Source: Singulisphaera sp. GP187
GTDB taxonomy: Bacteria > Planctomycetota > Planctomycetia > Gemmatales > Gemmataceae
NCBI GenBank assembly: GCA_945905925.1
Contig: CAMDQN010000054.1
Location: forward strand, 1-41,684
Reading direction: 5' to 3'
Length of the DNA stretch: 41,684 bases
How positions within the stretch are numbered: the stretch's first letter is position 1; each line of letters begins with the position of its first letter. The notes under the pieces were generated by a model, which was not told where the DNA came from, ran no database searches, and was given only the letters and a program-made list of their open reading frames with translations. Below, piece by piece: positions 1 to 41,684 of this stretch. The translations under genes and the position numbers were made by a program.

Positions 1-84
1 GGAGGCGACATACAAGTCGGCTAACCGATCCGGCTGGAGCCGTCCTGTCCGCAAGTCGTCCTTGAGTTGCTCGGCGAAATCCAT
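1..84 (-). CDS. 5' end of an unidentified ORF running off the left edge
   Basis: An open frame starts at the ATG at 84 on the minus strand and continues without a stop to the window edge, giving 28 residues that begin MDFAEQLKDDL. The peptide is charged and helical and has no signal sequence. It faintly resembles the N-termini of some IS66-type transposases, but 28 residues are too few to assign a family. It lies directly downstream of a beta-barrel-like gene that seems to end prematurely, which would fit a mobile element boundary. No terminal inverted repeat was recognised between them. The ribosome binding site is weak. Confidence 0.35.
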   Translation of the reverse strand, partial: MDFAEQLKDDLRTGRLQPDRLADLYVAS

Positions 85-134
85 GGCGAATCAATAACCG
101 ATCCGGCCGAGCGAGAGAATATCGGCTTCAGAGA

Positions 135-704
135 TTAGACAGCTACGACCTCGTACATGAAACCGACCGCTGCCAGCGTTTGCGTTTCGACGTTGCGGTA
201 GAAGGTGTATTTCAGACCGGCCGCGATGTTCAGAAACCCCGTCTGCGAGGCCGCGTTCCGCGGCGCGAGGCGACCAATCCCGTCCTTGTCCGCGATGAAG
301 CTCAACCGCTCCGTGAGCGCGAGGTTGAGTTGCAACCCGTACACCTGAATGTTACCGCCACCGAGCGGGTGCGACGCCGGGATGTTGTTGTTGACGAACA
401 ACACCCGCGCGTGGGTGTTGGACCGCGGGTCTTTGCTCAGCACCGGGTTCGAGATCGGCCCAACGAAGCCTTCGAACTCGCGATCACTCTGGAACAACCC
501 GCGAACCGGTGCGGCGCACTGGTCGCAGAGCGCCGGTTGCGCACCAGACGCCGAGTACGCTGGCTGCGCGACCGGTGGCTGCGCCGGGTCCGCGTACCCG
601 GAGATGGGCAGCATCTGATACGTTGTGGGAATCGGACTTTGATCGCTCGGTTCGGCACCGACAGCGCCGACCGCAAGCAGCGCGGTTAATGTGAGGGAGT
701 TCAT
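135..704 (-). CDS. secreted beta-barrel-like protein, apparently C-terminally truncated
   Basis: The 189-residue product begins with a short signal peptide (MNSLTLTALLAVGAVGA) and a low-complexity Pro/Gln/Ala linker to about residue 60. A region containing GFVGPISNP follows, then alternating beta-type segments (VYGLQLNLALTERLSFIAD, GFLNIAAGLKYTFYR) typical of outer-membrane barrel strands. The start is supported by AAAGG about seven bases before the ATG. The protein stops at GFMYEVVAV, in the middle of what looks like a strand, whereas barrels of this kind normally continue for many more strands. I infer that the 3' part was lost, possibly through an insertion near 85-135. Function is unknown; it may be a porin-like or transporter-like barrel. 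Confidence 0.6.
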   Translation of the reverse strand: MNSLTLTALLAVGAVGAEPSDQSPIPTTYQMLPISGYADPAQPPVAQPAYSASGAQPALCDQCAAPVRGLFQSDREFEGFVGPISNPVLSKDPRSNTHARVLFVNNNIPASHPLGGGNIQVYGLQLNLALTERLSFIADKDGIGRLAPRNAASQTGFLNIAAGLKYTFYRNVETQTLAAVGFMYEVVAV

Positions 705-951
705 CCGTGACCTTTGAGGTGAGTGAGTGCGCCACGTTCATCCTGCGGGCGCGTCAATCGGGCGAACGCACGCCCGTACTGACGCATCGGCCCAACGAAT
801 CCCGGAAATGCGGCGTCAGCGCGTGCTTCGCAAGAGGATTGGCTGGAAATTCGTCCGTCTATGCCGACTGTATCGCCTGTACTGATTTGATATCCCGCTG
901 GCTCCGATGCGAAACGGGCACAGGAGCCAGCACTTGCGGCGACTGTCGCAC

Positions 952-2511
952 TCACCCGATCCGCGGGAACAGCGGCTTCACCTTACCTTCGACCAGTTCC
1001 GCCGTGACGCGAAGGTCATCCGGTTGGGCCTTCAGTTCGGCCGCGTCCGCGTACTCCACCTCAGCCCACGGCTTTGGGAAGTTGAAGCTCGTGTAGATCG
1101 CTTCCGCGCTCTTGGGGATGAACGGTTTCAGCAAGATGCTCGCGATGCGCAGCGACTGCACCGCGTTGAACAACACCCGCTTGGCCGCGTCCTTGTCCGT
1201 CTTCACCAGCTTCCACGGCGCGTTGGTTTCGAGGTACTGGTTGGTCGGCGTGAGGAAGTCCTGAACGATCGCCTGTAGCGCGAGGTTATAGCGACACGCT
1301 TCGACGTGTCCGCGAACGGTCGCAACAAACTCCGCGAGGTTCAGGTTCGGCACGACCGACTCCGGCGTTTCGTTCGCGGTGCCGTCGAGCTTCGACTCGT
1401 AGTTCTTCGTGACGAGCGTCAGCCCGCGGCTCAACATGTTGCCGAGGTTGTTCGCCAGCTCCGAGTTGTAGACCTCCTCGAACCGCTGCCCGCTGTAGTC
1501 GCCGTCCGACGGGAACGGGCACTCTCGCATGAAGTAATAGCGGTACGCGTCGGTGCTCGACTTGGCGATAATCTCCAGCGGATCGACGACATTGCCGAGC
1601 GTCTTCCCCATCTTCTCGCCATTGTTGTTCACGAATCCGTGCGAGAACACCTTCTTGGGCGCTTCCTCGCCGGCTGCCCACAACATCGCGGGCCAGATGT
1701 GCGTGTGGAACCGAGTGATGTCCTTCCCGATGAAATGCACGTCCGCGGGCCAGTGCTTGCGGAACGTCGCCTCGTCGTCGCCATAGCCAATGCCGGTGAC
1801 GTAGGTGAGTAAGGCATCGAACCAGACGTAGATGGTGAACTCTGGGTCGAACGGGAGCTTGATGCCCCACTGTTCGCCGTGCCGCGAGATGTTCAGGTCT
1901 TGCAGCCCTTCGGCCTCAATGAACCCAATCATCTCGTTGCGCCGGCTCTCGGGCTGAACGAACTCCGGGGTCTCCTTCAGGTGCTTCAACAGTCGGTCCT
2001 GAAACGCGGATAGTTCGAAGTACCAACACGGTTCCGAACGCCGAACGAGCGGGCGCTTGTGCGCCGGGCACTGGCCCGCGTGTTCCGCGTGCGCCTTGTC
2101 GCTCTTGAACTCCTCGCACCCCGGACAGTACCAGCCTTCGTAACTCCCCTTGTAGATGTAACCGTTGTCGTGGACCTTCTGAACGAACTTCCGGCAGCAC
2201 TGCTTGTGCCGCTCGTGGCTCGTCTGCACGAAGGTGTCGAAACTGATGTCGAGGGCGCGCCAGACGTGCTGGAACTGCCTGGCCATGTCGTCGCAATACG
2301 CTTGTGGTTCCTGCCCCAGTTCCTTTGCGCGGTCCGCGACCTTTAGCGTGTTCTCGTCGTTGCCCATCAGGAAGTAAACGTCGAACCCCTCCATGCGGCG
2401 GTAGCGGGCCTGCACGTCGGCTCCGAGCTTCTCGAACGCGGTCCCGATGTGTGGGCGGCTGTTCGGGTAGTCGATCGCGGTCGTTTGGAACCAGCGGGGT
2501 TTGTCCGTCAC
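952..2511 (-). CDS. metG: methionyl-tRNA synthetase
   Basis: This class I synthetase charges tRNA-Met with methionine in the cytosol. The 519-residue product has the HIGH-type motif as HIGT at residues 21-24, a Cys-rich knuckle at 129-149 (CPGC then CPAH), and the anticodon-side domain after about residue 330. The second signature reads KMGKT at 300-304 where KMSKS is usual. The length fits the compact form without the C-terminal tRNA-binding (EMAP/Arc1p-like) domain. The start is a GTG at 2511, chosen because AAGGAG lies nine bases upstream. It is divergent from the DUF1501 gene at 2663, with a 151-base gap. Confidence 0.95.
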   Translation of the reverse strand: MTDKPRWFQTTAIDYPNSRPHIGTAFEKLGADVQARYRRMEGFDVYFLMGNDENTLKVADRAKELGQEPQAYCDDMARQFQHVWRALDISFDTFVQTSHERHKQCCRKFVQKVHDNGYIYKGSYEGWYCPGCEEFKSDKAHAEHAGQCPAHKRPLVRRSEPCWYFELSAFQDRLLKHLKETPEFVQPESRRNEMIGFIEAEGLQDLNISRHGEQWGIKLPFDPEFTIYVWFDALLTYVTGIGYGDDEATFRKHWPADVHFIGKDITRFHTHIWPAMLWAAGEEAPKKVFSHGFVNNNGEKMGKTLGNVVDPLEIIAKSSTDAYRYYFMRECPFPSDGDYSGQRFEEVYNSELANNLGNMLSRGLTLVTKNYESKLDGTANETPESVVPNLNLAEFVATVRGHVEACRYNLALQAIVQDFLTPTNQYLETNAPWKLVKTDKDAAKRVLFNAVQSLRIASILLKPFIPKSAEAIYTSFNFPKPWAEVEYADAAELKAQPDDLRVTAELVEGKVKPLFPRIG

Positions 2512-2662
2512 GGTCTTGCTCCTTCGTCTTCATCTGCGATGTAGCCTTTCTACAGACGCCGCACGGGTGGAGCAGGTTCAGCGCTCGTGTGGCGGAATGC
2601 GCTCGACCGCGACCGCACGCACGCGGTAAACTCTCTCCATCCCACCAAGTGAGTTCCGCCTC

Positions 2663-4009
2663 ATGCTCACGCTCCTCGGTCCGACCTCGCGCAGTCTCTG
2701 CGATGGCGTCACACGGCGCGGCTTCATCCGGCTGGGTGCGATCGGCTCCGCGTTCACGCTCGCGGACGTACTCCGCGCGAAGGAGTCGCAACCTTCGACC
2801 GCGCGCAGAGACACAGCCGTTATCCTCTGGTGGATGGGCGGCGGTCCGAGTCAGAACGACACCTACGATCCAAAACCGAACGCGCCGGCGGAAGTTCGCG
2901 GGCCGTATGGGTCGATAGAAACCGCCGCACGCGGAATGCGCTTCAGCGAACTGCTGCCGCTGCAAGCGAGAGTCGCGAGCAAGGTCGCGATTCTGCGCTC
3001 GATGAGCCACTACGACCATAACCACCCGGACGCGGCGCATCTCGTTCAGACCGGCTACCACGAAAAGAACGTGCAATTCCGCGGACAGTTTTACCCGGCG
3101 CAAGGTTCCGTCGTGGCGAAGGTCCGCGGCGCGAACAAGCCCGGCATCCCGCCGTATGTGTGCATCCCGGACGCGTACTTCGCACGGCAGGGTTTCTACC
3201 AACTCGCGACATACCTCGGTCAACAGTTCGACCCGGTGAACAGCGGCAGTGAACCGACGTTTCGGTTCACCGGTCCAGGACCGTCATTCGCGCTTCCCGC
3301 CGGTGTGACCGTCGAACGCGCCGAAGACCGCAAGGAACTACTCCGACGATTGGACGCAGCCACGAAGCGCGCGGAACCACAGGTCGGCGGGTTGGACGCG
3401 GCCAACCAGAAAGCGTTTGAGTTAGTCACGAGCCGTGCCGCGAAAGAAGCATTCGACGTGTCGCGCGAACCGCAGAAGCTCCGCGAGAACTACGGTCTGA
3501 ACCCGTGGGGCCGCTCGGCGATACTCGCGCGGCGGTTGGTCGAAGCGGGCGTCACGTTCGTGACCGTGAACCACTACGAAGCCGATGTGGACTGGTGGGA
3601 CGACCACTACACCATCGAGGCGAATCTGAAGAAGCGGCTCCCGCCGTTCGACCGGGCGCTCGCAGCGCTCATCGAAGACATTCACGATCGCGGGTTAGCG
3701 GAACGCGTCTTAATCGTGGCGATGGGCGAGTTCGGGCGCGGTCCGCGAATCGATTCGCTCGCGGGGCGCGGGCACTGGGCGAAGGCGATGAGCGTGCTGC
3801 TCAGCGGCGGCGGGGTGAAGGGCGGTCGCGTGGTCGGTGCGACGACCTCCGATGGCGGCGAGCCGGCCACGCACCGTTACGGACCGGGCGACATGCTCGC
3901 GACCATCTACCACCACCTCGGCATCGACCACGCCGATTCGCTGCCGGATAAGCAGAACCGCCCGGTGCGGCTCGTCGATTCCGGTGAACCTATCCGCGAA
4001 CTGTTTTGA
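2663..4009 (+). CDS. DUF1501 family Tat-exported protein
   Basis: The 448-residue product has an N-terminal twin-arginine signal (VTRRGFIRLGAIGSAFTLADVL, near residues 17-38). The DUF1501 body follows, with WMGGGPSQNDTYDPKPNAPAEVRG near residue 60 and GEFGRGPRIDS followed by GRGHW near 350-370. DUF1501 proteins belong to the alkaline-phosphatase/sulfatase-like superfamily, are highly amplified in planctomycetes and are predicted to be periplasmic. Their substrate is unknown. Many sit beside a DUF1549/DUF1553 cytochrome-like gene, but this one stands alone between metG and the leucine-rich cluster. Export and family are well supported; catalytic activity is not. Confidence 0.9.
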   Translation: MLTLLGPTSRSLCDGVTRRGFIRLGAIGSAFTLADVLRAKESQPSTARRDTAVILWWMGGGPSQNDTYDPKPNAPAEVRGPYGSIETAARGMRFSELLPLQARVASKVAILRSMSHYDHNHPDAAHLVQTGYHEKNVQFRGQFYPAQGSVVAKVRGANKPGIPPYVCIPDAYFARQGFYQLATYLGQQFDPVNSGSEPTFRFTGPGPSFALPAGVTVERAEDRKELLRRLDAATKRAEPQVGGLDAANQKAFELVTSRAAKEAFDVSREPQKLRENYGLNPWGRSAILARRLVEAGVTFVTVNHYEADVDWWDDHYTIEANLKKRLPPFDRALAALIEDIHDRGLAERVLIVAMGEFGRGPRIDSLAGRGHWAKAMSVLLSGGGVKGGRVVGATTSDGGEPATHRYGPGDMLATIYHHLGIDHADSLPDKQNRPVRLVDSGEPIRELF

Positions 4010-4024
4010 GGTCGCGCCGCACCG

Positions 4025-4777
4025 TCACCACTCGCGGTGACCCGGCCGAACGCGATCGCGCATCGCGACACTGATCGGGTTCTCCGACAGTTCGATGCGC
4101 CGAAGTTTGATTATCAAACTCGACCGGATCAGCGTTGCAAGCCCGTCGTCGGTGATGTCGTTGGCGCGAACGTCGAGTTCGCGCAACCGCGGCAACCCCC
4201 ACGATTCGCACAGCGCACGCAGCCCGATGTTCCCGATCGACTGCCGCGCGAGAACCAATCGTTCCAGGCGTGGGTACTCGCCTTCCGCGATCGCGCCGGC
4301 CCCGGCCCACCCAAGCAACCGGTCCCCGCGAACAACCAACTCCTTCACTCGCGTGAAGACCGATTGCTTCATCACCACGGCCAGCCGGCGCGGGGATACG
4401 TCGGGCGTCAGTTCCAGATATTCGAGCAGGTGCAACCGCGGGTCGTCGGTGTCGTCGAACTGCGACGCCGTAATCGCGCCGCGGTACGCGAACCCGCGCC
4501 GGTGGTACGCGAGCGTCTTACACCCCTTTGGCATCTCCTTCTGCCAGACCGTGTCCCACGCGTAAAGCAACTGACGGACGCGCGTCATCGCGACTTCGCG
4601 CTCTGGGTGGTCGGCCGGGAGCCATTCGGCGCGAACGGACAGCCTGATGAACTCGGCGCGAGCGACTTGCTACGGTTCGCCGAGTTCGTCGAGGTAGTCC
4701 GCGAACACGAGTCGCGGCGTATCCTCGTCGGGGTTCGCGGCGATGGCGCGCAGGAGAGCCGCTTCGGTGTCAGTCAT
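4025..4777 (-). pseudogene. TIGR02996/leucine-rich paralogue interrupted by an in-frame TAG
   Basis: Reading from the ATG at 4777, the first 35 codons give a standard TIGR02996 N-terminus ending LVFADYLDELGEP. A TAG at 4672-4670 follows. The same frame then continues QVARAEFIRLSV and on through a leucine-rich C-terminal part to the stop at 4025. Spacing between the TAG and the downstream ATG at 4588 is exactly 28 codons, so there is no frameshift. Intact paralogues read QPARAEFV or EPDRADFV here, so the broken copy has about three extra codons (TAG CAA GTC). The first ATG overlaps the stop of the upstream paralogue by eight bases. The downstream 187-residue fragment from 4588 could be translated separately, but it would lack the signature domain. 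A sequencing error cannot be excluded. Confidence 0.75.
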
Positions 4778-5507
4778 AGCGCTCCCGATTAATAGATCGC
4801 GGGTCGAATCGCTGCTCGAACCGTTCGCGCACGTCCGCCGAGAGCGCGATTGTGTCGCAGTGTCGGTAGCCGACGCGGGTGGAAAACGATCTGAGGTTCG
4901 CGAGGTGCGGCGAGTCGAGTACGGCTTCCGCAGCGACATCCGAGAGCACTGCGTAACACGCGGTCAACTCGCGAAGCGCGCGAAGGGCGGCGCACCCCGC
5001 GAGCGCGAGAATCGCTCGGTCGCCGAGCACGTCGCGATAGTATTCCGATTCCAGTGACAGTTCGCGAACACGTTCGAGTGCCGGGCGCGTCACCAGGTCT
5101 TCGATGTCCGCGTCGGTCACATTCGTCACCTTCAGTTTCTCGAACGGCACCCGCACCGCGAGGTTAGGCCACACCGCCCGCAGTGCGCGCGCCTCACCGG
5201 AGACGCTCACCGGGAACCCGCGAACCCACTCGCGACAGGTCACCTTTGTGTCGCCGAATCCCAGTCGCGCGAACCACTGCGCGCGCCAGAATGGAACGTC
5301 GAGTACGCGGACGCGTGCCTCCGTGACCGGGTCGCCCGGTTCGCCTTCCGCGCGGCGCGCGAGTTCGATCTGCCCGCGGATGAACAGCGCCCACGCGCCG
5401 TGTACGTTCCCGCCCTGCTCTTGCAGATAGTCCGCGAACACGAGCCGCGCCGTGTCGTCGGCGGGCGTGTCACAGACCGCGGCGAGAAGCGCGGCTTCTT
5501 CGTTCAT
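4770..5507 (-). CDS. TIGR02996 domain leucine-rich protein
   Basis: The 245-residue product starts MNEEAALLAAVCDTP and contains the TIGR02996 core DTARLVFADYLQEQGG at residues 15-30, then FIRGQIELARR. A beta/alpha leucine-rich region follows (LERVRELSLES, LRALRELTACYAVLSD, LANLRSF). In-frame codons continue upstream to 5735, but the family N-terminus starts at the ATG at 5507, so that start was used. The domain is a Gemmata-type repeat companion. There is no signal peptide, so it is probably cytoplasmic, and the function is unknown. The stop overlaps the next gene's ATG by eight bases, which suggests translational coupling. Confidence 0.8.
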   Translation of the reverse strand: MNEEAALLAAVCDTPADDTARLVFADYLQEQGGNVHGAWALFIRGQIELARRAEGEPGDPVTEARVRVLDVPFWRAQWFARLGFGDTKVTCREWVRGFPVSVSGEARALRAVWPNLAVRVPFEKLKVTNVTDADIEDLVTRPALERVRELSLESEYYRDVLGDRAILALAGCAALRALRELTACYAVLSDVAAEAVLDSPHLANLRSFSTRVGYRHCDTIALSADVRERFEQRFDPRSINRERYD

Positions 5508-5517
5508 GGTGGGCGTC

Positions 5518-6267
5518 TCACAGCTTCGTTTTGGACCCGAAGCGCCGACGGAGTGCGGCCCGAACCGACCGGTCAGCAACCGGATTTCCGCGCAGGTCGA
5601 GGAACCGGAGGTTCGCGAGGGGCGACGACGCGACGAGTGCGTTCGCTCCCGCGTCGCCAACGACGTTCGACCCGAGCAGCAGTTCCGCGAGGTCCGGGAA
5701 CCGGCCGTCGGCAATATCGGCAACGGTCGCGTCATCGACCAAACTCCCGTGGAGGTCGAGCACGGTCAGTCGGTGAAGGTGTGGCGAGGCGAACAGAGCG
5801 CGAAGGACGGGCGCCGATGCCCCCGCGATCACCCGGAAAACCCGGAGGTGGGTCAGTTCCGGGACGCGGGCCAGTCGCTGGCCGTTGGTCAGGCGCCACA
5901 GTCGGAGAACGTGAATGCCCGGCACGGCGAAGATTTCGGCCGCATGCGCGATGACCGGCACTTCATTGGTCGCCCGCACTTCTTCGATGAGTCCACGATT
6001 GAAGTCGCCCCACTCGACATCTTTGAGTTGCGGCAATTTCGCCTTCCACCCGCGGACGAAGTTCGTGAGGTAGTGAACGTTTTTCCGCACGAACGGGTAC
6101 TTCTCGGCGGAAGAAAGTCCGGGGCGGGCCAGTTCCACCTGCGCGCGAACGAAGTCCGCGCGGTCCGGCTCGTTGTTCTCTTCAAGCCAGTCGGCGTACA
6201 TGAGCCGCGGAGTGTCTTCCTCCGGGTTCTCCCCGATCGCGCGCAACAGTGCGTCGTGGTCGTTCAT
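5518..6267 (-). CDS. TIGR02996 domain leucine-rich protein
   Basis: The 249-residue product begins MNDHDALLRAIGENPEEDTPRLMYADWLEENNEPDRADFV, split here into the TIGR02996 motif around residues 14-40 and the RAQVELAR helix. Leucine-rich segments follow: LTVLDLHGSLVDDATVADIA, FPDLAELLLGSNVVGDAG and LRFLDLRGNPVADRSV, arranged as regular repeats. It ends with a basic RRRFGSKTKL tail, similar to the other cluster members. It lies 10 bases upstream of the 4770-5507 paralogue and 18 bases downstream of the next, so the four probably form one transcript. No catalytic motif is visible; the repeats suggest protein binding. Confidence 0.85.
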   Translation of the reverse strand: MNDHDALLRAIGENPEEDTPRLMYADWLEENNEPDRADFVRAQVELARPGLSSAEKYPFVRKNVHYLTNFVRGWKAKLPQLKDVEWGDFNRGLIEEVRATNEVPVIAHAAEIFAVPGIHVLRLWRLTNGQRLARVPELTHLRVFRVIAGASAPVLRALFASPHLHRLTVLDLHGSLVDDATVADIADGRFPDLAELLLGSNVVGDAGANALVASSPLANLRFLDLRGNPVADRSVRAALRRRFGSKTKL

Positions 6268-6285
6268 GACGTGATCCAGGTTCGA

Positions 6286-6900
6286 TTAGCTGTCCACCAC
6301 CGCGAACGGGAACCGTCGGTTGAACCGCTTGCGGGCGCCCGCGGACATCGTGTTCTCGCTGTACCGGAGGAACCGAAGTGCGGTCAAAGATGGACACGCC
6401 ATCAGCGCTTCGGCGGCCTCGTTGTTGAGTCCCGTCACGGGGAGGTACAGGTGAGTGACACTCCGCACCCAGAGGCGGTTCCGGCACAACGCGACGATGC
6501 TTCCCGCCGTACACGGGCGCAAGAAGAGTTCGCGGACCGGCGTGAGTTGCGCCAGCTTCGCGCCGTGCTTGTTGATGACCGTGGCGGGCAGATTGAAGTA
6601 TTCGACGAACCCGCGGCGGAACACCCACCCGCCCCACTGCCCCGGCTTGCAGCCCAACACCTTCGCGAGCGGCAAAACCCATTCGGCATCGTGCGCCATC
6701 AGCAGGTCGCGTTGACGCGATTCGAGGTAGCGGAGACGCTCGCGGTCGGGGACGCCGCGCGCGAGTTCGATCTGCACGCGAACGAACTCGGCCCGTGCCG
6801 GCTGGTCGTTCTCGTCGAGCCAGTCCACCATCGCGAGCCGGAGCGTGTCGTCTTCCGGTTCCGCGAGTAGCGCCTTCAGAAAGGGATTGTCGGGCGTCAT
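6286..6900 (-). CDS. TIGR02996 domain protein
   Basis: This first gene of the tandem cluster encodes 204 residues from MTPDNPFLKALLAEPEDD. It carries the TIGR02996 signature LRLAMVDWLDEN followed by QPARAEFVRVQIELARG. The region after residue 60 contains the WVLPLAKVLGCK and GGWVFRRGFVEYF segments that commonly follow this domain. One or two leucine-rich turns come next (VTHLYLPVTGLNNEAAEAL, LTALRFLRYSENTMSAG). The frame extends further upstream, but the family start at 6900 is clear. The C-terminal KRFNRRFPF resembles the basic ends of its neighbours. Function is unknown. Confidence 0.8.
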   Translation of the reverse strand: MTPDNPFLKALLAEPEDDTLRLAMVDWLDENDQPARAEFVRVQIELARGVPDRERLRYLESRQRDLLMAHDAEWVLPLAKVLGCKPGQWGGWVFRRGFVEYFNLPATVINKHGAKLAQLTPVRELFLRPCTAGSIVALCRNRLWVRSVTHLYLPVTGLNNEAAEALMACPSLTALRFLRYSENTMSAGARKRFNRRFPFAVVDS

Positions 6901-6941
6901 GGATGAAAGAGCCGCAAGCGGCACTCCGGGTTCGTCCGAAC

Positions 6942-8366
6942 TTACCCGATGGTCACGCGGTCGCCGGGCACGGGCACGGCCACGTCGTCGAAGCCGAGTT
7001 CGCGGAGCATGTCGGCCAGTGCCTCGGACTGTTCGCGCTCGCCGTGAATCAACCGCACCTTGCCGACCTTCCCCGCCAGCGCCGAGAGGTACGCGGTGAA
7101 GTCGTGCTTGTCCGCGTGCCCGCTGAAGCCGTCCAGGTGAACCACCTCGATCCACTTGTTCCAGTCGCGACCCTGGAACCGCACCGTTGCTTTCGGTTCG
7201 AGCAGTTTCCGCCCCACCGTGCCGGACGCCTGGTAACTCACCAGGATGATCGTGCATCGCGGGTCGTCCACCAGTTGCTTGAGGTGCTGTTGAATGCGCC
7301 CGGCGTCGCACATGCCGCTCGACGCGATGATCACGCTCGGCCCTGGGCGCGAGGCGAGCAATGTACTCTGCTCGAAGTCGCGAACGTAGGTCACGCCGTC
7401 GCCGCCGAGTAAACCGTGACCTTCGCGAAGCGCCTGTGCGATTTCATCGGAAAGGCTGTTCGGATGCGCCCGGTACACCGCCGCGACCTCCGACGCGAGC
7501 GGGCTGTCCACGAAGATCGGGATTGCGGGAAGCTTTCCTTCGCGCAGCCCCTGTTGCAGCACGTGAATGATGAGCTGCGTGCGCCCAAGGCTGAACGCCG
7601 GAATGAGCACCTTGCCATCGCGATCGATGGTGTCGCGGATCGTCGCGTAGAGTTTCTCCACCGTCTCCGCGAACGACCGGTGCGTGCGGTTCCCGTATGT
7701 GCTTTCGCACACGAGTACGTCCGCAGCCGGAATCGTGCCGGTCGGCTTCAGGATCGGCAAACCGCGCCGGCCCATGTCGCCGCTGAAGGTAAGCGTGCGG
7801 TCGCGGTCGTGCGCCGCGACAACAACGTGCACCATCGCGGAGCCGAGAACGTGCCCGGCTTCGATGAACCGGAAGCGGACGGTCTTGGTCGCGTCGGTGT
7901 CGCGACCGTAGGGCACCGAGACGAGGCGACCGAAGACCTTCTCCACGTCAGCAACCGTGTACAGCGGTTGCACCCACGGTTCCGCGTAGTTGCGGGCGAT
8001 GTTGAGGTGTGCCGCGTCTTCTTCCTGAATCTTCGCGCTGTCCGCGAGCATGACGCGAAGCAAATCGCGCGTCGGCGGCGTGCAGTAGATCGGCCCATCA
8101 AATCCCTGTCGGATGAGCGTGGGCAGGTTACCGCAGTGGTCTATGTGTGCGTGACTGACGATGACGGCGTCGATCTGATCGGGGTGGAACGGGAAGTGCC
8201 CGTTGCGCTGTCGGGCTTCTTCGCGTTTCCCCTGGTGGAGTCCGCAGTCGAGGAGGATTTTGTGGTTCCCGGCTTCGATGAGGTGCATCGATCCGGTGAC
8301 GCCGCCGGCGGCGCCCCAGAACGTGAGTGTGGGATTGACGGTGGAGGGTGTTGTTGTGGGTTTCAT
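6942..8366 (-). CDS. beta-CASP metallo-beta-lactamase fold RNA-processing nuclease
   Basis: The 474-residue protein has the dinuclear-metal motif SHAHIDH (H72, H74, D76, H77), H172 in GHVLGS and D197 in FSGDMGR, matching the metallo-beta-lactamase core. A beta-CASP insert follows, with ESTYGNRTH, PAFSLGRTQ, SSGMCDAGR and the C-terminal GFSGHAD. This is the YSH1/CPSF-73-like family of RNA endo- and exonucleases, and the length is typical. It probably acts in cytoplasmic RNA processing; the substrate cannot be read from sequence. It is 41 bases upstream of the TIGR02996 cluster on the same strand and could share its transcript. The ATG start at 8366 gives an unstructured Thr/Pro-rich lead of ten residues. 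Confidence 0.92.
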   Translation of the reverse strand: MKPTTTPSTVNPTLTFWGAAGGVTGSMHLIEAGNHKILLDCGLHQGKREEARQRNGHFPFHPDQIDAVIVSHAHIDHCGNLPTLIRQGFDGPIYCTPPTRDLLRVMLADSAKIQEEDAAHLNIARNYAEPWVQPLYTVADVEKVFGRLVSVPYGRDTDATKTVRFRFIEAGHVLGSAMVHVVVAAHDRDRTLTFSGDMGRRGLPILKPTGTIPAADVLVCESTYGNRTHRSFAETVEKLYATIRDTIDRDGKVLIPAFSLGRTQLIIHVLQQGLREGKLPAIPIFVDSPLASEVAAVYRAHPNSLSDEIAQALREGHGLLGGDGVTYVRDFEQSTLLASRPGPSVIIASSGMCDAGRIQQHLKQLVDDPRCTIILVSYQASGTVGRKLLEPKATVRFQGRDWNKWIEVVHLDGFSGHADKHDFTAYLSALAGKVGKVRLIHGEREQSEALADMLRELGFDDVAVPVPGDRVTIG

Positions 8367-8417
8367 TCACCCATTCTAACCAACTACACGCAAAGCTGAA
8401 AGCCGGGCCGGACGGTG

Positions 8418-8843
8418 TTAGACCGCGTCCGGTTCTGGATTCTTGTTCCGCAGCGCCCAACCGATCAACTGCCCCAACCGCCCGGCCGGCCACATTACCA
8501 CCGTGAACATCAGTGCGATCAACTGGGACAGCAGAAAGGAGGACGGCTCGACGGTCAGCGCCCAAAGCCCCGCGACAACGTGACTCACTACGGGGAACAC
8601 GGTGACGCCGAGGCGCCGCCGACTACCCAGAACCGCGGCGACGGCACCGATGGCACCGTTGATCCCGGAGGGCACCGACGACACCAGCATTCGGAGGGCG
8701 TATTTGGAGGTTATCGCAGGCCAAGGCCAGCCCCTTACCAACGTGTCACTCACGTCTGCCATCAACAGGCTGATTGGGCCAATAGCTAGCCCGGCGGAGA
8801 ACCCACACACGACCGCCACCAGTATCCGGGCCACGCGTTCCAC
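8418..8843 (-). CDS. small integral membrane protein of unknown function
   Basis: The C-terminal part of a long minus-strand frame encodes a convincing membrane protein: ILVAVVCGFSAGLAIG, INGAIGAVAAVLG, VFPVVSHVVAGLWALTV and LLSQLIALMFTVVMWPAG form four hydrophobic segments in 141 residues. I chose the GTG at 8843 because GGGGGA lies a few bases upstream. The frame runs further upstream to 9533, but that part overlaps the opposite-strand lipoprotein gene and reads as antisense shadow. No family is recognised. It lies 51 bases upstream of the nuclease gene on the same strand. Confidence 0.55.
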   Translation of the reverse strand: MERVARILVAVVCGFSAGLAIGPISLLMADVSDTLVRGWPWPAITSKYALRMLVSSVPSGINGAIGAVAAVLGSRRRLGVTVFPVVSHVVAGLWALTVEPSSFLLSQLIALMFTVVMWPAGRLGQLIGWALRNKNPEPDAV

Positions 8844-9020
8844 GGATACATCCCCCGAGACCGAACTTAATACTCGCGAGAACTCGCAATTTACTCTCCG
8901 GCTGCTTCGCACGCAAATCGATCCCCACCAATGCCCCACACAACCGCCTTGACCCGGACACCCGATGCTGGCATACCTGCGATTGAATCCGCGAATAGTG
9001 TGAACCAAAGGGCGAACCGC

Positions 9021-9641
9021 ATGGCGACGCGGCGAGAAGTTACGCACCGGCTCCGGGCCGCCGCGATAATGGTGTGCGCCGCCGCGCTCGGGTCGGCCGG
9101 GTGCGCCACCGCGCCGCCACTCGACAACCCAGTCAGCGTGCGCCGCGCCGAGGTCGAGAATCCGGTGCTCGTGTCGCCCGGTCAGCCCACGGCCGAAGCG
9201 TACCGTGAAGTCTTCGACAAGGTCGTCGAAGTTCTCGACGACTACTTCGAGCTTCAGACGCCCAACCCATACGAAGGGCGCGTGACGACCAAGCCGCGGG
9301 GGGCACCGGGGTACGAGCAGTTCTGGAAGCCGGGCAACCCGGACCCGCGGCAGCGGTTGCTCGCGACGTTCCAGAGCATCCGGCAGGTCGCGACTGTCGA
9401 GATCCGCGCCGGCGAGCGCGGCGGCTACCTTGTATATGTCGTCGTCGAGAAGGAACTCGAAGACATGCCGCGCCCGGCACAGTCCGCGCTCGGCGGCGCG
9501 GTTTTCCAAGAAGCTCCCACCGTGGACCGACAACTGGAAGTGGTTGGCCCCGAAATCACTCTGAACCGCACGTGGTTCAAGGTCGGCCGGGACTACGCCT
9601 TCGAGCAGGAAATCTTGCGGCGGATCCGACAGTGTAAATAG
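9021..9641 (+). CDS. predicted lipoprotein
   Basis: The 206-residue product has a lipoprotein signal: basic N-terminus MATRREVTHRLR, hydrophobic core AAAIMVCAAALG and lipobox SAGC with Cys28 as the lipidation site. The frame is open from 8931, but the ATG at 9021 was chosen because it places the lipobox correctly and has AAAGGGCG upstream. The mature part has DKVVEVLDDYFEL, an RLLATFQSIRQVATVEIRAG segment and VEKELEDMP. The domain is not one I can name. It stands about 100 bases upstream of an MCE/MlaD gene on the same strand, separated by a long inverted repeat, so a shared envelope role is possible. Confidence 0.75.
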   Translation: MATRREVTHRLRAAAIMVCAAALGSAGCATAPPLDNPVSVRRAEVENPVLVSPGQPTAEAYREVFDKVVEVLDDYFELQTPNPYEGRVTTKPRGAPGYEQFWKPGNPDPRQRLLATFQSIRQVATVEIRAGERGGYLVYVVVEKELEDMPRPAQSALGGAVFQEAPTVDRQLEVVGPEITLNRTWFKVGRDYAFEQEILRRIRQCK

Positions 9642-9644
9642 GAG

Positions 9645-9739
9645 AGTGTTTCGTGTTTGGTGTTTAGTTGGACACCCCGAACGCTGCGACGGGGGCTGTC
9701 GGCCTTCAACTAAACACTAAACACCAAACACGAAACACT
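9645..9739. repeat. long imperfect inverted repeat (GTGTTTCGTGTTTGG family)
   Basis: The left arm 9645-9670 reads AGTGTTTCGTGTTTGG and on to TTTAGTTG. The right arm 9707-9739 is its reverse complement with one extra seven-base unit (TGTTTAG duplicated). The loop is about 36 bases. It fills the gap between the lipoprotein and MlaD genes and could fold as a hairpin in the transcript. A shorter, diverged copy lies at 15991-16056. Confidence 0.8.
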
Positions 9740-9747
9740 GAAAGAAG

Positions 9748-11271
9748 ATGGTCGATCAGACGTTACGGATGCGACTGGGTGTGTTCATGGGCGCGTCGCT
9801 GGCCGCGCTCGCGGGCCTCGTCGTGCTTTTCGGCGGTTCTCCGCAGTTGTTCTCCACCGACGCCAAATACTCGATCCTGTTTCCTGAAGCGCCCGGCATC
9901 GGCCCAGGCACGCCCATCCGCAAATCGGGCGTCCGCATCGGGCAGGTGACGACGCTCGAACTCGACCCGGTCAGCGGGCAAGTGCGCGTCAGGGTCGCGA
10001 TCGAGCGGAAATACATGCCCCGCAAGACCGAAGAGGCGCACATCACGCGCGGGTTCCTTAGCGGCGATACGGCCATCGACTTCCTCCCGAAACTCGGTCC
10101 CGAAAACCAACCGGTGCCACGCGGCGACGAGTGGCCACCAGGCAGCGACATCCCCGGCGTGCCGCCGATCACGCCGCGAAGTTTCGTCGCGCCGGCGTCC
10201 AACGCACTCGCCACCGCACAGCAGTCGCTCGACCGCATCACGAAAGCGTTCGAGAAACTGGAGAAGATCGGCGACTTGAGTCCGAAGATGGAACGGGCCA
10301 TCGACGAGGCAACCGGCTTGTTCCGCGACATCCGCGCGCTCGTCCCCGAATTCCGAAAGACCAACACGAAGTTCCAGAACCTGCTCGGCGCCGATGGTCC
10401 CGTGCCGCCGCGGGCCGGTGCGCCAGGTGCCGGGGTCGACGCACCCGTGGGGTTCGTTGTGGCCGCGCAGCCGGTCGGACCCGAAGAGCCGAACCTCAAA
10501 TCGCTCATCCGCGACGCACAGGAAGCGCTCCGCACGATCAAGCCCGCGATCGAGGACTTCCGCGCCACGATGAAGCGCCTCGAACCCGAGATAATTGCCT
10601 CGGTGAAAGGCGCGCGTCAGGCGTTCGACGGCATCAACGACGTGCTCTCCCCGGAGAACCGGAAGGAGTTCGCGGAAGTGCTGAAGAACCTTAACAGCGT
10701 GTCCGCGAGCGTCATCAAATTCACGGGCGGACTCAACAACCTACTCGACACGGCCGAGAAAACGCTGAAGAACATCGACGGGCGCGTGACCGAAGTGGGT
10801 CAGGTGGTCGGCGACGTGCGCGCGGTTACTAAGCCGCTCGCGGCGCGGTCCGAAGGACTGGTGAAGGGCGTCGCGGATTCCGCCGAGCAGTTGAGCAAGA
10901 TGATCCTGGAGATTCGCGGGATCGTGGCCGCGTTCGGCAAGGAGAACGGCACGATCCAGAAGCTGATTACCGAACCGGGCGTCTACCAGAACCTCGACGC
11001 CGCGGCCAGTTCGCTGGCGCGCATCCTGGCGCGGTCCGAGAAGATCACGCGCGACCTGGAAGTGTTCGCGGACAAGGTCGCGCGCCGGCCGGAGTTGATC
11101 GGCATCGGCGGCGCGCTGCGCGGGAGTAGCGGGTTGAAGGATTTGCCCGGTGTGCCGAGTTTCCGCCCGGACTGGCCGCCCGCGTCGTCCGCGCGCCCGT
11201 TCAGCGGCCCGAGTTGGCTAGAACCGAGTGGCACCGGGAAACCGCCGCCCGTGCAGGGCTATCCGCCGTAA
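9748..11271 (+). CDS. MCE/MlaD family protein
   Basis: The 507-residue protein has one N-terminal membrane segment (about residues 12-30). An MCE domain near 38-110 follows, with YSILFPEAPGIGPGTPIRKSG, VRIGQVTTLELDP and the strand RVRVAIERKY. MCE proteins bind or channel phospholipids or other lipids between membranes and usually work with an MlaE permease and MlaF ATPase. The long C-terminal part is helical (SLDRITKAFEKLEKIGDLSP, LEPEIIASVKGARQAFDGI, LNNLLDTAEKTLKNI), as in the needle-like extensions of larger MCE proteins, and ends in a Pro-rich tail. No MlaE or MlaF gene is adjacent. GAAAGAAG precedes the ATG. Confidence 0.88.
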   Translation: MVDQTLRMRLGVFMGASLAALAGLVVLFGGSPQLFSTDAKYSILFPEAPGIGPGTPIRKSGVRIGQVTTLELDPVSGQVRVRVAIERKYMPRKTEEAHITRGFLSGDTAIDFLPKLGPENQPVPRGDEWPPGSDIPGVPPITPRSFVAPASNALATAQQSLDRITKAFEKLEKIGDLSPKMERAIDEATGLFRDIRALVPEFRKTNTKFQNLLGADGPVPPRAGAPGAGVDAPVGFVVAAQPVGPEEPNLKSLIRDAQEALRTIKPAIEDFRATMKRLEPEIIASVKGARQAFDGINDVLSPENRKEFAEVLKNLNSVSASVIKFTGGLNNLLDTAEKTLKNIDGRVTEVGQVVGDVRAVTKPLAARSEGLVKGVADSAEQLSKMILEIRGIVAAFGKENGTIQKLITEPGVYQNLDAAASSLARILARSEKITRDLEVFADKVARRPELIGIGGALRGSSGLKDLPGVPSFRPDWPPASSARPFSGPSWLEPSGTGKPPPVQGYPP

Positions 11272-11287
11272 AGCGAAGAGTAGAGTG

Positions 11288-11389
11288 TCCACCGCAGAGA
11301 ACGCAGAGGACGCAGAGAGAAAACACAGAGTTGAAAGAGTCTTGGATTTCTAACTCTCTTTGTCTTCTCTGTGTTCTCTGCGGTGAACA
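11288..11389. repeat. CGCAGAG/CACAGAG inverted repeat element
   Basis: The left side (from 11288) is rich in GCAGAG and ACAGAG units, including CACCGCAGAGAACGCAGAGG. The right side (11355-11389) returns the reverse complement, with CTCTGTGTTCTCTGCGGTG. The element fills the gap between the convergent MlaD and lipoprotein genes. Repeats built from CACAGAG-like units are scattered in many bacterial genomes. Here it could act as a bidirectional transcription terminator. Confidence 0.75.
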
Positions 11390-11404
11390 CTGTTCTCCGC
11401 CCTC

Positions 11405-12253
11405 TTACTTCTTCGGCGGGCTGAACTCCTCGTCCTTGATCGCGGCCGGCAGTTCCCACTTCTCGACGGTCAGTCTCTCGACGGCCACGCCGTTGTGAAG
11501 GCACTCGAATTTGTAGGGGAGAACCAACCCCTCCGGGCCGGGCTTGTGATCCGAATAGATCATCGTGGTGAGCCGGGGCGAGCCGAACTCGGTGACCGCG
11601 TACTCCACGCGCAACAGCGCGTCAGTCTTTCCGTCGAAGGTGAGGTGGTAGGTGGGATACGCGCCGAGCGCGAGCTTCACCAGACGGAGCATGCGGCGGT
11701 CGGATTCGACCGATTGCGAGTCGAACAACACCGCTTTGGGGTCCGTCGCGGGTATGAGTAACGCCATCCAGTGCTGCCCCACTTCATCGCTCGCGAAATT
11801 CTGCTCCCGCTCGGTTGGGTTCGCGTGCGGGTGAGGCACGCCGTTGTTGAAAACGATCATCTCCGGTCGGCGCAGCCAACCTTCAATAACGACTTTGTTG
11901 TTCTGTGCCTGGAAATCCTCGGCCGCGTACACCCGGTCCGGCCACACCGCCGCGACGGTCCGGTTGACCTCGGTCCACTGGGTCGCGGTGTCACGCGTGA
12001 ACCGCACACCCTTGAGGTTTGCGCGACTCACCTTCCCCTTCGCGAGCAGTTCGGGCTTCCCCCCAGTCAGCGCAAGCACCGCCCGATCGACGATCGCCTT
12101 CGCCGCCGGTTCGGATTTGTTGGGCGTGACCTGTGGCAGAGTGGGCGCGCGATCGACCTTCGGCACGTCGGTGGGAAGTTCCTTCACCGGCTCGCAGCCG
12201 ACGACGAGCACCACGGTCACCACGAACCCCACCCAAGCTGCATACCGTGCCAT
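11405..12253 (-). CDS. predicted lipoprotein
   Basis: The product of about 282 residues begins MARYAAWVGFVVTVVLVVGC, a clear lipoprotein signal with Cys20. I used the ATG at 12253, which has GAGG eight bases upstream; an ATG at 12283 in the same frame would add ten residues. The mature region resembles outer-membrane lipoprotein-sorting or LolA-like folds in overall pattern. It has AAKAIVDRAVLALTGG, TQWTEVNRTVAAVWPDRVYAAED and a beta-rich end with YHLTFDGKTDALLRVEY and LPYKFECLHNGVAVERLTVE. That likeness is an inference from strand pattern only. It converges on the MlaD gene and is divergent from the ABC trio, 287 bases away. Confidence 0.75.
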   Translation of the reverse strand: MARYAAWVGFVVTVVLVVGCEPVKELPTDVPKVDRAPTLPQVTPNKSEPAAKAIVDRAVLALTGGKPELLAKGKVSRANLKGVRFTRDTATQWTEVNRTVAAVWPDRVYAAEDFQAQNNKVVIEGWLRRPEMIVFNNGVPHPHANPTEREQNFASDEVGQHWMALLIPATDPKAVLFDSQSVESDRRMLRLVKLALGAYPTYHLTFDGKTDALLRVEYAVTEFGSPRLTTMIYSDHKPGPEGLVLPYKFECLHNGVAVERLTVEKWELPAAIKDEEFSPPKK

Positions 12254-12540
12254 CCTGCCATCCTCAACGCGCAACGACATCACAACCCTACCCTGTTTGT
12301 ACCGCGACGAGCGGTTCCGCGTCCATCAGGATAACCGTGCCGCGGGCACAGCGTTGGGGTCAAGCGTCAGATTGAAGGGACGAGGCGCGGAATGCGGTCG
12401 GCGCGGAACCCGCTCGCCGCGCGGCGACGGGTTCCTAGCATATCCGCGAACCGGTCCGCGGGCCGGTGCGTAATCACACTTGCCACCCGTTTATCGGATC
12501 GTGCCGCCCTTCCTTCATTGGCGGCCCCGGAGATTGCGTA

Positions 12541-13587
12541 ATGGCCGAAGACCTCGTCGTCGAAACCCGCAGCCTCACGAAGGTGTACCGCGACTTCTGG
12601 GGTCGCAAGAAAAAGACCGCGCTCAACGCCCTCGACCTCAAAATCCACAAGGGCGAAATCTTCGGTCTTCTCGGACCCAACGGGTCCGGCAAAACCACCA
12701 CCATCAAGCTCCTCCTCGGCCTTCTGTTCCCCACGTCGGGCGACGCGTTCGTGTTCGGCGAACCCGCGGCGAAGGTCGAGAAGAACGAGCGCATCGGCTA
12801 CCTGCCGGAAGAATCGTACCTGTACCGGTTCCTCAACGCCGAGGAGACGCTCGACTTCTACGGGCGTCTCTTCAACATCGACCCGGACACACGCAAGGCC
12901 CGCGCCGCCGAACTCATCGAACGCGTCGGCCTCGGTGCGGACAAGAAGCGCATCCTCAAGGAATACTCGAAGGGCATGCGGCAGCGCATCGGGCTGGCGC
13001 AGGCGCTCATCAACGACCCGGACCTCGTGATCCTCGACGAACCGACCTCGGGCCTCGACCCGCTCGGCACGCGATGGATGAAAGACCTGATTCTCGACTT
13101 GAAGGCGAAGGGCAAGACGGTGCTGATGTGTTCGCACCGTCTCGAAGACGTGCAGGACGTGTGCGGGCGGATCGCGATCCTTTACAACGGCGACCTGCAA
13201 ACGCTCGGCAAGGTGTCCACACTGGTCGAGGACGCGCAACGGCTGGAAGTGCGTGCCAGCAACGTGAAGGAATCGCCTGAACTGAAGGCCGACCTCGAGG
13301 CCGTGTTCAAGAAGCACGGCGGCTCGATGGAAGCAATCGGTCATCCGTCGAGCACGCTCGAAGAGTTGTTCCTGCGGGTCATCGAGGAATCGCGTGCGCG
13401 TCCCGGCCGGCGCTATCTGCCGCCGGAAGAGGCGAAGGTGCCAGTGTACGGCACCCCGGCTCCGGCGGGAACCGCCCCGGCCGCAACGGTGCCCGCGGTT
13501 CCGTCGCCCACCGCGCCCCCGCTCTTGCAGCAGAAGCAGCAACAACAGCCAAACCAGGATCAGGGCAAGAACAAGAAGAAGAGCTAA
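12541..13587 (+). CDS. ABC transporter ATP-binding protein
   Basis: The 348-residue ATPase has Walker [10 protein letters not shown] (45-53), a signature loop [10 protein letters not shown] (142-151, a variant of LSGGQ common in ABC-2 exporters), Walker B LVILDEP (162-168) and H-loop SHR (198-200). This domain order matches the drug/lipid-export (ABC-2) ATPases. The C-terminal 60 residues are unusual: Pro/Ala-rich, then Gln-rich (QQKQQQQ), ending KNKKKS. The ATG at 12541 was preferred over an earlier in-frame start at 12466 because the core begins there, and GGAG lies ten bases upstream. The permease gene follows after a 123-base gap filled by a palindromic repeat. Confidence 0.93.
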
Positions 13588-13604
13588 GGGCGATAACGTT
13601 CCGA

Positions 13605-13691
13605 GGCGAGCGGGGGGCGCAGCCCCTGATACGTCCTCCCATCGCGCCCACATGGTCGAATCTATCAGGGGGCTTACGCCCCCCGCTCGCC
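13605..13691. repeat. GGCGAGCGGGGGGCG palindromic repeat, copy 1
   Basis: The left arm 13605-13631 (GGCGAGCGGGGGGCGCAGCC and on to CTGATA) pairs with the right arm 13663-13691 (TATCAGGGGGCTTACGCC and on to GCTCGCC), leaving a loop of about 31 bases. It occupies the gap between the ABC ATPase and permease genes. A second copy of the same arm sequence lies at 18368-18444. The pair behaves like a dispersed REP-type element. Confidence 0.85.
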
Positions 13692-13710
13692 AAGATTGAA
13701 GGGTCTCCCG

Positions 13711-15987
13711 ATGTCGTCGGCGCTGTTCGGCATTCTGCAACTGGACCGGGGCGACCCGTGGGGGTACGCACAACTCCTCGGCCTCGCGCAAGCGTGGCTC
13801 CAGGACGCGGGCGGGTTCGCCGCCGTTGGGCTGATTCTGTACCTCGTGTACGCGCTGTACACGCCCACCGACAAGTCCGAGTCCGAGCGTCTCCGCGTCC
13901 CGGTGTCGAAGTGGATGCTGGTGACCGGCGCCATCGCACTCGTCTGCTACGCACTCCTCCTCGCGCTGCTGATCCTCAACAAGGGCGCTCCACCATACAT
14001 CCCGCCCCCACAACCGGGCGAGATGGTAAAGATCGAGCCGCCCGCGTGGCACAACGAACTGCAACCGATGCTCCTGATGATCGCGGGGTTCTTCGCGCTG
14101 CTCAGTATCGGCGAACCATTCGCTCGGGACCTGTGGAAGATCATCAAGCGGAACGTCTCGTTCAACTCGTCCGGCATCAAGCGACTGAGCCGCTCGCTCA
14201 ACGCGTACTCAAACGAATTGCTCAACCGCAACCGTGTCGTCGTGTTAGGGGGAGCGATTGCGGTGTACGCGCTCATTGGCGTGGTGCTGTTCGCGGTCGG
14301 CGCCCCGCAGCTCACCGCCATCTGGATGTGGCTCCTCGCGGTGGGGTTGGGCGTGTTCCTGGCGGCTCTCGCGCTGCTAATGTTGTTCGAGGCGGAAGGC
14401 CCGATGTGGGCGATCGCGAAGCTGAGTTTCAAGGAAGCCGTGCGCAGCCAACTGCTTTGGGTGTTCCTCATCTTCCTGCTGCCGTTCCTGTTTCCGGCAC
14501 AGTGGGTTCTGCAGATCAAGCCGGCCGACGAGTTGCGCACCACGACCGCGATCCTCACCGCAGTGCTAAGCGTCCTGATCCTGGTCCCGGCCGGGCTGTT
14601 GGCCGCGTTCGGGATCCCCAACGACATCAAGTATCAGAACATCTTCACCGTCGTGTCCAAGCCGGTGGAGCGGTTCGAGATCGTGCTCGGCCGGTTCGTC
14701 GGGTATCTCGCGCTGATGACGCTGGTGCTGCTCGCGCTCACGGGCGTGAGCGTGGTGCTGATCACCAACACGACGATGTCGGACAAGGCGCGCGATGAGA
14801 CGTACAAGGCCCGCGTCCCGCATCGCGGGAAACTGGAGTTCAAGAGCGTGCGGGCCGAGGATCGTCAGGAGAAAAGGGACTTCGACGGCACCAACGTGGG
14901 CCGCGAGTTCGACTACCGGCGGTATATCGCCGGGCACGAGAAGTCCCCACAGCGGGCCATCTGGAAGTTCGCGAGTGTGCCCGGTCAGATGGAGCGTCCC
15001 GAGGGCGACCGGGTGCCTGTCGAGTTCACCTTCGACGTGTTCCGAATGACCAAGGGCGAGGCCGACAAAGGCGTGGCGGTTAACTTCACGATCGTCACGC
15101 ACAACTCCGCGCTGCGCCAGCCGACCAAGGACGAGGGCGCCGAGTGGCAGTGGGTGGACACGGCCCAGCGGGACACGTACATCGCCCGCGCCGACGAGTA
15201 CCGGCGCCAGGGGTTCCGAATCGACAACGCCCAGCCCAGCGACCCGAAAGCGTGGGCCGCGGCGAACAAACTCGCCGAGGAGTTCGGGTTCTACGAGTAC
15301 AAGGGCAAGCAGGTACTCGACTACACCGTCATGGGTCTCGAGATCCCGGCCGGGCTGTTCCGCAACGCGAACAAAAACGCACCGGGCAAGGACGAGAAAG
15401 ACCAGACGCTTCCGCGCCTCCGCATCCTCGTGAAGTGCGAGAGCGAGGGCCAGTTGCTGGGCATGGCCGAGCCTGACCTGTACCTGCTCCAAAACGAGAT
15501 GCCCTACGCGCTGAACTTCTTCAAAGGGATGGTCGGGCTGTGGTGCCGGCTGTGCATGGTGATCGGGATCGCGGTCACCTACAGCACATACCTGAGTGGG
15601 ATCCTCGCGTTCCTGGCCACCGCCGGCGTCTACATCACGGGGTTCTTCACCGACCACCTGAACGACATCGCGTCGGGCCGCAACATCGGCGGGCCATTAC
15701 AGAGCATGTCGCAAATCTTTAAGGCCGAGCAGCCCACGGTACCCGCAGGCGACACGGCTTATGCGCGAACCCTGATGTTCGGTGACAAGATCGTCGCGTG
15801 GTTCTACCGCCGGTTCCAGAACGTGATCCCAGACGTGGACTCCTTCAGTTGGGGCCACTTCGTGTCCGAGGGGTTCAACATCAACACCGAGTACCTGGTG
15901 GTGAACGTGCTGATCACCTTCGGCTACCTGATACCCTGGGCCATCGCCGGGTATTATCTGATGAAGTCTCGCGAAGTGGCGGCTTGA
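13711..15987 (+). CDS. ABC-2 type polytopic permease with large extracytoplasmic loop
   Basis: The 758-residue membrane protein has hydrophobic segments near residues 34-50, 68-90, 118-134, 176-196, 203-226, 249-266, 278-302 and 328-352. A hydrophilic stretch of about 255 residues (353-607) comes next, then segments at 608-647 (two) and 729-750. The layout suits an ABC-2 type export permease with an inserted extracytoplasmic domain between its last two halves. The segment VVSKPVERFEIVLGRFVGYLALM (split around 315-338) is typical of ABC-2 permeases. The start is the ATG at 13711, with GAAGGG upstream; a TTG at 13696 is less likely. The partner ATPase is immediately upstream. The substrate is unknown. 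Confidence 0.82.
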   Translation: MSSALFGILQLDRGDPWGYAQLLGLAQAWLQDAGGFAAVGLILYLVYALYTPTDKSESERLRVPVSKWMLVTGAIALVCYALLLALLILNKGAPPYIPPPQPGEMVKIEPPAWHNELQPMLLMIAGFFALLSIGEPFARDLWKIIKRNVSFNSSGIKRLSRSLNAYSNELLNRNRVVVLGGAIAVYALIGVVLFAVGAPQLTAIWMWLLAVGLGVFLAALALLMLFEAEGPMWAIAKLSFKEAVRSQLLWVFLIFLLPFLFPAQWVLQIKPADELRTTTAILTAVLSVLILVPAGLLAAFGIPNDIKYQNIFTVVSKPVERFEIVLGRFVGYLALMTLVLLALTGVSVVLITNTTMSDKARDETYKARVPHRGKLEFKSVRAEDRQEKRDFDGTNVGREFDYRRYIAGHEKSPQRAIWKFASVPGQMERPEGDRVPVEFTFDVFRMTKGEADKGVAVNFTIVTHNSALRQPTKDEGAEWQWVDTAQRDTYIARADEYRRQGFRIDNAQPSDPKAWAAANKLAEEFGFYEYKGKQVLDYTVMGLEIPAGLFRNANKNAPGKDEKDQTLPRLRILVKCESEGQLLGMAEPDLYLLQNEMPYALNFFKGMVGLWCRLCMVIGIAVTYSTYLSGILAFLATAGVYITGFFTDHLNDIASGRNIGGPLQSMSQIFKAEQPTVPAGDTAYARTLMFGDKIVAWFYRRFQNVIPDVDSFSWGHFVSEGFNINTEYLVVNVLITFGYLIPWAIAGYYLMKSREVAA

Positions 15988-15990
15988 TGC

Positions 15991-16056
15991 GTGTTTGGTG
16001 TTTGGGCTGTGCGTCTCGAATGCGCGTTGCGGTTCTTTGGACAAAACACCGAACAC
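15991..16056. repeat. diverged copy of the GTGTTTGGTGTTT inverted repeat
   Basis: The left arm 15991-16005 (GTGTTTGGTGTTTGG) and right arm 16041-16056 (containing CAAAACACCGAACAC) are imperfect reverse complements. The sequence is related to the larger element at 9645-9739. It fills the gap between the permease and the accessory gene. Confidence 0.6.
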
Positions 16057-16067
16057 AGAGGTAAGAC

Positions 16068-18356
16068 ATGAACCCACTGCAACGAGCCGCGTTCGTCCGC
16101 AAGGCGAGTTACGTCGCGGCAATCCTCGTGCTGTTCACGGTCAGCATGTTCTGGCGCGGTGCGATCCCGGTCCCGCTGGGCACCTCGACCGCGACCGCGG
16201 CGACGCCGTTCCGGTGGGCCGCGAACCACACCATCCAGAACCAGGCCCAGCGCCTGGAAGTGTGGGAACTCGACGAGCGAGAGGGCGAGGCCGAAATCAC
16301 CGGCAGCGCGCTGCGGCTCACGCTCACCGGCTCGCGCGGCATCGCGGTCACTGCGTTGTGGCTTTCCGCCATCGACAAGCAGAAGCGGAACGACTTCCAC
16401 GAGTTCGAGACCCGCGTCCGAATGGTCACCAAGCTCCAACCGAACTTCATCACGCCATGGATCTTCCAGAGCTGGAACATCGCGTACAACGTGTCGGTCG
16501 AAATGCACGGCTCCGGCGACATGTACTTCTACATCGTTCGCGGCATCCAACTGCTCGCGGAAGGCGAACGCCGCAACAAGCGATCCCCGGACATGCGGTA
16601 TCAGATCGCGTTCTACTACCAGAACAAGTTCGGCGTGTCCGACCAGGTCGAAGTGCTGCGGTGTCTGTACGACCTGAGTTGTATGCCGCCGAGCGAGCGT
16701 CAGGCGGACGACTTCTACACGACGGCATCCGACGGCAGCAAGAAATTCAACCAGGATCGTTTCCAGACGTTCTGCGAGAAACACCCCCACCTGGTTCGGC
16801 GTCTCCGCGGTCAGGAACAGCAGTACACGGACAAGCGATCGAAGGAGAAGTTGCGCCGCGCCACCCCGCAGGAGATCGTGGATTTCCTCAAGACCAACTG
16901 GGAGGTTCCATCCCGATATCGCGTTAACTCGTTGAAGCAACCGATCGACGAGTTGGACACATCCGAGAACCCGTTCCCGGTGCTCCCGCCGAAGTTCAAC
17001 CAGGGGCCGGGCGAGGCGCACCCGGAGCTCGAGACCAAGAACGACACCGAAACGACCGGCGGGTACTTCACCGCGTTCAAGGCCGCCCGCGCGTGGTACA
17101 GCTACTCACTGGTGCTGCTCCCTCCGCCGCTGATCGACGCGCAGGGGCTGGCGATCCCGGGGCCAACCTCGCGCCCGGGCGAGTTCGGTCACGACCCGGC
17201 GACCCACCGCGTCCCGCGACTGCCCATGATGATCATCTTCCGCCAGGGAGCCCCGCGCGCTCAAACCTACCAGGCGGACATGGAACAAAAAGAGGGCTGG
17301 TTCGACGAAGAGGGCTGGGTGATTGACAAGCCAGGCGGCGAGCCGTCGAAGTGGTGGTTCCCGGACGACCCTGACCGGCCGACGCGTGCCAAGGGCGTGG
17401 TCGCGGGCGCTGGCCGGGCGTGGTCGCTGGACGAGTGGCGCCGGGCCGCGGAGATGTGGGACCGGCACGGGAAGGACTACGGCCTGTCTTTCGTACTCGG
17501 GCGGCAGGAAACACTGGCGAACCGGCGCGGCGACCCGAGTTCCATTCCTCCCGAACTGTCCCCGGAACAACTCGCCGACCCAGTCATGCGCGAACGCTAC
17601 CTCGCGAAGATCGGACTGGAGTTCTACGGTTCGAACCGCAGCGTCACCAACTTCCCCTACTTCCTCGCCGCGGCACAGGCTGAGGAGAAGCGTGCGACCG
17701 TGACGGCCCGTAAGACCCTCTGGAAAGCAGAACGGGCTGCCAAGAGCGGGATCGAGACGGAACTCGCCATCCGCCTCTACAAGGAGGGATTAGACCTGTG
17801 GAAGCAGGTACTCATCAACAACAAGGACTTCCACCGCCCAGAGCGGTCCGAGCGCACTGAAGAGGAGACGTTCGAGTACGAACTGGCCTACATGCGACTC
17901 CTGGTATCGGACGACGAGCGGGTCCGCGAGCGGGCCAACGAGGTATTCCAGGCGTGGCGCGGGTTGATCCCGTTCCGCAAGCCCGCGGTCCCGTTCCCGA
18001 CCGACGAGTTCCGCAAGTGGCGTTGGATGATCCCGTTCCTGCCGGTCTCGCGCGGAGCCGAGGTGCCGGCGACACCTGACCCGCTGTGGACGCCGGCCAA
18101 TCGCGAAGAGATCAAGTGGCACGTCGTCGAGAACGCCAGCGCGAAGGACTTTGAACGCATCGAGGATCTGGAGAAGCGGAAGCAACAAGATTTCTCATCG
18201 CCGTTCGTCGGCTCACTGGCGCCCGACCGGCTCGCGTGGGTGGGCGAAGGGATGAAGGAGGCCGTGCGCGTCCGGCAGGGCGTGTCGCGAAAGCAACCAC
18301 CGCCAGCAGCGCCAGGCGCGACCCCCATGGCGACCCCAGAGCCGGGCAAGCCGTAA
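16068..18356 (+). CDS. membrane-anchored accessory protein of the ABC trio
   Basis: The 762-residue protein has one N-terminal membrane anchor (YVAAILVLFTVSMFWRG, residues 15-31) and a long, mainly extracytoplasmic body. The region at about residues 85-200 is helical and Trp/Tyr-rich (SAIDKQKRNDFHEFETRVRM, LQPNFITPWIFQSWNIAYNVS), reminiscent of TPR-like packing. The rest is not a family I can name. The C-terminus is Pro/Ala-rich (PPAAPGATPMATPEPGKP). AGAGG precedes the ATG. It follows the permease by 80 bases on the same strand, so I infer a role with that transporter. Similar large anchored proteins occur in other planctomycetes, but I know of no experimentally established function. Confidence 0.65.
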   Translation: MNPLQRAAFVRKASYVAAILVLFTVSMFWRGAIPVPLGTSTATAATPFRWAANHTIQNQAQRLEVWELDEREGEAEITGSALRLTLTGSRGIAVTALWLSAIDKQKRNDFHEFETRVRMVTKLQPNFITPWIFQSWNIAYNVSVEMHGSGDMYFYIVRGIQLLAEGERRNKRSPDMRYQIAFYYQNKFGVSDQVEVLRCLYDLSCMPPSERQADDFYTTASDGSKKFNQDRFQTFCEKHPHLVRRLRGQEQQYTDKRSKEKLRRATPQEIVDFLKTNWEVPSRYRVNSLKQPIDELDTSENPFPVLPPKFNQGPGEAHPELETKNDTETTGGYFTAFKAARAWYSYSLVLLPPPLIDAQGLAIPGPTSRPGEFGHDPATHRVPRLPMMIIFRQGAPRAQTYQADMEQKEGWFDEEGWVIDKPGGEPSKWWFPDDPDRPTRAKGVVAGAGRAWSLDEWRRAAEMWDRHGKDYGLSFVLGRQETLANRRGDPSSIPPELSPEQLADPVMRERYLAKIGLEFYGSNRSVTNFPYFLAAAQAEEKRATVTARKTLWKAERAAKSGIETELAIRLYKEGLDLWKQVLINNKDFHRPERSERTEEETFEYELAYMRLLVSDDERVRERANEVFQAWRGLIPFRKPAVPFPTDEFRKWRWMIPFLPVSRGAEVPATPDPLWTPANREEIKWHVVENASAKDFERIEDLEKRKQQDFSSPFVGSLAPDRLAWVGEGMKEAVRVRQGVSRKQPPPAAPGATPMATPEPGKP

Positions 18357-18367
18357 CCGCAGACCGG

Positions 18368-18444
18368 GGCGATGGGGCGTAAGCCCCCGCTCGCAGCGCC
18401 GTTTCTCTTGCGAAGCATCAGGGGGCTTACGCTCCCCGCTCGCC
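18368..18444. repeat. GGCGAGCGGGGGGCG palindromic repeat, copy 2
   Basis: The left arm (about 18368-18388) includes GATGGGGCGTAAGCCCCC. The right arm (18417-18444) includes ATCAGGGGGCTTACGCTCCC and ends GCTCGCC. It shares its right arm almost exactly with copy 1 at 13663-13691. It lies between the accessory gene and the deacetylase gene, ending 23 bases before the latter's ATG. Confidence 0.8.
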
Positions 18445-18467
18445 TTCTAACACAAGAACCCCCACCC

Positions 18468-19220
18468 ATGAACCACACTGCCCTCGCCATCCTCGCACAC
18501 CCCGACGACGCCGAGTTCCTCTGTGCCGGCACTCTGGTTCGGCTCCAGAAGGAACACGGCTGGACGATCCACGTCGCGACCATGACGCCCGGCGACTGCG
18601 GTTCCGCCGAACACACCCCCGACGAGATCGCGCGCATCCGCCGCGCCGAGGGCAAGGCCGCTGCCGAAGCCATCGGCGCGACCTACACCTGCCTCGAAGA
18701 ACGCGACCTACGCGTGATCTACAACGAAAGCGCTCTTGAGAAAGTAACGCGACTCATCAACGCGGTCGCGGCGTCGGTGGTGTTCACGCACAGCCCGGAC
18801 GACTACCACCTCGACCACGAGCAGACGAGCAAGTTGGTGCGTGCGGCGTCGTTCGCGGCGCCCATCCCAAACTTCCTGCACGCTCGCCACCTGCACCCAC
18901 CGATCGAACACATCCCGCACCTGTTCTACTGCGACCCGCTCGAAGGTAACGACGCGTTCGGCCAGCCGATCAAGCCCGGGTTCCGCATCGACATCAGCAG
19001 CGTGATCGCGGACAAGTCGCGGATGCTGGACTGTCACGAGAGCCAGCGAGCCTGGCTGCGGAAGCACCACGGGGTCGATAACCTCGTCGATTCGATGCGC
19101 GAGTGGGGTGCGGTTCAGGGCGCCGCGGCGGGCGTGCCGTATGCCGAAGGGTTCCGCCAGCACCTCGGCCATAGTTACCCCAAGAACAACCTCCTCGCGG
19201 AGTTGCTCGGCAGCGTGTGA
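18468..19220 (+). CDS. PIG-L/LmbE family deacetylase, BshB1-like
   Basis: The 250-residue enzyme has the zinc motif AHPDDAE at residues 10-16 and YHLDH at 113-117. These are the metal and catalytic residues of the PIG-L/LmbE N-acetylglucosamine deacetylases. The TPGDCGSAEHTPDEIARIRRAE region (split at 40-61) is also typical. The family includes BshB1, which removes acetate from GlcNAc-malate during bacillithiol synthesis, and deacetylases of other GlcNAc conjugates. Family assignment is firm; the exact substrate is not, since no other bacillithiol gene is visible in the window. The ATG at 18468 was chosen because the upstream in-frame codons lie inside a palindromic repeat. Confidence 0.88.
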   Translation: MNHTALAILAHPDDAEFLCAGTLVRLQKEHGWTIHVATMTPGDCGSAEHTPDEIARIRRAEGKAAAEAIGATYTCLEERDLRVIYNESALEKVTRLINAVAASVVFTHSPDDYHLDHEQTSKLVRAASFAAPIPNFLHARHLHPPIEHIPHLFYCDPLEGNDAFGQPIKPGFRIDISSVIADKSRMLDCHESQRAWLRKHHGVDNLVDSMREWGAVQGAAAGVPYAEGFRQHLGHSYPKNNLLAELLGSV

Positions 19221-19282
19221 AAACGCGGTGCGAAAGTTGTGTGAAGATCGGACCGCGTGTCCGGTTCACGCCGCGAAGATCG

Positions 19283-19312
19283 TTGACATGGGTAACTGCG
19301 CGGGTTTACGAT
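19283..19312 (+). promoter_or_regulatory. sigma-70-like promoter
   Basis: TTGACA at 19283-19288 is followed after 18 bases by TACGAT at 19307-19312. The -10 box ends 50 bases before the ATG of the LEDR-motif protein at 19363. The -35 box is a perfect match to the consensus and the -10 box matches four of six positions. No experimental support exists. Confidence 0.5.
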
Positions 19313-19362
19313 CCCATCGCACTGCAGGATCGAAGCCGTGACGGCACTTCAGGAGAACGCCC

Positions 19363-20775
19363 ATGTTCCGCTCGTCCAAGTCTTTCCTCACGCGTCTCAT
19401 CGGCCTCACAATCGCCCCCCCCGTCAAAACGTCAGTGAGGGCGCGGCACGCGAACCGCTTTCGCCCGATGCTAGAGGCGTTCGAGGACCGCACGGTGCCG
19501 GCAGCGGGAATTTACACCTGGATCGGGTCCGTGAGCACCGACGCAACGGACCTGTCCAACTGGTCCATCTCAGGGGCGTCCTCGGCGCCCGGTTCGACCG
19601 CCAACCTCATCTTCGGTTCTAGCGCCCAGCGCAACTGTGTCGGGTTGGTGTCCACGGGAACCTCGTTCGCAGTCGTCACGCTCGCGGACAATTTCGCGTA
19701 CACCGCCTCGCTCGGGGAAGACCTGACGTTCGGCAACTTCACGCTGGCGGGCGGGGCCATCTCGCAACCGGACGCGAACAGCGACCTGACCGTGACCGGC
19801 GCGTTCAACTGGACCGGCGGCACACTCAACAGCAGTGAATACCTCTCGACCTTCACAATCACCGGCGAGACCGCCACGGGCTTGTTCGCACCGGCGAGCG
19901 CGGGAACTGTCTGGCTAGGCAGCAATTTCAGCCTTGAGGACGGGGCCGTCGCGACGATGGAAGAGGGCACAATCGAACTGAACAAGGATGGGATCGAACT
20001 CTGCACCGCCACCAGGGCGAGCCTCAACTTCGACCCCGAGTCGGGATCTGCGATCTTCGGCGTCACGCGGTATCTCGACGGCTCTATTGGCTCTGGTACA
20101 ACTTGGACGATCAGCGCCGGCGCGTCGGTTCCGTTCAAGGGGATGATCACCAACAACGGCACACTCGCGATTCTGCCCGGCTCCACCATCACCATTGCCG
20201 GCAAGCCGACGATCGCTGTCGCCTACGGTCAAGGCGTCGGTGCATCGATCTTCCTTCACGGCTCCTCGACCCTCGCGACCGCGGCGGACAAGAAAGTGGT
20301 ACTCGCTGGCGGAAAACTGGCCACCGTGTACAACTCCGATGTCAGCAGCGCCAACGCCACAGTCAAGACCGACCAGTTCGAAGTCGCGGGCACGGACATC
20401 TACATCAACTATCAGGGGTCGAATGTCCACTTTGGCGAGTTGCTCGTCGACGGGGATGTTCTGTGGACCGGTGGCACCTTCCACACCGAGGTGTACAACG
20501 GCGGGGCGACGTGCAACGTCTGGCGGACGACCAACGCGGGCGGCAACGGCGCACAATTCACAATCGCCGGTGGTACTATCGACGCGATTTTCCTCGACAC
20601 GGATCACAATACCGGCTCGTTCCCGTTCGGAGGTGACTCTTGGAAGGTGCTTCGGGCGGGTGGGGGTTTCGTAGACGATACCGCCCCGAACCTCATGGAC
20701 ACCGATCCCGATCTCTGGGAGATGGAAGTCGATCCCGATAACCCGGCAATTTACTGGAAGGTGGTAGCGAAGTGA
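19363..20775 (+). CDS. secreted surface protein with LEDR-type N-terminal motif
   Basis: The 470-residue product starts with a basic, weakly hydrophobic leader and then RFRPMLEAFEDRTVPA at about residues 32-47. That motif, close to LEDRxxPA, marks many large secreted planctomycete proteins. The mature part is rich in Thr, Ser, Gly and Asn and shows many short beta repeats (FTLAGGAISQPDANSDLTVTG, FNWTGGTLNSSEYLSTFTITG, LAGGKLATVYNSD), consistent with a beta-helix or autotransporter-like fold. AGGAG lies just upstream of the ATG. A sigma-70-like promoter is at 19283-19312. It is probably exported to the cell surface; the role is unknown. Confidence 0.8.
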   Translation: MFRSSKSFLTRLIGLTIAPPVKTSVRARHANRFRPMLEAFEDRTVPAAGIYTWIGSVSTDATDLSNWSISGASSAPGSTANLIFGSSAQRNCVGLVSTGTSFAVVTLADNFAYTASLGEDLTFGNFTLAGGAISQPDANSDLTVTGAFNWTGGTLNSSEYLSTFTITGETATGLFAPASAGTVWLGSNFSLEDGAVATMEEGTIELNKDGIELCTATRASLNFDPESGSAIFGVTRYLDGSIGSGTTWTISAGASVPFKGMITNNGTLAILPGSTITIAGKPTIAVAYGQGVGASIFLHGSSTLATAADKKVVLAGGKLATVYNSDVSSANATVKTDQFEVAGTDIYINYQGSNVHFGELLVDGDVLWTGGTFHTEVYNGGATCNVWRTTNAGGNGAQFTIAGGTIDAIFLDTDHNTGSFPFGGDSWKVLRAGGGFVDDTAPNLMDTDPDLWEMEVDPDNPAIYWKVVAK

Positions 20776-20828
20776 GACTTTCTGGCAGAAGCGTTTAAAC
20801 ATTCAGTTTCACTGCCTGGGGAGCACTT

Positions 20829-21443
20829 ATGTCGCGCATCATCTTGTTTGTGCTGGTTTTGCTGTTGTGTCTCAGTCACACCTCACTGGCTGCGGAATAC
20901 CATCCATGTCAGGGGCGGGTAGTTCCCCCCCGGAATCCGCGAGCGGGCGACAGTGTGAACAACGACTTCGGTGGCGTCGTCACAGCGGTGGCGAAGGACT
21001 CGATCACGATCCGGTGGGTCAACTTGCCGAACGAACCGCCGAAGACGTTCGCGGTGTCCGAGGCGCTGGCCGCGGGTAAGGTGCCCGTCGAACCGCGTAT
21101 GCTCCCCGGTGCGCAGCATGCGTACCTTGTGCTTCCCGAGGAGATGTACCGATTAGTCGACGTGAAGGTCGGCGATTGCATCGCGATCTTGTACGCCCGC
21201 GTCGATGGCGTCGATATCTGCGACCACATCCGCATTCGTCGTCGTCCCGGCAGTGAGGTGCCGCCGCTACCGAAAGCGGCCGAAGACCTGCGGGACGGGC
21301 GCGAGATATGGAAGGCCAAGAACCCCGGCAAGCCACTCCCGGAACACTTCGCGAAGGTGCGATACCAGCCGTACCACGAGTGGATCAACGCGTACTGGGC
21401 AAAGGTCGCCCCCATGCCGCGCGAGGTGAAGGCCAAGCCGTGA
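20829..21443 (+). CDS. small secreted protein, first of a tandem pair
   Basis: The 204-residue product has a signal peptide (MSRIILFVLVLLLCLSHTSLA). The mature region contains HPCQG, DFGGVVTAVAKDSITIRWVN, a MYRLVDVKVGDCIAILYARV beta segment, DHIRIRRRPG, VPPLPKAAEDLR, YHEWINAYW and an ending PMPREVKAKP. All of these have counterparts in the next gene, so the two arose by duplication. GGGGAG precedes the ATG. The central part could be a small beta-barrel. No known family or catalytic motif was recognised. Confidence 0.75.
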   Translation: MSRIILFVLVLLLCLSHTSLAAEYHPCQGRVVPPRNPRAGDSVNNDFGGVVTAVAKDSITIRWVNLPNEPPKTFAVSEALAAGKVPVEPRMLPGAQHAYLVLPEEMYRLVDVKVGDCIAILYARVDGVDICDHIRIRRRPGSEVPPLPKAAEDLRDGREIWKAKNPGKPLPEHFAKVRYQPYHEWINAYWAKVAPMPREVKAKP

Positions 21444-21502
21444 AGACGCCGAGAAATGCCCAACTCCTCAGCGCCCCGCAGGTCGCAAGCGAAGGAACGT
21501 TG

Positions 21503-22135
21503 ATGTCCCGCATCATCCGGTTCGTGGCACTGGTTTCACTTCTGTCGCCCGGTGTGCCCCTGCTGATGGCCGTGGACTGCCGTCCGTGCCAAGGAGTGAA
21601 AGTTCCACCGGAGCCGAGGAACGACGCAGGCGGTGTGCCGTACTGCGGCAAGGTGACGGACGTGACCCGCACGTCCATTACGGTGCAATACGCCGACGAG
21701 AAGCCGAAATGCTTCGCGGCCTCCGACGCGCTCGCTGCCGGGAAGTGCCCGAAAGAGCCGCGGCCAATCCCCGGGCGCCAGCAACCGTACTTCGTCCAAC
21801 CGTCGATGATGTATCGGTTGACCGACGTTGTGGTTGGCGATTGGGTCGATATCTGTTATTCATCGGTGGACGGGGTGATTACCTGTGACCACATCTGCAT
21901 CAAGAAGCGGCCAGGCGGGCTTGTTCCACCTCTGCCGGAGGAGGCTGAAGCGTTACGAATGCGGCGCCCGCTGGCACCCGGGGTTCCGTTGAAGAACCCG
22001 CACATAGCCTACCATGAATGGACGAACGCGTACTGGGATCTCGAAGACCGTGACATCGCGTACCCCGAGAAGTTCGGCCGCGACCGACGTTTCCCGGTCG
22101 CGCCACTGCCGCGAGAAGTGAAACCACAGCCGTGA
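21503..22135 (+). CDS. small secreted protein, second of a tandem pair
   Basis: The 210-residue product starts MSRIIRFVALVSLLSPGVPLL, a signal peptide close to its upstream neighbour's. It repeats the same blocks: RPCQGVKVPP, TSITVQYADE, MYRLTDVVVGDWVDICYSS, TCDHICIKKRPGG, VPPLPEEAEALR, YHEWTNAYW and PLPREVKPQP. It has more cysteines than its paralogue (CRPC, YCGK, KCF, GKCP, ICY, TCDHIC), which suggests disulfides or metal binding after export. The frame is open from 21308, but the ATG at 21503 with AAGGA upstream gives the signal peptide. It follows its paralogue by 59 bases. Confidence 0.75.
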   Translation: MSRIIRFVALVSLLSPGVPLLMAVDCRPCQGVKVPPEPRNDAGGVPYCGKVTDVTRTSITVQYADEKPKCFAASDALAAGKCPKEPRPIPGRQQPYFVQPSMMYRLTDVVVGDWVDICYSSVDGVITCDHICIKKRPGGLVPPLPEEAEALRMRRPLAPGVPLKNPHIAYHEWTNAYWDLEDRDIAYPEKFGRDRRFPVAPLPREVKPQP

Positions 22136-22182
22136 ACGAGCCTGCGCCCCGTGAAGCGGTTCGCCATCCCTTGTGAGCCGAA

Positions 22183-22518
22183 ATGGAAACCGCGACCGGG
22201 AACCTCTTCATCAACTTGCCCGCGGCGCCGCCCGCGGGTGAGCAATTCGACGTGCTGCTTGAACGCCCCGGCTGGAAGGTCGAGCGCATCGTCTCCTGGG
22301 GTCACGCAACCGCACCGGGCGAGTGGTTCGACCAACTCACCGACGAATGGGTGGTGCTGCTCGCGGGCGCCGCGAGTCTTCTGATCGAGAGCGAAGCAAC
22401 GCCGCGCGAACTCGCACCGGGCGACTGGGTGTTTCTCGCGGCGCGCGTGCGGCACCGCGTCGAGTGGACCGACCCGGCGCGGCCGACCGTGTGGCTCGCG
22501 TTCCACACGATCGCGTAG
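22183..22518 (+). CDS. cupin domain protein
   Basis: The 111-residue protein is a single small cupin barrel. The two-motif pattern is visible as GEWFDQLTDEWVVLLAGAASLLIE in the first half and ELAPGDWVFLAARVRHRVEW in the second, with the conserved PGDW turn and the H of RHRVEW. The His-rich first motif of metal cupins is weak, since only a few candidate ligands are present, so metal dependence is uncertain. It is probably cytoplasmic because no signal is present. It lies 47 bases after the secreted pair on the same strand, without an obvious functional link. Confidence 0.82.
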   Translation: METATGNLFINLPAAPPAGEQFDVLLERPGWKVERIVSWGHATAPGEWFDQLTDEWVVLLAGAASLLIESEATPRELAPGDWVFLAARVRHRVEWTDPARPTVWLAFHTIA

Positions 22519-22618
22519 TTGCCGTGCGATTCACAGCGACGCGGTTCCGCGCAACACAACACAGCACGGTCATCCCGACGACCGTCGGTGCTAATGTTGA
22601 AGCATTTCATATCTGGAG

Positions 22619-22648
22619 TTCACGCTCAGCTCAACGTGTGGGTATACT
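22619..22648 (+). promoter_or_regulatory. possible sigma-70-like promoter
   Basis: TTCACG at 22619-22624 and TATACT at 22643-22648 are separated by 18 bases. The -10 box is close to consensus and the -35 box is weak. It lies about 40 bases before the GTG start of the EF-hand gene at 22686. Confidence 0.35.
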
Positions 22649-22685
22649 GCAAAAGCCGACCGAAAACCTGCCGAGGCGCTGACGC

Positions 22686-23687
22686 GTGCGCACCACAACC
22701 CTCGCGGCTTGGACCACAACTGCCGTACTCGCTCTGCTGCTGACCCCGGATCAGGGCCGCGCACAGCCACCGGGCGCGGGTAAACCGCCCAAACCGCCCG
22801 CGGACGAGTTCCGCTCGATCGTCCGTGAGGTCGAGGAAGCGTACAAGGCGCCCTACGAGGTGGACAAGGACATCCTCGACGAACTCCGTAAGCAGTATAA
22901 GAATCCCACGCCCGAGCGCGAGGCGAAAATCTTCCGCGAGGTCCAGCGACTCTACAACCTGACCCCGGATCAGGAAAAGAGTATCACCGCGGAACTTCGG
23001 AAAGCCTACGAGCGTCCGTCCCCCGAACAGGAAACGCGAATCTTCGACGCGATCCGCAGCAACGGCCGCCTCCCGGTCGGCACGGTGCCCGCTTCAATCC
23101 AGGCCGAACAATCGGCCAAACTGTTCCGCAGTTTTGACCGCAACGCGGATGGGCGGCTCGCGCCCGACGAGATGCCGGAAACCCTTGGCGAGCAATGGAA
23201 GAAGTGGGACCGGAGCGGAGACGGGGCCATCGACTTCGCGGAGTACGGCGACTACTACCAGGCTCACTTGCGCTCCGTAACGGAGCGAGTAGCGTCGGGC
23301 GAGATTTCGATCAAGCTCCCCAAAGGTGCGGTGCTGTCGCTCGCCGACGTGCGCCCAACCGCACCGACAAAAGTCGCCCCGGTGCCAGAAGGCACGCTGC
23401 GCGATCCGCTCCCGTTCGCGGTGAGGTTCGGCAAGTTGCCGCCCGGTCTGCCCGGCTGGTTTGTCGAATACGACACTGACCAGGACGGTCAGGTCTGCCT
23501 GTACGAGTGGCGTCGAAAGGGTCAACCGATCGACGGGTTCACCCCGATGGACAGCAACGGCGACTGCCTGATTACGGCCGACGAGGTGTTGCGGTTCTTG
23601 GCGGCGAAAGCAAAAGAGAAGCCCGCCGAAGCGGACTCCGAAAGCGGCACCCCACCCAAGAAATCGCCTGACAAGAAAAGACCGTGA
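22686..23687 (+). CDS. secreted protein with four EF-hand loops
   Basis: The 333-residue product begins at a GTG with GAGG upstream and has a signal peptide ending near the Ala of GRAQ (about residue 26). Charged helices at about 40-125 precede four EF-hand loops: DRNADGRLAPDE (151-162), DRSGDGAIDFAE (175-186), DTDQDGQVCLYE (263-274) and DSNGDCLITADE (289-300). They form two pairs separated by a linker. In the fourth loop the usual Gly at position 6 is Cys. Such loops bind calcium, so this is probably an exported calcium-binding protein. The C-terminus is Lys/Pro-rich. Confidence 0.85.
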   Translation: MRTTTLAAWTTTAVLALLLTPDQGRAQPPGAGKPPKPPADEFRSIVREVEEAYKAPYEVDKDILDELRKQYKNPTPEREAKIFREVQRLYNLTPDQEKSITAELRKAYERPSPEQETRIFDAIRSNGRLPVGTVPASIQAEQSAKLFRSFDRNADGRLAPDEMPETLGEQWKKWDRSGDGAIDFAEYGDYYQAHLRSVTERVASGEISIKLPKGAVLSLADVRPTAPTKVAPVPEGTLRDPLPFAVRFGKLPPGLPGWFVEYDTDQDGQVCLYEWRRKGQPIDGFTPMDSNGDCLITADEVLRFLAAKAKEKPAEADSESGTPPKKSPDKKRP

Positions 23688-23794
23688 GACGTGACTACCA
23701 CGCCGGGCATCCTGTTTGGAATGCTTGGCGTGGCAGTTGGAGTGCCGAGCGGTGATTGGCCCCTGCGGTGCCAACACTAAACAACGCGACATCG

Positions 23795-25192
23795 TCAGTC
23801 GAACAAGCTCAACAGCGGTTCGCCAGTGCTGAGCGGCTTCGACAGACCTTCCTTCGTCACGCGCGATTCGTAGGGCACGTCGAGCGCGTGGAAGATGGTC
23901 GCGCTGAGGTCTTGCGGGCGCACCGGCTTGTCCTTCACGTAGGCGCCGATCTTGTCAGATTCGCCATACACCTGACCACCGTTAATCCCACCGCCCGCGA
24001 GCATCGCGGTGTAGCACGCAGGCCAGTGCTGACGGCCCGGCGTCGCGCCGGTCAGTTGGTTGATCTTCGGCGTGCGCCCGAACTCGCCCATCACGACCAC
24101 CATCGTGCTTTCGAGCAGCCCGCGGTCTTCGAGGTCTTCAAACAGCGCCGACACCGCGGTGTCGAGCACCGGTTGACACCAGCCCATACCATAGGAGCCG
24201 GTGCCGAATGCGTTGCCCATGCCCATCTCGCCGCCATGCATGTCCCAACTCGAACTCGGCGGGCCATTGTTCTGCGTCTGACTCGGGGCGGGTCCGGTCC
24301 AGCCATTTACCGTCACGAACCCGACACCGGATTCGACCAACCGGCGCGCGAGCAGCAGGTTCTGGCCGAGCGGGTTGCGCCCGTAGCGGTCGCGGGTGCG
24401 CACGTCTTCGCGATCCATGTTGAACGCTTCACGCGGCCCGGTCGAGGTCGCGATCTCGAACCCGCGACCCTGCACGTCGCGCCAGCCCTGTTGTGCGGAC
24501 TCGCTCGCGCTCTTGCCGCGGTCGAGGCTGCCGAGAAGGTCGCGGCGCCCGTTCAGGCGCTCGGTGGTATCCACTGGCGTCAGCGCGTCGGGCGCCTTGA
24601 AGCCCGGCAGCGCGGGATTGTTCGCGGCACTCCCGACGAACAGCGGCGCGTGGTGCGCACCGAGGTTGCCGCCGGTGCCGATGTTCGGCGCGCAGAACAC
24701 CGGGTCGCCGACGCACTTGATGAGCCACACATACGACGAGAGAGCTTTCTGGCTCGGGCGCACCTTCGACAGGATCGAGCCGAGGTACGGCGAGTCCTGC
24801 GGCGCGTTGTGTTGACCCGAAAGCAGGTTGTGCATCGCGTCGAAGTGGTTGCTGATGTTCCCCGGGTGGGTCATCGAGCGAACAAGCGCGAAGTGCTTCG
24901 TGAGTTTCGAGAGCTTCGGCTGGAGCTCGCTGATCCGCATTCCGGGCACCACGGTCTGGAGCGGCTTGTACGGCCCGCGAATCTCGTTCGGCGCGTCCGG
25001 CTTCAAGTCCCACAGGTCGAGGTGGCTTGGCCCACCGCAGAGCAGCACGAAGATACACGACTTCTCGGCCGCGCCGGGCGTCCGTTTGGCCGGGTCCATG
25101 CGCGCCGCGACCGTTCCCGGAACGCCCATCGTCAGCGCGGTGACGCCGCCGAGTTGGAGCAACCGCCGGCGCGAAATCGGTGTGGTGTTCAT
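23795..25192 (-). CDS. DUF1501 family Tat-exported protein
   Basis: The product of about 465 residues has a Tat-type leader, ISRRRLLQLGGVTALTMGVPG near residues 6-26. The DUF1501 body follows, with LLCGGPSHLDLWDLKPDAP, VRSMTH, GEFGRTPKIN and the distal GRQHWPACYTAMLAGGG. It is predicted to be periplasmic. The start is the ATG at 25192, which keeps the twin-arginine motif near the N-terminus; the frame extends 57 bases upstream into a palindromic repeat. It follows a second DUF1501 gene by 78 bases and may be the last gene of the nitrate-locus transcript, although a functional link is not established. Confidence 0.9.
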   Translation of the reverse strand: MNTTPISRRRLLQLGGVTALTMGVPGTVAARMDPAKRTPGAAEKSCIFVLLCGGPSHLDLWDLKPDAPNEIRGPYKPLQTVVPGMRISELQPKLSKLTKHFALVRSMTHPGNISNHFDAMHNLLSGQHNAPQDSPYLGSILSKVRPSQKALSSYVWLIKCVGDPVFCAPNIGTGGNLGAHHAPLFVGSAANNPALPGFKAPDALTPVDTTERLNGRRDLLGSLDRGKSASESAQQGWRDVQGRGFEIATSTGPREAFNMDREDVRTRDRYGRNPLGQNLLLARRLVESGVGFVTVNGWTGPAPSQTQNNGPPSSSWDMHGGEMGMGNAFGTGSYGMGWCQPVLDTAVSALFEDLEDRGLLESTMVVVMGEFGRTPKINQLTGATPGRQHWPACYTAMLAGGGINGGQVYGESDKIGAYVKDKPVRPQDLSATIFHALDVPYESRVTKEGLSKPLSTGEPLLSLFD

Positions 25193-25222
25193 GGGTGAAT
25201 CCCAGCAGGTTTGGTTCTTGTC

Positions 25223-25271
25223 GGGTGGGCACTGCCCACCACGCTGCACGAATGGTGGGCAGTGCCCACCC
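25223..25271. repeat. GGTGGGCACTGCCCACC palindromic repeat
   Basis: The arms 25223-25241 and 25253-25271 are reverse complements with one mismatch pair, and each arm is itself a near palindrome (GGTGGGCACTGCCCACC). The right edge abuts the TAG stop of the upstream DUF1501 gene at 25271-25273. It lies between the two DUF1501 genes and could act as a transcript-stabilising or terminating hairpin. Confidence 0.85.
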
Positions 25272-26593
25272 TACGAAAGTTCCGCGATCGGTTCCGGGTC
25301 GTCGAGCAGGTACACCGGGCGCCCGGTGAGGTCGGGCAGCGTCGCGCGCGGGTCAATGCCGAGGTGCCCGTACAGCGTCGCAAGCATGTTCGCCGGCGTG
25401 TACGGTGTGGAGCGGGCGCGTTCGTGGTCGCCGCGCAATCCGGTGTCGCCGATCTTCTGGCCCATCTTGAACCCGCCGCCCGCGACGATCGCGGTTCCCG
25501 ACGGTGCCCAGTGGTCGCGGCCACCGTCCTTGTTGATCTTCGGCGTGCGCCCGAACTCGCCCCAGATCACCACCGTAATGTCCTTGTCCAGCCCGCGCTC
25601 GTAGAAGTCGGAGAGGAACGCGTAAATCACTTTGTCGTACACCGGAAGGCGCTGCCGGTAGTCCTCGAACTGACCGAACTTCCGACCGTCGTTCTTGCCG
25701 TGCGTGTCCCAGTCGCCGACCGGCACCACGGTGCCCGCGACTGACACGGTTACCACCGACACGCCAGCCTGCGCGAGCCGCAATGCTTGAAGGAGCCGCT
25801 TACCGGGGCCGTACCGTTCCTGGAGCGATTTGGGTTCTTTGCTCACGTCGAACGCGTCTCGCACTTTCGTGGACGCGATGACTTCGAGTGCCCTTTGCGT
25901 AAACACGTCGGTGCCGGCCATTTCGCCGCGTGCGTCGATGTCCTTGCGAACGGTGTCGAACGTGCTGAGGAGTTGCTTGCGCTCGGTAAGTTGTTCCGGC
26001 GTGACGCCCTTCACAAGCGTGAGGCTATTCAGCGCTTCGCCGCCCGGCTTGAACGGCCGGTGTGCGGTGCCGAGATAACTGGGGTCGGCGGGGTCGGAGC
26101 CGTTCTCGCCGCCGAGCGCGACGTAGTGCGGCATCCCGTCGGACCCGGTGCCGCCACGAAGTCGGCTCACGACCGAGCCGAACACCGGGCGCTTCGACGG
26201 GCCGTTCAGATGGCCACGCATCAGCAGTTCGGCGCTGTGCGTGTCCACGGATTGAATGCCGTTCACGACCGCGAACTTGTCCGCGATCTTCGCGTGCAGC
26301 GGGAGCAGTTCGCACATCTCCACGCCGCTTACGTTCGACTTGATCGGTTTGAACTCGCCGCGCACCTCCGCGGGTGCGTCGGGCTTCATGTCGAACATGT
26401 CGATGTGCGATGGTCCGCCCGGCAGGTAGACCATGATGACCGCTTTCGCGGTCGTCGAGGCGGGATTTGCGGCGCGTGCGCGCAGCACATCCGCAAACGT
26501 CAGCCCACCCAATCCGAGTGCGCCGACCGCAAGGAAGTCGCGCCGCGAAAGACCGTCGCAGAGATGGTGGGTCGCACCGCGAAGGGTGAGCAC
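25271..26593 (-). CDS. DUF1501 family Tat-exported protein
   Basis: The 440-residue product has a Tat-type signal LSRRDFLAVGALGLGGLTFADVLRA split near residues 14-38. The DUF1501 body follows, with YLPGGPSHIDMFDMKPDAPAEVRG, SVDTHSAELLMRGH, WGEFGRTPKIN and GGRDHWAPSGTAIVAGGGF. A GTG at 26593 was chosen as start because GGAG lies about nine bases upstream; a TTG at 26668 would add an unlikely Pro-rich lead. It lies 139 bases downstream of the nitrate transporter gene. Enzymatic activity is unproven for the family. Confidence 0.9.
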   Translation of the reverse strand: MLTLRGATHHLCDGLSRRDFLAVGALGLGGLTFADVLRARAANPASTTAKAVIMVYLPGGPSHIDMFDMKPDAPAEVRGEFKPIKSNVSGVEMCELLPLHAKIADKFAVVNGIQSVDTHSAELLMRGHLNGPSKRPVFGSVVSRLRGGTGSDGMPHYVALGGENGSDPADPSYLGTAHRPFKPGGEALNSLTLVKGVTPEQLTERKQLLSTFDTVRKDIDARGEMAGTDVFTQRALEVIASTKVRDAFDVSKEPKSLQERYGPGKRLLQALRLAQAGVSVVTVSVAGTVVPVGDWDTHGKNDGRKFGQFEDYRQRLPVYDKVIYAFLSDFYERGLDKDITVVIWGEFGRTPKINKDGGRDHWAPSGTAIVAGGGFKMGQKIGDTGLRGDHERARSTPYTPANMLATLYGHLGIDPRATLPDLTGRPVYLLDDPEPIAELS

Positions 26594-26731
26594 GGGCAGG
26601 TCTCCGAAGGGAGCGCTGAGGCGGGAAAACCGGCAGGGCGAATTGACAGGGGCAATTCGCTCAACCAAGTGTCCCCCGACCGCAAACTCGCGTCAAGCGC
26701 ATTCCGTGTTTGGCCGCGCCGAACGCACCCT

Positions 26732-28108
26732 TCAATTCCGCACCGGTTCATCGACCATCACGAGGACTGGCACGGGCACGGGCTTCCGCACGCGGACCGC
26801 ACCGGCCGCGAACCAGACCGCGCTAACCAACGTGAGCACCAGCAGCGCCGAGAACGTGCTTCCCGGAATTGCGGTCCACGCGAGCGGCAGCAGCACGCCG
26901 CCGAGCGCGCCGAGCAAGCCCACCAGCCCACCGACCGCGCCGACCTCTCTCGGGAAGTGGTCCGGGATCATCTTGTACACGCTCGCCTTGCCGACGCCCA
27001 TTCCCACACCCAACACGAACAACGCGCCGGTAAACCACCACACGCCGAGGTTCCACGGCAGCGACAGCACCGCGCCCGAAGCGAGCATCCCCCAGAACAC
27101 CGCGACCATCACGCCGCGCGCCCCGAACCGGTCCGACAACCACCCGCCGACCGGCCGCAACAGGCTCGCGGGGAACACGAAGCACACCGCCGCGAGGAAT
27201 CCCACCCACTTCGAGAGGTAGTTCAGGTCGTCCTTCACCGCCGGGTTCGCGGTCATGTACGCGGTGTATGCTTCGCCCTTCAGCGCCTTGATCGCGTCGA
27301 AGTCCGCGACGAGCGTTTCGTTCAGGCTCAGGCTCGCCGCGAGTGCCTTCCCATAGTTCGCGAAGTAGAACTGCGGCAGCACGCCGGAGAGCGCGACATA
27401 CGACCCGAACACAACCGTGTACTGGAGGCTGTATTCCCAGACGCGCGAGTGCTTCATTGGCGCGACGAGTTCGGACATCGCCCGCCCGCGAGCCGGCGTG
27501 CGGTCTTCCCGCGGTGAGAGAAACCACACCGCTGCCGCCAGCACTACGAGCAGCGCGGCGTACACGACCGGGATGAGCCGCCAGCCGCCGGGAATCGCTC
27601 CGTCCAAGAACCCCGCGGCCGGCACGATGGCGATCAGCAACGGGCCGAGCAACTTCGTCACCGACGCGCCGACGTTACCCGCACCGAAGACGCCCAGCGC
27701 GATGCCCTGCCGTTCCTTCGGGAACCACGCCGCGTTCCACGCGATTCCCACCGAGAACGAGTTCCCCGCTACACCGTACAGAATCGCGCAGATGAGCAAT
27801 TCGTTGAAGCTCGTCACGCGACTCACGAAGAACGTTGGCAGCACGGTAAACAGGATGAGCACGGTCAGCACGCGGCGTCCGCCGTAGCGGTCGGTCCAGA
27901 TGCCGAAGTGAAATCGCATGAGCGAGCCGGACAGGATCGCGGCAATCGTGAGGTTGTAGAACTGCCCGTCGGTGAGGCCGAGTTCCGGCTTGATCTTGAT
28001 GCTCAACATGCCGAGCATCAGCCACACGGCGAACAGCAGCGTGAACGCAACGGTGGATAGCGTGAGCACGCGCGCGCGTTGCCCGGCCGCCAGTCGGTCT
28101 GGGGTCAT
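26732..28108 (-). CDS. narK: nitrate/nitrite transporter, MFS NarK/NasA type
   Basis: The 458-residue protein is a 12-helix major facilitator of the nitrate/nitrite porter group. The family signature is seen in AWFPKERQGIALGVFGAGNVGAS (split near residues 128-150), which combines the charged loop with a Gly-rich nitrate-signature helix. A second Gly-rich helix near 385-410 has VGAVGGLVGLLGALGG. The loop between helices 6 and 7 is longer than usual, with a hydrophilic insert (ADFDAIKALKGEAYTAYM). It imports nitrate across the inner membrane for the reductases encoded upstream. The ATG at 28108 has AGG a few bases upstream. Direction of transport (import or exchange) is inferred from context. 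Confidence 0.9.
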   Translation of the reverse strand: MTPDRLAAGQRARVLTLSTVAFTLLFAVWLMLGMLSIKIKPELGLTDGQFYNLTIAAILSGSLMRFHFGIWTDRYGGRRVLTVLILFTVLPTFFVSRVTSFNELLICAILYGVAGNSFSVGIAWNAAWFPKERQGIALGVFGAGNVGASVTKLLGPLLIAIVPAAGFLDGAIPGGWRLIPVVYAALLVVLAAAVWFLSPREDRTPARGRAMSELVAPMKHSRVWEYSLQYTVVFGSYVALSGVLPQFYFANYGKALAASLSLNETLVADFDAIKALKGEAYTAYMTANPAVKDDLNYLSKWVGFLAAVCFVFPASLLRPVGGWLSDRFGARGVMVAVFWGMLASGAVLSLPWNLGVWWFTGALFVLGVGMGVGKASVYKMIPDHFPREVGAVGGLVGLLGALGGVLLPLAWTAIPGSTFSALLVLTLVSAVWFAAGAVRVRKPVPVPVLVMVDEPVRN

Positions 28109-28137
28109 GATGAAACCTGTGGTGGGATCGAAATCTT

Positions 28138-28197
28138 GTTAGCCGCAAGCCGAAGGTGAGCGTCCACGTAGGCGCTCGCCTCCGGCTTGCGGCTAAC
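28138..28197. repeat. GTTAGCCGCAAGCCG palindromic repeat
   Basis: The arms 28138-28162 and 28173-28197 are near-perfect reverse complements (GTTAGCCGCAAGCCGAAGG and so on) around a 10-base loop. The TAG stop of the FAD/BFD gene (28195-28193) lies inside the right arm. It separates that gene from narK and may set relative transcript levels. Confidence 0.85.
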
Positions 28198-29611
28198 GGG
28201 CGCTCGCCATACTTGTGTGAGTCGCCAGCATCGCACTGAGTTGCCCGCGACACGACCCGCAACCGGTTCCAGCGCGTGTCACATCACAGAGCGTGGGGAG
28301 AGTATCACAGCCGCCGCGGATAGCCTCGACGACGGCGGATTCGGTTACGTGGTTGCAGTTGCACACTTCACGCTCGGCCGGTGTCGTCGCCGTGTTCCCG
28401 GTTGCGAGCACGTCGAGGCGGTTCGGTGGAAGGAGTTCGTCGCGATCGAACATCTGCACCAGCGCCGGCGCTGCTTCGGCGCACCCAACAAGCATTGCGC
28501 CAGCGAGTTTGCCGTCGCGAACGACGAGCTTGCGGTAGACCCCGCGGCGTTCCTCGAACACCTGCACGACCTCGTCGGTGGGGAACTCCGCGTCGGTGAC
28601 GCCGAAGCTAGCGACCTCGACCCCGGCGACCTTCAACCGCGCGTACACCTTTGAGCCAAGGTAGCGGGCACGCGGGTTCGCGCCGGTGAGTACATCGGCC
28701 AGCACCGCGCACTGTTCCCATATCGGTTGAACAAGGCCGTACACCTTGCTGTCGTGTTCGGCACACTCGCCGACCGCGTACACGCCGGGCACCGGCGTCG
28801 CGAGCAGATCGTTCACCAGGATCGCGCGCTTGACCGGCACGCCAGAGGCAATCGCCGTTTCGAGACGAGGAACGATCCCGCACGCGAACACGACCAGATC
28901 AGCCGGAACGACATCGCCGTTCCGCATCTTCACCGCTTCGACGTGGCCGTTGCCGATGATCTCTTCGGCCGTCGTGCCGGTGCGGACGAAGATGCCCATT
29001 TTCTCGATCGCGCGCCGGAGTAATTCGCCGCCCGACTTATCGAGTTGTGCGTTCATCAGCACCGGGTCGAGGTGCAGAACAGTAACGTGAAGGCCAAGGT
29101 CGCAGAGCGCCTTCGCAGCTTCGAGGCCGAGCAACCCGCCACCGACAACAACCGCGCTGCTCCCGGGTCGGGCGCGGTCGCGAATCGCCACGCAGTCGTC
29201 GATGGTGCGAAACACATGAACGCCGTCGCGCGGCGAGCCATCGTCGGACTTCAGCCCACGGACCGGCGGCACCAGCGGCGAGCTTCCCGTCGCGAAGACA
29301 CACACGTCGTATGGGTGAAGGCCACCTTCGCTGGTGGTGAGGCGACGGGCAACCGGATCGACCTTCGCGACGCGCACGCCAGAGTGGAATGTCACGCCGC
29401 GTGCCGCGTACCACGACGTTGGCTTCAGCGAGATCTCGTCCGGGTTGCTTCCGCTGAGGACGCGGCCGAGGAGGATGCGGTTGTACGAGCCACGCGACTC
29501 CTCACCGAAGACGGTGATCTCGAACGAATCGGTCGCGTTGCGGCGCACGAGTTCGTCGAGCAGCCGCGAAGCCGCCATTCCGTTGCCAATGATTGCGAGG
29601 CGCTTCTTCAT
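28193..29611 (-). CDS. nasB: FAD-dependent electron-transfer protein with BFD [2Fe-2S] domain (NasB-like)
   Basis: The 472-residue protein matches the N-terminal half of NirB. It has an FAD Rossmann motif IIGNGMAASRLL near residue 8, a second dinucleotide motif VVVGGGLLGLEAAKALCDLG near 150, and the FAD-closing VYAVGECAEH. A C-terminal BFD-like [2Fe-2S] domain follows, with C417, C419, C451 and C454 (CNC ... GCGSC). It lacks siroheme and sulfite-reductase-type domains, so it should pass electrons rather than reduce nitrite. In Klebsiella-type systems NasB delivers NADH electrons to nitrate reductase. It follows the nitrate reductase gene by 60 bases. The ATG at 29611 was chosen to match the family start. 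Confidence 0.85.
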   Translation of the reverse strand: MKKRLAIIGNGMAASRLLDELVRRNATDSFEITVFGEESRGSYNRILLGRVLSGSNPDEISLKPTSWYAARGVTFHSGVRVAKVDPVARRLTTSEGGLHPYDVCVFATGSSPLVPPVRGLKSDDGSPRDGVHVFRTIDDCVAIRDRARPGSSAVVVGGGLLGLEAAKALCDLGLHVTVLHLDPVLMNAQLDKSGGELLRRAIEKMGIFVRTGTTAEEIIGNGHVEAVKMRNGDVVPADLVVFACGIVPRLETAIASGVPVKRAILVNDLLATPVPGVYAVGECAEHDSKVYGLVQPIWEQCAVLADVLTGANPRARYLGSKVYARLKVAGVEVASFGVTDAEFPTDEVVQVFEERRGVYRKLVVRDGKLAGAMLVGCAEAAPALVQMFDRDELLPPNRLDVLATGNTATTPAEREVCNCNHVTESAVVEAIRGGCDTLPTLCDVTRAGTGCGSCRGQLSAMLATHTSMASAR

Positions 29612-29625
29612 ACTTGGCCCCCAAC

Positions 29626-29673
29626 GAGCCGCTTGCGGTTTCACGAGCACACTCGCGAAACCGCAAGCGGCTC
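29626..29673. repeat. GAGCCGCTTGCGG palindromic repeat
   Basis: The arms 29626-29642 (GAGCCGCTTGCGGTTTC) and 29657-29673 are perfect 17-base reverse complements with a 14-base loop. The TGA stop of the nitrate reductase gene (29674-29672) overlaps the right arm. The element lies between that gene and the electron-transfer gene. Confidence 0.88.
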
Positions 29674-31789
29674 AACCAACTTTGGCAATCCGCACGGCCG
29701 CGAGCTTGAACTCCGGCATCCGGCTCGTTGGATCCAGCGCACCACTCGTGAGCAGGTTCGCGGCGGCGCGCCCGCCCCAGTGGAACGGCGCGAACAGCGT
29801 ATCCGGGCGAATATCAGCGGTCACTTCGGCCACAAACTCGACCTTCGCTCGCCGACTCTCTACCGTGACATGGCTCCCGGTGACAACGCGGTGTCGCCGG
29901 GCAAGTCTGGGGTGAATCTCCAAACGCGGTACCGGCTGCGCGCTCGATAGTTTCCCGACGATTCGCGTTTGCGCGCCGGAGTTGTAATGTTCCTTGTAGC
30001 GCCCCGTCGTGAAGAACAGCGGAAACGCAGCGTTCGGTTCCTCGCCTGCCTCTCGATGTTCCACCGCGAAGAACTTCGCACGCCCGTCGGCGTGATGGAA
30101 CCGATCCGCGAACATCCGTGGCGTGCCGGGATCGTCTTCGGATTTGCACGGCCAGAACACGCCATCTTGCTGTTCGATCTTCGCGTAGGTGATGCCGCTG
30201 TAGTCCGCCGGTGCGCCCGCAGTGGCGAGACGCAGTTCGTTGAAGACGCTCTCCGTGGTGCGGAACACAAACTTCTCGCCACAGCCGAGGCGCGACGCGA
30301 GTTGGTGCAGTACGTCGAGGTCACTACGCGGACCGGTCGGCGGGCGCGACACGACTCGCCGCCGAATCACGCGACCCTCCAAGTTCGTCATCGTGCCGTC
30401 TTCCTCGGCCCACTGGAGTACCGGAAGGAAGACGTGGGCGTGGGCACTCGTGTCGTTGTGGAACGCGTCGGACACAACGAGCAGTTCCAGCGCCTTCAAC
30501 TTCGGAAGAAGGTGCGACAGGTGCGGGGCCGCGACCGCGACGTTCGCCCCTACCACGAACAAGCTCTTCACGCTCTCGCCGAGCGAATCGAGCAGTTCGT
30601 AGGCGCTCTTTCCCTTACGCGGGAGCGATGCGGGTTCGACGCCCCACACCTTCGCGATGGCTTCGCGGTGTGCATCTACCTCGATGAGTCGATATCCCGG
30701 AAGCTGATCGGCCTTCTGGCCATGTTCGCGCCCGCCCTGGCCATTCGCCTGCCCCGTGAGCGTGCCGAAACCGCTCTGCGGTTTCCCCACTTTCCCGAGC
30801 GCGAGCATCAGGTTGATCCACGCGTGAACGCTGTCCACGCCCTTGCTGTGCTGCTCCGTGCCGCGCCCGGTGAGAACCATTGCACTGCGAGCGGTCGCGA
30901 GCCAACGGGCCGCTTGCCGCAGTTGCGATTCGGCGATTCCCGTGAGCCGCTCGACGCGGGCCGGGTGGTACTGAAGCGCTACGGCACGGACCGCATCGAA
31001 TCCATTCGTGCGATCCGCGACGTAGCGTTCGTCGGTCAGCCGCTCTTCGATCACGACGTAGAGCAGGCCGTTAGCGAGCGCGAGATCGGTGCCCGGCGTG
31101 AGTTGCAGAAAGAGGTTCGCGAGGCGCCCGGTCGGTGTGCGACGCGGGTCCGCGACGATGAGGCGGCCACCGTTCGCCTGCTGCCGGTCGAACCACTGCA
31201 TCATCGGCGGGAGCGTGTCGGCCGTGTTTGCGCCGACGAGCATCACGACTTCCGCGTGTTCCACGTCCGCGACCGGAAACGGCAACCCGCGATCCAGTCC
31301 GAACGCGCGGTTCTGCGCGGCCGCGGCGCTCGACATGCAGAACCGGCCGTTGTAGTCGATGTTCGCGGTGCCGAGCGCGAGCCGTGCGAACTTCCCAAGC
31401 AGATAAGCCTTCTCGTTCGTCAGCGCGCCGGAACCGAACACACCGTTGGCGTCGGCCCCGTGCTTCTCGCGGATCGCAAGCATCTTCACGGCGACGAAAT
31501 CGAGCGCCTCCTCCCATTCGGCGCTTCGCCATTCGCCGCGTGCGTCGCGGAGTTGCGGCGTGTTGACCCGCTGCGGATGGTCGAGCAGCGCGGCCGAGGT
31601 CCAGCCCTTGATGCACAACTGGCCGTTGTTCACCGCCCAGTGCGGGTCGCCGCTCACCCGCGGCAGGTCGCCGCCGAGGTCTTCGCCCATCAGCATGCCG
31701 CACTGGAACGCGCAATACGGGCAGTGCGTGCGAACGCCGAGCGCCTGGGGGGCGAGCATCGTCAGCGGGATTGGCGGAATGGCACTCAC
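29672..31789 (-). CDS. nasA: assimilatory nitrate reductase catalytic subunit (molybdopterin)
   Basis: The 705-residue enzyme reduces nitrate to nitrite in the cytoplasm. It has an N-terminal [4Fe-4S] site (C23, C26, C30, C59 within HCPYCAFQC and LCIKGW). The Mo-bis-MGD domains follow (VFGSGALTNEKAYLLGKFARLALGT region, GANTADTLPPMM, LTGRGTEQHSKG). A C-terminal dinucleotide-binding domain has FFTTGRYKEHYNSGAQT and FAPFHWGG. The length fits assimilatory NasA/NasC enzymes. It lacks the extra BFD domain found in some longer forms, and a separate BFD protein is encoded next. The GTG start at 31789 overlaps the stop of the Rieske gene (GTGA), which indicates translational coupling. Confidence 0.93.
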   Translation of the reverse strand: MSAIPPIPLTMLAPQALGVRTHCPYCAFQCGMLMGEDLGGDLPRVSGDPHWAVNNGQLCIKGWTSAALLDHPQRVNTPQLRDARGEWRSAEWEEALDFVAVKMLAIREKHGADANGVFGSGALTNEKAYLLGKFARLALGTANIDYNGRFCMSSAAAAQNRAFGLDRGLPFPVADVEHAEVVMLVGANTADTLPPMMQWFDRQQANGGRLIVADPRRTPTGRLANLFLQLTPGTDLALANGLLYVVIEERLTDERYVADRTNGFDAVRAVALQYHPARVERLTGIAESQLRQAARWLATARSAMVLTGRGTEQHSKGVDSVHAWINLMLALGKVGKPQSGFGTLTGQANGQGGREHGQKADQLPGYRLIEVDAHREAIAKVWGVEPASLPRKGKSAYELLDSLGESVKSLFVVGANVAVAAPHLSHLLPKLKALELLVVSDAFHNDTSAHAHVFLPVLQWAEEDGTMTNLEGRVIRRRVVSRPPTGPRSDLDVLHQLASRLGCGEKFVFRTTESVFNELRLATAGAPADYSGITYAKIEQQDGVFWPCKSEDDPGTPRMFADRFHHADGRAKFFAVEHREAGEEPNAAFPLFFTTGRYKEHYNSGAQTRIVGKLSSAQPVPRLEIHPRLARRHRVVTGSHVTVESRRAKVEFVAEVTADIRPDTLFAPFHWGGRAAANLLTSGALDPTSRMPEFKLAAVRIAKVG

Positions 31790-32118
31790 GCGACCGGCAC
31801 CGTGACGAATACTTCGCCGTTCAGCACTTCGGCCGGGTACGCTTCGATGCCGCAAACGCTCTCTTGATCGCACGCCCCGGTCTTGCCGTCGAACCGGAAG
31901 GCGTGCAGCGGACACACGACCTGCTCACCGATGAGCATTCCGTCCGCAAGCGGGCCAGATTTGTGCGGGCACTTCCCATCGACGGCGAACACTTGACCTT
32001 CGCGCCCGCGGAACACCGCGAGCGAGCGCCCGCCAACTTCAAAGGCGCGGCCGAGACCGTGCGGCAGTTCGTCGAGCGTGCAGAGGGGGATGGTTGTGGT
32101 CGGCGCGGTCTGGTTCAT
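31786..32118 (-). CDS. nirD: nitrite reductase small subunit, Rieske type
   Basis: The 110-residue protein has the Rieske [2Fe-2S] motif C50-x-H52 and C69-x2-H72, seen as KCPHKSGPLADG and VVCPLHAF. NirD is the small partner of NADH-dependent siroheme nitrite reductase NirB and is usually about this length. The ATG at 32118 was selected because upstream in-frame codons belong to a palindromic repeat region between nirB and nirD. The stop overlaps the nitrate reductase start (GTGA). Position after nirB and before nasA is typical for assimilatory nitrate operons. Confidence 0.9.
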   Translation of the reverse strand: MNQTAPTTTIPLCTLDELPHGLGRAFEVGGRSLAVFRGREGQVFAVDGKCPHKSGPLADGMLIGEQVVCPLHAFRFDGKTGACDQESVCGIEAYPAEVLNGEVFVTVPVA

Positions 32119-32131
32119 GTCGAGTGCCTCG

Positions 32132-32161
32132 CAAGCCGCAGGGTTGCAATCCTGCGGCTTG
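32132..32161. repeat. 30-base near palindrome between nirB and nirD
   Basis: CAAGCCGCAGGGTTG is followed directly by CAATCCTGCGGCTTG; the halves are reverse complements with one mismatch pair. The arm resembles the CCGCAAGCC motifs of the 28138 and 29626 elements. It lies 13 bases after the nirB stop and could form a transcript hairpin. Confidence 0.8.
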
Positions 32162-32173
32162 ATGCGTTGCGAA

Positions 32174-34609
32174 TCAAACCACAGGTAAGGGAATGCGCTT
32201 CGTCTCGTCGAACTGGCCGGCGTACACCGGCGAGTCACGCTCCAGCCACGGGTCGACGTAAGCTGCCATCGTCTTCGCTACTTCCAGATCGAGTTGCGTT
32301 CCGATGCCGAGCGAGTCGTTCACGATGATGTCGCGCACGTTCTCGATGCCGAGCCGCGGGACGAAGTCGTAGGTGCGTTCGAGCCACTTCGCGTTGTCGC
32401 GGTAGTAGATGAGGAACCGGCCAATCACGCGAAGCGCTTCCTCCTTCGTCGTCACGCGGCACAGCACGTCCGTCTTGCGAACGTGCGCGCCGGCCGCGCC
32501 GCCGACTGACACTTCCCATTCACCACCTTCGGTGGCAATCACGCCGACATCCTTGACGGTGGATTCAGCACAGTTCCGCGGGCACCCACTCACCGCGAGC
32601 TTCACCTTCGCGGGGAACTCGAAGCCCTGGAACCGCTTCTCCAGGTCGATCCCCAAGCCGGTGCTGTCGTTGGTCCCGTAGCGGCAGAACTCGGTGCCGA
32701 CGCACGTCTTCACGGTGCGCAGCGCCTTCGTGTACGCGTGACCGCTCGGCATGCCGAGATCGGCCCACACGCCGGGCAAGTCTTCCTTCTTGATGCCGAG
32801 CAGGTCGATGCGCTGCCCGCCGGTGAACTTCACCATCGGCACCGCGTACTTCTTCGCGACGTGCCCGATCTTGATGAGGTCGTCGGCCGTCGTGATGCCG
32901 CCGTAGATGCGCGGGATGACCGAGAACGTGCCGTCTTTCTGGATGTTCGCGTGAACGCGGTCGTTGACGAACCGCGAGTCGCGCTCGTCGATGTACTCGC
33001 TACCCCAGATGCTCTTGAGCATCGAGGCCAGCCCGTTGCGGCTCTTCTCATCGTCCGCGGTTCCGAGTTCGCGAAGCACCGCGGACACGCTCTTGAGGCC
33101 GCGGGCCTTCACTTCCGCGACGAGCGTCGGCTTGTCGAGCGGAACCGCCGCGACGTACCACGATTCGCTCGGCTCGGCCTTCACGCCGCCCGCGACCGCT
33201 TCAATAAGTCCTTTGACGAGCTTCTTGCACGAACCACAGCCGGTGCCGGCGCGAGTCGCCTTCCCGACCGCGGGAACCGTGCACTTCCCGTTCTTGATCG
33301 CGTTGACGATCGTTCCCTTGCACACGCCGTTGCAGTCGCAGATCTGGTGTGAATCGGGCAGGTCCGCGAGCGAGACTTCTTTCTTGGCCGACCCTGCGGT
33401 AAAGAAGAGTTCTAACCTCCGTTCCGGCGCCACCGTGCCCGCGTGGAACATCCGCATGAGGTCGTCGGCCGGCGCGAGGTCACCCAGCAAACAGGCCGCG
33501 TTCACCCGGCCATCGCGGATGATCGCCTTCCAGTACACGTTGCGGGCCGGTTCGCTGAACGAAACCACCTCGTCAGTCGGTTGCAGGTCGTTGATGCGGC
33601 CCATGCTGGCGAGTTCGACGCCCATCACCTTGAGCTTCGTCGCGATCTTCGAACCGCCGTAAGTCGCGGTCGCGTCCGCACCGGTGAGCACCTTCGCGAG
33701 CACCTTCGTCTGCTCCCAAAGCGGGGCGACGAGGCCGTAGATCATACCGTTGTGCTGAACGCACTCGCCGACACCGAACACGGCCGGGTCGCTCGTGCGA
33801 AGCTGGTCGTCCACGACAATCGCCTTGTCGCAGACGATGCCACATTCTTTCGCGAGTTCCGAGTTCGGCCGGATGCCCGCGGAGATCACCACCATGTCCG
33901 CGGGAATCTCGGTGCCGTCGCCGAACTTCACGCCGGTCACGCTCACATGACCGAGCAGCTCCTTCGTGCCGGTCGCGACGCGCGCTTTGATGCCGAGGTT
34001 TGCGATGGTCTGGCCGAGTACCTTTCCGCCGGCTTCATCGAGTTGCACGCTCATCAGCCACGGGGCCATCTCGACGACTGTCACCTCGACGTTGTGCGTC
34101 ATCAAGCCCTTAGCGGCTTCCAACCCAAGCAACCCGCCACCGATCACGACCGCGGTCTTGCACTGTTTCGCGTAGTCCGCGATGTTGCGGCAGTCGTCGA
34201 GTGTGCGGAACGCGAACACACCATGCAGCGGCGTCCCCGGAATCGGCGGGATGAACGGCTTGCTGCCAGTCGCGAACACGAGGTAGTCGTAATCCACCGC
34301 GAAGTCGTCCGCGAACACACGCTTGCCGTCGCGGTCGATCTGAGTGACGCGCTTCCCGGCGTGGAGCGTGATGCCGTTTTCCTCGTACCACGCGAGTGGG
34401 TTGAGGAAGATTTCCTTCGCGTCCTGCGTGCCGTTGAGCACGTTCGACAGCAGGATGCGGTTGTAGTTGCCGTAGGGTTCGTCGCCGAACACGGTGATGT
34501 CGAAGAGGTCCGGGTCGCACGCGAGCACGTCTTCGAGGAAGCGCGCCCCGGCCATCCCGTTCCCGATCACGACCAACTTCGGCTTCTGCGGGTGAAGCGC
34601 GCGAATCAT
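32174..34609 (-). CDS. nirB: NAD(P)H nitrite reductase large subunit
   Basis: The 811-residue siroheme enzyme reduces nitrite to ammonium in six electrons. An N-terminal FAD domain (GNGMAG at residues 17-22) is followed by an NAD(P) motif (VVIGGGLLGLEAAKGL near 154), a BFD [2Fe-2S] domain (C424, C426, C458, C461), a ferredoxin-like half-domain and the siroheme-[4Fe-4S] domain (C636, C642, C676, C680; CVGTEFC and GCPRNC). The length is within the usual 800-850 residues. AGGAG lies eight bases before the ATG, which overlaps the upstream methyltransferase stop as ATGA. The BFD and FAD half is closely mirrored by the separate 28193-29611 gene. Confidence 0.96.
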   Translation of the reverse strand: MIRALHPQKPKLVVIGNGMAGARFLEDVLACDPDLFDITVFGDEPYGNYNRILLSNVLNGTQDAKEIFLNPLAWYEENGITLHAGKRVTQIDRDGKRVFADDFAVDYDYLVFATGSKPFIPPIPGTPLHGVFAFRTLDDCRNIADYAKQCKTAVVIGGGLLGLEAAKGLMTHNVEVTVVEMAPWLMSVQLDEAGGKVLGQTIANLGIKARVATGTKELLGHVSVTGVKFGDGTEIPADMVVISAGIRPNSELAKECGIVCDKAIVVDDQLRTSDPAVFGVGECVQHNGMIYGLVAPLWEQTKVLAKVLTGADATATYGGSKIATKLKVMGVELASMGRINDLQPTDEVVSFSEPARNVYWKAIIRDGRVNAACLLGDLAPADDLMRMFHAGTVAPERRLELFFTAGSAKKEVSLADLPDSHQICDCNGVCKGTIVNAIKNGKCTVPAVGKATRAGTGCGSCKKLVKGLIEAVAGGVKAEPSESWYVAAVPLDKPTLVAEVKARGLKSVSAVLRELGTADDEKSRNGLASMLKSIWGSEYIDERDSRFVNDRVHANIQKDGTFSVIPRIYGGITTADDLIKIGHVAKKYAVPMVKFTGGQRIDLLGIKKEDLPGVWADLGMPSGHAYTKALRTVKTCVGTEFCRYGTNDSTGLGIDLEKRFQGFEFPAKVKLAVSGCPRNCAESTVKDVGVIATEGGEWEVSVGGAAGAHVRKTDVLCRVTTKEEALRVIGRFLIYYRDNAKWLERTYDFVPRLGIENVRDIIVNDSLGIGTQLDLEVAKTMAAYVDPWLERDSPVYAGQFDETKRIPLPVV

Positions 34610-35484
34610 GTAGAAGCTCCTGAAGAACCCACCCCCCGGCCCCCTCCCTGCAGGGAGGGGGAGGAAGACGACGTTTCGATGAGCCGCGAGCGCGAGCGAG
34701 CGATTGCTTTGCTCCCCCTCCCTGCAGGGAGGGGGCCGGGGGGTGGGTTTCTTCGCGCGACCACTTCACCAACCACCAACACCGCCGGCCCGCGGACCTC
34801 CGCCGCCTCCGCGATGCCGCCAATGTCACTCAGATCACCCACAAATACACGCTGCGCGGAAAGCGTTCCCGACTCGATCACTGCCGCCGGCGTGTCGAGT
34901 GACAGCCCGCTGTCACTCAACTTCGCGGCGATCTTCGCGACGTGCCGCACCGCCATGTAGAACACCAATCCCGGCATCCGCGCCAGTGCTTCCCAGTCGA
35001 GCGTGCAGTCGGGCGAATCGGGGTCGTGATGACCCGTCACGAGCGCGACCGCCTGGCCCGCGTCGCGGTGCGTGAGCGGGATACCGGCCGCGGCGCACAC
35101 GCCCGCGGCGCTGGTCACACCGGGGACGATCTCGAACGGCACGCCGGCTTCCGCGAGTACTTCAGCCTCTTCGCCACCGCGACCGAACACGCACGGGTCG
35201 CCGCACTTGAGCCGACACACCGACTTGCCCTCGCGAGCGAACCGCACGAGCGCGTCGTTGATCGTTTCTTGTTTGGTGGAACCGACACAGTACCCGCGCT
35301 TACCCACGGACACGAGTTCCGCGCCGTGCCGGGCTTCGGCGAGTAGGTCGGGAGAAAGGAGTGCATCGTGGAGAACGACATCCGCCGATTGCAGGATGCG
35401 GAGACCGCGAACGGTGATGAGGTCCGGCGCTCCCGGGCCAGCCCCCACTAAATACACGACTCCCGCTGACGCAAACCGGCCCAA
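34606..35484 (-). CDS. cobA: uroporphyrinogen-III C-methyltransferase (SUMT)
   Basis: The enzyme of about 292 residues methylates uroporphyrinogen III with S-adenosylmethionine to precorrin-2, the precursor of siroheme needed by NirB. The glycine-rich motif YLVGAGPGAPDL lies near residue 11. VSVGKRG, RLKCGDPCVFGRGGEE and VPGVTSAAG follow in the usual order. I chose the TTG at 35484, with GGAGGA upstream, over a TTG at 35580 because the family starts there and the promoter would leave no room for the earlier one. The final 47 residues (from NPPPGPLPAGRG) are repeat-encoded and not part of the family. The stop overlaps nirB's ATG (ATGA). Confidence 0.88.
   Translation of the reverse strand: MGRFASAGVVYLVGAGPGAPDLITVRGLRILQSADVVLHDALLSPDLLAEARHGAELVSVGKRGYCVGSTKQETINDALVRFAREGKSVCRLKCGDPCVFGRGGEEAEVLAEAGVPFEIVPGVTSAAGVCAAAGIPLTHRDAGQAVALVTGHHDPDSPDCTLDWEALARMPGLVFYMAVRHVAKIAAKLSDSGLSLDTPAAVIESGTLSAQRVFVGDLSDIGGIAEAAEVRGPAVLVVGEVVARRNPPPGPLPAGRGSKAIARSRSRLIETSSSSPSLQGGGRGVGSSGAST
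34622..34753. repeat. palindromic element encoding the CobA C-terminal tail
   Basis: The left arm 34622-34662 (including CCCCCTCCCTGCAGGGAGGG) and right arm 34711-34753 are about 40-base reverse complements with one indel, around a 48-base spacer. The whole element lies within the 3' end of cobA, in frame. It contributes the Pro/Gly/Ser-rich tail and leaves the coupled nirB start intact. CCTGCAGG-centred elements of this type recur in many genomes. Confidence 0.85.
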
Positions 35485-35591
35485 GGCATCCTCCGGGCAT
35501 GACGGTCCCAACAACGGGCCTGGGAAGAGTTCCGGCCCGCCGCGGGAAGTGTGATCCGAGAAATCAGTTTCGGAAGTCAAGTTTCAAGGAT

Positions 35592-35607
35592 TGCATTTGG
35601 TGTGCCA
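35592..35607 (-). promoter_or_regulatory. sigma-54 (RpoN) -24/-12 promoter
   Basis: On the minus strand the sequence TGGCACACCAAATGCA matches the sigma-54 consensus TGGCAC-N5-TTGCW at all but one fixed position (A for the first T of the -12 box), with correct GG-to-GC spacing. Transcription would start near 35581, giving a leader of about 97 bases before the TTG start of cobA at 35484. Sigma-54 control is usual for nitrogen-assimilation operons, which supports the match. An enhancer-binding site is expected further upstream; no clear NtrC-type site was identified. Confidence 0.6.
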
Positions 35608-35642
35608 GACCTGTGACTCACCCCGCTCCCCGGAGACAAATA

Positions 35643-35656
35643 CGTGGTAAACCACG
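35643..35656. promoter_or_regulatory. 14-base inverted repeat, possible operator
   Basis: CGTGGT-AA-ACCACG is a perfect six-base inverted repeat with a two-base centre, upstream of the sigma-54 promoter. It could bind a nitrogen regulator, but it does not match the NtrC consensus well. The assignment rests on position only. Confidence 0.3.
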
Positions 35657-35887
35657 GTAAATCCTCGCGGAATTGTCTTGTGAATCACCTCGTTGACGAG
35701 TGTGCAACACGGCCAAGCACGCATATGGTTCGCGCATCCCCTCGCGACGAGTGCCCACCAACAGCGCACGCGAGCAGATGTTGTGTGATGCGCCGACCAC
35801 GTAGACTTGAACGAAGCCACGCCTCAGGAAGAAGGCCGATGCCAAGTCGGTCTCGGAATCGGGAAAACTGCTGGCTCGCTAAACTGC

Positions 35888-35928
35888 GCCGCTTACGACT
35901 TCGCGAGTCTCGCGATGCCGTAAGCGGC
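35888..35928. repeat. GCCGCTTACG hairpin after the porin gene
   Basis: GCCGCTTACG (35888-35897) pairs with CGTAAGCGGC (35919-35928), and the inner sequence contains a second stem TCGCGAG-T-CTCGCGA. It starts 17 bases beyond the porin stop on the minus strand and may terminate that transcript before the nitrate promoter. No strong U-run follows. Confidence 0.6.
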
Positions 35929-35944
35929 ACTCCTTTCCAGAACC

Positions 35945-37564
35945 TCACCACCGGTAACTCATCTGGAGGTAGAACAGACCCGCATCCTTCGCGGTTAGGC
36001 GGCCCGCGGTGTTCTTCAAGAAGTCGCCGCCGAACAGGTGCGAGTACCCGGTGAGCACATCGGCGTGCTTCGACACGTGGAAGTTCAGCGTCAGGTCGAT
36101 CTCCTCGCCGACGTGCGATCCGGCTCGCCCGGTTGCGTCGCGACGAATCGCGTTGCCGGCCGCGTTGTACAGCGCGTCGTGCCGGTCCGCGAGCCAGAAA
36201 CTGTGGAACTGCGTCCACACCGTCAGCCACTTCGTCGGATACAGGTACAGGTGGAAGTTCAGGTCGTGGATGTTCTGCCGACCGACCTGATCGATCCACC
36301 CGAGGTAGTAGTGACCGAACGGGAACAACTGGTTGAACGTGTTCGCGCCGTTGCGCCCGCCGCTCGCGTAGTCGTAGTACGCCCACACGCTCGGGTTCCA
36401 CGCCGCGTCCTTGAAGTTGTAACCCAACCCCTGCGTCGTCATCGCGGCGAACACGTCGCGCCCGTTCTGCTCGCCGAACTGGAACGCGGTTTCCGAGTCG
36501 AACAGCACGTTCCCTTCGGTCCCCGCGTACCGCCCGCCGACGGTGTGCCGCGTGAAGTTGCCGCGCGGGATGCCCTGTTGCGTGACGCGATTCGTGTTGT
36601 CGAGCAACAGGTAATACGCGTCGATCGTGTGACCCTTCTTCGGTCGGTGCGTGGCCCACGCGCCGAAGAAGTTCTGGTTGTTGTCCACCGAGTCGATCCG
36701 GTTCGGGTTGATCGCCACCGGCTGAACCCAGAACAAATCGAAGTCCCACTTCTCCGTTTGGCGGAACCCGCGCACGCCCTGGAACGTGCGCCGGGTATTC
36801 GCCCAGTCGAGCGTCGAAATGAGCCGCTGCGAACCTAACAATAGTTCCTGGCGCCCGGCGCGAACGTAAGCCGGTGAACCGCCGAGGTCCGCGACCTTCA
36901 CGTCCACAAACGCATTCAGCAGGTCCGACTTGTTCTCGTCGATCGGGAGTCGCGGCAGATCCTGGAACTGCGACCACGCCCCGATGCCCTCGACGAACAC
37001 GCGGAAGTCGTCGCGATACCACAGGTCGCCATAGACGCGGGCACGGGTCAGGTTGTAGTGGTTGTCGCGCTGTCCGAGACGCGCGTTGTACTTGTTCTCG
37101 TACCGCGAGCGGACGTCACCGCCGGTGGTGAACAGCCAGTTCTCGCCCAGGCGGATGCGCTTGAGCGGGTCGAACAAGTCGTGTTCGGTGTTCTTCGGGT
37201 CGTCGAGGTACGCGAAGTTATCGACATCGAAGAACGACGGCTGAATCAGCCCAAACCGCGGGTACGGGTATTTGGGCGGCCCCTTGAGGCACTCGCCGCG
37301 AAGTTGGTCGAGCGCGGAGTAGTAACCCGCTCCCGTCGGCAGCACGGGGAAGTTCCCTGGTCGCGGGAACGGGCGCGCACGCGGCGTCTTCTTCCGGTCG
37401 AACTCGGCTTCACACGAGGCGCACGGCACCGCCGGTGGCGGAGCGAGCGAGACTGGTGCCGCTGGCGCATCTGGCGCAACCGGCAACGCCGCCGGCTGCG
37501 CGGCGAGCGGTGCGACGAGGGACAACAGCACGACCGCCGCGCCGCGGAACTTGAAACCGAACAT
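35945..37564 (-). CDS. alginate-export family outer-membrane porin
   Basis: The 539-residue product has a signal peptide (MFGFKFRGAAVVLLSLVAPLAA) and a Pro/Ala-rich linker to about residue 50. A long beta-barrel region follows, with Tyr/Trp-rich alternating strands such as WLFTTGGDVRSRYENKYN, LTRARVYGDLWYRDDFRVFVE, YVRAGRQELLLGSQRLIS and the terminal YLQMSYRW ending in Trp. The RAGRQ motif and strand order match alginate-export (AlgE-like) barrels. In planctomycetes this family is widely used as a general porin, so alginate need not be the substrate. It lies directly upstream of the nitrate operon on the same strand and might admit nitrate. The start was set at 37564 by the signal peptide. 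Confidence 0.85.
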   Translation of the reverse strand: MFGFKFRGAAVVLLSLVAPLAAQPAALPVAPDAPAAPVSLAPPPAVPCASCEAEFDRKKTPRARPFPRPGNFPVLPTGAGYYSALDQLRGECLKGPPKYPYPRFGLIQPSFFDVDNFAYLDDPKNTEHDLFDPLKRIRLGENWLFTTGGDVRSRYENKYNARLGQRDNHYNLTRARVYGDLWYRDDFRVFVEGIGAWSQFQDLPRLPIDENKSDLLNAFVDVKVADLGGSPAYVRAGRQELLLGSQRLISTLDWANTRRTFQGVRGFRQTEKWDFDLFWVQPVAINPNRIDSVDNNQNFFGAWATHRPKKGHTIDAYYLLLDNTNRVTQQGIPRGNFTRHTVGGRYAGTEGNVLFDSETAFQFGEQNGRDVFAAMTTQGLGYNFKDAAWNPSVWAYYDYASGGRNGANTFNQLFPFGHYYLGWIDQVGRQNIHDLNFHLYLYPTKWLTVWTQFHSFWLADRHDALYNAAGNAIRRDATGRAGSHVGEEIDLTLNFHVSKHADVLTGYSHLFGGDFLKNTAGRLTAKDAGLFYLQMSYRW

Positions 37565-37828
37565 CCTTGTTTCTCGCAGTCCAGAGAGGCTGTGTCGTCC
37601 CGGTTCGTCCTGAACCGGGTGCGATGAGGAAAGGTATCGGAGTGGTAACACCGACGTGGAGAGCGGGACCGGTCGCGCGCGGTGCGCGATTCTCCCGACG
37701 CGCCGTGCGACCGCTCCCATCAGCGCGTCGCATAGTCCTCTCCATGCGCCCATCGCAATGGAAGTTCCTTGACCAACGGCGCTACCACGGGGACACTGAC
37801 AACCGCAGCACACCCGGAGCCGCTCCTC

Positions 37829-40096
37829 ATGCCCGCGCCGAAGTTCCTGTCGTTCCTGCCGAAACCACTGTTGTTCGGGCTGTACGGGGGCGCCGGCGGG
37901 CTACTCGGCGCGCTCCTCTTTGGCGAACTCCTCTGGTATCTGCTCCGCCCGCCGCCACCGGCGCCCACAGGACCGCAAGCGCAGGTCGCGATCGCGGCTT
38001 CGGCGGACGTGGAAGTGTTCGTCGCAGGGCGGAACACGTTCCCCGTTCAGATCGCGCGCGACGGCTTCACCGGCCCCGTGACGGTTCGCGTCGAGGGGTT
38101 GCCCGCAGGCGTCACCGTGGAGCCGGTCACAATCCCCGAAGGCAAAACGGAAGGCGCGGTGACAGTGGTCGGCGCTCGCCGCGCGACGGTGGGTCCGAAG
38201 CCGGCGAAGGCAATCGCGGAAGCCACGCACGACGGGACGAAGATCACGGCTGAGTTCCCGATCAACTTGAAGGTAACGGACCCGCCGCGCCCGCTCGCGG
38301 ATGTGGTCTTCATTCTCGGCGTGGCGCCGAGCATGCAGTGGGCCATCGACGACCTGAAGAACGGCATCGGCAAGTTCGCCGACGCGCTCGGTAAGGCGCG
38401 CGTCGACTACCGTCTCGCGCTGGTGACTTTCCAGAACTTCAACGCCGCCGGCCCGAAGGTGGAAATACTCACCTTCAAGGGCGGCGACTTCACCGCCGAC
38501 TCGGAAGAATTCCGGGCCGCGGTGGGCCAACTCCGCGTGGTAATCGGCAGCGGAGGCGGCAACATCCCGCAAAGCAGCCTCGAAGGAGTAGCAGCCGCGT
38601 CCAAGATGGAACTCCGCGAGAACGCGACGAAGTTGCTGCTTCTCGTCACCGATCAAGCGCCGTCGGTGGTTCCAGAATCGCGCACGGCAGAGGCGGTTCG
38701 GGACACGGCGACTCGCGTCACGAACGCGAAGGTGGATGCGCTCCATGTCGTCGGCATGAAGTACGACGAGGCCGTGTACAAGCCGCTCTTGACCGCCGGC
38801 ACGGACAAGAGCGGCGGGCGGTACTTCAACCTGGGCGACGTGGTGCGCGGCGACGAGGGGTTCGACGAGGTACTCGCAACGTTCGGCGGAGTCGTAACGG
38901 CAGCGGCCATCGCGAAGAACCCCGACAGCAAACCGCAAGTGGCCGCGAAAGCCGGCGAAGCCAAACTCGGCGTGCGGAGCCTCCAATCCGGCCAGCAGTC
39001 CGCGGCCGGCACCGAAGGCAAGGTCGTGCTGCAGAGCGGCGCGTGGACCGGCACGATCGCGGCGCTCGTGTGCCTCGCGCTGCTCGCGGGACAGCACCAC
39101 TACCTGCGTGGGTCGCTGCCCGCGGTTGGCGGAACGCTCGCGGGTCTGGTCGGCGGGTTGGTCGTGGGCTTGATCGGCGGCGCCGCCGGAGCGGGGCTGT
39201 TCTTACTCGCACCGGGAAACGCGGTACTCGCTCACTTCTTCCGCGTGGTGGGTTGGGCGCTGCTCGGCGGTCTCGCGGGTGCCGGGCTGTCGCTGTTCAT
39301 TCCCAACATGAAGCTGACACTCGGTCTCCTCGGCGGAGCGATCGGCGGCGCGGTGGGCGCCGTCGGGTTCATCGCGGTATCATCCGCGACCGGCGATTTG
39401 GTAGGCCGTCTCGTCGGCGGGTTGGTACTCGGTTTCGGGATCGGGTTGATGGTCGCGGTCGCGGAGGCCGCGTTCCGCAAGGCGTGGCTCGAAGTGCGAT
39501 ACGGCGAGCGCGAAACGATCACCGTCACGCTCGGCCCAGAACCGGTGAAAGTTGGCAGCGATGCGAAGGCGTGTACCGTGTGGGCGCGGGGCGCACCGCC
39601 AATCGCGCTGCGGTTCTTCCTGCGCGACGGACAGGTGATCTGCTCCGACGTGGTTCAGAAGCACGAATGCGCGGTCGCGAACGGCTTCGCGAAGGAGGTG
39701 GGCAACCTCACGGTCACGGTCCACACCGGAAGCGAAGCGCCGTCCAAGGCGCCCGCGAGGCCCGCGCCTCGACCGGCACCAGTCGCGAAGAAGCCCGCGA
39801 TGGACCGCGACAATAACGACGATGCAAACCTACCAATGCCGATGACGCCGAGCGCGCCGGCTCCGCGACCGCTTCCACCTCCACAGCCCGTACCGGCGGT
39901 CGCGAAACCAGCCGTGCCGGCGCGTCCACCCACCCCGACCGCAAGCCCAAAGCTCGCGGTTCCGGCTCCGGTTCCGGTTGTCACCCCAGCGATCAAAGCC
40001 ACCACAAGGAACCCCGACGCGTGCCCGGGGTGTTCGCGAGTGATCCCCGGCACACCCGGCGCGCGCTACTGCATGATCTGCGACCAGTCGTTTTGA
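37829..40096 (+). CDS. membrane protein with VWA-like domain and C-terminal zinc ribbon
   Basis: The 755-residue protein starts at the ATG at 37829 (GGAG upstream). It has an N-terminal membrane segment near residues 12-38 and an Ig-like beta region (PVTVRVEGLPAGVTVEP). A von Willebrand A-like fold spans about 150-350, beginning DVVFILGVAPSMQWAIDDLKNG (split), where the metal-binding DxSxS reads GVAPS. About five Gly-rich membrane helices occupy roughly 405-550. An FHA-like beta stretch follows (ITVTLGPEPVKVGSDAKACTVW), then a Pro/Ala-rich linker. The C-terminal ribbon is CPGC-x16-CMIC. The combination is not a family I can name. It diverges from the porin gene. Confidence 0.75.
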   Translation: MPAPKFLSFLPKPLLFGLYGGAGGLLGALLFGELLWYLLRPPPPAPTGPQAQVAIAASADVEVFVAGRNTFPVQIARDGFTGPVTVRVEGLPAGVTVEPVTIPEGKTEGAVTVVGARRATVGPKPAKAIAEATHDGTKITAEFPINLKVTDPPRPLADVVFILGVAPSMQWAIDDLKNGIGKFADALGKARVDYRLALVTFQNFNAAGPKVEILTFKGGDFTADSEEFRAAVGQLRVVIGSGGGNIPQSSLEGVAAASKMELRENATKLLLLVTDQAPSVVPESRTAEAVRDTATRVTNAKVDALHVVGMKYDEAVYKPLLTAGTDKSGGRYFNLGDVVRGDEGFDEVLATFGGVVTAAAIAKNPDSKPQVAAKAGEAKLGVRSLQSGQQSAAGTEGKVVLQSGAWTGTIAALVCLALLAGQHHYLRGSLPAVGGTLAGLVGGLVVGLIGGAAGAGLFLLAPGNAVLAHFFRVVGWALLGGLAGAGLSLFIPNMKLTLGLLGGAIGGAVGAVGFIAVSSATGDLVGRLVGGLVLGFGIGLMVAVAEAAFRKAWLEVRYGERETITVTLGPEPVKVGSDAKACTVWARGAPPIALRFFLRDGQVICSDVVQKHECAVANGFAKEVGNLTVTVHTGSEAPSKAPARPAPRPAPVAKKPAMDRDNNDDANLPMPMTPSAPAPRPLPPPQPVPAVAKPAVPARPPTPTASPKLAVPAPVPVVTPAIKATTRNPDACPGCSRVIPGTPGARYCMICDQSF

Positions 40097-40158
40097 ACTG
40101 GTTCGGCGAAACGGTCGCGATCAACGGGTACAGGCGCGCGACATTCTAACGCCCATCG

Positions 40159-40176
40159 ACGTTCCACGTGGAACGT
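40159..40176. promoter_or_regulatory. parS-like ParB-binding palindrome
   Basis: ACGTTCCACGTGGAACGT is an 18-base perfect palindrome in the convergent gap between two genes. The ParB site parS is TGTTNCACGTGAAACA, and TGTTCCACGTGGAACA is a common natural variant. This sequence shares the 14-base core GTTCCACGTGGAAC and differs only in the two outermost bases. No parA or parB gene is in the window. It could instead be the operator of another CACGTG-binding regulator. Confidence 0.5.
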
Positions 40177-40242
40177 TGGGTAAAGACGGCAAGCAGCGCA
40201 AGCGCGCCGAAAAAGCAAGCTACTTTCCCGAAATGATCGGAC

Positions 40243-40257
40243 GCGGCCTTCGGCCGC
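40243..40257. terminator. short GC hairpin between convergent genes
   Basis: GCGGCC-TTC-GGCCGC forms a perfect six-base-pair stem with a three-base loop, 9 bases beyond the stop of the minus-strand repeat protein gene. It may terminate that transcript. There is no clear U-run, so it could equally be a small repeat. Confidence 0.4.
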
Positions 40258-40266
40258 TGAACGGGC

Positions 40267-41448
40267 CTACTTCATGCCCTTGTCGGCGCTCTGCGGGTCG
40301 TAGCGGTAGTACACTTCGAGCGTCAGCAGACACAAACACGTCGTTCCGAGCCGGCCGCAATGCCCGCCGATCGTACCCGGTTCTGGATCCCAACTCCCGC
40401 GCTGGCTCGGGGTCCGCACCTGAAGGTCGATTAACCAGTCCGCCATGCCGCCTTTGCGTGTGTCGCCCTTCAGCGTACCCTCGTTCCAGGTCTTCCACTC
40501 TTCACCGCCATAGTAGCGCACGACCTGCGTCGCGTAGTAGTAGTAGTACAGGTCGAGTTGCGGGCGGGTTTGGGTCGCCGCGGGCGCCCGCTTCATAAGT
40601 CCCTTCGATCCCTCCGCGAAGCCCGCGGTTTCCGGCCGCCACCCGTCCACGTAGTAGCGACACAGAAGGCCGATCGCGGTGAGCGACGTCGCCGGGGCCG
40701 CGAGGCCCTTGTCCGCGTAACCGTAAGTCGCTTTGTTCTGCCCACCGGCGACGCTGTCCAGGAACTTCATTGCCTGCTTGATCACCTTGTCGTCCACGTC
40801 GAGTTGCGCGAGCTTCGCGGCGTGCAGCGCCTGAATCTGCCAGCCCACGATGGACGTGTCGCCAGAGTCCGGCACGCGATAACCCCAACTGCCGTTCTTG
40901 GCCTGACCCTTCTGGATGTAATCGACCGCGGCTTGCGCCGCCGGTCTCAGCGCGGGGTCTTGGGTCATGCCGCAGGCCTCGCAGAGTGCGAGCGTCGCAA
41001 TGCCCTGCGCGTACATGTCGCCGATCGTCTTGAATCGACCACGGTTCGCGCCCTGACCCGTTTCCACACTCTTCACGAGCCAGTCGAGTCCAGCCTGAAC
41101 GGTCTGCTTGTACCGCCCTTCCTTGTGCGACTGCCCGGCGCCGAGGAACGCGAGCACCGCCATCCCGGTTGCGGCGGCCGTTTCACCAGTCCGACCGGTG
41201 TCGTACACCCAACTCCCGTCCTGCTTCTGCATCTGGGTGAGCCACGCGAGGCCGAGCATCACGGCCTCCTCGCTCTCCGCGCTGCCACCGAACTCTTTGA
41301 GGAGCCGCTTCTTCGTGACTCCGGTGCGGTCGATGCCGCCCTTTTTGGCCTCGTCCTTCGCGGGCGGATCGGCGGGCGTGCCAACAGCACCGCTTGACAG
41401 GAACAGCAGCGGCACGGCGAGCAACAGAAGCATGGTGCGACGAGTCAC
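40267..41448 (-). CDS. secreted prenyltransferase/squalene-cyclase repeat protein
   Basis: The product of about 393 residues has a signal peptide (MLLLLAVPLLFLSSGAVG after VTRRT). Alpha-toroid repeats with QW-type motifs follow: QMQKQDGSWVYD, KGQAKNGSWGYR and PSQRGSWDPEP. The repeats AATGMAVLAFLGAG, GIATLALCEACG and TSLTAIGLLCRYY mark inner helices of an alpha/alpha barrel, as in terpene cyclases. The catalytic DxDD of squalene-hopene cyclases was not found, so the fold may bind rather than cyclise. The GTG at 41448 was chosen because GGAGG lies eight bases upstream. It converges on the VWA gene. Confidence 0.85.
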   Translation of the reverse strand: MTRRTMLLLLAVPLLFLSSGAVGTPADPPAKDEAKKGGIDRTGVTKKRLLKEFGGSAESEEAVMLGLAWLTQMQKQDGSWVYDTGRTGETAAATGMAVLAFLGAGQSHKEGRYKQTVQAGLDWLVKSVETGQGANRGRFKTIGDMYAQGIATLALCEACGMTQDPALRPAAQAAVDYIQKGQAKNGSWGYRVPDSGDTSIVGWQIQALHAAKLAQLDVDDKVIKQAMKFLDSVAGGQNKATYGYADKGLAAPATSLTAIGLLCRYYVDGWRPETAGFAEGSKGLMKRAPAATQTRPQLDLYYYYYATQVVRYYGGEEWKTWNEGTLKGDTRKGGMADWLIDLQVRTPSQRGSWDPEPGTIGGHCGRLGTTCLCLLTLEVYYRYDPQSADKGMK

Positions 41449-41684
41449 CTTGGGCACCTCCGCACGGACCGAGGGGTGGTTTGTTGTTGTGAAGTGTACC
41501 CCGGCACGCGTGCGAACAGAAGGGGCGACCCGCGAGTCGGAGGTTCTTGCGCGTTCCGGGCGTGGCTGGAATCGTAGGTGTTGGTGCGGATCGCAAAATC
41601 GTGTTACCCCCGTCTTCTTGGCGTTCAAGCGGTTTATCTCGTCTCGTCGATGATATTTCGTGATTTCTACCCCAGTCCCTCGGT

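Follow-up and report, generated by a model that had tools for sequence, protein, structure and literature searches.

The nitrate assimilation operon and its promoter element

The window, which is the whole 41,684-nucleotide stretch of Singulisphaera sp. GP187 DNA analyzed here, carries a nitrate assimilation operon on its minus strand. The operon opens with a uroporphyrinogen-III C-methyltransferase-like gene (TP_methylase; SUMT, siroheme synthesis; 34606–35484) and continues with the gene for a nirB-type nitrite reductase large subunit (32174–34609), a gene for a nirD-like Rieske protein (31786–32121), a molybdopterin oxidoreductase gene that is a nitrate reductase by context (29672–31762), a gene for an FAD/BFD protein resembling the N-terminal part of NirB (28193–29611) and an MFS transporter gene, NarK-like by context (26732–28108); the starts of the nirD-like, molybdopterin oxidoreductase and FAD/BFD protein genes are approximate. 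Upstream of the promoter, and also on the minus strand, lies an Alginate_exp-family porin ORF with an uncertain start (35945–37813). At the Limnoglobus roseus locus (L084, 4242–5090), a gene judged by eye to encode an NrtD-type ABC transporter ATPase stands between the SUMT gene and nirB, and at another related locus (L093, 8936–12353) the nitrate reductase gene is found in two parts with about 1.3 kb between them, perhaps as the result of an insertion.

Sigma-54 promoters contain TGGCAC-N5-TTGCW, in which exactly ten bases separate the GG from the GC; they depend on rpoN and start transcription about 12 bases past the GC. The element TGGCACACCAAATGCA, an exact match at positions 35592–35607 of the minus strand, has the GG-N10-GC arrangement and shows two mismatches to the consensus TGGCACG-N4-TTGCW, both at weak positions. 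An earlier note on this DNA had claimed that the invariant -24 and -12 bases are present with the correct spacing, and this is what we find; transcription is predicted to start at 35581. For the first gene, the TTG at 35484 is the best-supported start codon; it stands behind a GGAGG ribosome-binding site (35494–35490, minus strand). In 12 of the 13 genus promoters, GGAGG followed by GTG, TTG or ATG is found at the equivalent place, the exception being L075. The predicted transcription start and this TTG together define a 97-nt leader, in agreement with the earlier proposal that some 100 bases separate the motif from the likely start of the first gene. The same note had discounted the TTG at 35580 as a start codon, rightly in our view, since that codon falls one base after the predicted transcription start and the leader alignment of the genus promoters contains gaps that are not of length three.

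The leader was also considered as the site of a hairpin, which by eye seemed to be conserved. Single sequences from 35485–35581 and the genus relatives gave strong folds, but the weak fold of the alignment (-0.64 kcal/mol, 7 pairs) does not support the hairpin, and we propose no leader structure. A search of the leader against Rfam for a described leader RNA family (NasT/ANTAR type) found nothing credible, its one match being to an lncRNA, below threshold and on the opposite strand.

Conservation of the sigma-54 site across Gemmataceae

The motif alone proves little. With one mismatch allowed, the window contains 2 matches where 2.44 are expected, and the exact pattern TGGCACN6TGCW is found 25 times in the genome, below the 79 occurrences of the reversed-pattern control, counts that would suit a motif arising by chance where the genome is rich in GC. 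Judged by comparison among relatives, the significance of TGGCACACCAAATGCA comes from its position and conservation. We searched 95 Gemmataceae genomes with NirB and took 25 orthologous loci, 26 including the window. The anchor for scoring was the N-terminal SUMT motif or, in two loci, the nirB start; 24 of the 26 loci could be anchored, and L085 and L092, in which the anchor is absent, were left out of the sigma-54 scoring. For each locus we scored a 280-base stretch whose end lies 20 bases short of the anchor, using weights based on the sigma-54 consensus, and p values were taken against Markov shuffles. The promoter analysis leaves out a 41%-identical NirB set (L096–L102) and two orthologues whose contigs stop short of the promoter (G089, G090), and includes G013 and G025, which were added from other contigs or matches.

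A coding-strand sigma-54 site with p ≤ 0.05 was found in 20 of the 24 scored loci, and Fisher's method over the ten genus medians gave 5.5e-13 for the coding strand and 0.63 for the reverse strand. The comparison across Gemmataceae suggested in the earlier note thus finds the promoter conserved. The site is marginal in L088, L089 and L095 (p 0.05–0.06) and was not found before the operon in L086 (p 0.44). In G035 and G068, where a SUMT gene was not detected, the best site is found 126 bp and 110 bp, respectively, upstream of nirB itself. A reverse-strand site also has p ≤ 0.05 in four loci, all from the window's genus (L074, L075, L078, L080). Position and conservation over ten genera, along with a constant spacing from two further conserved elements, make a chance match extremely improbable despite the unremarkable counts.

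Tandem NtrC-type boxes and a probable link to nitrogen status

The promoter alignment revealed two NtrC-type boxes, absent from the earlier note, further upstream on the minus strand: box A, TGCGCTGTTGGTGGGCA (35752–35768; TGC-N11-GCA, centre -179), and, 32 bp from it, box B, TGCGCGAACCATATGCG (35720–35736; TGC-N11-GCG, centre -147). Across 13 aligned genus promoters, all 13 columns that are invariant between -190 and -100 fall within these two boxes, and the 32-bp spacing is found in 12 of the 13 promoters, with 22 bp in L077. The length of the internal gap is similarly restricted. The genus nas promoters contain 35 TGC/GCR matches with N11 and at most 9 with any alternative gap length between 5 and 17, and 15 promoters outside the aligned set contain 11 matches to TGC-N11-GCA, compared with at most 2 for other gaps and a shuffle mean of 0.59 (maximum 4 in 1000 shuffles). 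Nine of these 15 promoters possess the box; in the region searched it was not found in the other six. In its 17-bp span and in its ends the box agrees with published NtrC sites: the consensus is given as TGCACCAnnnTGGTGCA, 17 bp (PMC8743547), and the site at Paracoccus amtB and nasTS as (T/C)GC(C/A)N4TTN2T(G/A)GCA (PMC5424462). Boxes A and B, as read from their sequences, have NtrC-box geometry.

Genome-wide, the tandem-box pattern shows no excess (11 versus 18 in controls), and since the same is true of the -24/-12 motif, such counts were dropped as evidence. Elsewhere in the same genome, tandem TGC-N11-GCA boxes 32 bp apart adjoin a formyltransferase-like gene (Ftr, by eye; L277, G000:C69, 1501–1663), with TGGCACGGTCCTCGCT about 100 bp on. 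This box pair was not counted, a sigma-54-like site being present with no plausible gene start behind it.

The ammonium transporter gene amtB is preceded by the same combination. In this genome CGGCACCGAGGGTGCT lies at -112 from the amtB ATG and TGCGCGCAAATCGCGCA at -132 from the predicted start, and a PII-like ORF, identified by eye, follows the gene. AmtB was matched in 80 of the 95 family genomes; the best 30 loci were taken and 28 were scored, L300 and L304 being left out because the start is too near the contig end. Among these 28 loci, from the best 30 of the 80 genomes' matches, 20 have a sigma-54-like site with p ≤ 0.05 before amtB; p is above 0.05 in the other eight and above 0.7 in three of them. 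The site occurs together with an upstream TGC-N11-GCA box in 17 of the 28 scored loci (16 of the 27 relatives). Counted anywhere in the 330 bases before amtB, the box is found in 22 of the 28 loci, with a total of 35 boxes compared with 3.9 on average in shuffles, and the gap control gave 35 matches with N11 and at most 9 with any other gap. L281 has no amtB box; its similar sequence has CGC in place of TGC at one end and lies elsewhere. Because NtrC-type boxes are common to the nas operon and amtB, the nas operon can be tied to nitrogen status. The earlier note had drawn this tie from sigma-54 control; it is supported by the boxes, which are also found at amtB, and not by the promoter itself.

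The genome contains rpoN (PF04552, E 8.4e-58), as the note's reading of the promoter had implied. At the rpoN locus L001, a sigma-54-like sequence, TGGCACGCGGCTTGCC, lies before rpoN and another, TGGCTCAGGCTTTGCA, just past it (reverse strand, 230 and 2064). There are 14 matches to sigma-54 activator domains, seven of them with E below 1e-50. The expectation of an NtrC-type activator is accordingly upheld as far as strong sigma-54 activators go and not at the level of the NtrC equivalog, TIGR01818, whose cut-off of 558.6 bits is missed by all seven. The best of them, at 443.4 bits, is encoded on contig C14 and has a receiver (21115–21480) and an AAA+ domain (21535–22038); the remaining six score lower on this profile. 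By these scores the C14 protein is the best NtrC candidate in the genome, NtrC-like and not a certified NtrC.

The absence of an activator above the equivalog cut-off leaves room for a reading in which the TGC-N11-GCA boxes are used by an activator other than an NtrC relative and the signal is not nitrogen status, a reading also favored by the two glutamine-synthetase genes, which have neither a sigma-54-like site nor a box within 330 bases upstream. We judge it unlikely, given the pairing of box and sigma-54-like site at amtB with its excess of boxes, the PII-like ORF after amtB and the likeness of the box, in both length and terminal bases, to the published NtrC consensus (PMC8743547, PMC5424462). 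We instead favor control by an NtrC-type activator, with the C14 protein as the best candidate for the acting one. When nitrogen is short, this activator would bind the tandem boxes at -179/-147, loop over and open the sigma-54 promoter, from which transcription of the nitrate assimilation operon would begin near 35581; the same NtrC/sigma-54 control would operate at amtB. TGGCACACCAAATGCA is very probably a real switch for the nitrate-use genes when nitrogen is scarce.

The arrangement resembles known promoters. In E. coli glnAp2, two NtrC boxes 32 bp apart stand upstream of a -24/-12 promoter; the box spacing is the same here, whereas the distance of the boxes from the promoter is greater by about 40 bp and the gene is a different one. 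In Paracoccus denitrificans, where ammonium repression is described as dependent on Ntr (PMC5424462), the 17-bp TGC-N11-GCA box likewise precedes nitrate assimilation and amtB genes (PMC5424462). Unlike Paracoccus, the host here belongs to the Planctomycetota, the boxes before the structural operon are in tandem, 32 bp apart at -179/-147, and relatives of the window's organism have a linked FixL/FixJ-like system. Among the titles and abstract openings of the best literature matches, we found no paper on sigma-54/NtrC control of nitrate assimilation in Planctomycetota. The present findings would extend NtrC-type control (nas operon, amtB) to a phylum distant from the Proteobacteria, in which such regulons were worked out, and they provide predictions at the level of single bases.

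Dyads and a proposed FixL/FixJ-like second input in relatives

A palindrome, CGTGGTTTWCCACG, precedes the -24 element with its center at about -68, and a weaker copy follows about 31 bp further on. In the window these are dyad 1, CGTGGTTTACCACG (35643–35656, minus strand; centre -68.5), upstream of the -24 element by 35 bp, and a degenerate dyad 2, CGGGGTGAGTCACA (35612–35625, minus strand), 31 bp after dyad 1 and near the -24 element; better-matching forms of dyad 2 are found in L078, L080, G025 and G013. Of 29 dyad loci in the genus, 11 have a sigma-54-like site (score ≥23) 33–36 bp past the dyad, and each of these is a nas/SUMT promoter; the remaining 18 have no sigma-54-like site above 19.9. 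Both dyad copies in L083 and L093, and the first copy in L089, lie about one helical turn further away.

The dyads are found in the company of a two-component system, a second regulator likewise absent from the earlier note. NasS/NasT had been considered as the conserved neighbors of the operon and were rejected, the genes being a FixL/FixJ-like pair that encodes a kinase of 348 aa and a regulator composed of a receiver and a LuxR-type HTH. At 193.1 bits the regulator does not reach the cut-off of the FixJ profile NF006900 (255 bits); with the expected domains present in its sequence, it is classed as FixJ-like, not FixJ. The pair stands beside the promoter in 14 of 30 promoter loci, and nine of the 12 genus members having the operon possess the system, usually adjoining it. 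Pair and dyad co-occur: the dyad is present in 16/16 promoters whose genome has the pair and in 2/13 without it (p 2e-6, uncorrected for kinship; n=29, L085 left out), where presence of the pair means a full-length kinase match above 250 bits, the regulator having been searched in four genomes only. In G023 and G047, a SUMT gene follows the promoter without nirB behind it. Three further genomes among the 19 that bear the kinase (G021, G033 and G089) enter with sequence around the kinase and no nas promoter, and this sequence contains no dyad close to the kinase. We regard the dyads as candidate binding sites of the FixJ-like response regulator.

Such sites also raise the possibility that the operon depends mainly on a housekeeping-type promoter, which the FixJ-like regulator would activate from the dyads, with GG-N10-GC as a coincidence or an overlapping secondary promoter. 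FixJ-family regulators act on sigma-70 promoters, the -12 element in dyad-bearing promoters often runs on as TGCAAT or TGCATT, which is slightly -10-like, and a short, phased distance from dyad to element is kept. This alternative is nevertheless quite improbable, as GG-N10-GC is kept in genera with neither the dyad nor the two-component system, the regulator was not found in the window genome and a conserved -35/-10 pair was not seen in the genus alignment by eye.

In the window genome, we found no kinase match at E ≤ 1e-25 and no regulator orthologue, only one receiver-only match. The gene order in G025 is VWA, porin, regulator, kinase, SUMT, nirB, and that in the window is VWA, porin, SUMT, nirB. 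G013 retains a 45-residue kinase fragment before the promoter (69% identical, E 5.9e-13); none like it was found in the window. On the simplest reading of these sequences, the window's lineage has apparently lost the FixL/FixJ-like pair and kept the dyad, although the assembly is 96.6% complete and a copy of the two-component system in a gap is therefore possible. The retention of dyad 1 despite the absence of its presumed regulator counts against our main model. With the FixL/FixJ-like system apparently lost, the operon here should answer to nitrogen status alone.

Sequence elements, conservation, spacing and co-occurrence together make it highly likely that this is a sigma-54 nas promoter served by an NtrC-type activator, with a FixJ-like second input in relatives that has apparently been lost here; from them we infer protein binding, looping, the signal and the acting activator. 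In the relatives, the second input would come from a FixJ-like regulator bound to the dyads (about -69 and about -38), either as a co-activator or as a brake, and their site patterns suggest that two signals once fed the switch, one of them seemingly lost here. We more tentatively entertain a specific form of this arrangement for Gemmataceae, in which a LuxR-type FixJ-like regulator without an AAA+ domain, on tandem dyads in helical phase with the -24 element, would gate an NtrC-activated sigma-54 promoter, the window representing the state after its loss. If this is true, nitrogen status and a membrane-sensed signal would be combined at one promoter. The FixJ-like layer also raises the question by what means a sigma-54 promoter can respond to a regulator that has no AAA+ domain.

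Promoters of nas genes under sigma-54 and NtrC are of a kind already known, and the one described here, with its FixJ-like layer, would be a new form of them. A parallel to that layer is the fixR-nifA promoter of Bradyrhizobium, a -24/-12 promoter with RegR binding near -68; RegR is a response regulator but does not belong to the sigma-54 activators. The position is shared with the dyad, which is here a candidate site only; unlike the FixJ-like regulator, RegR is not of the FixJ/LuxR type, and the genes are nif rather than nas genes. The fixR-nifA operon is described as being under RegSR control (PMC6066989).

In five of the ten genus loci (L071, L074, L075, L078 and L080), the best reverse-strand sigma-54-like site overlaps the -12 element and shares its TGCA (p 0.002–0.051). 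This suggests a two-way promoter in those five loci, though not in the window: the reverse-strand sites point away from the operon and, where the kinase gene is adjacent, face this divergent gene.
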